Shown: positions 1-64,000 of the stretch, piece after piece
Numbering within the stretch: the stretch's first letter is position 1
Layout of the letters: each line of letters starts with the position of its first letter
Source: Thermasporomyces composti
Lineage (GTDB): Bacteria > Actinomycetota > Actinomycetes > Propionibacteriales > Actinopolymorphaceae
Reading direction: 5' to 3'
Assembly (NCBI RefSeq): GCF_003386795.1
Contig: NZ_QTUC01000001.1
Span: 2,170,001-2,234,000, forward strand
Length of the DNA stretch: 64,000 nt
The notes under the pieces: generated by a model
What the model was told of the DNA's origin: nothing
What the model saw: the letters and a program-made list of their open reading frames with translations, nothing else
Database searches by the model: none
Position numbers and translations under genes: made by a program

Positions 1-1
1 C

Positions 2-2464
2 GTCCGTGACGGGTTGAAGCCGGTCCACGTCCGGGTGCTGTACGCCATGTACGACGGTGGATACCGGCCCGACCGCGGCTTCTCCAAGTGCTCGCGGGTG
101 GTCGGCGACGTCATGGGTCAGTACCACCCCCACGGCGACCAGGCGATCTACGACACCCTCGTGGGCCTGGCGCAGCCGTGGACGAAGCGCTACCCGCTCG
201 TGCACGGGCAGGGCAACTTCGGGTCGCCCGGCAACGACCCGCCGGCCGCGATGCGGTACACCGAATGTCGTCTCGCACCGCTCGCCATGGAGATGGTGCG
301 CGACATCGACGAGGAGACCGTCGACTTCCGGCCCAACTACGACGGTCGCGGCCAAGAGCCGGTCGTCCTGCCCAGCCGGTTCCCCAACCTTCTGGTCAAC
401 GGCTCCGCCGGCATCGCCGTCGGCATGGCGACGAACATCCCCCCGCACAACATGCGGGAGGTGGCCGACGCCGCCCTGTGGGCGCTGGAGCACCCTGACG
501 CCACCCGGGAGGAGTTGCTCGAGGCCGCGATGGAGCGGATCCAGGGGCCTGACTTCCCCACGGGTGCGCTCATCGTCGGGCGTAAGGGCATCGAGGACAC
601 CTATCGCACGGGCCGCGGCTCGATCACGATGCGGGCGGTCGTCGACATCGAGGAGGACTCGAAGGGTCGGACGTGCCTCGTCATCACCGAGCTGCCGTAC
701 CAGGTGAACCCTGACAACCTGGCGCAGCGCATCGCCGAGCTGGCGGACTCCGGCAAGGTGGCGGGCATCGCCGACGTCCGGGACGACTCCTCGTCGCGGA
801 CCGGTCAGCGGCTCGTGGTGATCCTCAAGCGGGACGCGATCGCCAAGGTCGTCCTCAACAACCTCTACAAGCACACCCAGCTGCAGGAGACCTTCGGCGC
901 CAACATGCTGGCCTTGGTCGACGGGATCCCGCGCACGCTGACCCTCGACCAGTTCATCACCTACTGGATCGACCACCAGCTCGACGTCATCCAACGACGG
1001 ACCCGGTTCCGACTCCGCAAGGCGGAGGAGGAGGCCCACATCTACCGAGGCCTGGTCCGGGCGCTCGACGCGCTGGACGAGGTCATCGCCCTCATCCGGC
1101 GCAGCCCGTCGGCTGACGAGGCGCGGAACGGTCTGATGGACCTCCTCGGCATCGACGAGCTGCAGGCGCGGGCGATCCTCGACATGCAGCTGCGCCGGCT
1201 GGCCGCGCTCGAGCGTCAGCAGATCATCGACCACCTGCGGGAGCTGGAGGCGCGCATCGCCGACCTGCAGGACATCCTCGCCACACCGCAGCGGCAGCGA
1301 CAGATCGTCGCCGAGGAGCTGACCCAGATCGTCGAGCGGTACGGCGACGAGCGGCGGACGAAGATCATCCCGTCCGACGGCGACCTCACCGCGGCCGACC
1401 TGATCCCGGACGAGGACGTCGTCGTCACCATCACCATGGACGGCTACGCCAAGCGCACCAAGGCCGACCTCTACCGCAGCCAGCGACGGGGCGGCAAGGG
1501 CGTGCGCGGGGCCGCGCTTCGAGGCGGCGACGTCGTCAAGCACCTGTTCGTCACCCGCACCCACCACTGGATCTTGTTCTTCACCAACCGGGGTCGGGTG
1601 TATCGGGCGAAGGCGTACGAACTTCCCGAAGCGCCACGGGACGCCAAGGGCGGGCACGTCGCCGGGCTGCTGTCGTTCCAGCCGGACGAGCACATCGCCG
1701 CGGTGCTCGCGATCGAGAACTACCAGCAGGCGCCCTACCTCGTGCTGGCGACGAAGAAGGGCCTGGTCAAGAAGACGGCTCTGCAGGAGTACGACTCCAA
1801 CCGCGCCGCCGGCATCATCGCGCTCAACTTCCGCGACCCCGAGGACGAGCTCGTCGGCGCCGAGCTGGTCGGGCCCGAGGACGACCTGCTGCTGGTGTCG
1901 CGCAAAGGCCAGGCGGTGCGGTTCCGGGCCGATGACGAGCAGCTCCGACCCATGGGTCGGGCGACCTCGGGCGTGACCGGCATGCGCTTCCGCGAGGGTG
2001 ACGAGCTGCTGTCGATGGCGGTGATCAGGGCCGGTGAGGAGGAAGGCCAGTACGTGTTCACCGCCACCGATGGGGGGTATGCGAAGCGTACGGCGGTGTC
2101 GGAGTACCGGCGGCAGGGCCGCGGTGGGCTCGGCATCAAGGCCATGCGAATCACCGATTCGCGTGGTTCCCTGGTCGGCGCGATCGTCGTACGCAACGGA
2201 GACCGGGTCTTGTGCGTCAAAGCTAGTGGACAAGTGACTCAAAGCCCCGTGTCGGACGTTCCCGCCAAGGGCCGTGACACGATGGGCGTCATCTTCGCGG
2301 GGGTCCGCGAGGGCGACGCCGTCGTTGCCATCGCTCGCAACGCCGAGGACGATGCCGAGGACGAGGCGAAAGTGACGGCGAGCTCGGACGCGCCCGGGGA
2401 AGATGGGCCTAGCGACGGTCCGGACGGACAGGAGTGGACCGGCAGCCAGGAGGACAGCACGTGA
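2..2464 (+). CDS. gyrA: DNA gyrase subunit A (5' end missing)
   Basis: Breakage-reunion subunit of DNA gyrase, which introduces negative supercoils with GyrB. About 820 residues are visible; the reading frame is already open at base 2, and roughly the first 35 residues lie outside the window. The first residues read VRDGLKPVH, a GyrA core motif. The catalytic tyrosine is in the motif AAMRYTE, codon 257-259. The C-terminal domain carries the GyrA box QRRGGKG, which marks gyrase rather than topoisomerase IV. In the quinolone-resistance region the usual Ser/Ala/Thr after HPHGD is Gln (codon 140-142), and the usual Arg after KPVH is Val (29-31). The acidic tail overlaps the start of the next gene by three bases. 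Confidence 0.98.
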
Positions 2465-3291
2465 CACGCAACGGCGGGCCTGACGAGTCGGGTACCCAGG
2501 TCATCTCCACGTCCGGAGCCGCTTCCAGCCCAGCGGGAGGCTCGGGTGGCTCGGCCGGTTCGAAGGGTGGAGCGGGCTCGAGCGGAGGTCCTGGTCCCGG
2601 CTCTCGTCCGGGCACCGGGCCGGTGGGTGGTTCCAACCCGTCGGGCGGCGGATCCAGCCCGGGCTTCGCGGACGAGGTCGCCGGGGGTCGGCAGCAGCCG
2701 GGGATGGGTCCTCCCGGCGACCGTGGCCCGCGCGGTCTCCAGGATCCTCATGCCTCGGGTGGCGGACCGGACCACCGTTCGGCTCCGCCACGCCCGGACT
2801 TTCGTCGTCCGGATCCCGTGCGTCCGGACCCGGTGGCCACCCGCGAGGCGATCGCGGCGCGGTACCGCGAGCGTGTGCGTCCGACGCCACCGCGGGTCGA
2901 GCCTCCGGACCGCAGCCGCGTCCGTCGGGCTCGCCTGCGGGCGGTCCGGGTCGACCCGTGGTCGGTGATGAAGACCGCGTTCCTCCTCTCGATCGCGTTC
3001 GGCATCGTGACGGTGGTGGCCGTCACCGTGGTCTGGAAGGTTCTGGAGGCCGCGGGCGTCTACGACTCCATCAGCCGAACGGTCACCGACGTCCTCGGCA
3101 GCGCCTCGGAGGGGCCGTTCGTCCTGGAGGACTACATCGGCCTCGATCGCGTGCTGGGCTTCACCGCGCTGATCTGTGTCGTCGACGTCATCCTCATCAC
3201 CGCGATCGCGACCCTGTGCGCCTTCCTCTACAACCTGTCCGCGAGCCTGCTCGGAGGGCTCGAGATCACCCTCGCCGAGGACGACTACTGA
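2461..3291 (+). CDS. DUF3566 membrane protein
   Basis: Actinobacterial protein that conventionally follows gyrA; its function is not established. The GTG at 2461 overlaps the gyrA stop (GTGA), giving 276 residues. The first 150 or so residues are Gly/Ser/Pro-rich and probably disordered, then a basic Arg-rich stretch leads into the DUF3566 domain. That domain has two hydrophobic segments: one beginning near [12 protein letters not shown], the other near [14 protein letters not shown]. The end is the typical acidic LAEDDY. The two-helix topology and synteny support the call. A longer frame starting upstream inside gyrA exists but is unnecessary given the coupled start. Confidence 0.9.
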
Positions 3292-3343
3292 GCCCACCTG
3301 GCTCGGCTGGACCGGTCGGTGGCCGGGTAGTGACCACCCGGTT

Positions 3344-3372
3344 TTGGGTGGACGCTAGGGTTGCGGTAACCT
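3344..3372 (+). promoter_or_regulatory. Candidate sigma-70-type promoter of tRNA-Ile
   Basis: TTGGGT at 3344-3349 and TAACCT at 3367-3372 are separated by 17 bases, and the tRNA begins 13 bases after the -10 element. This is motif matching only. Confidence 0.5.
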
Positions 3373-3385
3373 TCATCGGCGGCTC

Positions 3386-3459
3386 GGGCCTATAGCTCAG
3401 ACGGTTAGAGCGCTTCCCTGATAAGGAAGAGGTCACTGGTTCAAGTCCAGTTAGGCCCA
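3386..3459 (+). tRNA. tRNA-Ile (GAT)
   Basis: A 74-base cloverleaf. The acceptor stem GGGCCTA pairs with TAGGCCC and the discriminator is A. The anticodon stem TTCC/GGAA encloses CTGATAA, with anticodon GAT at 3420-3422. The T arm contains GGTTCAAGTCC. No CCA is encoded directly after the discriminator. Its position downstream of gyrA is the usual one in Actinomycetota. Confidence 0.98.
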
Positions 3460-3583
3460 CGTTGCCGGAGCGGCCTGGCGGAGGGTGGTCGGTGGCTGCT
3501 GCCACCCAGGTCGGCCGGCCGTTTGTGCTTTAGGGGCCCATGACCCGACCGAACCACGGCTCAGCCCGCTAGGAGGTCCCCAG

Positions 3584-3721
3584 ATGGCGAAGAAGGTCCT
3601 GCTCGTCGCTCTCGCGGTTCTCGGTGGGTGGCTGGCCTACCGACGCTTCATGTCCGATCGGGCGGAGCGGGACCTGTGGACGGAGGCCACCGATCCCATC
3701 CCTCCGTCGGGCGGCCACTGA
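3584..3721 (+). CDS. DLW-39 family small protein
   Basis: A 45-residue peptide starting at ATG 3584, with an exact AGGAGG ribosome site at 3571-3576. Residues 4-20 form one short hydrophobic segment, followed by YRRFMSDRAERDLWTEATDP. The DLWTEATDP motif and size match the actinobacterial DLW-39 family, whose members lie between the gyrA-linked tRNA genes. Function is unknown; it looks like a single-pass membrane peptide. It sits between tRNA-Ile and tRNA-Ala. Confidence 0.9.
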   Translation: MAKKVLLVALAVLGGWLAYRRFMSDRAERDLWTEATDPIPPSGGH

Positions 3722-3772
3722 CCGATCGCTCGTCCTGGGCCACCGTCGGGGCCCTGGCTCGCGGAGCCCATC

Positions 3773-3848
3773 GGGGGCGTAGCTCAACTGGCAGAGCACT
3801 GCCTTTGCAAGGCAGGGGTTAGGGGTTCGAGTCCCCTCGTCTCCACCA
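3773..3848 (+). tRNA. tRNA-Ala (TGC)
   Basis: The acceptor stem GGGGGCG pairs with CGTCTCC (two G-U pairs). The anticodon stem CTGCC/GGCAG encloses TTTGCAA, with anticodon TGC at 3806-3808. The T arm is AGGGG-TTCGAGT-CCCCT. After discriminator A at 3845 the gene encodes CCA (3846-3848), unlike the neighbouring tRNA-Ile. Confidence 0.97.
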
Positions 3849-4198
3849 CTCCTCCCCTGGGTGTCTCTCCTCTGGTGTCTCTCCCTTCGTCTCCAGGCGT
3901 CCCTTCGTCGTCAGCACGCCCCGGGTTAGCCGCGTGGCGCGTTGGTCCCCTGGCACATGACGTTGCGCCGAGTCGTCCACGCGGGAGGAGCTGGTCGCAC
4001 GGTGACGGGAGACTCGGTTCCGGTCCTCTCCCACGAGCATCGGCGGCTCGGGCTGTTCACGGAGCCTGAGGTGCCCCGTCTCGCGATGCCGGACGGCTAC
4101 AAGCGGTCGATCCCGCCTGGTACCGCCACTTTGCGCGCGGGTGGCTCGGCGTGCCGGGAGAGCGTCGGCGGCGGCGAATCCAGCGGAGATCCGGCTGG
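3849..4198. other. Intergenic stretch without a supported gene
   Basis: About 350 bases between tRNA-Ala and the DUF1992 gene. The first 60 bases are C/T-rich. Short open frames are present, but none has a ribosome site, plausible composition or a recognisable domain. No RNA element or clear repeat was seen. Confidence 0.6.
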
Positions 4199-4210
4199 AA
4201 CAATCGAGGT

Positions 4211-4747
4211 ATGACCGAGCGGAAGCCGCCGCACGTCAGCTTCCAGACGTGGGTGGACCAGCAGATCTCCGAAGCGGTCGAACGTGGCGATTTCGACAAT
4301 CTGCCAGGAGCCGGCAAACCCATCCCCGACCTGGACAAGCCCTACGACGAGGTCTGGGTACGCAACTTCCTGCGTCGGGAAGGCCTGACGGCTGACGACC
4401 TCCTGCCGACGCCCTTGCGGCTGCGCAAAGAGGTCGAGCGCCTGCGCGAGAAGGTTCGACCCTTGCGGTCCGAGCAAGCGGTGCGGGACCTCGTCGAGAG
4501 CCTCAACGAGGAGATCCTGACCTACCTCCGCATGCCGGTGTCCGGTCCTCGGATTCCGGTCGCGCCGGTGAAGGTGGAGAAGGTCGTCGAGCAGTGGCGG
4601 GCTGATCGCGCCGCTGACGACGCGGCGAGGGCCGAGGCGGCCGCCAGGGCCGAGGCGGAGCGACGGGCCGCCGAGGCGGCCGCAAGGCGGTCAGCACGAC
4701 GTGAGCCGTGGTGGCGGCGCCTCACCCGTCGGCGCTCGCTGGCCTGA
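4211..4747 (+). CDS. DUF1992 (DnaJ subfamily C member 28-like) protein
   Basis: A 178-residue cytoplasmic protein. The N-terminal half carries the DUF1992 signature: a D/E-rich helix, then NLPGAGKPIP, then VRNFLRREGL. This domain occurs alone in bacteria and joined to a J domain in eukaryotic DNAJC28; its bacterial role is not established. The C-terminal 50 residues form an Ala/Arg/Glu-rich helix (probable coiled coil) ending in a basic WWRRLTRRRSLA tail. ATG 4211 fits the domain start. The bases just before it, AACAAT then six bases then ATG, suggest a leaderless transcript rather than a Shine-Dalgarno start. Confidence 0.88.
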   Translation: MTERKPPHVSFQTWVDQQISEAVERGDFDNLPGAGKPIPDLDKPYDEVWVRNFLRREGLTADDLLPTPLRLRKEVERLREKVRPLRSEQAVRDLVESLNEEILTYLRMPVSGPRIPVAPVKVEKVVEQWRADRAADDAARAEAAARAEAERRAAEAAARRSARREPWWRRLTRRRSLA

Positions 4748-4805
4748 CAGACGACTCCATCCCCTCGAGGGGTCAGCGCTGAGGCCGCTGCCGACTGCTG
4801 GCCGT

Positions 4806-5170
4806 TCACTGACCTGAGGAACCTCGCTGCCGCTCGTCGAACGCTTGTCGTAACCGGTGCGGTGCCCGCTGGCGCCAAGACTCGACGATCAGCTCACGCA
4901 GTTCGTCGACATCGGTCACGCTCACGTCGACCAGGACGATCGGGTGCCCGTCGTAGTGCGGCGTCGTGGAGAACGTTTCCGGAGCGGCGCGGAGCAACGC
5001 CTCCTTCTCGCCGAGGTCGCGACGAAGACCACGAGCCGGTCGTCGGTCTCGCCCTTGACGCGCAAGAACCCCTTGCCTCGCACCTTGAACCCAGGAGTCC
5101 CGTACCACAGCTCCTCGGTCGTCTCCGGCAAGGAGAGTGCGATCCGACGTACGTCGTCCATGGTCGCCAT
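4806..5170 (-). pseudogene. Frameshifted MmcQ/YjbR family protein
   Basis: Two overlapping minus-strand frames together spell one MmcQ/YjbR (DUF118-type) DNA-binding-fold protein of about 120 residues. The first, from ATG 5170, reads MATMDDVRRIALSLPETTEE and continues to DDRLVVFVAT. The second resumes with EKEALLRAAPETFSTTPHYD and runs to the stop at 4806. The break lies around 5016-5024; one missing base there would restore the typical junction. The upstream half in its own frame becomes an Arg-rich non-conserved tail, so neither half alone is a complete protein. It may be a true pseudogene or a sequencing error in a GC-rich run. Confidence 0.75.
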
Positions 5171-5280
5171 GCGAGGACGATAGACGAACTCTCGTCCTTT
5201 CAGCGGTTCACCAGGCTGCCACAGAGTCATGGTGAACCGTCACCGTCCGCCGAAGGTGTCACGCAAGACATCATTGACGC

Positions 5281-8200
5281 TTGGCGTTCCCGCGGTGTTC
5301 GCCGGTGGCTGTGAGGTCGGCGGACGATCGTCAAGACCAGTTGTCGCAAGTCGCGGGTATCGCCGCGAAACTCCGGTCCCGCGCGGCTGGGTCTGAATAC
5401 GGTTTCGAGGTGGTCGCCTCGTCACGTGGCCGTCTCGTCATGGCGCTGGTTCTCGGTCTCGTCCTGGCGGCGAGTCTCCTCGTGTGGCGCGTCTCGACCG
5501 CTCCGGTGCATGTTCGGGTCGAGGACGCCATGGTCACCGTTCCCACCGGGCCTCGCGGTGCGCAGCGAGTCCAGTTGGACACGCGGTGGTACGTGCCGGC
5601 GACGGCCTCCGCACGCGCACCCGCGCCGGCGGTACTGCTCGCCCACGGATTCGGCGGCACCAAGGAGAGCGTGGCCGACCAAGCGCGCTATCTCGCTGAG
5701 CAGGGCTACGTCGTCCTCACCTGGACCGCGCAGGGCTTCGGACGGTCCGGTGGCCAGATCCACCTGATGGACCCGGACTACGAGGTGTCCGACGCTCGCC
5801 GGCTCCTCGATCTCCTCGCCCGGCGGTCCGACGTCCTGCGGGACGGTCCCGGCGATCCCAGAGTCGGCGTCGTCGGCTCGTCGTACGGAGGCGCGCTGGC
5901 CTTGCTCCTGGCAGGTCTGGACAAGCGCGTCGACGCGATCGTCCCGCAGGCGACGTGGAACGACCTGGGACGGGCCCTCTTCCCCGAGGCCACCGGGAAA
6001 GGACCACGCGAGGGCGTCTTCAAGCGAGCGTGGGCGAGCTGGCTGTACGCGGCCGGGCTGGGCAGGTCCGTCCCGGACCTCGACCCGGCCACCGTGCGGT
6101 CCAGCGTGCCGGAGTCCACGGACACCGCGGACCTGGCCAGTGGGTCGAGGGACGGTTCGCCGGACGAGGCCGTAGCAGGGCGAGCGCGATCCTCGACCGC
6201 CACCGCGTTCCTGCCGGAGCTGGCCCGAGTGCTGACGGACACCGCCGCGTGCGGGCGCTTCGCCCTCGAGGTCTGTCGGATGTACCACCGTGTCGCCGCG
6301 ACCGGCCGCGCGGACGCCGCCACGGTGCGCCTGCTGCGCCGGTCGAGTCCCGCGGCGGTTCTCGACCGCATCACCGCCCCGACGCTGCTCATCCAAGGCA
6401 CCGCCGACACGCTCTTTCCGCTGGCGGAGGCGGAAGCCAACGCGGTGGGGATCGCCGCGAACGGGACGCCGGTCCGGGTGCTCTGGTTCTCCGGTGGCCA
6501 CGACGCCGGACCCGGCTCGACCCTCGACCGGAGACGGATCCGCAACGCGACGCGGACCTGGCTCGACCACTACGTACGTGGCAGCGGTCCCAAGCCGCCC
6601 CGGTCGTTCGCGTTCACCCGGGTCACCAGCACTGGCGAGCTCGGGTACGACGTCGCCACCCTCGGGCTGTACACCCGCCGCTACCCGGGGCTGGACGGTG
6701 ACCAGCCGCCGCGTGTCGTCAGCCTCACCGGGCACCCGAGCACGATCAGCAGCCCGCCCAAGGCCGGCCCCGCGGCGCTGTCGTCGATGCCGGGCCTCGG
6801 GATCGTCACTCGAAGTCCGCTGGCACGCGCGTTCGTCCACGACATCCCGGGCCAAGCGGTGGCCTACGAGTCGGCTCCCCTCAGCACCCCGGTCGACGTC
6901 GTCGGCGCTCCCACCGTCCGGCTGCAGGCCGCGTCGCCGACCGGATCGGCGGTGCTGTTCGTCAAGCTGTACGACGTGGCGCCGGACGGGGGCGCCACCC
7001 TGCCGGGCGGCAATGTCGCGGCCGTCCGGCTGACCGGCCTGCCGACGTCGTACGCCGAGGCGCGACCGGTGACCGTCACCCTGCCGGGTCTGGTGCACAG
7101 GTTCCCGACCGGCCACCGGATCCGCGTGACGGTGGCGGCCGCCGACCAGGCGTACGCCGGGCCGGAAAGCCCGCAGGTCTACGTCGCGGGTCTGGCTGAC
7201 GCCGCCATCGAGCTGCCGCGGGTGCGGGCGCGGACGCCGTCCGACCCGGCCGCCCCGTGGTTGGCCGCCCTGGCTGCGCTCGCGGGTCTGTGTGCGCTCG
7301 GTGTCGTCGGGGCATTCCTCGTGGGGCGTCACGGGAGATCGCGGCGAGAACGCCTTGTCGACGCCGGTCACGCCGACACCCCACTCGTCGTGCGCGGACT
7401 GGCGAAAACCTACGGGCGAGACCACGTGGTGCTGCGTGGTGTGGACTTCACCGTGCGGCGCGGGCAGGTCGTCGGTCTCCTGGGCCCGAACGGCGCGGGT
7501 AAGACGACCTGCTTGCGCATCCTCCACGGGCTGGTGCGCCCCACCGCGGGTGAGGTGCTCGTCTTCGGTCAGCGCGTCGTGCCGGGCGCGTCAGTGCTGT
7601 CGCGGGTGGGGGTGTTGGTGGAGAGCCCGGGTTTCCTCCCCCACCTGAGCGGGCGGGCGAATCTCGAGCTGTTCTGGCGGGCCACAGGGCGGCCGCTGGA
7701 GGAGGCACGGATGCCGGAGGTGCTGGAGATCGCGGGACTCGGCGCGGCTCTCGATCGTCGGGTGCGCGAGTACAGCCACGGCATGCGCCAGCGGCTCGCG
7801 ATCGCCCAAGCGATGCTGGGCATGCCGGATCTCCTCATCCTGGACGAGCCCACCGACGGGCTCGACCCGCCGCAGATCGCCGGGCTGCGCCGGGTGCTCC
7901 GCCAGTACGCCGCGACCGGCCGAGCCGTCCTCGTCTCCAGTCATCTCCTCGCCGAGGTCGAGCTGACCTGTACGCACGTCGTCGTCTTGCACGAGGGCCG
8001 TCGGGTCGCCGCTGGCCCGGTCGCGGACGTCGCCGGTGACCAGGGAACGGTCGAGGTCGAGGTCACCGACGTCGAGCGGGCCGCGTCGTTGGTGTCGACG
8101 CTGCCGGTCGCCTCGGTCGCGAGGAGGGAACGCGACCTCGTGGTGGTGCTCAACGGCGTCGCTCGCAGCGAGGTGGTCCGGACCCTGGTGACCGGCGGTG

Positions 8201-8298
8201 TCGGGGTGGAACGGGTCGGACCCCGCGGTCGGTTGGAGGACAGGTTCCTCGCTCTCGTGGGCCAGGACGGGCCCGAGCGGATCGGAGACCGGCCATGA
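5281..8298 (+). CDS. Alpha/beta hydrolase (S15/CocE-like) fused to ABC ATPase
   Basis: Two enzymes in one 1005-residue chain (numbered from TTG 5281). A membrane segment near residues 53-72 is followed by a hydrolase domain with the nucleophile motif GSSYGG (Ser201), an Asp in GTADTLF, a His in FSGGHDAG, and an X-Pro-dipeptidyl-peptidase-type C-terminal beta domain. A second hydrophobic segment near 658-682 precedes the ABC ATPase. The ATPase has Walker A GPNGAGKT (Lys741), signature YSHGMRQR and Walker B LLILDEPTDGLD. The next gene is the permease, overlapping by four bases, so the pair is one transporter with a hydrolase tethered on the outer face. The start is uncertain: GTG 5311, GTG 5410 or ATG 5440 would leave the first membrane segment intact. 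The substrate is unknown. Confidence 0.9.
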   Translation: MAFPRCSPVAVRSADDRQDQLSQVAGIAAKLRSRAAGSEYGFEVVASSRGRLVMALVLGLVLAASLLVWRVSTAPVHVRVEDAMVTVPTGPRGAQRVQLDTRWYVPATASARAPAPAVLLAHGFGGTKESVADQARYLAEQGYVVLTWTAQGFGRSGGQIHLMDPDYEVSDARRLLDLLARRSDVLRDGPGDPRVGVVGSSYGGALALLLAGLDKRVDAIVPQATWNDLGRALFPEATGKGPREGVFKRAWASWLYAAGLGRSVPDLDPATVRSSVPESTDTADLASGSRDGSPDEAVAGRARSSTATAFLPELARVLTDTAACGRFALEVCRMYHRVAATGRADAATVRLLRRSSPAAVLDRITAPTLLIQGTADTLFPLAEAEANAVGIAANGTPVRVLWFSGGHDAGPGSTLDRRRIRNATRTWLDHYVRGSGPKPPRSFAFTRVTSTGELGYDVATLGLYTRRYPGLDGDQPPRVVSLTGHPSTISSPPKAGPAALSSMPGLGIVTRSPLARAFVHDIPGQAVAYESAPLSTPVDVVGAPTVRLQAASPTGSAVLFVKLYDVAPDGGATLPGGNVAAVRLTGLPTSYAEARPVTVTLPGLVHRFPTGHRIRVTVAAADQAYAGPESPQVYVAGLADAAIELPRVRARTPSDPAAPWLAALAALAGLCALGVVGAFLVGRHGRSRRERLVDAGHADTPLVVRGLAKTYGRDHVVLRGVDFTVRRGQVVGLLGPNGAGKTTCLRILHGLVRPTAGEVLVFGQRVVPGASVLSRVGVLVESPGFLPHLSGRANLELFWRATGRPLEEARMPEVLEIAGLGAALDRRVREYSHGMRQRLAIAQAMLGMPDLLILDEPTDGLDPPQIAGLRRVLRQYAATGRAVLVSSHLLAEVELTCTHVVVLHEGRRVAAGPVADVAGDQGTVEVEVTDVERAASLVSTLPVASVARRERDLVVVLNGVARSEVVRTLVTGGVGVERVGPRGRLEDRFLALVGQDGPERIGDRP

Positions 8299-9176
8299 CC
8301 GAGGAGGCGGCTCCTCGTCAGGTTCCGGCCCAGGCGTCGATCGCTGATCCCGTCGATCGACGCGTTGTCGCGGGTTTCGGAGTGCGGCTGGAGCTGCGCC
8401 GTCAGCTGTCGCGTTGGCCCACCAGGCTCGCCTGGGGTCTCTGCCTGGCCTTGCCGTTCGTGCTCGTCGCGGCGTTCCACCTCGGGGACCGCCGAGGCGT
8501 AGGCGAGGCGTCGTTCGCTGACCTCGCCACGGCCGGTGCGGCCAACTTCACCGTCTTCACCGTGGGAGCCGCCGCGAGCTTCCTCCTCACCGTCGTCGTC
8601 GCGTTGCTGGCGGGGGACACGGTGGCGAGCGACGCCAGCCACGGCACCCTCCGCTACCTCCTCGCCGTGCCGGTTCCGCGGGGCCGGCTGCTGGCCGTCA
8701 AGCTCACGGTCAGCGTGCTGACCGCGATGGTGGCCCTGCTCGGCCTCGTCGTGACGACCTACGTCGTGGGGACGCTCGCGTTCGGCTGGCGACCCTTGCG
8801 CACGCCGCGAGGAGACGAGATGGCCGCGGGGGAGGCGCTCGGTCGCATCGTCGCGATGACCGCCTACGTCGCGCTCACGCTCCTCGTCGTCGCCGCGCTC
8901 GCCTTCCTCCTCTCGGTGTCGACGGACGCGCCGCTCGCGGCGGTCGGCGGCACCGTCATGGTCGTCGTCGTCGGCGCGATCCTCGACCAAGTGACGGAGC
9001 TCGGTCCCATCCGCGCCTTGCTGCCGTTGCACTACGCCGACGCGTGGTGGGGATTGTTCACCGATCCGATTCGCCTGGAGGAGCTGGCCAAGGGCGGCGT
9101 CTCCACGCTGGTCTACTCGGTGGCCTTCCTCGTCGTCGCCTGGTGGCGGTTCCTCCGAGCCGACATCGTGACGTGA
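8295..9176 (+). CDS. ABC transporter permease (ABC-2 type)
   Basis: A 293-residue membrane protein starting at ATG 8295, overlapping the stop of the hydrolase-ATPase gene (ATGA). A cytoplasmic N-terminal region of about 50 residues is followed by six hydrophobic segments, including WGLCLALPFVLVAAF, AASFLLTVVVALLAG, TAMVALLGLVVTTYV and AFLLSVSTDAPLAAVGG. The motif DASHGTLRYLLAVPVPRG between the second and third segments is typical of ABC-2 exporters that pair with a single ATPase. It would form the channel for the ATPase part of the preceding protein. Lipid, peptide or drug export are all possible. Confidence 0.88.
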   Translation: MTEEAAPRQVPAQASIADPVDRRVVAGFGVRLELRRQLSRWPTRLAWGLCLALPFVLVAAFHLGDRRGVGEASFADLATAGAANFTVFTVGAAASFLLTVVVALLAGDTVASDASHGTLRYLLAVPVPRGRLLAVKLTVSVLTAMVALLGLVVTTYVVGTLAFGWRPLRTPRGDEMAAGEALGRIVAMTAYVALTLLVVAALAFLLSVSTDAPLAAVGGTVMVVVVGAILDQVTELGPIRALLPLHYADAWWGLFTDPIRLEELAKGGVSTLVYSVAFLVVAWWRFLRADIVT

Positions 9177-9284
9177 GCTCGGAGGACGTGCTCGTCCGGG
9201 CTGGACGGAGTGCGACGACCGGTATCGGCGGGTCGGCGGGGATCCTCTCGGTCTCAGCGTCGCGGCCGGCTAGGTTCGGCAGTC

Positions 9285-10556
9285 GTGAGCGAGCGGCCGA
9301 ACATCGTCCTCATTCACTGGCACGACCTCGGCACCTGGTTGGGCACGTATGGTGTCCCGCACGTGTCCAGTCCGTCGGTCGACCGCATCGCCGCCGAGGG
9401 CGTGCGCTTCGACCGAGCGTTCTCCACGGCGCCGCTGTGCAGCCCAGCCCGCGCGGCACTGATGACCGGCCGCTATCCGCACGCGGTGGGGATGCTCGGC
9501 CTCCAACACCACGGCTGGGAGTACCGGCCGGACGTCGAGACTTTGCCGATGCACCTGCGCCGCCTCGGCTACCACAGCGTCAATGTCGGGATGCAGCACG
9601 AGGCGCGCGACCCCGCGCGGCTCGGCTACGACGAGGTCATCGAGGCGCGCGATCCGGCGACCGGATGGCAGCGCGCCGACACCGTCGTCGACCACGCCCT
9701 CGCGTGGCTGCGAGCGCCGGAGCGCCGGCGAGAGCCGTTCCTCGCGGTCGTGGGCTTCTTCGAGGTGCACCGGCCCTACCCGGCTGACCTCTATCCACCC
9801 GACGATCCGGTGTGGGTGCCGCCGTTCCTTCCCGACAACGCGCACACTCGCCAGGATCTGGCGGCGTTCCAGGGCGCGATCCGCGTCGCCGACCGCGCCG
9901 TCGGTCGCCTGGTCGAGGCGCTGCGACAGGAGGCCCTGCTCGACCGCACCTGGATCGTCTTCACCACCGACCACGGGATGGCCTTCCCGCGCGCGAAGTC
10001 GACCCTCTACGACCCGGGGATCAGGGTGTCACTGGTGGTGCGGCCGCCGGACGGGACGTCGTTCCGCCGGGGGCAGACCGACCGGCTGGTCTCGCATGTC
10101 GACGTCGTTCCGACGTTGCTCGACCTGGCGTCACCGGGCGCCGCGCGTCAGCTGTCGGTGGACGGTCGCAGCCACGCGGCCTGGCTCCGCGGCGAGGAGG
10201 ATGCCGGGCGGTCCGAGGTCTTCGCCGAGAAGACGTACCACGACAGCTACGACCCGATCCGAGCGATCCGGACGAGCCGGTGGAAGTACATCAGGAACGC
10301 CGAGCCCGGCCCGCTGCTTCGCTTGCCGCTCGACATCGAGGAGAGTCCGACCCGCGCCGGCATGGGCGACGACCACGTGCGGCCTCGACCCGAGGTCGAG
10401 CTCTACGACCTCGCGGCCGACCCGTGGGAGCGCCGAAACCTCGCCGGGCAGCCCGACGTCGCCGACGTCGAGCGCGAGCTCGCGGCCGCTCTCGACCAGT
10501 GGCAGCGAGCCACCGGCGATCCCCTGCTGGACGGACCGGTGCCGGCACCGGCCTGA
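9285..10556 (+). CDS. Sulfatase (formylglycine-dependent, S1 family)
   Basis: A 423-residue sulfatase, apparently cytoplasmic because no signal peptide is visible. The N-terminus RPNIVLIHWHDLG is the metal-binding strand. The modification motif is CSPAR at residues 52-56, where Cys52 (codon 9438-9440) would be converted to formylglycine. A second metal site is in FTTDHGMAF and a conserved lysine lies in KTYHDSYDP. The chain resembles N-sulfoglucosamine sulfohydrolase-type members more than arylsulfatases, but the substrate is not certain. GTG 9285 has no Shine-Dalgarno site; TAGGTT lies eight bases upstream, suggesting a leaderless transcript. Confidence 0.88.
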   Translation: MSERPNIVLIHWHDLGTWLGTYGVPHVSSPSVDRIAAEGVRFDRAFSTAPLCSPARAALMTGRYPHAVGMLGLQHHGWEYRPDVETLPMHLRRLGYHSVNVGMQHEARDPARLGYDEVIEARDPATGWQRADTVVDHALAWLRAPERRREPFLAVVGFFEVHRPYPADLYPPDDPVWVPPFLPDNAHTRQDLAAFQGAIRVADRAVGRLVEALRQEALLDRTWIVFTTDHGMAFPRAKSTLYDPGIRVSLVVRPPDGTSFRRGQTDRLVSHVDVVPTLLDLASPGAARQLSVDGRSHAAWLRGEEDAGRSEVFAEKTYHDSYDPIRAIRTSRWKYIRNAEPGPLLRLPLDIEESPTRAGMGDDHVRPRPEVELYDLAADPWERRNLAGQPDVADVERELAAALDQWQRATGDPLLDGPVPAPA

Positions 10557-10563
10557 TCGAGGC

Positions 10564-11367
10564 TCAGGAGTCGGACGAGGGCGACGTCCGGCCGCCGCGG
10601 GTCGATCGGCCGGACGAGCGCCGCTTGCCGCTCGCCTGGCTCGAGCTCTCCGACGTTTGCTCGCTGGCGCCCCCGTCGTTCGGAGAACCCGGGTGGTCCG
10701 CCGACGCCTCGACACCCGACGCCTTGACGCCGGGCTGAGCGGCGGCCGAGGCGTCCGACGTCGCGTGGTTCGCCAAGGCCTCGTCCGGCGACGCACTCGT
10801 CTGATCGGCAGGCCGCTGGGCTGGGCTCGTTGAGGCTGGGCTCGTCGCGCTGGTGCGGCCGAAGCTCGCCGGTCTCGTCGGCGTGGGCTGCGCCGGCGCC
10901 GGCATCGGCTGCCATCGCTCGTTGCTCCCGCCCACGAGGTAGCGGTAGGCGGCGTAGGCCGCACCGCCGAGCGCCGACACGACGAGGAGGCGGACCAGCC
11001 AGCGTGACCTGCGACGAGCCGGGCGTGTGTCGATCTCTCCCTTGAGCGCGGCGACAGCGGCCGACCCCCGCCGCACGGCTTCCACACGGTACGGCTCCGT
11101 GGCGGCGACCGCGCTGGTCACGGCACCCGCCACCTTGGGAACCACGTCCTCGACTAGGGCGGTCCGGGCGCTCTCCACCGCGGGGCTGATGCGCTCGCGT
11201 GCGTCCTCCACCACGGGTGTGATTCGCTCACGGACGTCTTTGACGGCCGGACCGAGACGCTCCCTCGCGCTCTCGACCGCTGGGGTGATCCGATCCCAGG
11301 CGTGCTCGGCGGGTGGGATCGGTGTACCCCGTCGCTTCGAGGTCCGTGCCTTCTTCTGGCGTCCCAT
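10564..11367 (-). CDS. DUF5324-like membrane-anchored helical protein
   Basis: A 267-residue protein starting at ATG 11367 behind GAGGAGG. The basic N-terminus MGRQKKARTSKRRG is followed by amphipathic repeats of 11-14 residues (TPAVESARERLG, PAVKDVRERIT, PVVEDARERIS, PAVESARTALV), reminiscent of apolipoprotein-like or YtxH-like helices. A single membrane segment, WLVRLLVVSALGGAAYAAYRYL, lies near residues 125-146, and the rest is a Ser/Ala/Pro-rich disordered tail. Its position beside a cyclophilin and crgA matches DUF5324-type proteins of other Actinomycetota. That assignment rests on synteny and architecture, and no function is known. It converges on the sulfatase with a seven-base gap. 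Confidence 0.7.
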   Translation of the reverse strand: MGRQKKARTSKRRGTPIPPAEHAWDRITPAVESARERLGPAVKDVRERITPVVEDARERISPAVESARTALVEDVVPKVAGAVTSAVAATEPYRVEAVRRGSAAVAALKGEIDTRPARRRSRWLVRLLVVSALGGAAYAAYRYLVGGSNERWQPMPAPAQPTPTRPASFGRTSATSPASTSPAQRPADQTSASPDEALANHATSDASAAAQPGVKASGVEASADHPGSPNDGGASEQTSESSSQASGKRRSSGRSTRGGRTSPSSDS

Positions 11368-11616
11368 CTGGTTGCGCCTCCTCGTTCCCACCGTCGTGGG
11401 TCTTTGAGGTCCCTGGCGAGCTCGGCCGGGGCGAGATGTCGCGGAGGCCGCGGCGGCCGTGTGGCGAGGGACCATCCGTGATGCTCTTCCCCGGCTCCTT
11501 CCCGATCATGCCCCCTGCTGGCCGGTCTTGTCCTCCGACGACACCCTGGAGGTGGTGTGCTTGTCAACGTGGGAGGATCGGTCCGACGACAGGACCTGAG
11601 GGAGAGGGGACATTCG

Positions 11617-12147
11617 GTGAGCGAGGAGCCCTACGCCATACTTCACACCTCGGTCGGGGACATCGTGCTGCGGCTCTTCCCCGACCACGCCCCCAAGACG
11701 GTGAAGAACTTCATCGGCCTCGCCCAGGGGACCCGCGAGTGGATCGACCCCGCGACCGGACAGAAGACCACCAAGCGCTTCTACGACGGGTTGACGTTCC
11801 ACCGGGTCATCGAGGGCTTCATGATCCAGGGTGGCTGTCCACTTGGGACGGGTACCGGCGGGCCTGGCTACCGCTTCGACGACGAGATCCACCCGGACCT
11901 GCGCTTCGACCGGCCGTACCTGCTGGCGATGGCGAACGCTGGACCCAACACGAACGGGTCACAGTTCTTCATCACGGTGTCGCCCACACCCCACCTCAAC
12001 GCCCGGCACACGATCTTCGGTGAGGTCGCCGACGAGGAGAGTCGGGCCGTGGTCGACCGGATCAGCAAGGTGCCGACGGGCCCCATGGATCGGCCGATCG
12101 AACCCGTGGTCATGACGTCGGTCGACGTCGAGATGCGTGAAGTGTGA
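11617..12147 (+). CDS. ppiA: Peptidyl-prolyl cis-trans isomerase (cyclophilin)
   Basis: A 176-residue single-domain cyclophilin that catalyses prolyl isomerisation; no signal peptide, so cytoplasmic. Family motifs are in order: [35 protein letters not shown] with the active-site Arg, [31 protein letters not shown] 11617 follows a GGGAGAGGGG stretch; an upstream start in the same frame would add 20 non-conserved residues. It is followed four bases later by the rhomboid gene, a linkage conserved in Actinomycetota. Confidence 0.95.
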
Positions 12148-12151
12148 GGCC

Positions 12152-13075
12152 GTGACTGACCTACCCCGCCCCGATGACGGCACCGGTACCGAGGAGCCGC
12201 GTCCCCCTGGCTCGGTACCGGTCTGCTACCGCCATCCCGAACGGGAGTCCTACATCCGCTGCCAGCGTTGCGGGCGCTTCATCTGTCCCGACTGTCAGCG
12301 GCAGGCGGCGGTGGGCTTCCAGTGCGTCGAGTGCGTTCGCGAGGCTGCCCGCACGATGCCGACGATCCGAACCAGGTTCGGCGGCGTCGTGCGGGGTGGT
12401 GGCGCTGTCGTCACTAAGGTCATCCTCGGCCTCAACGTGGCCGTGTTCGCCTTGACGTTCCTGCTGGGGCCCGCCTTCGAGCAGTGGCTCATGCTGATCG
12501 GCCGACCGTGGTTCCTCACACCCGAGATCGGCGAGGCGCCCGGCGTGGCGGGAGGTGCCTACTGGCGACTGCTCACCGCGGCGTTCCTGCACCTCGACCT
12601 GTGGCACCTGCTGATCAACATGTTCTCCCTCTGGGTCCTCGGCCCGCCGCTGGAGTACCTCCTCGGTCGCTTCCGCTTCGCCGCCCTCTATCTCGGCAGC
12701 GCGCTCGCGGGTTCCGCGGTGGCGTACGCGTTCACTTCGCCCCTTGTGCCCGTGGTGGGTGCCTCTGGAGCGATCTTCGGCCTCTTCGGCGCCACGGTCG
12801 TCCTGGCCCGACGCATGCGTGCGGACATGAGCTGGTTCGTCGGGATCCTCGCCATCAACATCGTGCTCAATGTGGTCTTCCGAAGCTTCCTGTCGTGGCA
12901 GGGCCACCTGGGCGGCTTCTTGGCCGGTCTCGCGATCGGAGCGGCGCTCGTGTACGCCCCGCGGGAGCGCCGTGACCTCGTCCAGGCGCTCGGCTTCGCT
13001 CTCGTGATGGCGGCGACGATCGGGCTGATCGTGTGGCGGACCAGTCAGCTCACCGGCGACTATGCCGGCTTCTAG
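12152..13075 (+). CDS. Rhomboid family intramembrane serine protease with Zn-binding N-terminus
   Basis: A 307-residue protein starting at GTG 12152. Residues 25-61 hold a B-box-like zinc site, with cysteines 25, 37, 40, 45, 48, 58 and 61 and His28. Six membrane segments follow. The catalytic dyad is Ser205 in GASGAIFG and His252 in GHLGGF; the conserved HLDLWHLLINM loop is also present. It would cleave membrane proteins within the lipid bilayer. The gene lies four bases after the cyclophilin and just before the DnaA-box cluster. Confidence 0.95.
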   Translation: MTDLPRPDDGTGTEEPRPPGSVPVCYRHPERESYIRCQRCGRFICPDCQRQAAVGFQCVECVREAARTMPTIRTRFGGVVRGGGAVVTKVILGLNVAVFALTFLLGPAFEQWLMLIGRPWFLTPEIGEAPGVAGGAYWRLLTAAFLHLDLWHLLINMFSLWVLGPPLEYLLGRFRFAALYLGSALAGSAVAYAFTSPLVPVVGASGAIFGLFGATVVLARRMRADMSWFVGILAINIVLNVVFRSFLSWQGHLGGFLAGLAIGAALVYAPRERRDLVQALGFALVMAATIGLIVWRTSQLTGDYAGF

Positions 13076-13118
13076 GCCGTCGCAGGGACGCGTCCAGGCG
13101 GGACCTCGCCCGAGTGGT

Positions 13119-13313
13119 TTGTCCACAGGCTGTGGGTCATCCCCAGGGTCCTGTGGATCGCAGGTATGCCGCGAGCAGATCTCTGGTCGAGGTGTCGCCG
13201 CAGGTCAACGGTGGTGCGTCAGGCTGCGTGGGACGCGCGGCGTGGAGTTCCACAGCAACTCATCCACAGCCTGGGGATGGCCTGTGGATGAGTTGGGGAT
13301 GGCTTGTGGATTG
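13119..13313. promoter_or_regulatory. Cluster of DnaA-box-like 9-mers
   Basis: The gap between the convergent rhomboid and crgA genes holds a perfect actinobacterial DnaA box, TTGTCCACA, at 13119-13127. Near matches lie at 13152-13160 (minus), 13260-13268 (TCATCCACA), 13283-13291 (minus, TCATCCACA) and 13305-13313 (minus, CAATCCACA). The last three fall within 55 bases, with the middle two facing each other. No gene fits in this gap. Confidence 0.65.
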
Positions 13314-13318
13314 ATGGG

Positions 13319-13573
13319 TCAGCGCCACTGGGTGGACACGACGAAGCCGATGGCGATGAGCCCCATGCCGACGAGGATGTTCCAGTTGTTCAAGTCGCGC
13401 ATGAGGGGGATCTCGCTCCCGGCCAGGTAGAAGACGACCAGCCAGAGCAGACCCACGATGAAGCAGGTGAGCATGACAGGCGCGACCCACCGGCCACCGT
13501 GGATGGCCTTCGCCGGCGCCTTCTCCGGCGGCGGGGTGAACACCTGCTTCTTCCGGTTGCGCGACTCAGGCAC
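13319..13573 (-). CDS. crgA: Cell division protein CrgA
   Basis: An 84-residue protein starting at GTG 13573 with GGGAGG eight bases upstream. A basic cytoplasmic N-terminus (PESRNRKKQ) is followed by two membrane segments: residues 29-50 (WVAPVMLTCFIVGLLWLVVF) and 66-81 (ILVGMGLIAIGFVVST). The spacer NNWN and the terminal STQWR are CrgA hallmarks. CrgA is an actinobacterial septum protein that interacts with FtsZ-ring and peptidoglycan enzymes. A longer in-frame extension reading back through the DUF881 gene is spurious. Confidence 0.95.
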   Translation of the reverse strand: MPESRNRKKQVFTPPPEKAPAKAIHGGRWVAPVMLTCFIVGLLWLVVFYLAGSEIPLMRDLNNWNILVGMGLIAIGFVVSTQWR

Positions 13574-13663
13574 GTCGCCGTCCTCCCGCATGCGACACTC
13601 TCTGGGCGACTCGCTGTCCGTTAGCGTAGTCATTGCGGCGCAGCCGATCACGACGGAGGCGAG

Positions 13664-14515
13664 GTGGGCGACGAGAGGGTCGAGCCGGCGGGATCGCCGG
13701 CGTCCGTACCACTCGAGGAGCGGGCCGACCCGCGGCCGATATCGCTCCCGGACGACAGTGCCGGCGCCGATCGCTCCGGAGCGAGTCGGATCGTGTACCG
13801 CCTGCTTGCGGCCGTGACCTTCGGCCTCGCCGGCTTCCTGGGCGTCACCAGCGCGGTGAGTGCCGCCGGTACCGACCTGCGTGCCGAACGCCAGACCGAC
13901 ATCGCCGATCTCGCCCGCGCCCAGCTGCAGCGCGCCCGCGAGCTCGACGCCGAGCTGGCGGATCTGCGCGAGGAGGTCGACGAGCTGCTCGCGCGTCAGT
14001 CCGGTGACGAGGAGGCTCAGGTCGCCCAGAAGGAGCTGGAGCGCATCGCGCCGGTCGCCGGCCTCACTGCCGTCACGGGGCCTGGGGTCGCGGTGACCCT
14101 CGATGACGCGCCGCCGAGCGCGCGTTCCTCGGACGTGGATCCCGACGCTCTCGTCGTCCATCAGCAGGACATCCAGGCGGTGGCCAACGCGTTGTGGGCC
14201 GGTGGCGCCGAGGCGATGACCATCCAGGGTCAGCGCATCATCTCGACGTCGGCCATCCGTTGTGTCGGGAACTCCGTCGTCTTGCACGGGATCCCGTACC
14301 CGCCGCCCTACCGCATCGAGGCCGTCGGTGACGTGGACGGCATGATTCGGGCCCTGGAGAAGTCTCCCCAGGTCGAGGCCTACCTGAGCTATGCCAAGGA
14401 CCCCCGCTACGGCTTGGGCTGGAAGCTCGAGCGCCTGCCCTCGGTGACCATCCCGGCCTTTGACGGGTCGCTCACGCTCGACTACGCGAGGTCCGCCGAC
14501 GACGCGAGCCGCTGA
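13664..14515 (+). CDS. DUF881 family membrane-anchored protein
   Basis: A 283-residue protein starting at GTG 13664 after GGAGGCGAG. A 40-residue cytoplasmic N-terminus is followed by one membrane segment (LLAAVTFGLAGFLGVTSAVSA), then a coiled-coil-like stretch (LQRARELDAELADLREEVDE) and the DUF881 domain. That domain includes GPGVAVTLDDAP, the motif LVVHQQDIQAVANALWAGGA, and AISIQGQRI-like TIQGQRIIS. The family is common beside crgA and is related to YlxW/YlxX proteins; its role is not established. It is transcribed divergently from crgA. Confidence 0.9.
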   Translation: MGDERVEPAGSPASVPLEERADPRPISLPDDSAGADRSGASRIVYRLLAAVTFGLAGFLGVTSAVSAAGTDLRAERQTDIADLARAQLQRARELDAELADLREEVDELLARQSGDEEAQVAQKELERIAPVAGLTAVTGPGVAVTLDDAPPSARSSDVDPDALVVHQQDIQAVANALWAGGAEAMTIQGQRIISTSAIRCVGNSVVLHGIPYPPPYRIEAVGDVDGMIRALEKSPQVEAYLSYAKDPRYGLGWKLERLPSVTIPAFDGSLTLDYARSADDASR

Positions 14516-14570
14516 CGCCGAACGCAACCCCTGTCCCGGAAGGTCATCGGTCGGCCAGCACAATGGCCCC

Positions 14571-15194
14571 GTGACCGCGCGTGTCCTCGTCGTCGACAAC
14601 TACGACTCGTTCGTCTACAACCTCGTCCAATACCTCTACCAGCTCGGCGTCGAATGTGACGTTCGTCGCAACGACGAGCTCTGTCCGCGCGACGTCGACG
14701 GCTTCGCCGGTGTGCTCCTCTCGCCCGGCCCTGGCACCCCCGAGGAGGCCGGAGTCTGTGTGGACCTCATCCGGTACGCCGCCGGGCGGGTCCCGATCTT
14801 CGGTGTCTGCTTGGGTCTCCAGGCGATCGCCGTGGCCTACGGTGCGACGGTCAGCCGAGCACCTGAGCTGCTGCACGGCAAGACCAGCCGGATCCGACAC
14901 TCCGGCGTCGGGGTTCTGGCGGGCCTGCCCAACCCCTTCACCGCGACCCGGTACCACTCCCTCGCGGTCGAGTCGGCCACCGTGCCCACGGAGCTCGAGA
15001 TCACCGCGTGGACGGACTCGGGCGTGGTGATGGCGCTCCGCCACCGCGACCTGGCCTGTGAGGGTGTGCAGTTCCATCCCGAGTCCGTGCTCACCGAGGG
15101 CGGTCACCGCATGCTCGCCAACTGGCTGGAGGTCTGCGGCGTCGACGGCGCGGTCGAGCGCTCGGCCGGTCTCGCGCCCGTCGTCGATCGCTGA
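14571..15194 (+). CDS. Glutamine amidotransferase, TrpG/PabA type
   Basis: A 207-residue class I amidotransferase that releases ammonia from glutamine for anthranilate or aminodeoxychorismate synthesis. Motifs: VDNYDSFVYNLVQYL at the start, LSPGPGTPEEAG (oxyanion region), the nucleophile Cys in FGVCLGLQ, and the His-Glu pair in GVQFHPES. In Actinomycetota this gene adjoins pknB, as here, with no synthase large subunit beside it. The partner and therefore the pathway (tryptophan or folate) cannot be fixed. GTG 14571 is preceded by CACAAT and six bases, a leaderless-type arrangement. Confidence 0.92.
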   Translation: MTARVLVVDNYDSFVYNLVQYLYQLGVECDVRRNDELCPRDVDGFAGVLLSPGPGTPEEAGVCVDLIRYAAGRVPIFGVCLGLQAIAVAYGATVSRAPELLHGKTSRIRHSGVGVLAGLPNPFTATRYHSLAVESATVPTELEITAWTDSGVVMALRHRDLACEGVQFHPESVLTEGGHRMLANWLEVCGVDGAVERSAGLAPVVDR

Positions 15195-15285
15195 CCAGTC
15201 GACCGCTAGCCAGTCGACCGCTAGTCCGTCGACACGGACCAGAGGCACGCGCACGAGACCTCGGCCGGCCGCTCGCGAGCGCGCC

Positions 15286-15321
15286 GGTGTCCTCGCGCCG
15301 CGGTAAGGCCGCGAGGACACC
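15286..15321. terminator. Bidirectional terminator between trpG-like gene and pknB
   Basis: GGTGTCCTCGCG at 15286-15297 pairs perfectly with CGCGAGGACACC at 15310-15321 around a 12-base loop. It lies between two convergent genes. No U-tract follows, as is common in high-GC actinobacteria. Confidence 0.75.
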
Positions 15322-15374
15322 AGCGCCATGTCTCCACCGTCGGAACCTGTGCCGGTGGGCGCTCGTCCGTCCGG

Positions 15375-17207
15375 TTAGCCCTCCTGCGGTGGTGTGGGCG
15401 TCGGCCGGGGCGTCTCCGTGGGGCTTGGAGACGGCTCCGGTTCGGGCTCGGGCTCCGGCTCGGGTTCCGGTTCGGGCTCGGGTTCCGGCTCGGGTTCCGG
15501 CTCGGGTTCGGGTTCGGGTTCCGGCTCGGGCTGGGGAGCGGCGGCGATGACGATCGTCACCGTCGTACCCCTCTCCCGTCGCTGGCCCGCGGACGGGGTC
15601 TGTTCGATGACGGTGCCCGGCGAGGCGTCGGAGGTCGTCCGGAAGATCGGGCGCGGACGGAAGCCGGCCCGCTCCAGCCGCCGTTCCGCGTCGGACTGGT
15701 CTTCTCCGACCACGTCGGGGACCTCGATCAGGCCACTGGAGTAGATGAGGACCACCTCGGAGCCGGCGGGAACGCGCTCGCCCTCCTCGGGCTCGACCGC
15801 GACGACGGTGCCCTCCGGCTCGTCCGACTCGGGGTCTTCGCGATCGGTGACCTCGAAACCCTTCGACTCCAGAAGCGCCCGGGCCTCGTCGACCTGCATG
15901 CCGACGACCTCGGGGATCTCGACCTCGGGTTGGCCACTGGAGATCGTGATGTCGACCGTGCCGTTGACCTCGACCGGGTCACCCGGAGCCGGGTGCTGGG
16001 ACATCACCAGGCCCTCGGGCACCGTCTCGCTCGCCTCGGTACGGACCTCGCCCAGACGCAGGTCGTTCTGCGCCAAGATCCGCTCCGCCTCTTCCTGCGT
16101 GCGATTGAGCAGCGTCGGCGTGGTCACCGTGTTGGCGCTGCCGAACAGCGTCCGATAGCCGATGAACGCTGCGACGCCGAGGACGAAGAGGATCGAGATC
16201 GCCAGCATGACGTAGGCGACCTTGCGGGCTCGGTCCGGACCTTCGTCTTCCTCGGGCTCCTCCTCCGGAGGCGGCTCCCACTGCGCGGTGGGTTGAGGGT
16301 CCATCGGCTCATCCGGCGGAAGGAACCGGGCGGTGGCGTCGACGGGAACCACCGGGGCGGTCACGGCCTGGCCGGCGAGCGCGCGATCGATGTCCTCGCG
16401 CATCTCCGCCGCGGACTGGTACCGGTCGATCGGCTTCTTCTGCAAAGCCTTGAGCGTGATCGCGTCCGCGACCGGAGGCACCTCGGGGTCCAGCATGGAC
16501 GGCGGCCGCGGCTCCTCCCGGACGTGCTGGTAGGCCACCGACACGGGGGAGTCGCCCACGAACGGCGGACGGCCCGTGAGCAGCTCGTAGAGCAGGCAGC
16601 CAGTGGAGTAGATGTCGCTGCGCGCGTCGACCGTCTCGCCCCGCGCTTGCTCCGGAGAGAGGTACTGCGCGGTACCGATCACCGCCGCGGTCTGCGTCAT
16701 CGTCGCCGACGCGTCGGCCACTGCGCGGGCGATGCCGAAGTCCATGACCTTGACGTCGCCCTGTGGGGTGAGCATCACGTTGCCGGGCTTGATGTCGCGG
16801 TGGACGATGCCCGCCCGGTGGCTGTACTCCAGGGCGTCGAGGATGTCAGCGGTGATCTCGAGGGCGCGCTCCGGCAGGATGCGCCGGCCCTCTCGGAGCA
16901 CGTCACGGAGCGTGCGTCCCTCGACGTACTCCATCACGATGTACGGCACGGAGACGCCGTCGATGATCTCCTCGCCGGTGTCGTAGACGGCGACGATGGA
17001 CGGGTGGTTCAGTGACGCCGCTGACTGCGCCTCCCGCCGGAACCTGGCCTGGAATGTCGGGTCGGTCGCGAGGTCGTGGCGCAGTGTCTTGACCGCCACA
17101 GTGCGTCCCAACCGACGGTCGATACCGATCCGTACCTCGGCCATCCCCCCGTGACCGAGCACCTCGCCTAGGTCGTAGCGACCTCCGAGGAAGCGTCGCT
17201 CAGTCAT
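15375..17207 (-). CDS. pknB: Ser/Thr protein kinase PknB with three PASTA domains
   Basis: A 610-residue receptor kinase sensing peptidoglycan fragments. Kinase domain: glycine loop GHGGMAEV (18-25), Lys40, HRD at 136-138, DFG at 156-158, and activation-loop threonines 171 and 173 in [13 protein letters not shown], the PstP-controlled sites. A cytoplasmic linker leads to a membrane segment at 330-351. Three extracellular PASTA repeats follow at about 362-425, 429-492 and 494-556. The end is an unusual Pro-Glu repeat (558-592) and a Pro/Thr tail. It is the last gene of the fhaA-fhaB-pstP-rodA-pbpA-pknB run. The pknA gene often found here is absent. Confidence 0.97.
15431..15533 (-). repeat. 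Hexanucleotide repeat coding (Glu-Pro)n in PknB
   Basis: About seventeen six-base units of the form GAG/GAA-CCG/CCC on the minus strand encode the Pro-Glu stretch of the PknB tail. Units alternate in synonymous positions, so it is partly diversified. Copy number could vary between strains. Confidence 0.85.
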
Positions 17208-17254
17208 TCCCTACCTTCCTGTGTGGTGATGGGGCTGTGCGGGGGTCACGGTGC

Positions 17255-18706
17255 TCACTTGCCGATCACCGCCTCCATGACGGATTTCGCGATAGGTGCG
17301 GCCAGGCGTCCGCCGGAGATCTCGCTACGACCGACGTTGGCCTTCTCGATGACGACAGCCACAGCGACCTGTGGGTCGTCAGCCGGCGCGAAGGACACGA
17401 ACCACGCGTATGGTGGCCGATCGGGCGTGGTCTGCGCCGTCCCGGTCTTGCCGCCCACTTGGATGCCGTCGATCTTCACCGGCTTACCGGTGCCGTTCTC
17501 GACGACCTCGACCATCATCTGCTTGAGCGCGTTGGCGACCTGAGGTGAGACGGCTTCGGAGACCACCTCGGGCTCGGTGACCTCCAGAGTCTGGAGGTCC
17601 GGGCCGCTCAGGCTCTCGACGACGTACGGCTTCATGACCTTGCCGTCGTTGGCGATGGCGGCGGTGACCATCGCCATCTGCAAGGGTGTCGCTCGCACGT
17701 CGAACTGGCCGATCGAGCTTTGCGCCAGCTGCGGCGCGTTGAGCTCGTCGGGGAAGACGCTCGCGACGCCGCGAACCTCCGGGAGGAACGTGGTGCCGAA
17801 GCCGAACTTCTCCGCCTGCTCGCGCAGCGCGTCCTCCCCGAGATCCATGCCCACCGCCGCGAAGGCGGTGTTGCAGGAGGTGGCGAGCGCCTCGGTGAGG
17901 GTGATCCGGTCGGACGATCCGCACAGGCCGTCCTGCCAGTTGGTCATGTTGACCGTGGTGAGTGGAAGGTCGAGCTCGGCTGGAGCTGACACCAGCGTGT
18001 CCGCCTCGTAGCGGCCAGAGGACAGCGCCGCCGCCGCGGTGACGAGCTTGAACGTCGAGCCCGGGGGATAGTGCCGCTCGGCGGCGCGGTTCTCCCACGG
18101 ATTGGAGGGATCCTCGAGGAGCTCTTCCCACGCTTTCTGGATCGACCGCGAGCTGTGCGACGACAGCTTGTTGGGGTCGTACGACGGCCGGCTGACCATG
18201 GCCAGGACCTTGCCGGTCTTCGGCTCGAGCGCCACCACCGCGCCGACCTTGCCCTTCAGCCCTTCGTAGGCGGCTTGCTGGACACGAGGGTCGATCGTCA
18301 ACTGGACACTGCCGCCTTGCGGCTGCCGGTTGGTGATCATGTCGACGACCCGGCGCACGAAGAGTCGGCTGTCTGTGCCGGCGAGCACGTCGTTCTGGGC
18401 GCTTTCGATCGCACGGCGGCCCAGCGTGAAGGAGTAGAAGCCGGTCAGGTGCGCGTACAGGTGGGGGTCGCGGTACCTCCGGAGGTAGACGAGGTCGTCG
18501 TCGGTGCGCACCGAGTACGCCACCGGGGTGCCGTCGACCACGATGGGGCCGCGCTGCCGGGCGTACTCGTCGAGGAGAACCCGCGTGTTGCCTTCGCGCT
18601 TGTTGTACTCGTCCGCCTTGTACGCCTGGATGTAGTTGACGTTGGCGAGCAAGGCGAAGAAGAGCACCATGAAGGCCACCGCGACGCGGCGGATCGGGCG
18701 GTTCAT
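17255..18706 (-). CDS. pbpA: Penicillin-binding protein PbpA (transpeptidase)
   Basis: A 483-residue class B penicillin-binding protein that cross-links peptidoglycan. One N-terminal membrane segment (residues 7-25) is followed by the dimerisation domain and the transpeptidase domain. Active-site motifs are complete: STFK (Ser217, Lys220), SCN (277-279) and KTG (420-422). The chain is shorter than FtsI and lacks PASTA domains, as expected for PbpA. It starts seven bases after rodA, and pknB follows 47 bases later. Its partner glycosyltransferase should be the RodA/FtsW protein next door. Confidence 0.96.
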   Translation of the reverse strand: MNRPIRRVAVAFMVLFFALLANVNYIQAYKADEYNKREGNTRVLLDEYARQRGPIVVDGTPVAYSVRTDDDLVYLRRYRDPHLYAHLTGFYSFTLGRRAIESAQNDVLAGTDSRLFVRRVVDMITNRQPQGGSVQLTIDPRVQQAAYEGLKGKVGAVVALEPKTGKVLAMVSRPSYDPNKLSSHSSRSIQKAWEELLEDPSNPWENRAAERHYPPGSTFKLVTAAAALSSGRYEADTLVSAPAELDLPLTTVNMTNWQDGLCGSSDRITLTEALATSCNTAFAAVGMDLGEDALREQAEKFGFGTTFLPEVRGVASVFPDELNAPQLAQSSIGQFDVRATPLQMAMVTAAIANDGKVMKPYVVESLSGPDLQTLEVTEPEVVSEAVSPQVANALKQMMVEVVENGTGKPVKIDGIQVGGKTGTAQTTPDRPPYAWFVSFAPADDPQVAVAVVIEKANVGRSEISGGRLAAPIAKSVMEAVIGK

Positions 18707-18713
18707 CGACTCA

Positions 18714-20144
18714 TCACCGGCGCATCACCACTTGCGTCAGCGCGTCCTCGGTTGGCTGGACCGGCGTGACCGCCGGCCGACGAGCGTAGTCGCTGATGCG
18801 CAGGAGGAGGGCGACGAGTGCCCAGTTCGCCACCAGCGAGGACCCGCCGTAGGAGAGGAACGGCGTGGTCAGGCCCGTCAGTGGGATCAGCTTGGTGACT
18901 CCGCCGATGACGACGAAGACCTGGAGCGCGAAGATCGCCGCGAACCCGGTGGCGAGCAGCTTGCCGAACGGGTCACGGCAGATGAGCGCGGTCCGCAGAC
19001 CGCGTTCGACGATGATCCCGTAGAGCAGCAGCAGCGCCATGAGGCCGGTGAGGCCCAGCTCCTCGCCGAGCGCGGCGAAGATGAAGTCGCTCTTGGCGAG
19101 CGGGACCAACGTGGGGTGCCCCTCGCCGAGACCGCGACCGAGGATGCCGCCGTAGGCCAGGCCGTACAGCGACTGGATGATCTGGTAGGCGCCGTCCCTG
19201 TTCTCGGGCGCGAACGGGTGCAGCCAGGAGTCGACCCGGTTGGCGACGTGGGAGAACTGGTCGATGTGGAGGACCGTGGCGCCGAAGTAGGCGAACCACG
19301 CACCGCCGAGGAAGAGCGTCCCGCCGACGAACACCCAGCCGGGACGCTCGGTCGAGACGTAGAGCAGGATCACGAACGCGCCGAAGAACAGCAGGGCCGT
19401 TCCCAGGTCCCGCTGGAAGACCAGGATGCCGAGGCTGATCAGCCACGCCGACAAGATCGGACCCAGGTCGCGGCCGCGCGGTAGGTCGATGCCGAGGAAG
19501 CGCCGGCCTGCCAGCGCGAGGGCGTCCTTCTTCACCACGAGGTAGCCCGCGAAGAAGATGATGAGGCACACCTTGGCGATCTCGCCCGGCTGGAACGACA
19601 TGCCCGCGAACCGCACCCAGATCTGGGCTCCCTGGAAGCGGACGCCCAGGCCAGGGACGAGCGGCAGCAGGAGCAGCACCACGCCGGAGAACAGCATGGT
19701 GTAGGTGACGCGCTGCAACCACCGGTGGTCGCGGAGCAGCAGCAGGACGAGCACGAACCCGGCGATCCCCACCGCGGTCCAGGTCAGCTGGAGCGGCGCC
19801 TCCGTCCTGGGGAGGTCCTTACCGGCGGCCACGGCGTTCTCCACCTTCGTCACGTCGAGCCGGTGGATCATCGCCAGTCCGATGCCGTTGAGGAGCACCA
19901 CGCACGGGAGGAGGATCGGGTCCGCGTAGGGCGCGCGGATGCGGACGACGATGTGGGCGATCCCGACCAACAGGGAGAGTCCCACGCCGTAGGAGACGAC
20001 CTGGTTGCTGATCTCCCCCTTCATCGTCAGGCTGACGATGGCGTAGGCCCCCACCGCCACCGCGAGGGCGATGACGGTCAGGAGGAGTTCCGCGTTCCGA
20101 CGCTTACGGAACGGAACAGCGGTGTAGGTGTGGACCTCGCTCAC
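18714..20144 (-). CDS. rodA: RodA/FtsW-type peptidoglycan glycosyltransferase
   Basis: A 476-residue SEDS polymerase with about ten to twelve membrane segments. The SEDS signature is seen in GRGLGEGHPTLVPLAKSDFI and AALGEELGLTG, and near the end in PFLSYGGSSLVANW. SEDS proteins polymerise lipid II in partnership with a class B PBP, here the adjacent PbpA. GTG 20144 overlaps the pstP stop (GTGA), so the two are translationally coupled. It could be named ftsW; rodA is used because of the link to pbpA and pstP. Confidence 0.94.
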   Translation of the reverse strand: MSEVHTYTAVPFRKRRNAELLLTVIALAVAVGAYAIVSLTMKGEISNQVVSYGVGLSLLVGIAHIVVRIRAPYADPILLPCVVLLNGIGLAMIHRLDVTKVENAVAAGKDLPRTEAPLQLTWTAVGIAGFVLVLLLLRDHRWLQRVTYTMLFSGVVLLLLPLVPGLGVRFQGAQIWVRFAGMSFQPGEIAKVCLIIFFAGYLVVKKDALALAGRRFLGIDLPRGRDLGPILSAWLISLGILVFQRDLGTALLFFGAFVILLYVSTERPGWVFVGGTLFLGGAWFAYFGATVLHIDQFSHVANRVDSWLHPFAPENRDGAYQIIQSLYGLAYGGILGRGLGEGHPTLVPLAKSDFIFAALGEELGLTGLMALLLLYGIIVERGLRTALICRDPFGKLLATGFAAIFALQVFVVIGGVTKLIPLTGLTTPFLSYGGSSLVANWALVALLLRISDYARRPAVTPVQPTEDALTQVVMRR

Positions 20145-21670
20145 TTCTGGCCTGTCGGTTGGGATATCGAGTCGTCCGGGTCACACTCCACGGGAACGTC
20201 GGACAGGTCATCCGCCTGACGATCCGCCGCCCAGGATCGGACGGCGCCGGCTGTGGGCTCCTCGGTGTGTCGGGTCGAGGACCGGGAGCGTGGAGCGTCG
20301 GTGGTCAGTGTGGGCGATGGCGTCAGCCGGCGGTTCGGCGGGGGTGTCGTGTACCCCGCGGCCTTCGCGGTGAGCTCGGCGACGATGCTCCGCGCGTGGC
20401 GCAAGTCGTCGGCGGCGATGGTGCAGACCACCCTTTCACGCTCATACGGGGGCAGTTGGGAGAGCTGCAGGTTCTGCAGCTCGAACACCTCGGACAGCTT
20501 GACGCCGGGAATCTGCTGGGAGATGCCGCGGAAGATGGCCACCCTGGAGTTCAAGTCCGTGCTGCCCGCGGGGTAGGGGCCGACGTAGTACTGCCGCTGC
20601 GTCCAGTCGTACGCCATACGCAGGCCCACGCCGATGAGGCCGAGGGCGACGACGGTGACGCACAGTCGTGTCAGCCATCGAAAGCGGCTCGGGGGCCGCG
20701 GCGCGTAGCGGAGCTCCTCCGGATCCGGCTCCTCGTCGTCGGGGGGTGGCTCCTCGTCGATCGGTGGCGTGGCCTCGAGCGGGGCGGTGGTCTCCGTCGG
20801 TGACGGTGGTGGCACCGGATCGGACGGGGCCGAGGGTCCGCGACCGCTGGGGAAGTCCCCTCCGCCCAGGTCTCCGAACAGGCGCGGGTCGGCCTCGCTG
20901 ACGGCTCCCACCAACACCGGTTCGGACATCGAGGCGTCGACCTCGTTCGCGTCGACGAGGTCGGCGACCACGCAGGTGACGTTGTCCGGGCTACCCTGGC
21001 GGAGCGCCGCCTCGACGAGCGCGGCCGCCGCCTCGTCCGGGGTCGCGCTGCGCAGCAGGATCGCCTCGATCACCGGGTCCTTGATTCCGGCGTTGTCCAG
21101 CCCATCACTGCACAGCAGCAGCCGGTCGCCGACCTCGAGCTCGATGGCGAAGAGGTCCGGCCGAGCGTCCTGACGCCCCTCGAGCGCGCGGATGATGAGG
21201 CTGCGGTGGGGGTGGACCTCCGCTTCCTCCGGTGTGATGCGTCCCTCATCGACCAGGCTCTGGACGAACGTGTGGTCGTGGGTGAGCATCCGCAACCGAC
21301 CGTCGCGCAGCAGGTACGCCCGTGAGTCGCCGATGTGGGCCACGCTCGCGCGATAGCCGTCGAAGAGTGCGGCAGTGAGCGTCGTCCCCATGCCCTCGAG
21401 GTGGGGATCGGTCTCGATGCGCTCCGCGATGCGCGCGTTCGCTTCGATCGCGGCCTGGCCGAGCGCTCGGAGCGGCTCGGGGTGACTTGGCGTGTCCAGG
21501 GCGCGGACGGTCATGATCGTGGTGGCGCTCGCCACGTCACCACCGACCGTGCCGCCCATGCCGTCGGCGACGGCGAGCAGATGCGGACCGGCGTAGCCGG
21601 AGTCCTCGTTCCTCGTCTTCGGACCGAGCCCGACGTCGGTGCGTGCGGCGTAACGGAGCGCGAGCCTCAT
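20141..21670 (-). CDS. pstP: PP2C-family Ser/Thr phosphatase PstP
   Basis: A 509-residue membrane-anchored phosphatase that reverses PknB phosphorylation. The PP2C domain occupies residues 1-240, with metal-binding aspartates in TRNEDSGY and VADGMGG and conserved SDGLDN and GSPDNVT motifs. An acidic Pro-rich linker leads to one membrane segment (LTRLCVTVVALGLIGVGLRM). An extracellular domain of about 130 residues has a Pro/Thr/Arg-rich end. ATG 21670 is preceded by GAAGGCAGG; an upstream in-frame start would add 31 non-conserved residues. The extracellular part is longer than in mycobacterial PstP. Confidence 0.95.
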   Translation of the reverse strand: MRLALRYAARTDVGLGPKTRNEDSGYAGPHLLAVADGMGGTVGGDVASATTIMTVRALDTPSHPEPLRALGQAAIEANARIAERIETDPHLEGMGTTLTAALFDGYRASVAHIGDSRAYLLRDGRLRMLTHDHTFVQSLVDEGRITPEEAEVHPHRSLIIRALEGRQDARPDLFAIELEVGDRLLLCSDGLDNAGIKDPVIEAILLRSATPDEAAAALVEAALRQGSPDNVTCVVADLVDANEVDASMSEPVLVGAVSEADPRLFGDLGGGDFPSGRGPSAPSDPVPPPSPTETTAPLEATPPIDEEPPPDDEEPDPEELRYAPRPPSRFRWLTRLCVTVVALGLIGVGLRMAYDWTQRQYYVGPYPAGSTDLNSRVAIFRGISQQIPGVKLSEVFELQNLQLSQLPPYERERVVCTIAADDLRHARSIVAELTAKAAGYTTPPPNRRLTPSPTLTTDAPRSRSSTRHTEEPTAGAVRSWAADRQADDLSDVPVECDPDDSISQPTGQK

Positions 21671-21822
21671 CCTGCCTTCTCTTGGCCTTGAGTTGTCGTC
21701 GCCTTGCCGTGGCGCAGCGGGCGGCCCGGAAGCGACTCCGGTCGGCTCAGCCGACGTGCGCACCCGGGCGCTCCGGTCGTCACTCCGCTCATCCGTGCAC
21801 CCTCGAACGTCATCGTTGGCGC

Positions 21823-22299
21823 CTATTTGTACAGCTCGATGATCGTCTTGCCTACTCGGACCGGGACACCAGAGCCCACCGGCGTCGGTCCGTGGATCCG
21901 GCTCTCGCCGACGAAGGTGCCGTTCGTGGAGCCGAGATCCTCGGCGTACCAGGTGTCCTGCTGGGGCCGCAGGACAGCGTGCCGAGTGGAGACGTACTCG
22001 TCATCCACCCGGATCTCGCAATCCGGAGCCCGGCCGATGACCAGCGGATGGTCACCAAGAGGCACCCGGAGTCCGGCGTTGACGCCCTGGACGACGACCG
22101 CCACCGACGGCGCACCCTTACGCCGCCTCGGCTGCCGCGGCGGGCGCGCAGGTCGGCGTGGCGCTCGCTCGGCCGCCTTGGGGTCGGGGACTCGGGCGCC
22201 GAACAAGTCGGACCGGATGACCGACACCGCGGACAGCACGAAAAGCCAGAGCACCGCGAGGAACCCCAGCTTGATGATCGTGAGTGTGAGCTCCGACAC
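21823..22299 (-). CDS. fhaB: FHA-domain protein FhaB (FipA/CwsA-linked type)
   Basis: A 158-residue protein with an N-terminal membrane segment (residues 5-27), a basic Pro/Arg linker and a C-terminal FHA domain. The domain contains LVIGRAPDCEIRVDDEYVST, RHAVL and DLGSTNGTFV, the canonical phosphothreonine-binding loops. FHA proteins of this operon read out PknA/PknB phosphorylation and act in cell growth and division. GTG 22299 directly abuts the fhaA stop. A 152-base gap separates it from pstP downstream. Confidence 0.94.
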   Translation of the reverse strand: MSELTLTIIKLGFLAVLWLFVLSAVSVIRSDLFGARVPDPKAAERAPRRPARPPRQPRRRKGAPSVAVVVQGVNAGLRVPLGDHPLVIGRAPDCEIRVDDEYVSTRHAVLRPQQDTWYAEDLGSTNGTFVGESRIHGPTPVGSGVPVRVGKTIIELYK

Positions 22300-23127
22300 C
22301 TAGTGCTCTCCGCCCGGACGACGTAGGACCAGAAGCGTATTACCGAGCAGGATCTGGCTGCCGTCGTGGAGCGCCGCGTACTCCACGCGCCGTCCATCGA
22401 CCACGATGCCGTTGGTCGAGCCGAGATCGTGGATCGTCACGGTGTACTGAGGCCCGTCGAGGGACACGCGGATCTCAGCGTGCCGGCGGGAGACCCCTGG
22501 GTCGGTGATGCGCAGGTCGGCGTCGGTGCCCCGACCGAGGATGACGCCCGGCGGCTCGAGCGGGTGCCGTTGGCCGTTGACCTCCAGGTACGGCGGCATG
22601 GGCCGGTGCAGGTCGGGTCGCGTGCGCGGGACTGGACGCGGACCCGGGGCGGGCGGAGGCACGGACGCGTAGCCGGGCGCGTGCCCGTAGTGCCCGGCGC
22701 CGTAGCGCGGCGAAGGCTCGGGTGGCGGCGGGCTCGGGCGCCTCGACGGTACGATCGAGGCCACCGCGCTGCTGCGGATCCGGAACCGCCCTGTGGTCAG
22801 GTCTTCGCGGCGTTCGAAGGCGACGGTCACGGGGCCGGTGAAGGTGTACCGCTGGGCGCTGGCGTGCCGGTTGACCACGTCGACGAGCTCGCGCGTCAGC
22901 GTGTGCGCGTACGGCGCGAGACGGTCGTAGTCGGTGCTGGACAGCTCAACGGTGAAGTCGTTCGGCACGAGGCTGGCGTCACGGGAGAGGACCTGGGCAG
23001 AGTTGTCGAGCTCACGCTGGAGAGCCGACGCGATCTCGACCGGCTGCACGGCGGAGCGGAAGACGCGTGCGAAGGTGCCTGTCACGAGGCCTTCGAGACC
23101 TCGCTCCAGGCGGCGAAACACTCCCAC
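22300..23127 (-). CDS. fhaA: FhaA: DUF3662 and FHA-domain protein
   Basis: A 275-residue cytoplasmic protein, first in the operon. The N-terminal DUF3662 domain (1-125) begins MGVFRRLERGLEGLVTGTFA. A Pro/Tyr-rich linker leads to a C-terminal FHA domain (GVILGRGTDADLRITDPGVS, RRHAEI, DLGSTNGIVV). GTG 23127 is chosen because AAGGAGG lies six bases upstream; an in-frame ATG at 23154 lacks one. In mycobacteria FhaA interacts with the lipid II flippase complex, so a role in wall synthesis is expected. Confidence 0.94.
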   Translation of the reverse strand: MGVFRRLERGLEGLVTGTFARVFRSAVQPVEIASALQRELDNSAQVLSRDASLVPNDFTVELSSTDYDRLAPYAHTLTRELVDVVNRHASAQRYTFTGPVTVAFERREDLTTGRFRIRSSAVASIVPSRRPSPPPPEPSPRYGAGHYGHAPGYASVPPPAPGPRPVPRTRPDLHRPMPPYLEVNGQRHPLEPPGVILGRGTDADLRITDPGVSRRHAEIRVSLDGPQYTVTIHDLGSTNGIVVDGRRVEYAALHDGSQILLGNTLLVLRRPGGEH

Positions 23128-23254
23128 TGGTACCTCCTTCCCGCGCCGAACCATGCCATGGTCGATGCCATGTTCGCGCTCGTTGTTCGCGCTCGATCGT
23201 AACTGCCGAGACCAGCGATGGCGCTGACCTGCCGCCGCTTACCGCTACCGGATA

Positions 23255-23269
23255 ACTCCGCTGCGGAGT
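23255..23269. promoter_or_regulatory. 15-bp palindrome upstream of the fha operon
   Basis: ACTCCGC-T-GCGGAGT is a perfect inverted repeat with one central base, 128 bases upstream of fhaA and 134 bases before tRNA-Leu. It could be an operator or a short hairpin. The rest of the 275-base gap holds the likely promoters of fhaA and tRNA-Leu (possible TAGCCT -10 at 23369-23374) and no gene. Confidence 0.4.
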
Positions 23270-23402
23270 CGCTTGACTTCTTAGTGTGATCGACGGTGGG
23301 CGAAATCAACATCATCCCGGACGAATCTTCCGCCGCCCCAGGCTGATCCCTCCGCGGTCACGACGTGCTAGCCTCTATGCGCCCCGGTACGGCTGGGGTC
23401 GG

Positions 23403-23486
23403 GCGCGAGTGGCGGAATAGGCAGACGCGCAGGATTCAGGTTCCTGTGCCCGCAAGGGCGTGGGGGTTCAACTCCCCCCTCGCGCA
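23403..23486 (+). tRNA. tRNA-Leu (CAG)
   Basis: An 84-base class II tRNA. The acceptor stem GCGCGAG pairs with CTCGCGC, discriminator A. The anticodon stem CAGGA/TCCTG encloses TTCAGGT, with CAG at 23437-23439. A long variable arm GCCCGCAAGGGC follows, then a T arm with GGGGGTTCAACTCCCCC. No CCA is encoded. Confidence 0.97.
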
Positions 23487-23586
23487 CCCGCTCGATCGTC
23501 ACCACGCGGACGGTTCCCACTGGTCTTCGCCTCGAAGGTCCTCACCTCGATGGCCAGGACGGGCCGCGCTGTGGCAGCGTGCCTCC

Positions 23587-24918
23587 ATGACCCACGACAC
23601 GGCCTCTGTCGGTGAGCTGATCGGACTGGCCGCGGCCCTGCGGCGAGGGGACGTCGATCTGCTGGCGTACGTCGACGAGATCTGTGCCCGTGTCGAGACC
23701 CGTGACGCCGACCTGTGCTCGTTCGTGCCCGAGGAAGGCCGGCGCGAGCGGCTGCGGCGTGAGGCCCGCGCGTTGCTCGCCCGGTGGCCAGACCCTCACC
23801 AGCGGCCACCGTTGTTCGGTGTCCCCGTCGGCGTCAAGGACGTCCTCCACGCCGAGGGCCTGCCCACGCGGGCCGGCTCCGCGCTTCCACCGGAGTCCCT
23901 GGCCGGCCAGGAGGCCACCGCGGTGAGCCGGCTGCGCGCCGCCGGCGCGCTCATCGCTGGAAAGACCGTGACCGCGGAGTTCGCGTTCTACGCTCCCGGT
24001 CCCACGCGCAACCCCCACCATCGCGATCACTCGCCCGGGGGCTCGAGCAGCGGGTCCGCGGCAGCCGTGGCGGCCGGTCTCGTCCCACTCGCCCTCGGCA
24101 CCCAGACCGTGGGCTCGGTGATCCGCCCGGCGGCCTACTGCGGCGTCGTGGGCTTCAAACCCACCTACGGGCGCGTCCCCACCGACGGGGTGATCGCCAA
24201 CGCGCCGTCGTTCGACACCGTTGGCCTGTTCGCCCGCGACGTCGCCAGCGCCGCGGCCGCGGCGGCCGTGCTGTGTACCGGCTGGCGGGCGACGACCCCG
24301 AGGGGCGAGCCGACCTTCGCCGTTCCGGAGGGCCCCTACCTGGAGCAGGCGAGCCCGCCGGCGCGGCAGGCGTTCGCCGAGCAGGTGGAGCGGCTGCGGA
24401 CGGCGGGTGTGCGGGTCCGGTTCGTGCCCGCGCTCGCCGACATCGAGGAGATCAACCGGCGCCACCATCTCATCAATCTGGTGGAGCTCGCCCGTAGCCA
24501 CGAGTTCCGGTTCCCCGTGTACGGCGACCGCTACCACCCCATCACCGCTCGGGCGATCGAGGACGGGCGCCGCATCAGCCGGGCGGCCTACGAGCGGGCC
24601 CTGGACGAGCGAGAGCGGTATGCCGCGGACCTGGTGGCTCTCATGGACGCCGAGAGCATCGACGCCTGGCTCACCCCTGCGGCCACCGACACGGCGCCGC
24701 AGGGCCTGGACACGACGGGAAGTCCCGTGATGAACCTCCCGTGGTCGCAGGCGCGCATGCCGGCGGTTGGTCTTCCAGCCGGGCGGGGGGTCAACGGACT
24801 TCCCTTGGGTCTGCAGTGCGTCGCCCGACCAGGCGCCGACGAGGAGCTCCTCCACTGGGCCGGCCAGCTCGCCGAGGCGCTGGGGTCGGGGACGCCGGCC
24901 GACCAGCGTTCCACCTAG
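23587..24918 (+). CDS. Amidase (amidase-signature family)
   Basis: A 443-residue enzyme hydrolysing an amide bond. The Ser-cisSer-Lys triad is visible: Lys84 in GVPVGVKDVL, the cis-Ser in GGSSSGSAAA (residues 151-160), and nucleophile Ser177 in GTQTVGSVIRP. The chain lacks GatA-specific features and no gatB or gatC is nearby, so it is a stand-alone amidase of unknown substrate. It begins at ATG 23587, about 100 bases after tRNA-Leu, and converges on the MocR regulator. Confidence 0.92.
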   Translation: MTHDTASVGELIGLAAALRRGDVDLLAYVDEICARVETRDADLCSFVPEEGRRERLRREARALLARWPDPHQRPPLFGVPVGVKDVLHAEGLPTRAGSALPPESLAGQEATAVSRLRAAGALIAGKTVTAEFAFYAPGPTRNPHHRDHSPGGSSSGSAAAVAAGLVPLALGTQTVGSVIRPAAYCGVVGFKPTYGRVPTDGVIANAPSFDTVGLFARDVASAAAAAAVLCTGWRATTPRGEPTFAVPEGPYLEQASPPARQAFAEQVERLRTAGVRVRFVPALADIEEINRRHHLINLVELARSHEFRFPVYGDRYHPITARAIEDGRRISRAAYERALDERERYAADLVALMDAESIDAWLTPAATDTAPQGLDTTGSPVMNLPWSQARMPAVGLPAGRGVNGLPLGLQCVARPGADEELLHWAGQLAEALGSGTPADQRST

Positions 24919-24920
24919 GC

Positions 24921-24935
24921 CCCAGGCGGCCTGGG
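24921..24935. terminator. Short hairpin between amidase and MocR genes
   Basis: CCCAGG and CCTGGG form a six-base stem with a three-base loop, three bases after the amidase stop and between convergent genes. The stem is short, so this is tentative. Confidence 0.4.
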
Positions 24936-24964
24936 CACGGACGGTCGAGTCTCAACGGTCGACC

Positions 24965-26431
24965 TCACGGCCCGGTCGCCCGGTGGACGGCCATCGCCAG
25001 CAGTCGCACGGCCTCGTCGACGGCGCTGTCCGGCAGGTTCCCGTAGCCGAGCACGAGCCCAGGCGACGTGGGATCGGGATGGATCCGGTACGTATCCAGG
25101 TCAGCCACCCGAACCCCGGCGTCCGCCGCGTTCTTCACCACGGTCGCCGCCGAGGCCGCCGGTGGAAGGTGGAGAACGATGTGGAGGCCGGCCGCGACAC
25201 CGGCGATCGCGCACTCGGGGAGCCTGGTGCGGAGGGCTGCCACCAGGGCGTCGCGGCGGTGGCGGTAGCGCTGCCGCACCGACCGGAGGTGCCGGTCGTA
25301 GCCGCCGGTCTCGACGAAGTGGGCGAAGGCGAGCTGCTGCAGCACCGACGGCTGGGTCTGGCCGACCTCGCTGGCGCGAAGCGCGCGCGTCCACCGCGGG
25401 GGCGTGACCATCCAACCCAGACCGACCGCCGGCGACAGCGTCTTCGACAACGAGCCGAAGAGCGCGACCCGTTCGGGATCGGTTCCCTGAAGAGTTCCGA
25501 CCGGGCGGCGGTCGTAGCGGAACTCCGCGTCGTAGTCGTCCTCGAGCACGAGCCCGTCGACCTCGCGTGCCCACGTGAGCAAGGCCGTCCGGCGTTCCGG
25601 CGCGAGCACCACGCCGGTGGGGAACTGGTGAGCCGGCGTGACGAGGACGGCGCGGACGTCGAGCCGAACCAGCTCGTCCACCCTGATGCCTCGGTCGTCG
25701 ACGGGGACGCCGACGGTCTCCAGGCCGACGCGTTCGAGCGTCTGCCGGAGCCTGGTCCAGCCGGGGTCCTCGACCGCGATGCGCCGGATGCCGGCCTCGC
25801 GGAGGCAACGGGCGAGCCGAGCCACCCCGTCCGCGACACCCGCGCAGCAGGTGACGTCGTCACCGTCGACCTGGGCGCCGCGGCAACGCCGGAGATAGTC
25901 CGCCAGGACCCATCGAAAGCGCGCGCAGCCGCCCTCGGGTGGATAGCCGAGCTCGGTGTACGGCAGCGTCGCGAGCTGGCTTCGCACGGCCTCGACCCAG
26001 CGACGGCGGGGAAAGGCGCGCAGGTCCGGCAGTCCGGGCGCGAAGTCGAGGCGAAACGTCCGCTCTGGTCTGGGGGGCAGGGAGCCAGGGCGAGCGCCGG
26101 TGCCGCCGGCGCCGGGTGCCGCCGGTGCGCCCACGCGCGGGGTCCCGGACGTCGACGTCGGCTCGAGCTCCCGCACCCTCGTCGCCGAACCCGTGCGTGC
26201 CGTCAGGTAGCCCTCGGCAACAAGCTGCCCGTACGCCTGCGTCACCACCCAGCGCGAGCAACCGAGGTTGGCGGCGAGGGTCCGGCTGGGCGGGAGAGCC
26301 GCGCCGGGTGGGAGCCGGCCGTCCCGGATCGCCTGGCGGAGGGCACGGGTCAGGCGTTCATGGAGCGGTCCGGGGCCGACGACGTCGACGTCGACCAAGG
26401 CGTCCCACGCCAGCGTGACCCGAGGGATCGT
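24965..26431 (-). CDS. MocR/PdxR-type GntR regulator with aminotransferase fold
   Basis: A 488-residue regulator from GTG 26431. The N-terminal winged helix (about 20-90) reads PLHERLTRALRQAIRDGRLP, then LPPSRTLAANLGCSRWVVTQ. After a Gly/Pro linker comes a class I aminotransferase domain with the PLP lysine in LFGSLSKTLSPAVGLG and the DDYDAEFRYDRRP motif. MocR proteins sense PLP or PLP adducts. An ATG at 26470 is also in frame, but it lies inside a direct repeat that looks like the operator, so the later start is preferred. The regulated pathway is unclear; it is divergent from an ABC exporter and convergent with an amidase. Confidence 0.9.
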   Translation of the reverse strand, partial: TIPRVTLAWDALVDVDVVGPGPLHERLTRALRQAIRDGRLPPGAALPPSRTLAANLGCSRWVVTQAYGQLVAEGYLTARTGSATRVRELEPTSTSGTPRVGAPAAPGAGGTGARPGSLPPRPERTFRLDFAPGLPDLRAFPRRRWVEAVRSQLATLPYTELGYPPEGGCARFRWVLADYLRRCRGAQVDGDDVTCCAGVADGVARLARCLREAGIRRIAVEDPGWTRLRQTLERVGLETVGVPVDDRGIRVDELVRLDVRAVLVTPAHQFPTGVVLAPERRTALLTWAREVDGLVLEDDYDAEFRYDRRPVGTLQGTDPERVALFGSLSKTLSPAVGLGWMVTPPRWTRALRASEVGQTQPSVLQQLAFAHFVETGGYDRHLRSVRQRYRHRRDALVAALRTRLPECAIAGVAAGLHIVLHLPPAASAATVVKNAADAGVRVADLDTYRIHPDPTSPGLVLGYGNLPDSAVDEAVRLLAMAVHRATGP

Positions 26432-26461
26432 CACTTGGCGGATGGTACGACGAGCGCCGTT

Positions 26462-26489
26462 CAAGATCATTCAGCCTTGACCAAGATCA
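26462..26489. promoter_or_regulatory. Direct-repeat operator candidate for the MocR regulator
   Basis: CAAGATCA occurs at 26462-26469 and again at 26482-26489, exactly 20 bases apart (about two helical turns), just upstream of the chosen GTG start. MocR regulators characteristically bind direct repeats near their own promoters. Confidence 0.5.
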
Positions 26490-26714
26490 CGTCGGCGCAT
26501 CGCTGGTCGCGACCGGGATCGCTGAGGGCTCGCGCGGCCGGGTTGGTCCGGTTTCAGCAGGCGCGGTCAACCGATCGGTGGATGCACGCGTGCCGGCTGG
26601 TCGATGCGCTACCTCCACCGAGCCGGCGGCCAGGTTCGACTGGTTGGGCGATCCGCGGTGACCCCTTCGAACGCGATGCTCGATGGCGACATGCCCAGCG
26701 AGGAAGGGACGACG

Positions 26715-27644
26715 ATGCCGGTGATCGAGGTCACCAAGCTGCGAAAGCACTACGGCGCGACGGTGGCGGTGGACGAGGTCTCCTTCACCGTCGACGCCGG
26801 CGAGATCTTCGGACTGCTGGGACCGAACGGCGCCGGCAAGACCACCACGGTGGAGTGCGTCGGCGGTCTCCGCGTCCCGGACGCCGGCGAGATCCGGGTG
26901 CTCGGCCTGGACCCACAGCGTGACCGTGCCGCGCTTCGACAGCGGGTGGGCATGCAACTCCAGGAGAGCGAGCTGCCCGACCTGATCAAGGTCTGGGAGG
27001 CGCTGGATCTCTACAGCTCCTACTACGACGAGCCGGCCGACTGGCGGCTGTTGCTGGAGGAGCTCGGTCTGGCCGACAAGGCCGCCACGCTGTTTCGGGA
27101 GCTTTCCGGCGGACAGAAGCAGCGGCTGTCGATCGCTCTCGCCTTGGTGGGCAACCCCGAGGTGCTGATTCTCGACGAACTGACCACCGGCTTGGATCCG
27201 CAGGCGCGTCGAGACACCTGGTCGCTGGTGGAGAGGATTCGCGCGCGTGGTGTGACAGTCGTCCTGGTCACCCACCTCATGGAGGAGGCCGAGTACCTCT
27301 GCGACAGGGTGGCGATCATCGCCGGGGGTCGAACCGTGGCGATCGATACGCCAGCCGGCCTCGTGGCCCGTGCCGGGACCGGCGAACGGATCACGTTCCG
27401 TCCGTCGGAGCCGGTCGATGCTCACCTCCTGGCGGAGCTGCCTGGGGTGACCAGTGTGTCCTGGCACCAGTCACGCCTCGTCGTCACCGGATCGGGTGAC
27501 GCGTTGCCCGCCGTGACGGCGTTCCTCGCCCGTCGCCAGATCATCGCCCACGACCTTCGCGTCCAGCAGGCCAGTCTCGATGACGCGTTCGTCGAGCTCA
27601 CCGGCCGCCCGCTCCAGGACGCGACGAACGGAGACACACCATGA
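26715..27644 (+). CDS. ABC transporter ATP-binding protein (drug/lipid exporter type)
   Basis: A 309-residue ATPase starting at ATG 26715 with AGGAAGGGAC upstream. Walker A GPNGAGKT, signature LSGGQKQR, Walker B LILDELTTGLDP (Leu replaces the usual Pro) and switch His in VTHLMEEAEYL are all present. The C-terminal 80 residues form the accessory domain typical of DrrA-like ATPases (VQQASLDDAFVELTG). It overlaps the permease gene by four bases (ATGA) and is followed by a two-component system, so antibiotic or envelope-stress export is plausible. Confidence 0.93.
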   Translation: MPVIEVTKLRKHYGATVAVDEVSFTVDAGEIFGLLGPNGAGKTTTVECVGGLRVPDAGEIRVLGLDPQRDRAALRQRVGMQLQESELPDLIKVWEALDLYSSYYDEPADWRLLLEELGLADKAATLFRELSGGQKQRLSIALALVGNPEVLILDELTTGLDPQARRDTWSLVERIRARGVTVVLVTHLMEEAEYLCDRVAIIAGGRTVAIDTPAGLVARAGTGERITFRPSEPVDAHLLAELPGVTSVSWHQSRLVVTGSGDALPAVTAFLARRQIIAHDLRVQQASLDDAFVELTGRPLQDATNGDTP

Positions 27645-28375
27645 CCCTGCTGGCCGCGATCACGTTCACCGAAGCCAAGCTGTTCCTGCGGGAACGGCTG
27701 ACCGTGTTCTTCACGCTCGTGTTCCCCACCGTGGTGTTCGGCGTCCTCGCGTCGATCCCGGCGTTACGCGTCCCTCTTGAGGACCTGGAGGGCGCTCGCT
27801 TCATCGACTACTTCATCCCGTCGATCGTGGTGATGACGCTCGCCATGGTCGCGGTCAACACGATGCCGACGCGGCTCGCCACCTATCGCGAGAAGGGTGT
27901 GCTGCGGCGTATGTCGACCACGCCGGTCCATCCGGGCGCTGTGCTCGTGGGTCAGCTCGTCGTCAACGCGGCGGCGGCGGCCGTGGGCACGGTCGTGCTC
28001 GTGGCTTTCGCGTCGACGGCCTTCGACGTACCGTTGCCACAACACCCGGCGGGTTTCGTGCTCGCGTACGTTCTCGGTGGCGGTGCGATGCTCGCGCTCG
28101 GGCTCTTGGCCGCGGCGTTGGCGCCGCGCGCCAACGCGGTCGGCGTGATCGCGTTGCCGATCTTCTTCCTCACCATGTTCGTCGGCGGTGCCTATTTGCC
28201 GCGGTTCATGCTGCCGGAGATCGTCGTACGCATCGGCGACTACACCCCGCCTGGGGTCCAGGCGCTCCAGGACGCGTGGACGGGCGCCGGCCCGGACCCG
28301 CTGCAGATGGTCAGCATGGCAGCTGTGGGGGTCGTGGCCGGCGTCGTGGCGGTTCGCTCCTTTCGGTGGGAGTGA
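27641..28375 (+). CDS. ABC-2 type permease
   Basis: A 244-residue membrane protein with six hydrophobic segments, including LTVFFTLVFPTVVFGVLASI, IVVMTLAMVAVNTMP and LPIFFLTMFVGGAYLP. The motif YREKGVLRRMSTTPVHPGAVLVGQ is the conserved cytoplasmic loop of DrrB/ABC-2 permeases. It starts at ATG 27641, overlapping the ATPase stop, and the two form one exporter. The histidine kinase follows 87 bases later. Confidence 0.92.
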   Translation: MTLLAAITFTEAKLFLRERLTVFFTLVFPTVVFGVLASIPALRVPLEDLEGARFIDYFIPSIVVMTLAMVAVNTMPTRLATYREKGVLRRMSTTPVHPGAVLVGQLVVNAAAAAVGTVVLVAFASTAFDVPLPQHPAGFVLAYVLGGGAMLALGLLAAALAPRANAVGVIALPIFFLTMFVGGAYLPRFMLPEIVVRIGDYTPPGVQALQDAWTGAGPDPLQMVSMAAVGVVAGVVAVRSFRWE

Positions 28376-28462
28376 GCCCCTGGGCGGGGCCTGGACCGCA
28401 GGTGAACGTCTCCGCCGGACCTGGCAGGGTGGTGTCTGGACGACGGCAGGGCCGAGGACGCG

Positions 28463-29743
28463 GTGTCTGCCGAGACCGCTGAGGAGGTGGCGGTGGCGAT
28501 ACCGCGGGCGACGCCGACGGTCTGGGAACGCGTGCAAGGACCGGTGTACGACGCGATCCCGTACTTCGTCCTGATCCTCTCCGCGCTGCTCACCCTCGCC
28601 AACCCTGACCAGGCCGGGAGAGGTCCGGCGCTGGCGTTGTCAGCTCTCGCCGCGGTGTGGATCTACCTCATGGTGACGCGACGCGTCGCTGAACGTCACC
28701 CGCTCGGCTTGGTCTACTTCGCCGGGTTCACGGCGCTCGCCGGTGCCCTGGTTCTTCTGGCGCCGCCCTTCGGCATCTTCGCCTGGGTTGGTTACCTGCA
28801 CGCGGTGGGCATCCTGCCGGGCTGGTGGAAGATCCCCGGAGTCGTCGCCACCGCGGTCGTCGTCGCGACGTCTCAGGCCGGCGGCATCCCCCACGACCAG
28901 GCGACCACGTCGCTGTTTCTCGTCCTCTTCGTCGTCAACGTCTGTCTCGCCGGGGTGCTGGGTGCGTTCGCGCTCGTGGACGTCCGGCGCAGCGCGGAGC
29001 AGAAAAAGACGATCGAGCAGCTCGCCGAGGCCAACCGCAAGCTCGAGGCGATGATGGCGGAGAATGCCGGGCTGCAGGCTCAGCTGCTCACCCAGGCGCG
29101 CGAGGCGGGCGTTCTGGACGAGCGACAGAGGATGGCGCGGGAGATCCACGACACCCTCGCCCAAGGGCTGACCGGCATCATCACCCAGCTCGAGGCCGCC
29201 CGGCAGGCCGCGAACGACCCGTCGGCGTGGCGCCGGCATCTCGACAACGCGTCGACGTTGGCCCGGGAGAGCCTCCGGGAGGCGCGGCGGTCGGTGCAGG
29301 CGCTCCGGACCGAGGCGCTCGACACCGCCCGACTGCCCGAGGTGCTCGCCGAGCTGGCGCGGCGGTGGGCGGAGGTTCACGGCGTCGCGGCGGAGGTCAC
29401 GACCACGGGAGAGCCTCGGCCACTGCACCCGGAAGTCGAGATGACCCTGCTGCGGACCGCGCAGGAGGCCCTGACCAATGTCGCCAAGCACGCCGGCGCG
29501 TCCCGCGTCGGCCTCACCCTCTCCTACATGGAGGACGTGGTGGCGCTGGACGTGCGCGACGACGGTGCTGGTTTCGATCCCGCGCGGCTGTCGGAGCAGG
29601 CGCCCGGCGAGGGCGGGTTCGGCTTGCTGGCCATGCGGCAGCGGGTGCGGCGCTTGGCCGGCCGTCTGGACGTGGAGTCCCGACCCGGGGCCGGGACGGC
29701 GATCTCGGCGAGCGTTCCCGTGATCCCTGCGGAAGCCAGGTGA
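28463..29743 (+). CDS. Sensor histidine kinase (NarL/LiaS-type, HisKA_3)
   Basis: A 426-residue kinase from GTG 28463. Five or six N-terminal membrane segments (residues 31-175) replace a large extracellular sensor. A coiled coil (178-215) leads to the HisKA_3 domain with phospho-acceptor His229 in REIHDTLAQGL, then a HATPase domain (QEALTNVAKHAGASR, DDGAGFDP, GGFGLLAMRQR). The lack of an outside domain suggests it senses membrane state or its linked exporter, as in LiaS/BceS-like systems. The response regulator follows 183 bases later. Confidence 0.93.
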   Translation: MSAETAEEVAVAIPRATPTVWERVQGPVYDAIPYFVLILSALLTLANPDQAGRGPALALSALAAVWIYLMVTRRVAERHPLGLVYFAGFTALAGALVLLAPPFGIFAWVGYLHAVGILPGWWKIPGVVATAVVVATSQAGGIPHDQATTSLFLVLFVVNVCLAGVLGAFALVDVRRSAEQKKTIEQLAEANRKLEAMMAENAGLQAQLLTQAREAGVLDERQRMAREIHDTLAQGLTGIITQLEAARQAANDPSAWRRHLDNASTLARESLREARRSVQALRTEALDTARLPEVLAELARRWAEVHGVAAEVTTTGEPRPLHPEVEMTLLRTAQEALTNVAKHAGASRVGLTLSYMEDVVALDVRDDGAGFDPARLSEQAPGEGGFGLLAMRQRVRRLAGRLDVESRPGAGTAISASVPVIPAEAR

Positions 29744-29790
29744 GCGTGCGCGAGCTGGGGCGCACCGCCGAAGCCAGACGAGAGCCCCGC

Positions 29791-29846
29791 GGAAGCCCCA
29801 GGAAGCCCTGCGGAAGCCCCAGGAAGCCCTGGAAGCCCCAGGAAGC
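29791..29846 (+). repeat. Tandem 9-11-base repeats between kinase and regulator genes
   Basis: Six consecutive copies of GGAAGCCC plus one to three bases lie between the kinase stop and the regulator start. They continue as GGAAGC at the last copy. No conserved protein is encoded here in any frame. Confidence 0.8.
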
Positions 29847-29926
29847 ATGGCGAAACCCGAGGCCAGGTGAGCGCCGCGAGGCCACGAGATGCCGACGGGC
29901 GCCAGGTGAGCGAGGAGGAGCCGAGG

Positions 29927-30583
29927 ATGGACGTGCCCGCCCCGAGCGAGCGGATCCGGCTGTTGCTGGTCGATGACCACCCGGTGGTCCGGGACGGTCT
30001 GCGTGGCATGCTCGCTGGCGACCCGCGCTTCGAGGTCGTGGGCGAGGCCGCCGATGGGGCGGAGGCGGTCGCGCGAGCCGAGGTGCTCGTGCCGGATGTC
30101 ATCCTGATGGACCTGCGAATGCCGGGGATGGACGGCGTGGCGGCGATCACTCGGTTGGCCGAGCGCGGCGTGCCGTCGCGGGTGCTGGTGCTCACCACCT
30201 ACGACACCGACACGGACGTGGTCGCCGCGGTGGAGGCCGGCGCTACCGGCTACCTCCTCAAGGACGCGCCCCGCGAGGACCTGCTGCGGGCGGTCGTGGC
30301 CACTGCTCGCGGCGAGGCGGTCCTCTCGCCGGCGGTCGCCACGCGGCTGCTCGGGCAAGTCCGTCAGCCAGCGCGGGAGCCGTTGAGCCAACGGGAGCTC
30401 GACGTGCTCGCCCTCATCGCGCAGGGTGCGACGAACCGGGAGGCGGCGGAGTCGCTGTTCATCAGCGAGGCCACCGTCAAGACACACCTGCTCCACATCT
30501 ACGCCAAGCTCGGCGTCAACGACCGTGCCGCGGCGGTCGCGGTGGCGTACGAGCGCGGACTCCTGGGGCCACAGGGACGCTGA
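29927..30583 (+). CDS. Response regulator, NarL/FixJ family
   Basis: A 218-residue regulator with a receiver domain (10-125; phospho-acceptor Asp62 in VILMDLRMPGMDG, Lys in GYLLKDAPRE) and a LuxR-type helix-turn-helix (SQRELDVLALIAQGATNREA, FISEATVKTHLLHIYAKLGV). ATG 29927 has GAGGAGGAG nearby; a GTG 60 bases upstream is possible. It is the partner of the preceding kinase and probably controls the ABC exporter upstream. Confidence 0.94.
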   Translation: MDVPAPSERIRLLLVDDHPVVRDGLRGMLAGDPRFEVVGEAADGAEAVARAEVLVPDVILMDLRMPGMDGVAAITRLAERGVPSRVLVLTTYDTDTDVVAAVEAGATGYLLKDAPREDLLRAVVATARGEAVLSPAVATRLLGQVRQPAREPLSQRELDVLALIAQGATNREAAESLFISEATVKTHLLHIYAKLGVNDRAAAVAVAYERGLLGPQGR

Positions 30584-30676
30584 GCGGTCGGGACCGTGTC
30601 CGGCGGGCTGACCGCTGTCGGGCTGAATCGGGCGAATCGCCACAACGTGGGGTTTGGCCGTGCAAGGATCGGGTGG

Positions 30677-31165
30677 GTGAGCATCTACGACATCCCCCTG
30701 CGCACGCTCGCCGGCGCCCCGTGGTCACTGGCCGAGCTGGCCGGACGGGCGTTGCTCATCGTCAACGTGGCGTCGAAGTGTGGGTTGACCCCGCAGTACG
30801 AGGGACTCCAGCAGCTCCACGAGCGCTACGCCGACCGGGGCTTCTCCGTCGTCGGCTTCCCGTGCAACCAGTTCGGCGGCCAGGAGCCTGGGACGCCCGA
30901 GGAGATCCAGGACTTCTGCTCGACGACGTACGGTGTGACGTTCCCCCTGGGCGAGAAGATCGAGGTCAACGGTCCCGGCCGGCACCCGTTGTACGTCGAG
31001 CTGACCTCGGTCGCCGACGACGACGGGGAGGCCGGCGACGTCGAGTGGAACTTCGAGAAGTTCCTGGTTGCGCCGTCGGGCGCGGTGGTGCGGCGGTTCC
31101 GGCCGGGGACCGAGCCCACCGATCCGGAGTTGGTCGCCGCGATCGAGGCCCAGCTGCCGGGCTGA
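30677..31165 (+). CDS. Glutathione peroxidase family thiol peroxidase
   Basis: A 162-residue cytoplasmic peroxidase. The peroxidatic Cys35 is in NVASKCGLTPQY, the catalytic Gln is in FPCNQFGGQEPG (the Cys there is a likely resolving residue), and the Trp is in WNFEKFLV. Bacterial members usually use thioredoxin rather than glutathione. GTG 30677 is preceded by AAGGAT and seven bases, a leaderless-type start. An upstream in-frame start would add a non-conserved extension. Confidence 0.92.
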   Translation: MSIYDIPLRTLAGAPWSLAELAGRALLIVNVASKCGLTPQYEGLQQLHERYADRGFSVVGFPCNQFGGQEPGTPEEIQDFCSTTYGVTFPLGEKIEVNGPGRHPLYVELTSVADDDGEAGDVEWNFEKFLVAPSGAVVRRFRPGTEPTDPELVAAIEAQLPG

Positions 31166-31184
31166 CCGCGTCGAGTCCGGCGAG

Positions 31185-31203
31185 TTAGGTTAGCCTTCTC
31201 TTG
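31185..31203 (+). promoter_or_regulatory. Iron-box-like site (DmdR/IdeR family)
   Basis: The 19-mer TTAGGTTAGCCTTCTCTTG matches the actinobacterial iron-box consensus at 13 positions, with the left half TTAGGTTAG exact. It lies 57 bases before the first gene of the iron-uptake operon, where an iron-dependent repressor would block transcription. Confidence 0.6.
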
Positions 31204-31259
31204 GTTGCCGCCCTTGGGGTGGTTGAGCGGGTGGCTGATCTTTCGCCCGGAGGACGCCG

Positions 31260-32318
31260 ATGGCCCGTGCGGTCGGGACACTGGACCGTCAGGGCGACGT
31301 CGTCCCCGCCAGCCGACGAAGCGTGACGGCGCTGCGCGGAGCCGGTCTCCTCGTCGCCCTCGCGGTCCTCGTCCTCGTCGCCCTGCTCAGCGTCGCCCTA
31401 GGGGCCAAGCCGATCCCGCTGTCCGAGGTCGTCGACGTGCTGGTGCACCGCGGCACCTCGAACGAGGCCGTCGTCATCTGGGAGCTCCGTGTGCCGCGGA
31501 CCATCCTCGGCCTCGCGGTCGGCGCCGCCCTCGGATTGGCCGGCGCCCTCATGCAGGCGCTGACCCGTAACCCGCTCGCTGACCCCGGCATCCTCGGGAT
31601 CACCGCGGGCGCGGCGGCGGCGGTGGTGGTCGCCATCGCGTTCCTCGGTGTGACGAGCCTGGTGTCGTACGTCTGGTTCGCCCTCGTCGGGGCGGCGGCC
31701 GCCGCTGTGGTCGTCTACCTGCTCGGGTCGGCGGGGCGTGGCGGCGCGACACCGGTCCGGCTGGCGTTGGCCGGCACCGCGATCAGTGCGGCCCTCATGG
31801 CGTTCATCCAGTCGATCACGCTCTCCCACACCGACGTCTTCGACGAGTACCGGTTCTGGGCGGTCGGGTCGCTCGCCGGACGGGACGAGACGGTTCTCCT
31901 CCAGGTGTGGCCGTTCCTTCTGGTCGGGTGCCTGCTCGCGCTCGGCCTGGGCGGGGCGCTCAACGCCGTTTCCCTCGGCGACGAGACGGGCCGGGCGCTG
32001 GGCGCTCACCTGGGTCGCACCCGTGCGCTCGGAGCGGTGGCGATCACGCTGTTGTGTGGCGCCGCGACCGCCGCCGTCGGTCCGGTGGGTTTCGTCGGCT
32101 TGACGATCCCGCACATCGCGCGCGCCATCTGCGGCCCCGACCAGCGCTGGGTCCTCGCCTACTCGGTGGTGCTGGGCCCCACCCTGCTCGTCGCGGCGGA
32201 CGTCGTCGGCCGCCTCGTGGCGCGGCCGGGAGAGGTGGAGGTCGGCATCGTCACCGCCGTCGTGGGTGCGCCCGTCTTCCTCTCCTTGGTACGCCGACGG
32301 AGGATCGCGCAGCTATGA
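31260..32318 (+). CDS. FecCD-family iron-siderophore ABC permease 1
   Basis: A 352-residue permease with about nine or ten membrane segments. Family motifs: LRVPRTILGLAVGAALGLAG, QALTRNPLADPGILGITAGA, and PVGFVGLTIPHIAR near the end. FecCD proteins form the channel for ferric siderophores or haem. It is the first of three coupled genes (ATGA overlap with the next) and lies behind an iron-box-like site. No periplasmic binding-protein gene is present in the window. Confidence 0.95.
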   Translation: MARAVGTLDRQGDVVPASRRSVTALRGAGLLVALAVLVLVALLSVALGAKPIPLSEVVDVLVHRGTSNEAVVIWELRVPRTILGLAVGAALGLAGALMQALTRNPLADPGILGITAGAAAAVVVAIAFLGVTSLVSYVWFALVGAAAAAVVVYLLGSAGRGGATPVRLALAGTAISAALMAFIQSITLSHTDVFDEYRFWAVGSLAGRDETVLLQVWPFLLVGCLLALGLGGALNAVSLGDETGRALGAHLGRTRALGAVAITLLCGAATAAVGPVGFVGLTIPHIARAICGPDQRWVLAYSVVLGPTLLVAADVVGRLVARPGEVEVGIVTAVVGAPVFLSLVRRRRIAQL

Positions 32319-33382
32319 CGGTGGTCACCGCCCAGCACGCTGATCCTCGCCTGCCGGGCCGCGCGCTCCGCGTGGGCGGGCTGTCGTTCCGGCTTCGAGC
32401 GCGGACCGTGGCGGTCTGCCTTGGCCTGGCGCTCCTCGCTCTCGTCGGCGCCGCGGTGACGCTGTCGACGGGTGACTACCCGATCCCGCTCCCCGACGTG
32501 GTGCGCGCCCTCGTCGGCGACGGCAGCCAGGCGAGCACCTTCATCGTCGTGACCCTGCGGCTTCCGCGACTGCTGACGGCTCTGCTGGTCGGCGCCGCTC
32601 TCGGTCTCGGCGGGGCGGTCTTCCAGAGTCTGACGCGCAACCCGCTGGGAAGCCCGGACATCGTGGGCTTCACGACGGGCGCGGCGTCCGGCGCCCTGGT
32701 CGCCTTGCTCATCGTCAAGGCGGGTCCGGCGGGTGTCGCGAGCGCGGCCGTCGGCGGAGGTCTGGCGACGGCCCTGCTGGTCTACGTGTTGGCCTGGAAG
32801 CGGGGCGTCCAGGGCTACCGGCTCGTGCTGGTCGGCATCGGGGTGAGCGCGCTCCTCACCTCCGTCAACTCCTACCTGCTCACCCGCGCCGACGTGGTGG
32901 ACGCGCAGTACGCCGCGGCGTGGCTCACCGGGAGCTTGAACGGCCGCGGCTGGGAGCACGTGGGCCCGGTCGCGGCGGCGCTCGCCGTCCTCGTACCGGC
33001 GCTCCTGCTGCTCGGCCGACGACTCCGCATGCTGGAGATGGGCGACGACGTGGCGAAGGCGCTCGGGGTCCCGGTCGAGCGGTCGCGACTGGCCCTGATC
33101 GTGCTGGCGGTCGGCGTCACGGCGGTGGCGACCGCCTCGGCGGGGCCGGTCGCCTTCGTAGCCCTGGCGGCACCTCAGCTCGCCCGCCGGCTGACGGGAG
33201 AACCAGGCGTCGGGCTCGTGTCGTCCGCCCTCATGGGCTCGTGCGTCCTGGTGTTCAGCGACCTCGCCGCGCAACGCCTGCTCGCGCCGACACAGCTGCC
33301 CGTCGGCGTCATGACCGGGGCCGTCGGCGGTGTCTACCTGGCTTGGCTGCTCGCGCGGGAATGGAGGTCCGGGCGGTCATGA
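32315..33382 (+). CDS. FecCD-family iron-siderophore ABC permease 2
   Basis: A 355-residue partner of the preceding permease, starting at ATG 32315 within the previous stop. It has the same family motifs (LRLPRLLTALLVGAALGLGG, QSLTRNPLGSPDIVGFTTGA, GPVAFVALAAPQLARR). A longer in-frame extension into the first permease is spurious. The two probably form a heterodimer, as FepD/FepG do. The ATPase gene overlaps its stop by four bases. Confidence 0.95.
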   Translation: MTVVTAQHADPRLPGRALRVGGLSFRLRARTVAVCLGLALLALVGAAVTLSTGDYPIPLPDVVRALVGDGSQASTFIVVTLRLPRLLTALLVGAALGLGGAVFQSLTRNPLGSPDIVGFTTGAASGALVALLIVKAGPAGVASAAVGGGLATALLVYVLAWKRGVQGYRLVLVGIGVSALLTSVNSYLLTRADVVDAQYAAAWLTGSLNGRGWEHVGPVAAALAVLVPALLLLGRRLRMLEMGDDVAKALGVPVERSRLALIVLAVGVTAVATASAGPVAFVALAAPQLARRLTGEPGVGLVSSALMGSCVLVFSDLAAQRLLAPTQLPVGVMTGAVGGVYLAWLLAREWRSGRS

Positions 33383-34221
33383 CGCGTCACGGCGAGACGA
33401 GCCGGCTCTGGGCCGAGCAGCTCACCCTCGGCTACGACGGGCGGATCGTGGCGGACGGGCTCGACGCGGTCATCCCCGACGGCTCGTTCACCGTCATCAT
33501 CGGCCCGAACGCCTGCGGCAAGTCCACCTTGCTCCGCGCCCTCGCGCGCACGCTGCGACCCACCCGTGGGGCGGTGTACCTCGACGGGCAGACGATCTCC
33601 TCCTACTCGACGAAGGAGGTGGCCCGCCGGCTCGGTCTGCTCCCCCAGAGCCCCATCGCGCCTGACGGCATCACGGTGGCCGACCTCGTGGCCCGCGGGC
33701 GGTACCCCCACCAGCGGCTGCTCCGCCAGTGGTCACGGGACGACGAGGCGGCCGTGGCCGAGGCGATGGCGGCGACCGGCGTGGCCGAGCTCGCCGACCG
33801 GTTCGTCGACGAGCTGTCGGGTGGTCAGCGGCAGCGGGTCTGGTTGGCCATGGCGCTCGCCCAGCAGACGTCCCTGCTCCTGCTCGACGAGCCGACGACG
33901 TACCTCGACATCGCTCACCAGATCGAGGTCCTCGACCTCTGCGCGGACCTTCACGAACGTCAGGGCCGCACGCTCGTCGCCGTGCTCCATGACTTGAACC
34001 AGGCCGCACGGTACGCCACCCACCTGGTCGTCATGCGAGACGGCGCCATCGTCGCGTCCGGTCCACCGTCCCAGGTGCTGACGGCCGAGCTCGTGGAGCG
34101 AGTCTTCGACCTGCCCTGCCGGGTGATCGCGGATCCGGAGGCGGGGACACCCTTGGTGGTGCCGGCCAGTCGGCGGGCTCGCGTCGCGACCGAGCCGGCA
34201 GCCGGTCAGGCGGCGTCCTAG
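33379..34221 (+). CDS. Iron-siderophore ABC ATP-binding protein
   Basis: A 280-residue ATPase of the FepC/FecE type. Walker A GPNACGKST (Lys48), signature LSGGQRQRVWLAMALAQ, Walker B LLLLDEPTTYLD and switch His in LHDLNQAARYA are all characteristic of siderophore importers. It starts at ATG 33379, overlapping the second permease, and closes the operon. A 12-base palindrome (CCGGCGCGCCGG, 34232-34243) after its stop may help terminate transcription against the convergent desulfurase-like gene. Confidence 0.95.
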   Translation: MTRHGETSRLWAEQLTLGYDGRIVADGLDAVIPDGSFTVIIGPNACGKSTLLRALARTLRPTRGAVYLDGQTISSYSTKEVARRLGLLPQSPIAPDGITVADLVARGRYPHQRLLRQWSRDDEAAVAEAMAATGVAELADRFVDELSGGQRQRVWLAMALAQQTSLLLLDEPTTYLDIAHQIEVLDLCADLHERQGRTLVAVLHDLNQAARYATHLVVMRDGAIVASGPPSQVLTAELVERVFDLPCRVIADPEAGTPLVVPASRRARVATEPAAGQAAS

Positions 34222-34254
34222 GGCCCGGTCCGCCGGCGCGCCGGTCTCGACCTC

Positions 34255-35649
34255 TCACGCGGTGAGCGGCTCACATGGCGACGTGCCCCGGTCAGCCGCG
34301 CCGGTGGTCGAGACGGCCCAGTCGGGAAGGCCTCGCGGGTCCGGTGTCGGCGCCCATCGACCGTCGACGACGTCGTAGCTCCAGCGAGGTCCGGACGTGA
34401 CGAGCTGTTCCACTGCGGCGGCGAGGCGCTCGACGTCGTCCAGCGTCGTCCCGACGCCGAAGCTCGCGCGGACCGCCCCCTCAGGCGCGCCGAGGCGCGA
34501 CAGGAGGGGATGCGCGCAGAACTTGCCGTCCCGGACGCCGATCCCGTGTTCAGCGGAGAGGTAGGCGGCCACGAGCCCGGGCGCGTACCCGTCCACGGTG
34601 AACGCCACCACCCCGATCGAGGTCGTGCTGTCTCGCCAGATCCGCAGGGTTCGGACACCGGGCAGCCGGTTGAGGCGGTCGGTGAGCGCCGTGCGGAGGG
34701 CCTCCTCGTGCGCCTCCAGCGCGCCCGACGGTAGCTGGGAGAGGGTGCGAGCAGCCTGGGCGAGGGTCGCCGCCCCGAGGACGTTCGGGGTGCCTCCCTC
34801 GTGCCGCTGCGGTGCGGCCGCCCACTCGGTGTGGGTGAGGGTGACCTCGCGGACGGCACCCCCTCCCGGCAGGTATGCCGGGGCCTCGTCGAGCCAGTCC
34901 CTCCGTCCGGCGAGCACGCCGGCTCCGAACGGCGCGTAGAGCTTGTGCCCGGACAGCGCGACGTAGTCCACCCCGGACGACGCCAGGTCGATCCTGCGGT
35001 GGGGGGCGAGCTGCGCAGCGTCGAGGACGACTCGGGCGCCGGCCGCGTGGGCGAGCTCCACGATCTCGGCGAGAGGCAAGACCTCGCCGGTGACGTTCGA
35101 CGCGCCGGTGATGGCGAGGAGGCTGGCCGGTCGCGCCTCCAGCTCCGCGCGCAGACTCACCAGCGTGGCCCGCTGGGTGGTGCCGGCGAGGACGCAGCGG
35201 TGTTGGCCTCGCCGCCACGGAAGCAGGTTGGCGTGGTGCTCGATGTCGAGGAAGGTGACGCGGCCGCCACCAGGGCCGTCGTCGGGGACACACCGTGCCA
35301 ACAGGTTGAGCGCGTCGGTGGTGTTGCGGGTGAAGATCACCACGTCGTCGGGACGCGCACCGAGAAACGCCGCGACGTCGGCCCGGGCACCTTCGTAGAG
35401 CGCGGTGCAGACCTGGGAGGTGTAGCCGGCGCCGCGGTGGACGCTCGCGTAGTACGGCAGCACCTCGCTCAGGTGGTCGGCGACCGACTGCAGGCTCGGA
35501 GCGCTCGCGGCGTAGTCGAGGTTGGCGTACGGGAGGGAGTCGCCGGTGACGAGCGGGACCTCGATGCCGGTGCCGACCACGGGAAGCAGCGGCGCCTGGC
35601 CAGGACACGCGGGGTCAGCGGAGTTCACCTGGACGTCGAGAGCAGTCAC
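34255..35649 (-). CDS. Class V aminotransferase (cysteine-desulfurase-like)
   Basis: A 464-residue PLP enzyme from GTG 35649. The SufS/CsdA-like fold is shown by NLDYAASAPSLQSV, FTRNTTDALNLLA, the IEHHANLLPW loop (His138/139), Asp210 in RVVLDAAQLAPH and the PLP lysine Lys236 in ALSGHKLYAPFGAG. Cys378 in DGKFCAHPL aligns with the persulfide Cys loop of SufS. No suf or isc genes are nearby. A SAM-IV riboswitch precedes it, so it probably serves sulfur amino-acid metabolism rather than Fe-S assembly. A 48-codon in-frame extension upstream is the riboswitch sequence, not protein. Confidence 0.9.
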   Translation of the reverse strand: MTALDVQVNSADPACPGQAPLLPVVGTGIEVPLVTGDSLPYANLDYAASAPSLQSVADHLSEVLPYYASVHRGAGYTSQVCTALYEGARADVAAFLGARPDDVVIFTRNTTDALNLLARCVPDDGPGGGRVTFLDIEHHANLLPWRRGQHRCVLAGTTQRATLVSLRAELEARPASLLAITGASNVTGEVLPLAEIVELAHAAGARVVLDAAQLAPHRRIDLASSGVDYVALSGHKLYAPFGAGVLAGRRDWLDEAPAYLPGGGAVREVTLTHTEWAAAPQRHEGGTPNVLGAATLAQAARTLSQLPSGALEAHEEALRTALTDRLNRLPGVRTLRIWRDSTTSIGVVAFTVDGYAPGLVAAYLSAEHGIGVRDGKFCAHPLLSRLGAPEGAVRASFGVGTTLDDVERLAAAVEQLVTSGPRWSYDVVDGRWAPTPDPRGLPDWAVSTTGAADRGTSPCEPLTA

Positions 35650-35670
35650 ACCACACCTCACGGGGCTCAG

Positions 35671-35693
35671 GGACCCCGAGGGTTCTGGGGTCC
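35671..35693 (-). terminator. Hairpin between riboswitch and coding start
   Basis: GGACCCC and GGGGTCC (plus-strand coordinates 35671-35677 and 35687-35693) form a seven-base stem. An alternative GGGG/CCCC pairing with 35662-35665 could compete. The hairpin lies between the aptamer and the ribosome site, so it may be the expression platform. Confidence 0.45.
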
Positions 35694-35720
35694 GCGCTTG
35701 CGGTGCCACGTGGCACGCCT

Positions 35721-35864
35721 GGTCCTCACCCGGAGCACCCCACCGCGGAGGAGGGTTGCCGGCCAGCGAGCCGGGGCTTTCGGGGCCTCGCACCGACGAC
35801 AGGACACGCGTCGCGAAGGGCGCGGTGGTGTCGACGGTCGAGCCCCGCGCTGGCGCTCATGACC
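35721..35864 (-). promoter_or_regulatory. SAM-IV riboswitch
   Basis: On the minus strand the RNA begins GGTCATGAGCGCCAGCG. It contains the SAM-IV core CGCTGGCCGGCAACCCTCC, then GCGGTGGGGTGCTCCGGG, and ends GGACC. P1 pairs GGTC with GACC. P2 is a perfect seven-base pair, GCCAGCG (35854-35848) with CGCTGGC (35770-35764). Between the P2 strands is a 77-base arm, longer than the usual short hairpin, with its own CGGGGC/GCCCCG stem. It binds S-adenosylmethionine and switches off sulfur-metabolism genes. A possible -10 (TACTGT, 35877-35872) lies eight bases upstream. Confidence 0.85.
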
Positions 35865-35987
35865 GCGAGCCACAGTAACCGACCGGCCGCCGCCATCGCG
35901 GGCGTGTTTCGAATAATGAGAACTTGTCTTACGAAGTGGACACAGGTGGGCTTTCGTACCGCCAGCGCCGGCCAGTCGTCCGGACCG

Positions 35988-38237
35988 CTACGGCCCGTAC
36001 ACGCGCAGGTAGTCGAAGGTCGCGGTGACCCCTTCACCACCCATGGCCACCAAGCCGACCCGGGGCTCGGCATCGGCTGGCAGGTGCCACACCGCACCCC
36101 AGATCCAGTGCTCCCCGTCGCGGCTCGTCGCGGCCCGGAACAGATGCTCGCCGGTCTCCGGATGGATGGTGTGGCGCATCCGCAGCCACAGCGTGTCGGC
36201 GGATGGCCCGAGCTGAATCGCGTTCGGCCACGGGCTGGCAGCCGGCCCGACCCACAAGAACGCCTGCCGGGTCGTCCCGGTGGACGTCGGTGCCACGTGC
36301 AGGGAGTTCACCCGGTCACCCCAGACGAGCAGGCCCGCCCGTTCGTAGCCGCGCGGCCCGGTGCCGAGCGGAAGGTGCACCTTGGTCTCGACCGTGTACG
36401 TGCCCTCCGGCGCGTCGCGCAGCAGCACCGCCGCGTGGTCGTCCGACCTCAGGTCGCCCGCCTGGGTCGGCCACACCAGCGCGCCGCCGACTACCTCGGG
36501 GTTCGACTGTGGGGTGCCGACGATCGTCCACGCCTCGTCGAGCTCGGCGCCTTCGAACTCGTCGCTGAACTCCGGCAGCAACGCTCCCACCGTGGGATCC
36601 GGCACCTTGGCGGTCACCGGCTCGTACAGCGCGGTAACACCCACGTTGTCGGCCTCCGCGCCGCGACCCTGCGCCGCCACGCCGACGGGGGAGGGTTTCC
36701 CGAGCCGTTCCGGCACCTCGACGCTCACCTCGGCCAGCGGGCTGCCTTCCATCGCCGCGCTCACCTCGAACGTCGCCCACGACCCGCGGACCTCTGCGGT
36801 GACCGCGTGCCAGGTGTCGAACCGGAAGCCTGCGTGGAGGCGGTCGCTCGCCGACCTCACGACCTCGCCGTCCACGACGACATCGACGACGAGGGCGCGC
36901 CGCGACGGGTCCAGCCAGGCGACCACGTAGTTTCGGTGATCCTCATAGCCGACGACCAGGCCAGCCCGGCCCATGCCGCGCACCCGCAGGTCCGCCTCGG
37001 CCCGGTAGTCGGCCGCGGTGGTCTCCTCGCTCACCAGCAGCAGTGAGTGGGGTGCGGCCGAACGGCTTCGGACGAAGCCTCCGGCATCCCGCTCGCGGGC
37101 GAGACCCCACGCACCGGTGCCGACTGTCACCCAGCCGTCGAGGTCGCCGTCGTTGAACGTGCTGCCGACGTCCCACGTGCCGACCGGTGCCGGCTGCGGG
37201 GTGTCGGAGGTCCACTGACCGGCGCGCACGGTGGGCCAGCCATCGATCCAGTCCAGCCGGTCCATCACCGTCGGACGGCCACCCCAGTTGTCGAACCGGC
37301 TGTTGGCGTTGCTGAAGAACCAGTCCTGTCCGGAGCGGTCGACGGCGGTCGCGTTGTGGCCGGTGCCGACGAGGCTGCTTCCCGTCGTGGCGTTGACGAG
37401 GGTGCCGCCCGGAGCGTCCGCCGTCAGGGGTACGCCCTCGGCGTCGACGAACGGCCCGAGCGGGGACGTGGCTCGACCGACGAACACGGGGTAGCCGCCG
37501 GTGTCGACCTCGCAGCACCCGTAGCCGGAGTAGAACAGGTAGTAGTAGCCGTCGCGCTTGACCACCCAGGCGGCTTCCCCACGGTTGCCCGCCACCACCT
37601 GTCTCGGCTCACCCACGGCTCGGGTGCCGTCGTCGGAGAGCTGGACGACGTGCATGCCGCCCTCCCGGAAGGAGCCGTAGTACAGGTACTTCGTGCCGTC
37701 GGAGTCGACGAACAGCGCTGGGTCGATCTCCATGACCTCGCTGTCGGGAACGAAGTCGACGACCGGACGGCCGATGTCCCTCCACGGCCCAGCTGGCGTG
37801 GGGGCGGTGGCCAGCCCGATGGCGGCGTCGCCACCACCGGCAAGCGAGTAGTACAGGTAGTAGGTCCCGTCCACGTAGCGGACGTCCGGTGCCCAGTAGC
37901 CCGTACCCGGGAACGGCTTCCACTCAGGGTGGTTGTCCTCGTTGAAGACCGTTCCGACGAACTCCCACGTCACCAGGTCGGCGCTTCGCGCGATCGGCAT
38001 GTAGTACGGCGGTCCGCCGTTCTGCTGGTTCTCGCGGGTCATCACCGTCGTCGTGGCGTAGGCGTACCAGTAGCCGTCCTTCGCGCGGATGATCCCGGGG
38101 TCCGAGAACGCGTCTGCGAAGTTCGACATCAACGGGTTGGTGTAGGTCCGCTGGTCGGCTGCGGTTGACGGCGCCGCGCCTGCCAGGACGAGCACGAGCG
38201 CCGCACACCACACCGACAGCCGTCGCCGGAGCTTCAT
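35988..38237 (-). CDS. Secreted GH43-family glycoside hydrolase
   Basis: A 749-residue secreted enzyme from ATG 38237 (AAGGGGATC upstream). A signal peptide (1-27, ending APSTAA) is followed by a five-bladed GH43 domain with catalytic Asp46 (FSDPGI), Asp172 (IDPALF) and Glu221 (GEAAWVV). Two beta-sandwich modules follow: a concanavalin-like region around 345-530 and a final region around 545-749 (FSDEFEGAELDEAWTIVG, RAGLLVWGD). GH43 members remove arabinose or xylose from arabinan, xylan or arabinoxylan. It is the last gene of the GH67 operon, 113 bases downstream of GH67. Confidence 0.93.
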   Translation of the reverse strand: MKLRRRLSVWCAALVLVLAGAAPSTAADQRTYTNPLMSNFADAFSDPGIIRAKDGYWYAYATTTVMTRENQQNGGPPYYMPIARSADLVTWEFVGTVFNEDNHPEWKPFPGTGYWAPDVRYVDGTYYLYYSLAGGGDAAIGLATAPTPAGPWRDIGRPVVDFVPDSEVMEIDPALFVDSDGTKYLYYGSFREGGMHVVQLSDDGTRAVGEPRQVVAGNRGEAAWVVKRDGYYYLFYSGYGCCEVDTGGYPVFVGRATSPLGPFVDAEGVPLTADAPGGTLVNATTGSSLVGTGHNATAVDRSGQDWFFSNANSRFDNWGGRPTVMDRLDWIDGWPTVRAGQWTSDTPQPAPVGTWDVGSTFNDGDLDGWVTVGTGAWGLARERDAGGFVRSRSAAPHSLLLVSEETTAADYRAEADLRVRGMGRAGLVVGYEDHRNYVVAWLDPSRRALVVDVVVDGEVVRSASDRLHAGFRFDTWHAVTAEVRGSWATFEVSAAMEGSPLAEVSVEVPERLGKPSPVGVAAQGRGAEADNVGVTALYEPVTAKVPDPTVGALLPEFSDEFEGAELDEAWTIVGTPQSNPEVVGGALVWPTQAGDLRSDDHAAVLLRDAPEGTYTVETKVHLPLGTGPRGYERAGLLVWGDRVNSLHVAPTSTGTTRQAFLWVGPAASPWPNAIQLGPSADTLWLRMRHTIHPETGEHLFRAATSRDGEHWIWGAVWHLPADAEPRVGLVAMGGEGVTATFDYLRVYGP

Positions 38238-38350
38238 CAGCTGATCCCCTTTCTCGGGCCACCGCATCGCCGTGTCCGTTGTCGGCGAGCTGAGGTCTCA
38301 GCCCACCGCGGCCTCGACATCCGCTTGCGTCGACGAGTCATCGCTGTCGA

Positions 38351-41300
38351 TCAGGCTCGCCGCATCACCAGGGCGACCAGGCGCCACCACCGGTCCCGCA
38401 GGGCCCCGACGAGTCGCAGATCCGCCAGTCGTCCGGCCTCACCGCCGTCCAGCGTGAACGAGAACCACCGGAACTCTCCCTGCGGAATGATCTCGTCCCC
38501 GGAGCTGCCCAGCAGCGTGTCACCCTCGTAGACGCTGGTCGTGCCGGAGGGCGAGTAGGCGTCACCGGTGAGGACGTCGACCCGGTGCGCGCCGGCGGGC
38601 ACCGCGAGGCGCAGGACGTAGTCCTGGTCGCGCCCCAGCACGAAGTCGCGGCGCAGGACGTCCAGCCGCGCGCGGTCCCGGAACGTCGGCGGCTCCGTCA
38701 CCCAGCCGAAGCCACGGTCGGCGTCCCACAACTCCTCCGGCGACAGGCGCCGGTATCCCTCCAGGACCGGGCTTGACGGACTGCCGGCGTCGAGAACCAG
38801 CACGGCGTCGTCGGGTGCCGGCACCACGATCGTGTCAACCGTCCATTGCTCGCCGTCGGGATCCTCCGCGAGGCGGACAGCGACGGTGCCCATGGTGGGC
38901 TCTGTCGGAGGCGTCACCCGCACCGTCAGCTCCACCTCCGCGCCACCCGGAACGCGGCCGCTGGCGGGCTCGGCCGTCCAACCCTCAGGGACGTCGACGG
39001 CGACGGTGACGTCGACCGGCTCGTCGGTCATCCCCGCCACGCTCACCCTGACGTCGTTCGGTCGGCCGGCCCACAGCACGCCGCTGGAGCGGACCTCGGT
39101 GAGGACGGCGGGCGGGATGGGCGCGTCGGGATTGACGATGACAAGGCCGCATAGCCGCCAGAAGCGGCCCGGGACGCTGGAGAACTCCAGGTCGACCTCC
39201 CGGCCCTCCGAGCCGCCATCGAGCTCGAAACGAAGCCACTCGAACGTGCCCCCACGGATGCGGCCGCCCTCCGCGACGCGCTGACCATTCACGTCGATGA
39301 ACGTCGGCCAGACGTCGGGGCCACCGTCGCCGACCAGGACAGCCGTCTCATGGATCCCCGGTGGGATCGCGAGCCGCAGCGTGCAGGGTGCGGTGTCGCC
39401 ACAGAAGTCCCGTCGTAGCGCGTCCCAGGCGTCACCGCGGTCGCGGGACTGCGGCGTGCGGCCGATCCACCCGTACCCGCGCGCCGGATCCCACATGGTC
39501 TCCGGCGTCAGGCGCTGGTAGCCGGGCACCAGTGGACTCGATCCCGAGCCCGCGTCAAGGGCGATGTGACAGCGACGGCCGGCGGGCGTGACGATCGTGG
39601 GGTGACCGGCGGTGCCCAGCACCTCGACGGCTGGGGTCATCGCGACCGCGAGCTGGAGCTGGTCGGCGACCAGGGGAGGTTGGACCGGCAACGTCATCTC
39701 TGCGTCCGCCCGGCTGGCGACCTCGGCCTCGGCGGTGCCGGCCGACCATCTCTCGTCGGGCACGTGTAGCCGCGCCGTCACTCGATGGTCTTGCCCAGTC
39801 GCGTTGGTGACCTTCAGCGGGAGGCGGTTCGGCCATCCGCCGAGCAGCAACGGCGTCCCTCTGCCGAACTCGTACTGCAGCCACTCACGCCGTTCGTCGA
39901 GGATTCTGGAGTAGTCGAAGAAGAACGAGACGATGGTGTCCCGCCAGCGCCGTGCGTGGAACGCGTGCTCGTCGAACGTCGCGAGGACGTCGGCGTGTCG
40001 GCGCGCGTCGACGTGCGGGGCGAGCTCACGCCACGTCTCGCGCATGCGGAGAACACGCTCGGCGCCGTCGAAGTGGCTGTCGTAGATGTGCTGGATGACC
40101 GTCGACCCCGAGTGGAGACGGTGGGTGTACGGCACCCAGTGCAGGAACAGCAACAGCTCGTCGGGCACCGTCTCCAGCGACTCGTACCGTTCGGCCCAGA
40201 ACGGCGCGTACAGCCCGGTGAAGCCGCTCCCGGTGGCCACCGTCCGGTCGAAGCCCGTGCCCTCGGCGGTGGTGTGGTGGGACTGGTTGAGCGTCGACCG
40301 AGGGTCCGGGTCGAAGTGGGAGCCGGTCGGGAACGTGAGGTAGCCCATCCCGAGAGGCGAGGTGTAGTCCTCGTACGTCCGCCAGGACTCGAGCATGATG
40401 TCGGTCAGCGGTCGCACGAACGCCTCGTCCGGGGTGAACGTCAGCTGAATCCACTCGCGGACGATCTCCTCGGCCGACAAGCGTGGGTTCCACGCCAGCC
40501 GACCGAAGCCATGCGTGTTCGCTGCGCCGAGCAGGTAACCGGTCCAGTCGCGGTCGTCACCGAGGTTCGCCACGCCGACGATGCCCACGTGGGACTGACC
40601 GTAGGCGGTACCGGTGACGATGCTCTCGACTGTCGTCCCGTCCCCTTGCGCCTTGGTGTCGAAGTCGAGGATCTCCTTCCACTGCGGCACCAGGTAGCAC
40701 AGGTGGACGTTGTGACCGGTGTACTCCTGGGTGATCTGAAGCTCGATCGCCTGGTTGGTCCGCGGCATCGCGCCGAACAGGGGGTGCACCGGCTCCCGCA
40801 CCTGGAAGTCGAGAGGACCGTTCTTGGTCTGGACGACGACGTTCTCGGCGAACTCGCCGTCCAGGGGCGCGAAGGTCCGGTACTGGTACTCGGCCCAGTC
40901 GGAGAAGCCTTCGTGGACGAAGCTCCGCCAGAAGATGAGTCCGCCATACGGGCGGATCCGCTCGGCGAGCATGTTCGCGCCGTCCGCGTGGGTCCTCCCG
41001 TAGTCCAGGGGGCCGGGCTGCCCCTCAGAGTTGGCCTTGACCAGGAACCCGCCGAAGTCGGGGATGAGCTCGTAGATCTCGGCGATCTTCTCCTGCCACC
41101 AGAGCTGGACGCGCGGGTCGAACGGGTCCGCTGTGGTGATCGGGGACGGATCGTTCGCCGTCAGGACCATCGGGCTCGCGTAGTTCGCCGACAGGTAGAG
41201 GCGGATCCCGTAGCAGCGGAGCAGGTCAGCGAGCGCGGCAAGCCCACCCAGCCGGTCGGAGGACAGGAAGTGCGCGTTCGCGTTGACATTGTTGACGACC

Positions 41301-42001
41301 GTGCCGTTGACGCCGATCGAAGCCAGGATCCGGGCGTAGTCGATGTAGCGCGGCCGCAGCGTCGGCAGCTCATCCCAGTGGAGGATCGCCAGGCCCGCGT
41401 AGCCGCGCTCGACCGCACGGTCCAGGTCGTACCAGTGGTTGAACACTCGCAGCGGTGCGGCCGGACGTTCCGTGGCGTCCAGGGTGGCAAGCGGGCGGTG
41501 GGTTTGCAGATGTCGCAGGAGGTGGAAGGCGCCGTAGAGCAGTCCGCGCTGGTGTGTCGCCGCGACGACGACGTGCCTGTCTCCCACAGTCGTCAGCCGG
41601 TAGCCCTCAGGGCCGAGCGCGGCGAGCTCGTCGTGGCTGAAGAGCGAGCGAACGAACGGCGACTCGTCGTAGGTGCCGAGGACGACGCCGCCGCCCTCGA
41701 GGCGCTCACGAACCTCGATCTCGCGGGAAAGCAGGCCACGGAGTCCCGTCGTGAGCTCCCGCGTCGCACAGCGCAGAAGCTCGCCCGATCCCTGCGGCAC
41801 GATCGCGGTGAGCCGGCGACGATACTCCGCGAGCCGAGCGGGGTCGTCGACATGGCGGTACCGCAGCCACAGCTCGTAGCCGTCCTCGTCGGGTGGGCGA
41901 GTGGCTGACGCCGAGGCGAGCGCGGCGTCAACGGGGAGAAAGGAGCTGACGGCGGAGGCGGCTCCGACTTGCAACAGGCGACGGCGGGACAGGTGCGGCA
42001 T
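38351..42001 (-). CDS. Secreted multimodular GH67 alpha-glucuronidase
   Basis: A 1216-residue enzyme. A twin-arginine signal (SRRRLLQVG, residues 5-13) leads to a GH67 domain (about 36-720). Catalytic residues fit GH67: acid Glu326 in VKANSEGQPGP, bases Asp398 in GPLDFQVREP and Glu426 in ITQEYTG; their spacing equals that of known GH67 enzymes. After a linker come two copies of a beta-sandwich module (814-957 and 1067-1213), each starting LDAGS...SSP and containing GYxRLxPExxWD and FGWV/YGWI. A NEW3-like domain (965-1060) lies between them. It removes 4-O-methylglucuronic acid from xylan fragments. ATG 42001 has GGGAG upstream; a GTG at 42022 is possible. Confidence 0.93.
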   Translation of the reverse strand: MPHLSRRRLLQVGAASAVSSFLPVDAALASASATRPPDEDGYELWLRYRHVDDPARLAEYRRRLTAIVPQGSGELLRCATRELTTGLRGLLSREIEVRERLEGGGVVLGTYDESPFVRSLFSHDELAALGPEGYRLTTVGDRHVVVAATHQRGLLYGAFHLLRHLQTHRPLATLDATERPAAPLRVFNHWYDLDRAVERGYAGLAILHWDELPTLRPRYIDYARILASIGVNGTVVNNVNANAHFLSSDRLGGLAALADLLRCYGIRLYLSANYASPMVLTANDPSPITTADPFDPRVQLWWQEKIAEIYELIPDFGGFLVKANSEGQPGPLDYGRTHADGANMLAERIRPYGGLIFWRSFVHEGFSDWAEYQYRTFAPLDGEFAENVVVQTKNGPLDFQVREPVHPLFGAMPRTNQAIELQITQEYTGHNVHLCYLVPQWKEILDFDTKAQGDGTTVESIVTGTAYGQSHVGIVGVANLGDDRDWTGYLLGAANTHGFGRLAWNPRLSAEEIVREWIQLTFTPDEAFVRPLTDIMLESWRTYEDYTSPLGMGYLTFPTGSHFDPDPRSTLNQSHHTTAEGTGFDRTVATGSGFTGLYAPFWAERYESLETVPDELLLFLHWVPYTHRLHSGSTVIQHIYDSHFDGAERVLRMRETWRELAPHVDARRHADVLATFDEHAFHARRWRDTIVSFFFDYSRILDERREWLQYEFGRGTPLLLGGWPNRLPLKVTNATGQDHRVTARLHVPDERWSAGTAEAEVASRADAEMTLPVQPPLVADQLQLAVAMTPAVEVLGTAGHPTIVTPAGRRCHIALDAGSGSSPLVPGYQRLTPETMWDPARGYGWIGRTPQSRDRGDAWDALRRDFCGDTAPCTLRLAIPPGIHETAVLVGDGGPDVWPTFIDVNGQRVAEGGRIRGGTFEWLRFELDGGSEGREVDLEFSSVPGRFWRLCGLVIVNPDAPIPPAVLTEVRSSGVLWAGRPNDVRVSVAGMTDEPVDVTVAVDVPEGWTAEPASGRVPGGAEVELTVRVTPPTEPTMGTVAVRLAEDPDGEQWTVDTIVVPAPDDAVLVLDAGSPSSPVLEGYRRLSPEELWDADRGFGWVTEPPTFRDRARLDVLRRDFVLGRDQDYVLRLAVPAGAHRVDVLTGDAYSPSGTTSVYEGDTLLGSSGDEIIPQGEFRWFSFTLDGGEAGRLADLRLVGALRDRWWRLVALVMRRA

Positions 42002-42040
42002 CGACGAACTCCCGGTACTCACGCGTCGTCGATCAAAGGC

Positions 42041-44005
42041 TCAGGGCTCAGCGATGAAGTACTGCTCGGGATTGGTGGGACCTGGTGTGGCATAGACGTT
42101 GGCGTCGGGCATGGACGCCGGAACGTTGTGGAAGTCGTTGGCGACGATCCCATAGCCCATCGCCGGCTGCACCGTTCCGATCAGCCAGAACTGGTCCGCG
42201 GCGATGGCGAGAATCTGTCGGAAAAGGTCGACCCGGGTCGCCTCGTCGATCGTGGCTTGAAGCTTGCGATAGAGGCTCATCTGCCGTCTCGCCGGCTCCG
42301 GTGGCTTCTCCCCGCTGGCTCCTCGGGAGGTAAACCACGCGGCCCACGCCACCGCGTAGGCAGACTCGGAGCTGAACGGGAAGTAGCAACGGGGATCCAT
42401 GATGGCGTCTTGGAGTCCGCCCGGCCCTTGCCAGACGACCGCGTCGTGGGCGTTGGCGTCCTTGCGCTGGTAGAACAGCGACCTGTCCTCGGTCTTGACG
42501 TCGATCTGGACGCCCACCTCGTGCCAGTAGCCTTTGATGAGCTGGAGAGCGTCGACCCAGAAGTCCTTCAACGCAGGGCTGGGTACCTCGACGGCGAAGC
42601 GCACGCGCTTCCCGTCGGGTCGGAGCCGAAAGCCTTGACGGTCGCGTTCGGAGAGCCCGGCTCGGTCCAAGTGCTCGTTGGCCTTGTCGAGATCGAACTC
42701 GGTGTACTGCTTGGCGAAGCGCTCGTCAAAGAACTCCGACTCCCGTCGGGGTGCCGCCTGCCACGGCTCACCTTGGCCTTGGAGAACTGCGTCGATGAGC
42801 TCTTCGCGGTTGATCGCGTAGGACAAGCCGATGCGAAAGTCTTTGTTGCCGAATACCTCGCGCCACACTGGGTCTTTGTGGGTGAGGTTGAGCTGGATGA
42901 TGAGGTCGTTCATGATGGCGGGCACCAGTTCGAAGAAGTCGAATCCGCCACGGTCGCGGCCGCGGGCAAGGACTGGCTTGTTCCGCAGCGTGTTGATGTG
43001 TCGTGCGTGCATGCTCAGCTCGCCATTGCTCGCCTTGAGCAGGATGACCTGCTCGTTGCCGACAATGTGGAAGACCACGCGGTCGATGTAGGGCAGCTGC
43101 CGGCCTTCGGGATCGGTCTTCCAGTAGTACGGGTTGCGCTCAGCGACCATCTGGGTGCCCTCACCGAGCGCCGTCGTGTAGATCCACGGATACAAGCCAG
43201 GCAGGTCGGGGTTGCCTGCCGCGTTCGCGCGAGCGAAGAACAAGTCAGTCCAGCTCGACATCCCCTCGCTCTCGGCCAGCTCGGTCGCCTTCGGGTTGTA
43301 GGCCTGATGGAAGCGCTCGAGGTAGTGGCGTGGTCGTGAGGTCAAAGGAGCGCCGATCAACGAGGCGAGGTTCGCGAGGAACAACCCGTTCGGTTCGGCG
43401 AACGTGAAGCGCACAGACTGCTCGTCTGGGGCCTCGACCCGCGGCGGCTCGTCCCCCGCCATCAGCCATGACGGCGCCACCGGGTAGAGCTCGTCGTTGA
43501 GCAACACGTCCTCGACGGCGAACACGATGTCAGCAGCCGTGAACGGCGCGCCGTCCGACCAGCGCATGCCACGCCGGAGCCGGAACGTGTAGACGCGACC
43601 GTCCTGGTCGACCTCGACGCTCTCGGCGATATTGGGGATCGGCTCGGAGAAGTCTGGCCGCCAGCGCATGAGGCACTCGTAGTGGACCGTCTTGTCCAGC
43701 CACGGGGTGTCCTCGGGGCCGAGCAGAGCGGTGGTCCACGTTCCACCGTAGACGCCGGCTCGCTCGACCGGCTCGACGACGAGCGGGTTCTCAGGCAGCC
43801 GCTCGTCGAGTGGGGGAAGCCTGCCGGCCTTGACCAACTCGGCCAGCATCGGCGCTTCTTTCGCATCGGCTTCCCGCGATGGCTTTCGACTCCGTCGGGT
43901 CGCCGGGTCGGTGGACAACGCCTCGCATCCGGTCACGATCGCGGGGAAAACGACCGCGCCCACGCCAGCGAGCAGGGCGCGGCGGCGGGTGAGTGTGTCC
44001 GCCAT
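42041..44005 (-). CDS. Family-5 extracellular solute-binding lipoprotein
   Basis: A 654-residue binding protein of the SBP_bac_5 type. A Tat/lipoprotein signal (TRRRALLAGVG, then lipobox VTGC with Cys27) anchors it outside the membrane. The domain shows GTWTTALLGPED, the WSDGAPFTAADIVF motif and LSYAINREELIDAVL, all typical. Although this family mainly binds peptides, some members bind oligosaccharides. No dpp/opp-type permease genes are in the window, so its transporter partner is unknown. It lies between the sulfatase and GH67 genes, with AAGGAGGGACC before its start. Confidence 0.93.
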   Translation of the reverse strand: MADTLTRRRALLAGVGAVVFPAIVTGCEALSTDPATRRSRKPSREADAKEAPMLAELVKAGRLPPLDERLPENPLVVEPVERAGVYGGTWTTALLGPEDTPWLDKTVHYECLMRWRPDFSEPIPNIAESVEVDQDGRVYTFRLRRGMRWSDGAPFTAADIVFAVEDVLLNDELYPVAPSWLMAGDEPPRVEAPDEQSVRFTFAEPNGLFLANLASLIGAPLTSRPRHYLERFHQAYNPKATELAESEGMSSWTDLFFARANAAGNPDLPGLYPWIYTTALGEGTQMVAERNPYYWKTDPEGRQLPYIDRVVFHIVGNEQVILLKASNGELSMHARHINTLRNKPVLARGRDRGGFDFFELVPAIMNDLIIQLNLTHKDPVWREVFGNKDFRIGLSYAINREELIDAVLQGQGEPWQAAPRRESEFFDERFAKQYTEFDLDKANEHLDRAGLSERDRQGFRLRPDGKRVRFAVEVPSPALKDFWVDALQLIKGYWHEVGVQIDVKTEDRSLFYQRKDANAHDAVVWQGPGGLQDAIMDPRCYFPFSSESAYAVAWAAWFTSRGASGEKPPEPARRQMSLYRKLQATIDEATRVDLFRQILAIAADQFWLIGTVQPAMGYGIVANDFHNVPASMPDANVYATPGPTNPEQYFIAEP

Positions 44006-44058
44006 GGGTGGGTCCCTCCTTCCGGCGGAGCGGCGTCCGCTCCCGCCATGTGGTCAGG

Positions 44059-45459
44059 TCACGCCCCGCTGAGCGCGGCGTATCCGGCGTCGCGATAGTG
44101 GGGATCCGCGTCTGGTCCATAGCCCAGTGATGACCGTCGCGCTCGGAATCGACGCACCTCGTCGGCGTAGGCAGGATCGTGGAGGAAGTTCGTCGTCTCC
44201 GATGGGTCGCGGGCGAGGTCGAAAAGCACCTCAGGCATGTCCTCGCCGTAGTACTGGTACTTCAAGCTCCCCCGTTTGATCATCAGGTTCGTCTGCCCGA
44301 AGTGGGAGACCGACTCGTCGAACCACCCCGTGATGTCGCCGTGCATCAGCCGGACCATGCTCCGGCTGTCCAGGCCTGGTGGCACGTCCAGACCGGCGAG
44401 CTCGCACAACGTGGCGTACAGGTCGCACAGGTTGACGTTCACATCGACGCGACCTGGTCCGAAGCGGCGCGGCCAGCGAATAATGAGCGGAACCCTCACG
44501 CTCGCCTCGAAGAATTTTTGCTTCTCCCACACGCCGTGCTGTCCGAGCATCTCGCCGTGGTCCGAGGTATAGACGACGATCCAGTCATCGATCGATTGGC
44601 CGTGGTGCTCCAGCGCCTCGATCACCCGCCCGAACATGGCATCGGCGTTCTCAACCATCGCGTAGTAGGCCGCCGTCGCTCGCCTGATATCCCGCTCGCT
44701 GGCGTCGACACCTGGCCGAACCTGACGCGTGGAGAGGAACGGATGGTCGAAGACCGGCTCGTCGAGGAACGGCTCGACGCGGTTGAGGTAGTAGGTGAAG
44801 AGCTCCTTCGGAGCCAGGTACGGATAGTGCGGCTGGTTGAGACTGATCTTCAGCAGGAGCGGCCGCTCTGGCGTCGCCCGGTCGTAGTAGGGGTCACTGA
44901 AGTACTCCTCGATGAAGTCCAGCGCTCCGGCGAGTGCCAGCTCGTCCTTGGCGGCCCACGGGCTCCGGCCGATGCCGGCGCGCCTGACCTCCTTCGCGTC
45001 CGACCATTTCAAGCGCTTCAGGTTGAACGCGCGCTCGGCGAACTCCGGGGCTGGATTCTCCACGAACTCCGGTGCCAGGATGGTGTCGGCGCCGATCCGG
45101 TGGGTCCAACCTTGCATCTGGTCGATGCCTTGGTGATGGAGCTTGCCCGCGCAGACGGTCGCGTAGCCGTGTCGGGCGAACAGCCGCGCGAACGTCAGGT
45201 GGCCCGGCGGCAGGTCCTGTCCGAACCGCAGGCAGCCGGTGGTGCGGGGCAGCTGACCCGCCATCATGCTCTGCCGTCCAGGAACACAGATGGGCGCTGG
45301 TGTATAGGCGTTGTTGAAGACGACGCCGTCGGCGGCGAGACGGTCGAGCGTGGGTGTGCGAACGATGGTGTTGCCGGCGAACCCGGCGACGTCGTACCGG
45401 TGCTCGTCGGTCATCAAGAACAGAATGTTCGGGCTTCGCTCCACGCGCTCCCACCTCAC
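44059..45459 (-). CDS. Sulfatase of the polysaccharide-utilisation operon
   Basis: A 466-residue formylglycine sulfatase, cytoplasmic by absence of a signal peptide. Motifs: PNILFLMTDEHRYD (metal site), the modified Cys in CVPGRQSMMAGQ, VYTSDHGEMLGQHG (metal site) and a conserved KQKFFE lysine. The GTG at 45459 overlaps the ROK stop (GTGA); a GTG at 45444 has a better ribosome site. Operon position implies that it removes sulfate from imported sugar fragments. An anaerobic or aerobic formylglycine-generating enzyme was not seen in the window. Confidence 0.92.
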   Translation of the reverse strand: MRWERVERSPNILFLMTDEHRYDVAGFAGNTIVRTPTLDRLAADGVVFNNAYTPAPICVPGRQSMMAGQLPRTTGCLRFGQDLPPGHLTFARLFARHGYATVCAGKLHHQGIDQMQGWTHRIGADTILAPEFVENPAPEFAERAFNLKRLKWSDAKEVRRAGIGRSPWAAKDELALAGALDFIEEYFSDPYYDRATPERPLLLKISLNQPHYPYLAPKELFTYYLNRVEPFLDEPVFDHPFLSTRQVRPGVDASERDIRRATAAYYAMVENADAMFGRVIEALEHHGQSIDDWIVVYTSDHGEMLGQHGVWEKQKFFEASVRVPLIIRWPRRFGPGRVDVNVNLCDLYATLCELAGLDVPPGLDSRSMVRLMHGDITGWFDESVSHFGQTNLMIKRGSLKYQYYGEDMPEVLFDLARDPSETTNFLHDPAYADEVRRFRARRSSLGYGPDADPHYRDAGYAALSGA

Positions 45460-46724
45460 TCGCTGTCCCTGGCCGATGCCTGAGTCCCCGCGCTGTTCGG
45501 CCGACGTCTCGCTCGGGTTGGTGCGGTGTCAGTGCCGGCTTGCTCGGTCTCGTCGTCGGCGGCGTCTCGGATGAAGTCGGCGAGCACGAGTGCCGCCGCG
45601 CCGAGGGGACCGCTGTGTCCGCCGAGGTCGCCGAGCCGTACGGGGGGTGGCGTGGACGGCGATCGAGCGCGCAGGATGGCCTGGAAGGGCTCGAGGAGGA
45701 GCGGGCCCGCCCGCGTGCTTGGGCCGCACAGCACGACGAGGTCGGAGTCGGTGACGCAGAGAGCGGCGGCCACGGCGGCGCCGAGGACGCGCCCGGCGTG
45801 AGCGAGCACGTCGGCCATGAGGGCGTCCCCATCGAGGGCGGCGTCGATCACGTGCCCCGCGTTAAGGAGGTGCAGCGGGACCTCGCCGAGCGTGCGCCGC
45901 CCGGCATGGCGGAGCCTGGCGACGGCGGCGGCCACGATGCCGGACTCCCCGACCATCTCACCGACGGTGGGCGCCGGTTCGTCGGATACGGCGGCGTCGA
46001 GAACCATCCGTCCGAGCACACCCGCGGCTCCATCACCACCGGTGAAAAGTCGTCCTCCGGCGATGACCGCGGCGCCCAGACCGGAGCCAAGGACGAGACA
46101 CAGCAGGTTCGCCACACCTCGGCCAGCGCCGAACAGGTGCTCTCCCACACCGACGGCGTGGGCGCGGTTCGCCGTCACGACAGGCAAGCCGTACCGCTGA
46201 CGCACCAGCTCGTGCAGGTCGACCCCGGTCCAGGTTGGGTGGCCGAGGGGAGCGAAGCGTCCCTTGGCGGAGCGCGGCATCATCGCCGGCACGGCGACCC
46301 CAATCCCGGCGAGCTCGTCGGGTGACTCGACCGTCGACAGCACGGTATCGACCGCACGATGCAGGTTGGCGACGAACGCACTTTCACCGTCGGTGAAGTC
46401 GATCGGCACCGTCGACTCCGCGACGATGTCGCCGGACAGGTCAGAGATGACCGCGCGGACCGTGTCCGGATCGACGTTCACACCCACGGCGCGCAGGCCT
46501 TGGGTACGTAATGCGTAGAGCATGGGTCGGCGACCGCCCGTCGAGCGGCCTTCGCCGACCTCCTCGACGACTCCATCGGTCGCGCACTCCCGCAAGATCT
46601 CGGTCACCGTGGGCACGCTCAGCCCAAGACGTCGTGCGAGCTCGGCCTTCGACAGCGGACCGGCGGCGCGGAGAGCACCCAAGACGAGCGCGCGATGACG
46701 CGTGCGGGTGTGGATGCCTGGCAC
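45456..46724 (-). CDS. ROK-family transcriptional regulator
   Basis: A 422-residue regulator: an N-terminal winged helix (1-75; LSKAELARRLGLSVPTVTEI) followed by a ROK sugar-kinase-like domain (VGVNVDPDTVRAVISDLSGD, LVLGSGLGAAVIAGGRLFTG). The usual ROK zinc-site cysteine cluster is not obvious, and the glucokinase-like motifs are degenerate, so it senses rather than phosphorylates sugar. GTG 46724 has GGAAGG nine bases upstream. It is the first gene of the ROK-sulfatase-SBP-GH67-GH43 run and probably represses it until the inducer appears. Confidence 0.92.
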   Translation of the reverse strand: MPGIHTRTRHRALVLGALRAAGPLSKAELARRLGLSVPTVTEILRECATDGVVEEVGEGRSTGGRRPMLYALRTQGLRAVGVNVDPDTVRAVISDLSGDIVAESTVPIDFTDGESAFVANLHRAVDTVLSTVESPDELAGIGVAVPAMMPRSAKGRFAPLGHPTWTGVDLHELVRQRYGLPVVTANRAHAVGVGEHLFGAGRGVANLLCLVLGSGLGAAVIAGGRLFTGGDGAAGVLGRMVLDAAVSDEPAPTVGEMVGESGIVAAAVARLRHAGRRTLGEVPLHLLNAGHVIDAALDGDALMADVLAHAGRVLGAAVAAALCVTDSDLVVLCGPSTRAGPLLLEPFQAILRARSPSTPPPVRLGDLGGHSGPLGAAALVLADFIRDAADDETEQAGTDTAPTRARRRPNSAGTQASARDSE

Positions 46725-46733
46725 TTTTTAAAC

Positions 46734-46746
46734 CTTCCTTAAGAAG
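46734..46746. promoter_or_regulatory. Near-palindromic operator overlapping the ROK start region
   Basis: CTTCCTTAAGAAG is a 13-base near-palindrome (five of six pairs) just ahead of the ROK gene and overlapping its ribosome site. It is a candidate autoregulatory site. Confidence 0.4.
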
Positions 46747-46920
46747 TCCTGTGTCCAGGCTCGTGTGGGTCGCCAGCACGGTCAAGGAACGCGCCCGCTT
46801 CCGGACGGCACGGTGCGGACCGTCCGTCGCTGGCGCGTGAGTGGACCGCTCGTCGATGAAGGCCGTGGGGACCGTTCGAGAAACCCAAGAGCCGACAGGA
46901 GTTGGCGTGGTGCCGGAACG

Positions 46921-46956
46921 CGAACGCCGGCTGGCGAGGAGGCCAGCCGGCGTTCG
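46921..46956 (-). terminator. Strong terminator of the sugar ABC operon
   Basis: CGAACGCCGGCTGGC (46921-46935) pairs perfectly with GCCAGCCGGCGTTCG (46942-46956) around a six-base loop. It lies 14 bases beyond the permease stop and isolates the ABC operon from the downstream ROK operon. Confidence 0.85.
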
Positions 46957-46969
46957 GTCGACGTGCGGG

Positions 46970-47806
46970 CTACTGCTTGACGGCTCCCGCGGCGAGGTCG
47001 GACAGGAACTGCCTCGCTCCGAAGAAGAACACCACGATGAGGGGGATCACCGCGAGCAGCGTGCCCGCCATCACCAGGCTGTAGTCGGTGTTGTAGAGGC
47101 CCTGCAGCTGCGACAGCGCCACCTGCAACGTGACCTTTTCCGGGTTGATGAGCACGACCAGCGGCCAGAAGTAGTCGTTCCAGGCGTTGATGAACGTGAA
47201 GATGCCGAGGAACGCGAGGACCGGCCGCAGCAGCGGGAGGGCCACGCTCCAGTACTGCCGCCAGAAGCCGCAGCCGTCGATCCGCGCGGCGTCGAGCAGG
47301 TCGGAGGGGATCGCCCCTTGTGCGTACTGGCGGATCAGGAAGATGCCGAACGCGTTCACAGCGCCCGGGATGATGAGCGCCTTCAGGTCACCGACCCATC
47401 CGAAGTTCGCCAGGATGACGAACGACGGAACGGTCGACAGCTGCGACGGGACCATGAACGTCGCGAGCAGGAGAACGAACAGAAAGTTCTTCCCGGGGAA
47501 GTCGAACTTGGCGAACGCGAACGCCGCGATCGAGTCGAAGAACAGCACCAGCACCGTCGTCGTGAGCGCGACGATCAACGTGTTGAGCGTCGAGCCGAGG
47601 AGGTCGACGGTGTCCAGCACCTTGCTGACGTTCTCGATGAGCTGCGAGCCCGGAAGTAGCTCAGGCGGGTACGTGAAGATCTCGCCAGTCGTCCGGGTCG
47701 CCATCACGAACATCCAGTAGAAGGGGAAGATCGAGATGGCGACGCCCAGCAGCAGGAGCGCGTGGGTGATGACCGACTTGACGCGTTGCGCGACGACGGG
47801 GTTCAT
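46970..47806 (-). CDS. Carbohydrate ABC permease (MalG type)
   Basis: A 278-residue inner-membrane protein with six membrane segments. The EAA loop reads DAARIDGCGFWRQYWSVALP, which docks a MalK-type ATPase. The start overlaps the previous permease stop (ATGA). Sugar permeases of this family share a genome-wide ATPase, which explains the absence of an ATPase gene here. Confidence 0.94.
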   Translation of the reverse strand: MNPVVAQRVKSVITHALLLLGVAISIFPFYWMFVMATRTTGEIFTYPPELLPGSQLIENVSKVLDTVDLLGSTLNTLIVALTTTVLVLFFDSIAAFAFAKFDFPGKNFLFVLLLATFMVPSQLSTVPSFVILANFGWVGDLKALIIPGAVNAFGIFLIRQYAQGAIPSDLLDAARIDGCGFWRQYWSVALPLLRPVLAFLGIFTFINAWNDYFWPLVVLINPEKVTLQVALSQLQGLYNTDYSLVMAGTLLAVIPLIVVFFFGARQFLSDLAAGAVKQ

Positions 47807-48765
47807 ACACGCACTCCTCTCCGCAGCCCACGCTCACCGGCTCCCTGGACCAGCCGCCAGTTGATGATCGAGAAGAGGATCATGATGACGAACAGGCCCC
47901 AACCGATGGCGGCGCCGTAGCCGAAGTTGTTGTTGATGAACGCCTGCTGGTAGAGGTAGAGCACCATCGTCTGGCCCTCGTTGCCCGGACCACCACCGTT
48001 GCCAAGGAGCACTTGCGGCTCGGTGAACAGCTGCATGCCGCCGATGGTGGACGTGATCACGGTGAAGAGGATGATCGGCCGCAGCAGGGGAATGGTGATG
48101 CGGAAGAACACCTGGGTCCAGCTCGCGCCGTCGACCCGCGCCGCCTCGTACAGCTCCGTCGGGATCGCCTGCAGACCCGCCAGGTAGATGATCGCGTTGT
48201 AGCCGGTCCAGCGCCAGATCACCATGGCGGCGATGGCGAGCTTGATGCCCCAGGGCGTGTTCAGCCACTCGACGGTCTCCAGACCCAGGGCCTCCAGCAC
48301 GGCGTTGAGGAGGCCGAACTCGTTGCTGAAGATCGAGCCGAAGATGATGGCGATCGCGACGATCGAGGTGACGTTGGGGATGAAGTAGGCGATCCGGTAG
48401 GCGCCCCGTCCGCGGATCTGCTGGTTCAGCATGAACGCGATGACGAGGGCGAGGAACAGCATCGGGATCGTGGACAGGAACCAGATCTGGAAGGTGTTGA
48501 CGATCGACTTCCAGAAGTTCGGGTCCGTCAGCATGAACTGGTACTGAGCGAACCCCACGAACTGCATCTCACCGATGCCGTTCCAGTTCTGGAAGGACAG
48601 GTAGAGCGAGAACAGGATCGGGAAGAGGCCGAAGATGGCGAACAGGATGTAGAACGGCGAGATCGCCAGGTAGAGCGCCAGGTACTCCGAGCGCTTGCGA
48701 CCGGCGGTGGCCCCGACCGACCGCTGAGGCTGGATGGGTGGCGCCGCGAGTGGTGTCGTCGTCAT
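47803..48765 (-). CDS. Carbohydrate ABC permease (MalF type)
   Basis: A 320-residue membrane protein with an N-terminal basic region and about six membrane segments. The EAA loop reads EAARVDGASWTQVFFRITIP. It starts one base after the binding-protein stop and overlaps the MalG-type gene, so all three are co-translated. It forms the heterodimeric channel with that gene. Confidence 0.94.
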   Translation of the reverse strand: MTTTPLAAPPIQPQRSVGATAGRKRSEYLALYLAISPFYILFAIFGLFPILFSLYLSFQNWNGIGEMQFVGFAQYQFMLTDPNFWKSIVNTFQIWFLSTIPMLFLALVIAFMLNQQIRGRGAYRIAYFIPNVTSIVAIAIIFGSIFSNEFGLLNAVLEALGLETVEWLNTPWGIKLAIAAMVIWRWTGYNAIIYLAGLQAIPTELYEAARVDGASWTQVFFRITIPLLRPIILFTVITSTIGGMQLFTEPQVLLGNGGGPGNEGQTMVLYLYQQAFINNNFGYGAAIGWGLFVIMILFSIINWRLVQGAGERGLRRGVRV

Positions 48766-48766
48766 G

Positions 48767-50041
48767 TCAGATCAACCCCAGGTGCGAGAGCTGCCGGTCG
48801 ACTTCGCGGAGCGCGTCCTCCCACGCGCGGTCGGGGTCCTTGCCCAAGCTCCAGACGTTGGTGAGCTCGTCGGTGAACGCTGGGCCGATGACGTCGTCGT
48901 AGGGACTCATGTAGACCGGCTTGACCTCCTTGGCGGAGGCCGCGAAGACCTCGTTGATGACCTGGCCGCCGAAGAACTCCTCCTCCTGGTCGGCGCGTGG
49001 GTCCTCCAGCGCGGCGATGGCCGACGGGTACAGCTTCATCTCGTTGAGGCCGTAGACGAGCTGGTTCTCCGGTGACTGCAGCCAGGTGATGACCCGGAAT
49101 GCCGCCTCTGGGTCGCGACAGTACTTCGTGATGCCGAGGAAGGATCCACCCGCGTTGCCGGCACCTCCAGGTGCGCGACAGACCCGCCACTTGCCGCTGG
49201 TGGTTGGCGCGCTGTCGGCGAGAATCTGCCCGGCCCAGACAGCGCCCACGAAGCTGGCCACCTTGCCGGCGGTCATCGCCGCGCCCCAGTCGGTGGACCA
49301 GTCGGACACGTTCGCGGCGATGCGCCGCTCGTAGGCGTCCACCGCCAGCTCCCACGCACGTCGGACTTGAGGTCCGTCACCGATGAAGCGGTCGCGCTCG
49401 TCCATGTAGCGCTCAGCCTGCTGGTACAGGTACTGGCTGTAGACCATGTTGATGCTCGGCACCATCCTGACGTCGGGCAAGGCCTCCTTGAGCTGGCTCC
49501 CGGCCTCGAGGTAGGCCTCCCACGTCGACAGCGCCTCGGCCACGTCGTCAGGCTCGGTGGGCAGACCGGCCTGCTCGAAGATGTCCTGCCGATAGAAGAG
49601 CGCCGTGGGGCCGGTGTCCATCGGGAAGGCGATCATCCGACCTTCCGGCGTCACACCGCGCAGCCACTTCCATTCCAGGTACTCCGGCTCCAGCTCTTTC
49701 GCGCCGAGCTCGTAGAGGTCGACGAACTGGTCGGCGTCCGGGAAGTACGTGGCGACGTCCTCATTGAGGCCCACGATGTCCGGGACGTACGCCCGTGCGG
49801 CGAGGCTGGTGAGGAACTTGGCCTTGTAGTCGGTGCTGATCTTCTGCTCGATCAGCGGGATGCCGAGTTCCGTGTCGACCTTCTGCAGCAGGGTGTCGCT
49901 GATCGACCGGTTCCAATACCAGAGACTGAGAGTTCCTTCAGGTGTCAAGTAGGAGCCTCGACCACAACCGGCGGTGCCGAGGAGTGCCGTGCCGAGGAGT
50001 CCAGAGGCCGCCGCGAGGAACGTGCGTCGGTTCGGGGCCAT
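48767..50041 (-). CDS. Family-1 sugar-binding lipoprotein
   Basis: A 424-residue SBP_bac_1 protein. A signal (NRRTFLAAASGLLGTALLG) ends at a lipoprotein-like Cys26 in GTAGC; the -3 residue is Thr rather than Leu, so the lipobox is imperfect. The binding domain shows GTLSLWYWN, the Trp/Tyr-rich sugar motif region around WKWLRGVTPEGRMIAFPMD, and the conserved AALEDPRA end. It is the first gene of the importer operon and has GATCGAGGTGA before its ATG. The sugar is unknown, but context suggests a xylan- or arabinan-derived oligosaccharide. Confidence 0.93.
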   Translation of the reverse strand: MAPNRRTFLAAASGLLGTALLGTAGCGRGSYLTPEGTLSLWYWNRSISDTLLQKVDTELGIPLIEQKISTDYKAKFLTSLAARAYVPDIVGLNEDVATYFPDADQFVDLYELGAKELEPEYLEWKWLRGVTPEGRMIAFPMDTGPTALFYRQDIFEQAGLPTEPDDVAEALSTWEAYLEAGSQLKEALPDVRMVPSINMVYSQYLYQQAERYMDERDRFIGDGPQVRRAWELAVDAYERRIAANVSDWSTDWGAAMTAGKVASFVGAVWAGQILADSAPTTSGKWRVCRAPGGAGNAGGSFLGITKYCRDPEAAFRVITWLQSPENQLVYGLNEMKLYPSAIAALEDPRADQEEEFFGGQVINEVFAASAKEVKPVYMSPYDDVIGPAFTDELTNVWSLGKDPDRAWEDALREVDRQLSHLGLI

Positions 50042-50160
50042 GGTTCACCTCGATCCTTTTGCCGTGGCGGAAGTCGAAGGTCACGCCGAACCGCGAGGCG
50101 AACGCGCCTGGCGGGTGGAACGAGCACGATTGGCGGCGAAAACCGCCAAACGCCCATCGC

Positions 50161-50190
50161 AGCGTAGGGCGCCGACGGGATGCCACGGAA
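50161..50190 (-). promoter_or_regulatory. Candidate promoter of the sugar ABC operon
   Basis: On the minus strand TTCCGT (50190-50185) and TACGCT (50166-50161) are 18 bases apart, ahead of the binding-protein gene. The remainder of the 339-base gap holds the repeat described separately and no gene. Confidence 0.4.
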
Positions 50191-50198
50191 GATCACGA

Positions 50199-50236
50199 CC
50201 AGTTCTGGACTCGTCGGCCAGTTCTGGACTCGTCGG
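50199..50236. repeat. Perfect 19-base tandem duplication upstream of the ABC promoter
   Basis: CCAGTTCTGGACTCGTCGG occurs twice back to back (50199-50217, 50218-50236). Each copy contains the inverted repeat CCAG-TT-CTGG. It lies just upstream of the candidate -35 element, so it may be a pair of regulator sites. Confidence 0.8.
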
Positions 50237-50380
50237 CGAGGCGAGCCGGCCTCCGTCGAGGTGCGTGCTGGACGACGCAGACCGATCAGGCTCCGGTCCT
50301 GGAGTGGCGCGGAGCGGGCCGGAGCTGGGTGTCAGGGAGCTCGGTCAGGGGGACTGATGGAGGGCTCAGAAGGCTGGGGG

Positions 50381-51133
50381 TTACTCGGGTGCCGAGACGC
50401 CCTCGGGGTCCGACAGCTGGCTGATGTGGCGCGGTACCAGCTCCCGCTGTGCGTACCGACCGACGCGGTAGGTGGCGATGGCGTCGACGGCGGCCCCGAC
50501 GCCCCCGCCGAGCAGCGGGACGCGTCGGCTCACGCTCAGGCCGAGTCGCTTGCCCCCGACCTGGGCGGTGAGGACGGCGGCCAGCTCGGCCGCGATCTTG
50601 GTGTCGAGGGAGGGGTCGTGCACGGGCGCGGTGGCCAAGCCGAGAGGGGTGGAGGGCAGCCTCCCCTTTCGCACCAGTGCCTCGGCGGCCTCCTCCCCGA
50701 GCAGGCAGGCGACGACGGCTGTCCGCACCCGCGGGTCAGTCAGGTCGTAACCCCGCAGGTAGGCGATGGCGGCGACCATCCGCGTCTGCAGGACCGCCAG
50801 CCCGGTGACGTTGGCGGGCAGCGCGAACGCGAGAGCGGCGAATCCGCCGAGGCTGGTGAGGAAGCCCTGCGCTCCGGCCAGCCGGACGTGCTGTTCGACG
50901 ATCGCGCGGCACGCCCGGACCCGGTCTCCGCCGGCGCGGGCACGCTGGCGCTCCGCGACAGCGATCGCCCCGGGGAAGCCGCTGCGCCCGTCGATCGCGG
51001 CGTCCAGGATGGAGCGGAAGAAACCACCCGCCGCGCGGGGACCCAACCGCCGAACCACGGGCGTGAGACCCCGCACCACCATCGTTCCCACCGACTTTCC
51101 GACCGACTTTCCGACCGACTTTCCGACCGACAT
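50381..51133 (-). CDS. EcsC family protein
   Basis: A 250-residue protein. The EcsC domain occupies about 30-230: AERQRARAGGDRVRACRAIV, VRLAGAQGFLTSLGGFAALAF, RVPLLGGGVGAAVDAIATYR. Hydrophobic stretches suggest membrane association; the role of EcsC proteins is not established. From ATG 51133 the protein begins with three SVGK repeats from a 12-base tandem repeat. An internal ATG at 51082 after the repeats is an alternative start that would remove them. Confidence 0.85.
   Translation of the reverse strand: MSVGKSVGKSVGKSVGTMVVRGLTPVVRRLGPRAAGGFFRSILDAAIDGRSGFPGAIAVAERQRARAGGDRVRACRAIVEQHVRLAGAQGFLTSLGGFAALAFALPANVTGLAVLQTRMVAAIAYLRGYDLTDPRVRTAVVACLLGEEAAEALVRKGRLPSTPLGLATAPVHDPSLDTKIAAELAAVLTAQVGGKRLGLSVSRRVPLLGGGVGAAVDAIATYRVGRYAQRELVPRHISQLSDPEGVSAPE
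51092..51131 (-). repeat. 12-base tandem repeat at the EcsC start
   Basis: CGACTTTCCGAC is repeated three and a third times, encoding SVGK in frame on the minus strand. Confidence 0.9.
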
Positions 51134-51291
51134 GGTCCACCGTCCCGTCCGGTCGCCGAACGATGCGTAGGGTCGTTCGCCGCCCCAGCCCGCAGGAGAG
51201 ATCTGCCGGGAACTCTACGTGCTGCCACCGCGCCCGGACACATCCCGACGGCGATCCGCCCGGTTCGAGGGAGGTTCGGCAGGATGGGTCT

Positions 51292-51999
51292 GTGCCGTCA
51301 CAGCTACCGCCGAACCGCTGGGAGTTCCCCTCGCCGGAGCTCGCGGGTGACGACGATCTGCTGGGCCACGGCGCCGACTTGGAGCCGGGAACGTTGCTCG
51401 CGGCGTACCAGCGCGGCATCTTCCCGATGCCGATCCGACGGTCCGGGCCGATGGCGTGGTGGTCGCCGGCTCGGCGCGGCATCCTGCCGCTCGATCACCT
51501 CGTGGTGTCCCGCTCGCTGCGGCGTTCCTGTCGGCGTTTCGAGATCCGCGTCAACGCAGCATTCGACCAGGTCATCCGCCACTGCGCGGATCCCAGCCGG
51601 CCGGGCGGCTGGATCACGCCGGAGATCATTCGGGCCTACGAGCGGCTTCACCAGCTGGGCTGGGCGCATTCGGTGGAGGCGTGGACGCCGGAGGGGCGGC
51701 TCGCAGGAGGCCTGTACGGCGTCGCGATCGGCGGGTTCTTCAGCGGCGAGTCGATGTTCCATCTCGAGCGTGACGCGTCCAAGGTGGCGCTCGTCGCGTT
51801 GGTGAACCTGCTTCGTTCGGCCGGAGACGCTGACCGCCGCCTGCTGGACGTGCAGTGGCGAACACCGCACCTGGCTTCCCTCGGCGCGATCGAGGTGCCC
51901 CGGGCCACCTATCTCCGGTTACTCGATCAGGCGCTCCGGCTACCCGCGCCGGAGGAGTTCGGTGGCCACCAGCGCAGCCTCTGCGCCGGCGACAGGTGA
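51292..51999 (+). CDS. aat: Leucyl/phenylalanyl-tRNA-protein transferase
   Basis: A 235-residue enzyme that adds Leu or Phe to proteins beginning with Lys or Arg, marking them for ClpS/ClpAP(C) degradation. Motifs: AAYQRGIFPMP, WWSPARRGILPLD, GGWITPEIIRAYERLHQLGW, and GGLYGVAIGGFFSGESMFH. GTG 51292 is preceded by CAGGAT and six bases (leaderless type); an upstream in-frame start would add 43 non-conserved residues. Its 3' end overlaps the convergent gene by 73 bases. Confidence 0.95.
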   Translation: MPSQLPPNRWEFPSPELAGDDDLLGHGADLEPGTLLAAYQRGIFPMPIRRSGPMAWWSPARRGILPLDHLVVSRSLRRSCRRFEIRVNAAFDQVIRHCADPSRPGGWITPEIIRAYERLHQLGWAHSVEAWTPEGRLAGGLYGVAIGGFFSGESMFHLERDASKVALVALVNLLRSAGDADRRLLDVQWRTPHLASLGAIEVPRATYLRLLDQALRLPAPEEFGGHQRSLCAGDR

Positions 52000-52544
52000 G
52001 CGTGCGTGGTTGGCGGCGACTCAGGGGAGCGTGGGGTCCATGTCTCTTGTGACGTCTCTTGAGACGTGGTCTCTCGAAGCGTGGTCTCTCGAGACATGGC
52101 CTCTCGACGCGTGCTCTCCCGATCCGTGGTGTCTCGCCGCGTCGTCTCCGGATGCGTCATCTGGTGCGGTGTCCACGTCTTGCGGCGTGGCGGCTCACCC
52201 TGCCTCGGCGGCCACGTCGTCGACCTGTGCATCCGCCACCGTGCCGCTGTGTCGGGCGGCGACGACTCCTCGTCGGGTGGCCACGACTCGCGGCCCTCGT
52301 ACCAGCCGGCTCCGGGTGTGGGCGACCCTCCGGCGCCCTGTGCGAGGACGTCGATCAGGAGCAGCGCGTCACGTGCGCGCAGCCGGAACGTTCCCACGCA
52401 ACGCGCGCCGCGCCATAACGACAGCACGGCCAAGGCATCGGGTCCGTCCAGGCCGTGCCAGTTGACCCGTAAGGTCCGATCCCCACCCCGTGCGTCGGTG
52501 AAGACCTCGCCGTGGAGCGGCAGCACCGTCACATCCGACGACAT
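51927..52544 (-). CDS. Hypothetical protein with repeat tail
   Basis: A 205-residue protein from ATG 52544. The first 75 residues look folded (VTVLPLHGEVFTDARGGDRT, LAVLSLWRGARCVGTFRLRA) and resemble a small conserved actinobacterial protein of unknown function. The tail (about 80-205) is Pro/Thr/Arg-rich and contains eight five-residue units of the form xRETT. The tail overlaps the convergent aat gene. The tail may have arisen by frame loss or repeat expansion. Confidence 0.6.
   Translation of the reverse strand: MSSDVTVLPLHGEVFTDARGGDRTLRVNWHGLDGPDALAVLSLWRGARCVGTFRLRARDALLLIDVLAQGAGGSPTPGAGWYEGRESWPPDEESSPPDTAARWRMHRSTTWPPRQGEPPRRKTWTPHQMTHPETTRRDTTDRESTRREAMSRETTLRETTSQETSQETWTPRSPESPPTTHAHLSPAQRLRWWPPNSSGAGSRSA
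52043..52162 (-). repeat. Degenerate 15-base tandem repeat
   Basis: Eight units near CTCGAGACGTGGTCT (plus strand), each differing at a few positions, encode the five-residue repeats of the preceding protein. A 15-base period preserves its reading frame. Confidence 0.8.
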
Positions 52545-52797
52545 GGCTCGATCATGCCGCGGGGTGCTGCCCCCGAACAGCCGCAATGACCTGGTCAAAC
52601 GGGTTTGTCCGGGCTTGGCTGGACCTTCGCGGCCGGCATCGGGGACCTCGGACGGACCGCCCACCGTCGTCGGTTCCTCCCCCGTGGGTTCGATCGCCTC
52701 CGAGCGGTGGCGTCAGCCGCCCGACCCGTGTGCCCTCGGCACCTGACCGGCTCCGCGCGGACCTGGTGGGGGTTGCGTCCAGCGGGAAGATGGGGGC
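52545..52797. other. Intergenic region before the fpg-type gene
   Basis: About 250 bases containing divergent promoters for the hypothetical and the glycosylase. The glycosylase ATG is preceded by GAAGAT and six bases. No gene or repeat is evident. Confidence 0.5.
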
Positions 52798-53727
52798 ATG
52801 CCCGAGCTACCGGAGGTCGAGGCGCTGGTGGGCTTCCTACGCCAGGAGGCGGTCGGCCGGACTGTCACCAGGGTCCACGTGGTGGCGATCAGCGCCCTCA
52901 AGACCTTTCAACCGCCCATCGACGCGCTGGTCGGCCGCACCGTCACCGCTGTCGACCGGCACGGGAAGTTCCTCGACCTCACGGTCCGTCAGGCCCCTGG
53001 AGCCAGTACTGGTCCGGACGACGGGGGGTCGGACGACGGGGGGTCGGACGACGACCTGCACCTGGTCGTGCACCTGGCGCGAGCTGGCTGGCTGCGGTGG
53101 AGTACCTCGCTGAGCGAGAAGCCGCCCCGACCCGGCCGCAACAATCCGCTCGCGGTCCGCGTCCATCTCGGCGACGGCGTGGGATTCGACCTCACCGAGG
53201 CGGGCACCCAGAAGCGGCTCGCCTGCTACCTCGTCCCCGACCCGGCCGACGTCCCAGGCGTGGCTCGGCTCGGGCCCGACCCGCTCGCCGACGACTTCAC
53301 GCCGGAGCGGATGGCGGAGATCTTGACCGCTGCGGGCCGCGCCCAGCTCAAGGGGGTGCTCACCGACCAGGCGCGCCTCGCGGGAATCGGCAACGCCTAC
53401 TCCGACGAGATCCTCCACGCGGCCCGACTGTCGCCGTTCAAGCCGGCCAACGGCCTCGCGCCGGACCAGATCACCACCCTCTACGACGCAATACGCCGAG
53501 TGCTCTCCGAGGCGACCGAGCGTGCCCGTGGCTTGGCCGCGAAGGACCTCAAGTCGGAGAAGAAGACCAACCTGGCCGTGCACGGGCGCACCGGCCAGCC
53601 GTGCCCCGTCTGTGGTGACACCGTGCGTGAGGTCTCGTTCGCCGACTCCAGCCTGCAGTACTGCCCCACCTGCCAGACGGGAGGCAAGCCGCTGGCCGAC
53701 CGTCGGCTCTCGCGCCTGCTGAAGTAG
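52798..53727 (+). CDS. Fpg/Nei-family DNA glycosylase
   Basis: A 309-residue base-excision repair enzyme. The N-terminus MPELPEVE carries the catalytic proline (residue 2) and glutamate. The H2TH region reads LTDQARLAGIGNAYSDEILH, and the zinc finger CPVCGD...YCPTCQTGGK lies at about residues 265-300. An internal Asp/Gly-rich insertion (two and a half GGSDD units, near residues 73-86) sits in the N-terminal domain. It could be Fpg (8-oxoguanine) or Nei-like. The extended C-terminus after the finger favours an actinobacterial Nei-type paralogue. Confidence 0.93.
   Translation: MPELPEVEALVGFLRQEAVGRTVTRVHVVAISALKTFQPPIDALVGRTVTAVDRHGKFLDLTVRQAPGASTGPDDGGSDDGGSDDDLHLVVHLARAGWLRWSTSLSEKPPRPGRNNPLAVRVHLGDGVGFDLTEAGTQKRLACYLVPDPADVPGVARLGPDPLADDFTPERMAEILTAAGRAQLKGVLTDQARLAGIGNAYSDEILHAARLSPFKPANGLAPDQITTLYDAIRRVLSEATERARGLAAKDLKSEKKTNLAVHGRTGQPCPVCGDTVREVSFADSSLQYCPTCQTGGKPLADRRLSRLLK
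53016..53054 (+). repeat. 15-base tandem repeat within the glycosylase gene
   Basis: GGACGACGGGGGGTC occurs two and a half times, encoding DDGGS in frame in a surface-loop insertion. Confidence 0.9.
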
Positions 53728-53758
53728 CCGAACCCGGCTGCGATACTGTCGCCCTCCC

Positions 53759-55141
53759 ATGGCTGGTATCGCGGAGACCACCAACCAGGCGGACGGCAGG
53801 GCGGCGTCGGGCGCTTCCCTCGGCTCCGCGATGGTCGCGCTCACCGGAGCGCGGCTCGCCTCCGTGGCCGCCACGTTCCTCGCCGGAGTGGTCGCCGCGC
53901 GCCTGCTCGACCCAGCCGCCCTCGGCGCCGGCGGTGTCGGGCTGACGCTCGCCTGGGCGGTGGCCATCGTCGGCAACGGCGGGCTCAATATCGCCGCGAT
54001 CTACTTCCTCGGCCGCCGTCCACACGAGCGGTCCGCCGTCGTGGCCTACGTCCTGGCGCTGGCCGTGGGTGCCGGCCTGGTCGCCGCCGTCCTGACCGGA
54101 GCGCTGTCCCCTCTTGTCGGCGCCGTCGTCCTCGACACCGGCGAGCCGACGCTGTTCGTGGCGGCCGGCGTCCTGGCGGTCGCCACCATCGGCTACGAGG
54201 TGGCGGGCGCGCTGCTGCTCGGTCTGGAGCGCCGTCACGCATATGTGATGGCCGACGTCCTCCGCAGTGTGGCGACGCTGGGCTGCACCGTCGTGGTGGT
54301 GGGGCTCGTGGCCCGGACGTCGGCCGGCTACGTCCTCGCGACGGGCCTCGGCGTCGCGGTGCCCGCCGTCGTCGCACTGCTGGTGGTCCGTCGCGTCACC
54401 GGCTCGCTCCGACCGCGGTTCGATCGGGCGTTCTCCCGGGACGCGCTGCGCCTCGGACTGGCGGGCCAGGTCGGGAACGTGCTCACGTTCCTCAACCTGC
54501 GGCTCGACCTGCTGCTGGTCCCGGCTCTGCTGCGGCTCGACCTCGCCGGCGTCTACTTCGTCGCCACGAGGGTCGCCGAGGTCGTCGGGCAGGCGTCGAC
54601 GGCCGCGTCGTCCATGCTCTTCCCGCACGTCGCCGCGCAGGCCGACCATCGAGACACCGCCACGACCGAGCGCACGAGCCGGCTCACCCTGCTTGCGACG
54701 TTCGCGCTCGCGGTGGCCTTGGCGGTCGTGTCGCCGCTGGTCCTCGGCTGGTTCTTCGGTCCCACCTACCGCCGGGGCACTCTCACCTTGCTGATCCTGC
54801 TCGTGGCCATGTTGCCGCTGGCCGTGGCGCGGGTGTTGTCCGCCGACCTGAAGGGGCGCGGTCGGCCTGGCCTGGTCTCGATCGGGACCGGTGTCGGCGC
54901 GATCCTCACCGTCGTCGCCGACCTCGTGCTCATCCCGTTGCTCGGCATCGAGGGCGCGGCGCTGGCCTCTGTCGTCGCCTACGCCGGGACCGCCGCCGTG
55001 CTGCTCGGCTACTACCGACGCCTGACCGGTGGTCGGCTGCTCGCGTTGCTGCCGAGCGTCTCCGACGTCGCCGACGTCCTGCGGCTGGTGCGTGGGCGGC
55101 TGGGGCGCCGACGTGGCGCGGTCGAGGTGGAGTCCGCATGA
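53759..55141 (+). CDS. Polysaccharide/lipid flippase (MOP/Wzx type)
   Basis: A 460-residue membrane protein with 12 to 14 predicted membrane segments. Features such as GARLASVAATFLAGVVAARLL at the start and RLGLAGQVGNVLTFLNLRLD in the middle match oligosaccharide flippases of the MOP superfamily. It would transfer a lipid-linked repeat unit across the membrane. Its stop overlaps the start of the DUF5693 gene (ATGA), so it belongs to the flippase-DUF5693-csaB operon. Confidence 0.9.
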   Translation: MAGIAETTNQADGRAASGASLGSAMVALTGARLASVAATFLAGVVAARLLDPAALGAGGVGLTLAWAVAIVGNGGLNIAAIYFLGRRPHERSAVVAYVLALAVGAGLVAAVLTGALSPLVGAVVLDTGEPTLFVAAGVLAVATIGYEVAGALLLGLERRHAYVMADVLRSVATLGCTVVVVGLVARTSAGYVLATGLGVAVPAVVALLVVRRVTGSLRPRFDRAFSRDALRLGLAGQVGNVLTFLNLRLDLLLVPALLRLDLAGVYFVATRVAEVVGQASTAASSMLFPHVAAQADHRDTATTERTSRLTLLATFALAVALAVVSPLVLGWFFGPTYRRGTLTLLILLVAMLPLAVARVLSADLKGRGRPGLVSIGTGVGAILTVVADLVLIPLLGIEGAALASVVAYAGTAAVLLGYYRRLTGGRLLALLPSVSDVADVLRLVRGRLGRRRGAVEVESA

Positions 55142-57207
55142 CGGGGCCGCTGTCGTCCGGGTGCTCCCGTCCGCCCGTGCCCCTCCGACTCGTCGCTCTC
55201 GCGTGCCTGCTCGCGATCGCGCTCAGCGTTCCCGCGCTGCTGTCGCGCGTCGCCGCGGAACGCCAGGTCGACACGCTCGACGTCGCCCTCGTCGACTCCG
55301 CGCTGCGAACCTGGGAGGACGCCCGTGACGTGGGCGACCAGCGAGCGCTCGCCACGCGGTTGACGGACGCCGGCGTCCGCACCGTCGTCGTCGGCATGGT
55401 GTCGGTGAGCGAGCACCTCCAGAGCGGCGCGCTCGTCGCCGTGGTGGGGAGCGGACGGCGTGGACGAGGACCGGTGCCGAAGGAGCTCGCCGGGCCGGGG
55501 CCGGCGACGGTGCTGCGCGGCCGGACCGGCGACCAGGTCTTCGCGCGGGTGGTCGACGGTCTGCGCCGCGAGTTCGGCGATCGGGTGACCGTCGCCACGA
55601 GACCCTCCCCAGCCGGTCCGGTTCCCTACGTGCGGGTCGACGGGACCAAGGACGTCAGCGGCGTCTCGCTGGGATACGACGTCGACCGCCTGCGCCGGCT
55701 GGTGGCGGTGGGATTCCGGGTGGTCGTCGCGCTGCCCACCGCGGTCGAGTCCCGCCCGTCGTGGCTGCGGCGGGAGGTCGACCGCGCGGTCCGGCTCACC
55801 GGCAGCACCACGGTCCTGGCCCTCGGGCCCCTCCCCTTCGCCGACCGTCCGGCGGACGCGGCGGCGTTCGCGGAGTTCCTCGCCGCTCGACGCCTCGACC
55901 TGGCCGTGCCGGACCTCGGGCCGACACCCGGTGCCGCGCTCTACGCCGCGCGGCTGCCGGGTCGCATCGTGCGGGCGCACGTCGTTCCGGTGACCAGGCA
56001 GTCCGTGCGCGACCTGGACCGGCTGGTCGTCCGTGGGCATCGCGCCGGGAAGGAGCGCGGGGTCTCGCTGCTCGTCGTCCGGCCGTCGCCCGCGCTGTCA
56101 CCGGCGCGGGCGACCGACGGGGTGTCGGAGCTGGCCTCGCGGACCCGCGCCGAGCTGCCCGCCGGGCTCCGCGCCGGCCCGCCGACCGCCATGCCGGCGG
56201 TGGAGCCGGGCCTGGCGAGCCAGCTGGCGGCGTTCGGAGCGGCGCTCCTCGTCCTGGCTGTCGCGGGCGCCTGGCTGGTCGGGACGCCCGTGCCCTTCCC
56301 GACGGTCCTGAAACGACGAGCCTCGTCGGCCGGGCCGAGCCTGGAGTGGCGGGCCCTGCCGCGCGGTGCGGTCGCCGTGGTCTGGGCCGCGGTCGGCCTG
56401 ATCGGCGTCGGCGCGTTGGTGAGTGGGCGGCTTGTGCTGTGGCAGCTCGTCACTCTCGCCGTGGCCGTCGCCGGCGCCTCGCTCGGCGTGCTCGTGGCGC
56501 TCGGGATGAGCGAGCCGCCGGCGCCCCAGCGGCTGCCTCGGCGAACACTCGCCGCCTACGGGCTCGGGGTGCTGGTGGCCACGACGACCGGGCTCGTGGT
56601 CGCGGCCTTGGGCAGTCGGAGCGTCATGCTCGTGGGAGCGGTGCCGTTCCTCGGGGTCAAGGTGCTGCTGCTGGCGCCGCCGCTGGTCGTCGCGGTCGTC
56701 GGGGCGCTGCGCGTGGGGTCGGGAACGCCGCGCTGGACCGTCGACCTCGCGGCCGTGGCGCGTCGGGTCCGACCACATCACGTGCTCGCCGCCCTCGCCG
56801 TGCTGGGTGCTGCCGGCTACTACCTGGTCCGCTCGGGCAACTCGGGTATCGCGCCCGGGCCCGAGCTGTGGTTGCGGGACGCGCTGGACCAGGCGTTGTA
56901 CGTGCGACCACGGTTCAAGGAAGCGTTCCTCGGCTTCCCCGCGTTGGTGGTGGCGCTCGCCGGGCGCTGGACGACGCTGCCCCGATGGATGTGGGGTGCC
57001 GTGGCCGCCGTCGGGACGGCGTCGCTCGTGGACACCTTCGCTCACTTCCACATGCCGCTCGCGCTGGAGCTGCTGCGGTCGGCGTACTCGGTGGTGATTG
57101 GCTTGGTTGTCGGCTCGCTGATCGTCTGGTGGTGGCGGGGGCGTAAGAAGGATGCGGACGTCAGCGACGGCGCGGTTCGTTCACCAGCGGAGGTGTCGCC
57201 TTCGTGA
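55138..57207 (+). CDS. DUF5693 family membrane protein
   Basis: A 689-residue protein. A signal-anchor segment (17-38) is followed by an extracellular domain (about 40-360) of unknown function. About eight membrane segments follow (from LAAFGAALLVLAVAGAWLVG onward), including MLVGAVPFLGVKVLLLAPPL and RSAYSVVIGLVVGSLIVWWW. The conserved motif ELWLRDALDQALYVRPRFKE lies between late segments. DUF5693 proteins are usually encoded beside csaB, as here, and probably act in wall-polymer assembly or anchoring. The stop overlaps the csaB start (GTGA). Confidence 0.88.
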   Translation: MTGPLSSGCSRPPVPLRLVALACLLAIALSVPALLSRVAAERQVDTLDVALVDSALRTWEDARDVGDQRALATRLTDAGVRTVVVGMVSVSEHLQSGALVAVVGSGRRGRGPVPKELAGPGPATVLRGRTGDQVFARVVDGLRREFGDRVTVATRPSPAGPVPYVRVDGTKDVSGVSLGYDVDRLRRLVAVGFRVVVALPTAVESRPSWLRREVDRAVRLTGSTTVLALGPLPFADRPADAAAFAEFLAARRLDLAVPDLGPTPGAALYAARLPGRIVRAHVVPVTRQSVRDLDRLVVRGHRAGKERGVSLLVVRPSPALSPARATDGVSELASRTRAELPAGLRAGPPTAMPAVEPGLASQLAAFGAALLVLAVAGAWLVGTPVPFPTVLKRRASSAGPSLEWRALPRGAVAVVWAAVGLIGVGALVSGRLVLWQLVTLAVAVAGASLGVLVALGMSEPPAPQRLPRRTLAAYGLGVLVATTTGLVVAALGSRSVMLVGAVPFLGVKVLLLAPPLVVAVVGALRVGSGTPRWTVDLAAVARRVRPHHVLAALAVLGAAGYYLVRSGNSGIAPGPELWLRDALDQALYVRPRFKEAFLGFPALVVALAGRWTTLPRWMWGAVAAVGTASLVDTFAHFHMPLALELLRSAYSVVIGLVVGSLIVWWWRGRKKDADVSDGAVRSPAEVSPS

Positions 57208-58247
57208 GGCTGCTGCTCCTGGGCTACTTCGGCTTCGGCAACGCCGGCGACGAGGCGCTGCTCGCCGCCGAGGTGGAGGCCCTCCGATCGGTGCTCGGGC
57301 CGTCGACGGAGTTTCTGGTCGTGTCCGGCGATCCGGCGTACACCCAGGCGACACATGACCTCCCCGCCGTCTCGCGGACGGACGTCAAGGGTCTGGTCCG
57401 GGCCTTGGCCTGGTGCGACGGCGTGATCGCCGGTGGCGGGAGTCTTCTGCAGGACGTCACGAGCGCCCGCCCGGTCGCGTTCTACGCCGGCACGATGCTG
57501 GCGGCGCGGCTCGCCGGGAAACCGGTGTTCGTCTACGCACAGGGGTTGGGGCCGCTTCGGCGACGAATCAACCGCCGGCTGGCGGGCATGGCCTTGCGGT
57601 CGTCGACGTACGTCGCGGTGCGGGACGCCCAGTCCTTGGCGTTGGCGCACGACCTTGGGGCTCGCGGGGCTGAGCTGACGGCGGATCCGGTGCTGGGGTG
57701 GGGCGCGCTGGCCCCGGGTGACGGTGACCGGCTCGCGGTGGCGCTGCGTCCCTGGGACGGACTCGCGGAGTGGTTGCCGGTCGTGCGCGCCGTGCTCAGC
57801 GAGATGGCCCGCGAGGTCGAGGTCGTGCTGGTGCCGTTCCACGCCGGCCAGGACGTCGGCCTCGCTCGTGAGCTGGCGTCGGTGCTGCCGAACGCGACCG
57901 TGGTGGACTCGCGCCGCGCCGGCTATCGCGCCGCCATCGACGCCGTCGCCAGCGCACGCGCGGTCCTCGGGATGCGGCTGCACGCGCTCGTCGTGGCGGC
58001 CGCGGCGGGTCGCCCCTTCGTCGCCCTGTCCTACGACCCGAAGGTCAGCGCGTTCGCGACCTCGGTGGGGGCGCCCGTGGCCGCGACCCTGCCGGGTCCC
58101 GTGGACGTCGAAACGCTCGTCACGAGCCTTCGGAAGGCGTTGCAGGGACCAGACCAGTACTACCTGGAGCAGGTCGAGCGCCTGCGTGCGACAGCTCGGC
58201 GGCCTGCGCGGGAGGTCGCCGAGCGACTCGGTGGAGGCGACGGCTAG
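57204..58247 (+). CDS. csaB: Polysaccharide pyruvyltransferase CsaB
   Basis: A 347-residue cytoplasmic enzyme that adds a pyruvyl ketal to a cell-wall polysaccharide. Family motifs: LLLGYFGFGNAGDEALLAAE at the start, DGVIAGGGSLLQDVTSARPV, FVYAQGLGPLRR and GMRLHALVVAAAAGRPFVAL. CsaB products bind S-layer-homology (SLH) domains in Firmicutes. The GTG at 57204 overlaps the DUF5693 stop. It closes the operon. Confidence 0.93.
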   Translation: MRLLLLGYFGFGNAGDEALLAAEVEALRSVLGPSTEFLVVSGDPAYTQATHDLPAVSRTDVKGLVRALAWCDGVIAGGGSLLQDVTSARPVAFYAGTMLAARLAGKPVFVYAQGLGPLRRRINRRLAGMALRSSTYVAVRDAQSLALAHDLGARGAELTADPVLGWGALAPGDGDRLAVALRPWDGLAEWLPVVRAVLSEMAREVEVVLVPFHAGQDVGLARELASVLPNATVVDSRRAGYRAAIDAVASARAVLGMRLHALVVAAAAGRPFVALSYDPKVSAFATSVGAPVAATLPGPVDVETLVTSLRKALQGPDQYYLEQVERLRATARRPAREVAERLGGGDG

Positions 58248-58427
58248 GACGGGTCGGAGTCGGCCTCGGACGGGTCAGCGTCGGCGCGGTATCGCTTGCC
58301 CACGCCGTAGCCGCGCGAGGTGTCCACGCTTCGGGCGGCGTGTCCAGGAATCGGGCCTGCACGGCGAAGAGGTTGCAGGCACGCTTATCGTGACTACGAC
58401 GGGCAAGCAGCCGAGAACAGTAGGGTC

Positions 58428-60263
58428 ATGACAGAGCCGAACGAACCCGCCCCACCGCTGTCGCGGATGCGCTTCTCCTGGCAGCGCGGTACCGGACGGC
58501 CCGGCGTCGAGGACGTGCGGCCGGACGCGGAGGTGAGCGCGGCCGACGCGTGGCCCTCGTCGGCTGACGACGAGACGTACGACGCCGACGGGCACCCCGT
58601 CGGCGACGACGTCGAGGCCGAGGGCGATGCCGGCCTCGAGGTCGATGAGCCGGTGGACGGCTATGAGGACGGCTACCCGGGGGACGACTACCAGGGCGGC
58701 GTCGTCGCCGCGGACGCTCCCGACGCCGACGTCGACACCAACGTCGACGCCGTCGATCCGGATGCGTTCTCCCCAGAGGCGGGTGAGGTCGCCGATCTCG
58801 GCTATGGCGAGGCAGTCGACTATGGCGAGGCAGCCGACTACGCCGAGGCGGCCGAGGTCCCACCCGGTGACGTCGACACGGCTTTCTCCGACGTCCCAGC
58901 GTCCTCCGACGTCGCAGCGTCCTCCGACGTCGCAGCGTCCTCCGACGTCGCAGCGTCCCCCGACGTCCCGGGGTCCTACGACGTCCCAGAGTCGGAGGAC
59001 ACCCGAGGTTCGTACGACGTCGAGCACGACCTCGAGCAGGAGCTCGTCGAGGACCAGCTCGTCACCGACGAGCTGGACGTGGGGCCGGATCCCATCCAGT
59101 CGACCGAGCCAGCCGTCGACGCCCGGGCGGGTGCCGCGGCGAGTTCGGCATCCTCGGCAGCCTTGGCTGAACGCACGTCAGGACGACCTGAGCGCTCGTC
59201 GCGCCGCTCGGCGGCGTCCCGTCCCTCGTCGGCGACCGCGGCGGGACGGTTCGACGTGCCTCCACCTGGGGGGAGGTTCTCCGGAGGGCGTGGTGCGCAC
59301 ACCGCCGTCAAGGTCACCGTCGTCCTGTCGTCGTGCTTGGTCGCGGTCGGGATCGTCGCGTACCTGACGTTCTCGTTCGCCGTTTCCGTGATGCGGGAGA
59401 ACACCTACCGGCTGAGTGACGCCGACATCACCCGCTACCGGCTCAGCGAGTTCCCGTTGGAGCAAGCCGGCAGGTTCGCCGCCGACTACGCCCGCATCTG
59501 CCTCACCCACGACGCGGAGGACCCCCGGCAGCGGGAGGCGCTGCTCGCCCGCTACATCTCCGCGGGAACCGACGCGCGCTGCGGTTGGAACGGCGAGGGC
59601 GTGCAGTCGGTGATCGACGCGACCTGGACCGGCGAGTCCGAGCCGATCGACATCCCCGGTTACGCCGGGCACGCCCGCATGATGACCGTGCGGGTCCTCA
59701 CCAGCACCGGGAGCCGCTTCGTGACGGTCCCCGTCTACGTCGAGGACCTCGCGACCGGCGACGGCATGCGGATCATCGGCGATATCGGCGAGGTGCCGCA
59801 GCCCACGCTGGCCGACCCGAACACCATGCCCAAGCCGACCGCACCGGCGGCGGTGGACGCCGCCCTCGGTGAGGCCCTCACGCAGGGCGAGTTCTTCCAG
59901 CAGTTCTTCACCGCGTGGGGAGACTCCAATGGTCCGGCGCTGGAGCGGTTCATGACGCCGGACGCGACCGCTCGCACCCGGAGCGGGCTGGGCGGCGCGC
60001 TGACCGCGCCCACCGTCCGCCAGGCCCGCGTCTTCCTACCCAAGGGCGCTGACCTCACCGAGGGCAGCTTCGAGTGGAAGGTCGGCATGGTGGCCGAGGC
60101 CTGGGTCTGGGTCGACTGGCGCAGCCCCGGCGCGGGCGGCGAGGCCGTCGAGACGCGTGCGTACCGACTGCAGTTGGTGAAGACGACACAGGCCGCCAGT
60201 CCGAGTCAGGAGTGGGCGGTGCGGGATATTCGCGGTGGGGTCCCCGACCTCAAGGGAGGCTGA
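58428..60263 (+). CDS. TcpC-like conjugal transfer protein with long acidic N-tail
   Basis: A 611-residue inner-membrane protein. Residues 1-290 are acidic, Asp/Ser/Glu-rich and probably disordered, with several SDVAAS repeats at 153-182. One membrane segment (293-319, KVTVVLSSCLVAVGIVAYLT) leads to an extracellular region that looks like two TcpC/VirB8-type domains (about 325-460 and 475-611; QFFTAWGDSNGPALERFMTP). TcpC is a structural component of Gram-positive conjugation machines. It opens the transfer module, and the following genes are in the order expected. ATG 58428 is preceded by AACAGT and six bases. Confidence 0.8.
   Translation: MTEPNEPAPPLSRMRFSWQRGTGRPGVEDVRPDAEVSAADAWPSSADDETYDADGHPVGDDVEAEGDAGLEVDEPVDGYEDGYPGDDYQGGVVAADAPDADVDTNVDAVDPDAFSPEAGEVADLGYGEAVDYGEAADYAEAAEVPPGDVDTAFSDVPASSDVAASSDVAASSDVAASPDVPGSYDVPESEDTRGSYDVEHDLEQELVEDQLVTDELDVGPDPIQSTEPAVDARAGAAASSASSAALAERTSGRPERSSRRSAASRPSSATAAGRFDVPPPGGRFSGGRGAHTAVKVTVVLSSCLVAVGIVAYLTFSFAVSVMRENTYRLSDADITRYRLSEFPLEQAGRFAADYARICLTHDAEDPRQREALLARYISAGTDARCGWNGEGVQSVIDATWTGESEPIDIPGYAGHARMMTVRVLTSTGSRFVTVPVYVEDLATGDGMRIIGDIGEVPQPTLADPNTMPKPTAPAAVDAALGEALTQGEFFQQFFTAWGDSNGPALERFMTPDATARTRSGLGGALTAPTVRQARVFLPKGADLTEGSFEWKVGMVAEAWVWVDWRSPGAGGEAVETRAYRLQLVKTTQAASPSQEWAVRDIRGGVPDLKGG
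58886..58975 (+). repeat. 18-base tandem repeat in the TcpC-like gene
   Basis: CTCCGACGTCGCAGCGTC and near copies form five units, three of them identical, encoding SDVAAS in frame. Confidence 0.9.
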
Positions 60264-60290
60264 CGTATGCGCCCTCGACACCAGCTATCC

Positions 60291-60318
60291 CGCCTGTCGG
60301 GGCCAGCCGCGACAGGCG
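60291..60318 (+). terminator. Intraoperonic hairpin between TcpC-like gene and pilin-like gene
   Basis: CGCCTGTCG pairs perfectly with CGACAGGCG around a 10-base loop, ahead of the pilin-like gene. No U-tract follows, so it could be an RNA stabiliser or attenuator rather than a terminator. Confidence 0.55.
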
Positions 60319-60352
60319 CTCGACGTGGATGACGTGAGGAAGGTAGACCGAG

Positions 60353-60622
60353 ATGAGCCAACACGTTGTGGCATCCGGTACGTCGCAGCTCGAAGCGTTC
60401 TTCGCGCGGATCGAGGGTCTGCTGACCGGTGTGGCCGTGGGCGCGCTGACCGTCGCCATCATCATCATCGGCTTCAAGATCATGTTCGCCATCCGCAGCG
60501 GTGACAATGTCCGGATGGCGATCCAGAACATGGGTGTCGTGGCGTTCGCGGCACTCCTCATCGGTGGAGCCTCCGGCATCGCCGCCCTGCTCAACGCGAT
60601 CGGGCGACAGATCGGCGGGTGA
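60353..60622 (+). CDS. Small two-helix membrane protein (VirB2/pilin-like)
   Basis: An 89-residue protein from ATG 60353 with GAGGAAGG about nine bases upstream. Two hydrophobic segments (residues 23-46 and 58-83) flank a short charged loop (IRSGDNVRM). Size, topology and position between TcpC-like and TcpE/VirB4-like genes fit a pilin-type or membrane subunit of conjugation systems. No catalytic motif is present. The 158 bases after it contain no convincing gene. Confidence 0.7.
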   Translation: MSQHVVASGTSQLEAFFARIEGLLTGVAVGALTVAIIIIGFKIMFAIRSGDNVRMAIQNMGVVAFAALLIGGASGIAALLNAIGRQIGG

Positions 60623-60780
60623 CCGGCCGGCCGCGACGGCGCGAGCCGCTCGTGGTGGTGCCCCGGGTGGAGGAAACGCCGGGGTCACGATCATGATCGG
60701 TCCACGCGATCGAGCGGCCGGGTCGAGACGCGGGCGAGGCGGCGAGGTGGGAGCGACGACGTGGCAGGGAGGTGGAGCCG

Positions 60781-61284
60781 GTGACGGAGACGTCGAACGG
60801 TCAGTACATCGCGTTCGACTACACCGACCTCGAGCGTCGACGGAAGAAGCTGTGGAACCTCGCGGAAGGCGTTCCCCTCACCGTCATCGGTGGAATCGAC
60901 CTCCGCGCTCTCGTGGTCGCCGGCACGGTCTTCCTCGGGTTGCTGGGCCTGGTCTTGGTGTTGTCACCGGTGCTGCCCGTCGTCGAGTTCGACCTCTGGT
61001 CCATCCTCGTCAGCCTCGGTATCGCGGTGACCCTCTACATCACCTGGCCGCGGCGCTGGCGCAACGGCCTCACCACCGAGCAGAACCTCCTCGTCGCAGC
61101 GGACTACCTCTTCCTGCAGCCACGCCGCATCCACGGGCTCGCCGCCGACGTCGAGCCGGACGTCGTCCAGTGGCGGGTCATCCTCTGGCATCCGGTCCAC
61201 CCTCGGTGGCATGGCGAGCTGTCCGCGGCTCGCGAGGTCCGCGCCGGTCGGCTCATCCGACCTGTTGAGGAGTCGGTTCGATGA
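60781..61284 (+). CDS. TcpE/PrgI-like conjugation membrane protein
   Basis: A 167-residue protein from GTG 60781 with GGAGG eight bases upstream. Two adjacent membrane segments (about 47-65 and 72-90; VVAGTVFLGLLGLVLVLSPV, LWSILVSLGIAVTLYITW) are followed by a soluble tail. It resembles the small two-helix proteins that accompany VirB4-type ATPases. It overlaps the ATPase gene by four bases (ATGA). The precise family (TcpE, PrgI or SCO6880-associated) is uncertain. Confidence 0.7.
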   Translation: MTETSNGQYIAFDYTDLERRRKKLWNLAEGVPLTVIGGIDLRALVVAGTVFLGLLGLVLVLSPVLPVVEFDLWSILVSLGIAVTLYITWPRRWRNGLTTEQNLLVAADYLFLQPRRIHGLAADVEPDVVQWRVILWHPVHPRWHGELSAAREVRAGRLIRPVEESVR

Positions 61285-64000
61285 ACCCTCTCTACTTCCT
61301 CCCCCTCGCGGCACTCGGTGTGCTCGCGATCGGCGCGGTGCTGATCTTCGTCTTCAACGTCGGTGGCAACGACGACAAGCCGCAGTCCGGCAAGCCCCGC
61401 GAGCCCCGTACGGAGCGCGAGCGGCTGCCGTACCGCTACGGCGACGACGTGCTCTTCATCTGGGGTCGCTCGGTCTGGACGGGCTTCTTCATCACGACCA
61501 CGACGGACGAGCACATGCCCACCGACGAGCTCGTGCCGGAGGCGCTGAAGCTGCCCGGGCTGCTCCACCAGATCGCCCGTGAGTTCCACCGCCCTCAGTT
61601 CCAGGTCATGCTCGTGCCGCGGCGCCCCGACTTGAGCGGCTGGGTCGTCGACCTCACCCGACGCGCCTGGCGTCCCACCGACAACTTCGCCAAGCTCATC
61701 CATCGCGAGGCCGAACGGGCGATCGCCCAGGACCGCCTCGGTGCTCAGTACGACGTCGTCTTCTTGATGCGGGTCGGCCAGCTCAGCGAGAGCCGCGGTC
61801 CTGGCGCGGCGGTGGTCTCCGCGATCGCCGACCAAGCGACCGGAGTGCACGACGAGTACTTCGATCCCGCGATCGTCGCCGAGTGGCACGAACGGGCCGA
61901 CGAGGTGTACGCGGTGGCGGTGGACTCCGGTGTCGAGGTCCAGCCCATGCTGCGCAAGGACCTCGTCCGCATCATTCGGACCTGCTTGTTCGGGCACCTC
62001 CCGATCCCCGAGGACACGGCCGTGGACCGACGCCCCTGGGGCGCCCACGAGTTCGAGCTCGCGGCCGACTTCCGGGCCTACAACCACAAGAGCCGGCTCG
62101 AGGTGAGCGTGGTCGACGACGACACCGGTGAGGAGCATCGGACCTACCTCGCCACCCTCGTCGCCACCGGTTGGCCGGACACTATTCGCTTCGCCAAAGC
62201 GCGTGCCTGGGGGCGCATCCTTAAACGGCTGGACTTTCCGGTCGTGGTGTCCTGGCGAGGTGTCCTCCTGCCGCCTGAGGAGTTCCGGGACCGGGGCAAG
62301 AAGATCCGCGACAACCTCGAGGACGAGGCCCGGGACATGGACCGGGCGAACGCCCGCATCGACTCCCTGCTCGTGGAGCAGGTCGAGCGGGCCAACCACT
62401 TGGTCGACGAGCAGGACAGCAGGCCGTTCCCCGGCATGGAGTCCCAGCTGCTCCTCACCATCTCGGCGGAGACCCCCGAGGAGCTGGAGAACCGCCGGAA
62501 GCGGATCGAGCGCCTCTTCGCCAAGACCCTCGACGCCACCGTCCTGCGTCCCAAGCGACTGCAGTACCGCCTCCTCTACAACGTGCTTCCCGGGGACGGC
62601 GACCGTTCCCTCATCGGTCGCATCGCGCCCTTCCGGCGGCTGCAAGAGCTCGACCAGCTCGGTGTCGCCCTGCTGACCACGGCGACGCAGGTCGGCGACC
62701 GGGCCATCGTCGGCCGCGACGGCATCACCAAGGGGTGGCAGGGCATCCTGGTCGGCCGCACCCGCGACGGCCACTACCCCGTCCACTACTCCGCGCACTC
62801 CGCGATCGCCCGCGAGCACGGCGCTGGCGTGGTCATCGTCGGCGCCTCTGGCGGCGGCAAGACCACCTTGGCGCTCAAGGTCTTTCACTACGAGTCGGAG
62901 GCGGGCGCCCGGTGTGTGTTCATCGACCCGAAGATCGACGCCGCCCGTATGGCGTACTACCTCGCCTTCGGGTCGCAGGTGCTCGACCCTGACTTCATGC
63001 GACACGCCGCCGAGGGCTGCCTCGGCGAGCCGGGTTGCCCGTTCCAGCCGGTCAACGAGGCGTATTGGCGGGACACCGAGATCATCGACCCGCTTCGCGG
63101 CCGCGCGGGCAACCTCGACCCCTTGCTGACCGCCGCGACCGTCGTCGAGGGGCGCATGCACGCGCAGGCGATGCTGGAGATCTTCCTCGGACCGACGGCC
63201 TGGTCCCGGATCAGTGGGTACGTCGTCGAGGCCTTCTCCCGCGTCGTCAATGACTACGACCGGCGGGTGGCGGCGTACCGGCACGCGCACCCGGACGCCA
63301 GCGCCGAGGAGGTGGAGCGGGCGGTTCCCCGACCCACCACGTGGAGCGTCGTGCAGCTGGTGGTCGACGAGTACGAGCGGGTGAAGGACTCCGGGGTCGC
63401 CGACACCGAGGTCCGCGACCTGCGGTTCGCCGCGGCCGTCCTGGAGGATCTGCGCAAGAACCCTTACGCTCGCGTGGCCTTCGCCCAGGAGCCGACGGTC
63501 GCGGTCGGCCACGGCGGAAAACGACGGACCATCATCACGTTGCGAGGCCTGCCCCGGGCGCACGGCACCAGCTCGTCGGCGAACATCGCCCGCGGCATCA
63601 TCTACCTCGTCACTCGGCTGGGCTTCCAGATGCTGGAGGAGACCACCGAGCGGGATCCGGTCAAGGGCTGGCGTCCACAGATGCTCTTCATCGACGAGGC
63701 GTACAGCGTCGCGAGCACCGGCGAAGGACGCGACCTCATCAGCTTCGTGCTCAAGCAGGGGCGGGCGTTCAACATCGGGATCGTGCTCATCACCCAGCAG
63801 GCCGGTGACCTGGCCAAGATCGAGTCCGAGGACCTCGACGCCAAGGCGACGGGGACCAACCAGATCCACACCGTCTTCGCCTTCCGACACCACTCCGACG
63901 CCGACGCGGCGCAGACGTTGCAGTTGCTCAACCGACCGGCCGGCGATCGGCAGATGATCGAGACGCTGAAGTCGCTTCGAGACGGCGAGTGCGTGATGCG
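61281..64000 (+). CDS. VirB4-like conjugation ATPase (3' end outside window)
   Basis: At least 906 residues are visible and the frame is still open at base 64000. An N-terminal membrane segment (about 3-26) is unusual for VirB4 but seen in actinobacterial versions. A long mixed domain (55-480) is followed by the motor domain: Walker A GASGGGKTT (Lys527), Walker B LFIDEAYS (Asp805, Glu806), and a later arginine/glutamine motif VLITQQAGDL. ATG 61281 overlaps the TcpE-like stop. It drives pilus assembly or substrate transfer in type IV secretion. The rest of the module lies beyond the window. Confidence 0.88.
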   Translation, partial: MNPLYFLPLAALGVLAIGAVLIFVFNVGGNDDKPQSGKPREPRTERERLPYRYGDDVLFIWGRSVWTGFFITTTTDEHMPTDELVPEALKLPGLLHQIAREFHRPQFQVMLVPRRPDLSGWVVDLTRRAWRPTDNFAKLIHREAERAIAQDRLGAQYDVVFLMRVGQLSESRGPGAAVVSAIADQATGVHDEYFDPAIVAEWHERADEVYAVAVDSGVEVQPMLRKDLVRIIRTCLFGHLPIPEDTAVDRRPWGAHEFELAADFRAYNHKSRLEVSVVDDDTGEEHRTYLATLVATGWPDTIRFAKARAWGRILKRLDFPVVVSWRGVLLPPEEFRDRGKKIRDNLEDEARDMDRANARIDSLLVEQVERANHLVDEQDSRPFPGMESQLLLTISAETPEELENRRKRIERLFAKTLDATVLRPKRLQYRLLYNVLPGDGDRSLIGRIAPFRRLQELDQLGVALLTTATQVGDRAIVGRDGITKGWQGILVGRTRDGHYPVHYSAHSAIAREHGAGVVIVGASGGGKTTLALKVFHYESEAGARCVFIDPKIDAARMAYYLAFGSQVLDPDFMRHAAEGCLGEPGCPFQPVNEAYWRDTEIIDPLRGRAGNLDPLLTAATVVEGRMHAQAMLEIFLGPTAWSRISGYVVEAFSRVVNDYDRRVAAYRHAHPDASAEEVERAVPRPTTWSVVQLVVDEYERVKDSGVADTEVRDLRFAAAVLEDLRKNPYARVAFAQEPTVAVGHGGKRRTIITLRGLPRAHGTSSSANIARGIIYLVTRLGFQMLEETTERDPVKGWRPQMLFIDEAYSVASTGEGRDLISFVLKQGRAFNIGIVLITQQAGDLAKIESEDLDAKATGTNQIHTVFAFRHHSDADAAQTLQLLNRPAGDRQMIETLKSLRDGECVM

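Follow-up and report, generated by a model that had tools for sequence, protein, structure and literature searches.

A predicted helical arm in the P2 turn of a SAM-IV riboswitch ahead of a SufS-like gene in Thermasporomyces composti

The locus described here raises the question of how a SAM-IV riboswitch may hold a long stretch of extra sequence within its P2 helix, and what such a leader would do for the gene that follows it. The window, i.e., the whole stretch of DNA analysed, comprises 64,000 nucleotides of the Thermasporomyces composti contig NZ_QTUC01000001.1, and the features of the leader and its gene all lie on its minus strand. An earlier note, made from the sequence of the window without database searches, had described a SAM-IV riboswitch spanning 35864-35721 with an arm of 77 bases between the strands of P2, followed by a class V aminotransferase gene.

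The identification as SAM-IV was borne out by Infernal, which returned a match to the Rfam family RF00634 on the minus strand at 35801-35689 with 63.7 bits and an E value of 6e-9, the gathering score being 38. The comparison of the whole leader with Rfam yielded no second family, only SAM-IV and one chance-level match. The score was reached even with what is probably a wrong 5' strand, as Infernal placed this strand inside the arm, at 35801, where several positions of P1 and P2 do not pair. The strand at 35864-35849, GGTCATGAGCGCCAGC, is the sole exact match in the window to the pattern GGTCAYGAGYGCCAGC; if up to three mismatches are allowed, the pattern occurs at 10 sites (one exact, one with two and eight with three mismatches), compared with a mean of 6.3 in shuffled sequences. 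It agrees with the consensus at every position and recurs in each of the seven distinct armed leaders discussed below, whereas the letters near 35801 are not conserved there. If the Rfam boundaries were correct, the window would contain a degenerate standard SAM-IV starting at 35801, without an arm and preceded by 60 nt of unrelated leader. Infernal's best alignment, which begins there, and the free fold of the core, in which the arm is present and P1 and P2a are both absent, would be in line with this, but the non-pairs and the conservation of the 35864 strand make it extremely improbable. A TAnnnT-like box just upstream of 35864, recognised by eye, also speaks against it, although the scan for promoter consensus found no signal, and neither did the scan for tandem repeats. 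The 5' boundary at 35864 given in the earlier note therefore appears to fit better than that of Rfam. The span proposed there runs exactly from the 5' to the 3' strand of P1 and corresponds to the aptamer core of 144 nt (35864-35721), as delimited by the Rfam match, the pattern search and a constrained fold. However, the riboswitch extends further in the 3' direction, to about 35689, to include P5 and the PK-2 strand, and at the level of sequence the 176 nt at 35864-35689 are confirmed as a SAM-IV riboswitch. Since the usual covariance model puts the 5' strand in the wrong place here, copies with long arms may be described incompletely.

The complementary strands of P1, P2a, P2b, P3 and P5 are all present, those of P3 and P5 being located by the Rfam alignment. 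P1 is formed by the conserved letters GGUC (35864-35861), in whose place Rfam aligned the 35801 strand, and GACC (35724-35721), and P2a by GCCAGCG (35854-35848) and CGCUGGC (35768-35762). Both helices are fully complementary, in agreement with the core motifs, the P1 and the perfect P2 described before, and P2a is also supported by conservation. The P2b hairpin AGCCCCGGCU (35778-35769, Rfam alignment) bears the PK-1 loop CCCGG, the expected partner of which is CCGGG at 35733-35729. P5 forms a hairpin at 35718-35701 in the Rfam alignment, which also places the 3' strand of PK-2, GCGCGG, at 35697-35692, with the P3 loop CCGCG (35748-35744) as its expected partner. The two pseudoknots, named after the structural account (PMC6890682), are complementary in letters (CCCGG/CCGGG and CCGCG/CGCGG) and are predicted. 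Where the published SAM-IV structure has a turn of four nucleotides between P2a and P2b, the window has an arm of about 70 nt instead. Because the turn belongs to that structure and Rfam does not require it of family members, the leader is to be regarded as a variant and not as a non-member. We infer that its RNA would bind SAM.

The arm noticed earlier is thus present, but its length has to be corrected: 79 nt separate the 7-bp strands of P2a, made up of an extra arm of 69 nt (35847-35779) and the normal 10-nt P2b/PK-1 hairpin. According to folding and comparison, the arm is predicted to be a single long interrupted hairpin in the P2a/P2b turn, which would turn P2 into a three-way junction. 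The seven arms in the dataset are 63-71 nt long with pairwise identities of 56-92%, and each of them folds as one rod with z values of -2.8 to -4.8 in comparison with 300 dinucleotide shuffles. When P1 and P2a are forced, the core fold lies 0-3.3 kcal/mol from the free fold in 7/7 leaders in a pseudoknot-free model, the cost for the window being 1.7 kcal/mol. To assess compensation, the 5' halves of the arms were paired with the 3' halves of other species and the energies of native and hybrid combinations were compared. For the window, L090 and L091, whose arms are the most diverged, native pairing beats every hybrid in both rows and columns, and the native halves of the window reach -41.9 compared with -18.6 to -31.7 for the hybrids in its row. 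The other four arms are closely related, and hybrids among them often equal or outdo the native halves; overall, the native combination is best in 4/7 rows and 3/7 columns. The basal pairs of the arm, read by eye, differ on both sides between species, e.g., from A-U to G-C. Comparison of the leaders thereby establishes the aptamer, the arm and its predicted pairing. Separately, it was observed that CTTCGC occurs in all three most diverged long arms and is absent from the four close relatives; in the arm of L091 it is located in the 3' half and not at the apex.

Of 117 genomes from the order, seven contain the long-arm pattern, namely every genome from two genera of one family, that of the window and a neighbouring one. 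The arm was found neither in the 109 genomes of other families in the order nor in the sole genome of the family's third genus, using a pattern that required exact flanking letters and that a diverged arm could escape. The same orthologous gene follows the arm-bearing leader in all seven carriers, and their SAM-IV copies score 62.0-67.7 bits with the Rfam model. In the third genus, the orthologue (73% identity) is located behind a standard SAM-IV with 113.7 bits. This genome branches ahead of the armed group in the protein tree with a support of 84/75, which is not strong, and this branching order makes a single gain of the arm the simplest reading. Three other SAM-IV copies in these genomes (L001, L084 and L113) have a normal turn.

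The arm could also be a neutral insertion that is tolerated without a function of its own, as might be expected from the drift of its sequence down to 56% identity and from the gene of the third genus, which has a standard armless switch. Insertions in the P2a/P2b turn are also found in other lineages, and folding might persist merely to spare the core from disturbance. However, pairing is maintained despite the drift, and no loss of the arm was observed among the seven carriers. We give the neutral reading a substantial chance, somewhat short of even. We lean towards the arm as a peripheral module that would tune folding or stability; an insertion that is simply tolerated is almost as likely.

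Shorter arms are found at the same site in other lineages. In another genus, probably Streptomyces, 9 of 121 genomes contain a SAM-IV with a hairpin of 29-38 nt at the P2a/P2b site. A GST-like gene follows in all nine, with a weak GST similarity below the Pfam cut-offs, and no class V gene was found within 1.5 kb of any of them. The native halves of these short arms pair better on average (-19.7 compared with -15.0 for hybrids) but are best in only 4/9 rows and 4/9 columns. In the desulfurase leader of Micrococcales bacterium KH10 (L065), the P2 spacing exceeds the standard by 13 nt, with a 5-bp hairpin in the P2a/P2b turn and 70.2 bits in Rfam. Among 17 SAM-IV stretches taken from the matches listed, the four with the longest Rfam matches comprise two with a longer P5 (G529 and G501) and two with a P2 arm (G460 and G486). 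Judging from these predicted folds, P2-turn helices exist in at least three lineages, in which they were likely gained separately. The turn could therefore be regarded as an evolutionary docking site for repeated helix insertion and the long arm as a second regulatory domain responding to a ligand, a protein, a distal part of the RNA or temperature, in which case the gene would answer to SAM plus a second signal. We consider this combined reading improbable, and a second-sensor role of the arm appears less likely than tuning or a harmless insertion. A description of a P2-armed SAM-IV was not found in open-licence publications, and the original SAM-IV consensus may already show a variable P2 (Weinberg 2008).

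The leader is tied to the class V gene well beyond the armed group. In a class-wide sample of 197 evenly drawn genomes, 68 contained an orthologue, defined as a match at E <= 1e-90, and in 64 of these a SAM-IV with the orientation of the gene precedes its extrapolated start by 10-417 nt. The remaining four (G500, G405, G037 and G479) gave no SAM-IV match at all under strict filters. The leader of the window scores 63.7 bits in this sample and the other 63 at least 81.9 bits, which, compared with the 62.0-67.7 bits of the armed copies, makes a long arm in them unlikely. A similar picture emerges from the nearest gene loci (the best 80 of 337), 76 of which have a SAM-IV core upstream, 27 of them confirmed by Rfam and 49 resting on the core letters, while four (L064, L071, L073 and L082) have neither core letters nor an Rfam match. 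The P2 spacing is standard in 72 of the 76 (69 with exact letters and 3 with diverged P1 letters), long in three, all from Actinopolymorpha, and extended by 13 nt in L065. In a further family of the class-wide sample, probably Streptomycetaceae, all 15 genomes with the gene have a SAM-IV upstream; none of these exceeds 119 nt by Rfam, which leaves no room for the arm. Another genome of the dataset has a back-to-back pair of SAM-IV matches, which are on opposite strands with about 100 nt between them (C16:1956-2073, minus; 2175-2291, plus); one of the two precedes the class V gene. SAM-IV before such a gene is already known from two Streptomyces species, as reported for S. lividans SLIV_26975, annotated as cysteine desulfurase/class V gene, and for the class V gene CRV15_21540 of S. 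clavuligerus (PMC8269248).

Downstream of the aptamer, two competing hairpins can be predicted. The antisequestor, supported by leader comparison and folding, is formed by GGACCCC (35693-35687), whose first GG lies within the end of the PK-2 strand, and GGGGUCC (35677-35671). The alternative sequestor, predicted by folding, is formed by CCUCGGGG (35681-35674), which overlaps the GGGGUCC strand, and CCCC-GU-GAGG (35665-35656), and would hide the putative ribosome site GAGG (35659-35656). The isolated antisequestor and sequestor hairpins are close in energy with -14.1 and -12.5, respectively. For the comparison, 86 leaders were tried, four of which lack the core, and the six bases after CAAGCGC were considered in the remaining 82, which include many close relatives and are not independent. 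A perfect downstream partner is present in 42 of these 82 leaders and in 65 if G-U pairs are allowed; the other 17 have no 6-pair antisequestor even with G-U. Compared with the 42 leaders that have a perfect partner, the mean was 2.4 for mononucleotide-shuffled tails (maximum 7) and 19.7 after tails had been exchanged between species (maximum 27), from which it follows that the pairing co-varies. The comparison establishes a co-varying antisequestor as a predicted element and suggests that the leader exerts translational OFF control. Evidence against this model comes from the 61-nt tail of the window, in which the sequestor form (-21.6) is already more stable than the antisequestor form (-19.4) and both are surpassed by a third fold at -24.1.

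The explanation that we consider probable is a SAM-IV riboswitch that would repress translation of the SufS-like enzyme at high SAM via PK-2, the antisequestor and the sequestor, with a helical P2 arm replacing the turn. Plentiful S-adenosylmethionine would stabilise P1 and the double pseudoknot, and PK-2 would then capture the GG that otherwise starts the antisequestor. The downstream strand released in this way would pair over the ribosome-binding site and block translation. When SAM is scarce, the antisequestor would form and the gene would be on; the direction of switching, with SAM turning the gene off, is part of this proposed model. In the lineage of the window, the helical arm of about 70 nt would take the place of the short P2a/P2b turn, making P2 a three-way junction with unchanged core letters. 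Control by transcription attenuation instead of translation is unlikely in our view, although a premature transcript has been described for the S. clavuligerus gene with SAM-IV (PMC8269248), which suggests transcriptional attenuation in that species. In the window, no terminator-like site was found between 34100 and 36100 by a scan that depends on a T run and that a terminator without one would escape, and the ribosome site would be covered by the hairpin further downstream; both points speak against attenuation.

The gene following the leader (35649-34255) encodes a class V PLP-dependent enzyme of 464 aa with a GTG start, which was set by orthologue comparison and is preceded by the putative ribosome site six bases upstream. 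As the earlier note had stated, it contains the SufS-type lysine and cysteine motifs, SGHK and RDGKFCAHP, and its membership in PF00266 is supported by 290 bits with a cut-off of 21.5. SGHK is present in 80/80 and RDGKFCAHP in 78/80 of the nearest loci (the best 80 of 337), although this conservation is in part built in, as DGKFCAHP had itself served as a search peptide. With the SufS model TIGR01979, the protein reaches 286.9 bits, below the NCBIfam cut-off of 475.1, and a separate SufS is encoded elsewhere in the genome with 591 bits (cut-off 475). The best-matching solved chains (9ddd and 8odq) are annotated as cysteine desulfurases. No suf or isc genes were recognised by eye beside the class V gene in the list of open reading frames from 30000 to 41000, and the ABC-transporter genes past its 3' end are in the opposite orientation. 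As for neighbour genes shared between loci, the 25 largest clusters listed are confined to groups of related loci, and several are spurious reading frames. A cysteine dioxygenase-family gene is located just downstream in three Actinopolymorpha loci and in the genome of the third genus, whereas the other 77 of the 80 loci and the genome of the window gave no such match. A second SAM-IV in the same genome (C1:2494773-2494884, plus strand) has 91.9 bits and a standard turn and precedes an ABC transporter permease (scored with PF00528), a binding protein and an ATPase. We take this transporter set to be of the sulfonate/taurine type from the look of the sequences. Control by SAM, the separate SufS and the second SAM-IV before a transporter set fit a role in sulfur-amino-acid metabolism. 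A role in cysteine or methionine metabolism rather than in Fe-S cluster assembly, as proposed before, is thus plausible, and our best guess for the putative activity is that of a cysteine or cysteine-sulfinate desulfurase. We do not favour a replacement of MetC by the class V enzyme, given that two Cys_Met_Meta_PP enzymes with strong scores (493 and 319 bits) are encoded in the genome.

If the predicted structure is correct, there is room in the SAM-IV fold for a third helix within P2, at the position of the kink-turn in SAM-I. Armed and armless leaders would provide natural constructs with which the part played by the turn in folding and ligand binding could be tested. The co-varying antisequestor, together with the pairing over the ribosome site, offers a testable mechanism for many leaders in actinobacteria, and the downstream gene encodes a widespread sulfur-type enzyme.

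Compared with known systems, the leader shares P1, P2a, P2b, P3, P5, PK-1, PK-2 and the conserved core letters with SAM-IV as defined by RF00634 and as described in the cryo-EM study (PMC6890682). It differs in the P2a/P2b connection, as P2a and P2b are four nucleotides apart in that structure, where SAM-I has a kink-turn, whereas the window has its arm there. The Streptomyces genes SLIV_26975 and CRV15_21540 are preceded by the same riboswitch class and annotated as the same kind of gene, a likeness that is based on annotation; unlike for the window, an arm is not mentioned in the published passages considered. The enzyme belongs to the same sequence family as SufS, with which it shares the lysine and cysteine motifs, and is 38.6% identical to the SufS of its own genome, but it lies below the TIGR01979 cut-off and has no suf neighbour recognised by eye. 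The short-armed SAM-IV copies, probably from Streptomyces, resemble the window in having a hairpin at the P2a/P2b site; their outer P2a pair is U-A, as seen in L099, whereas that of the window type is G-C.
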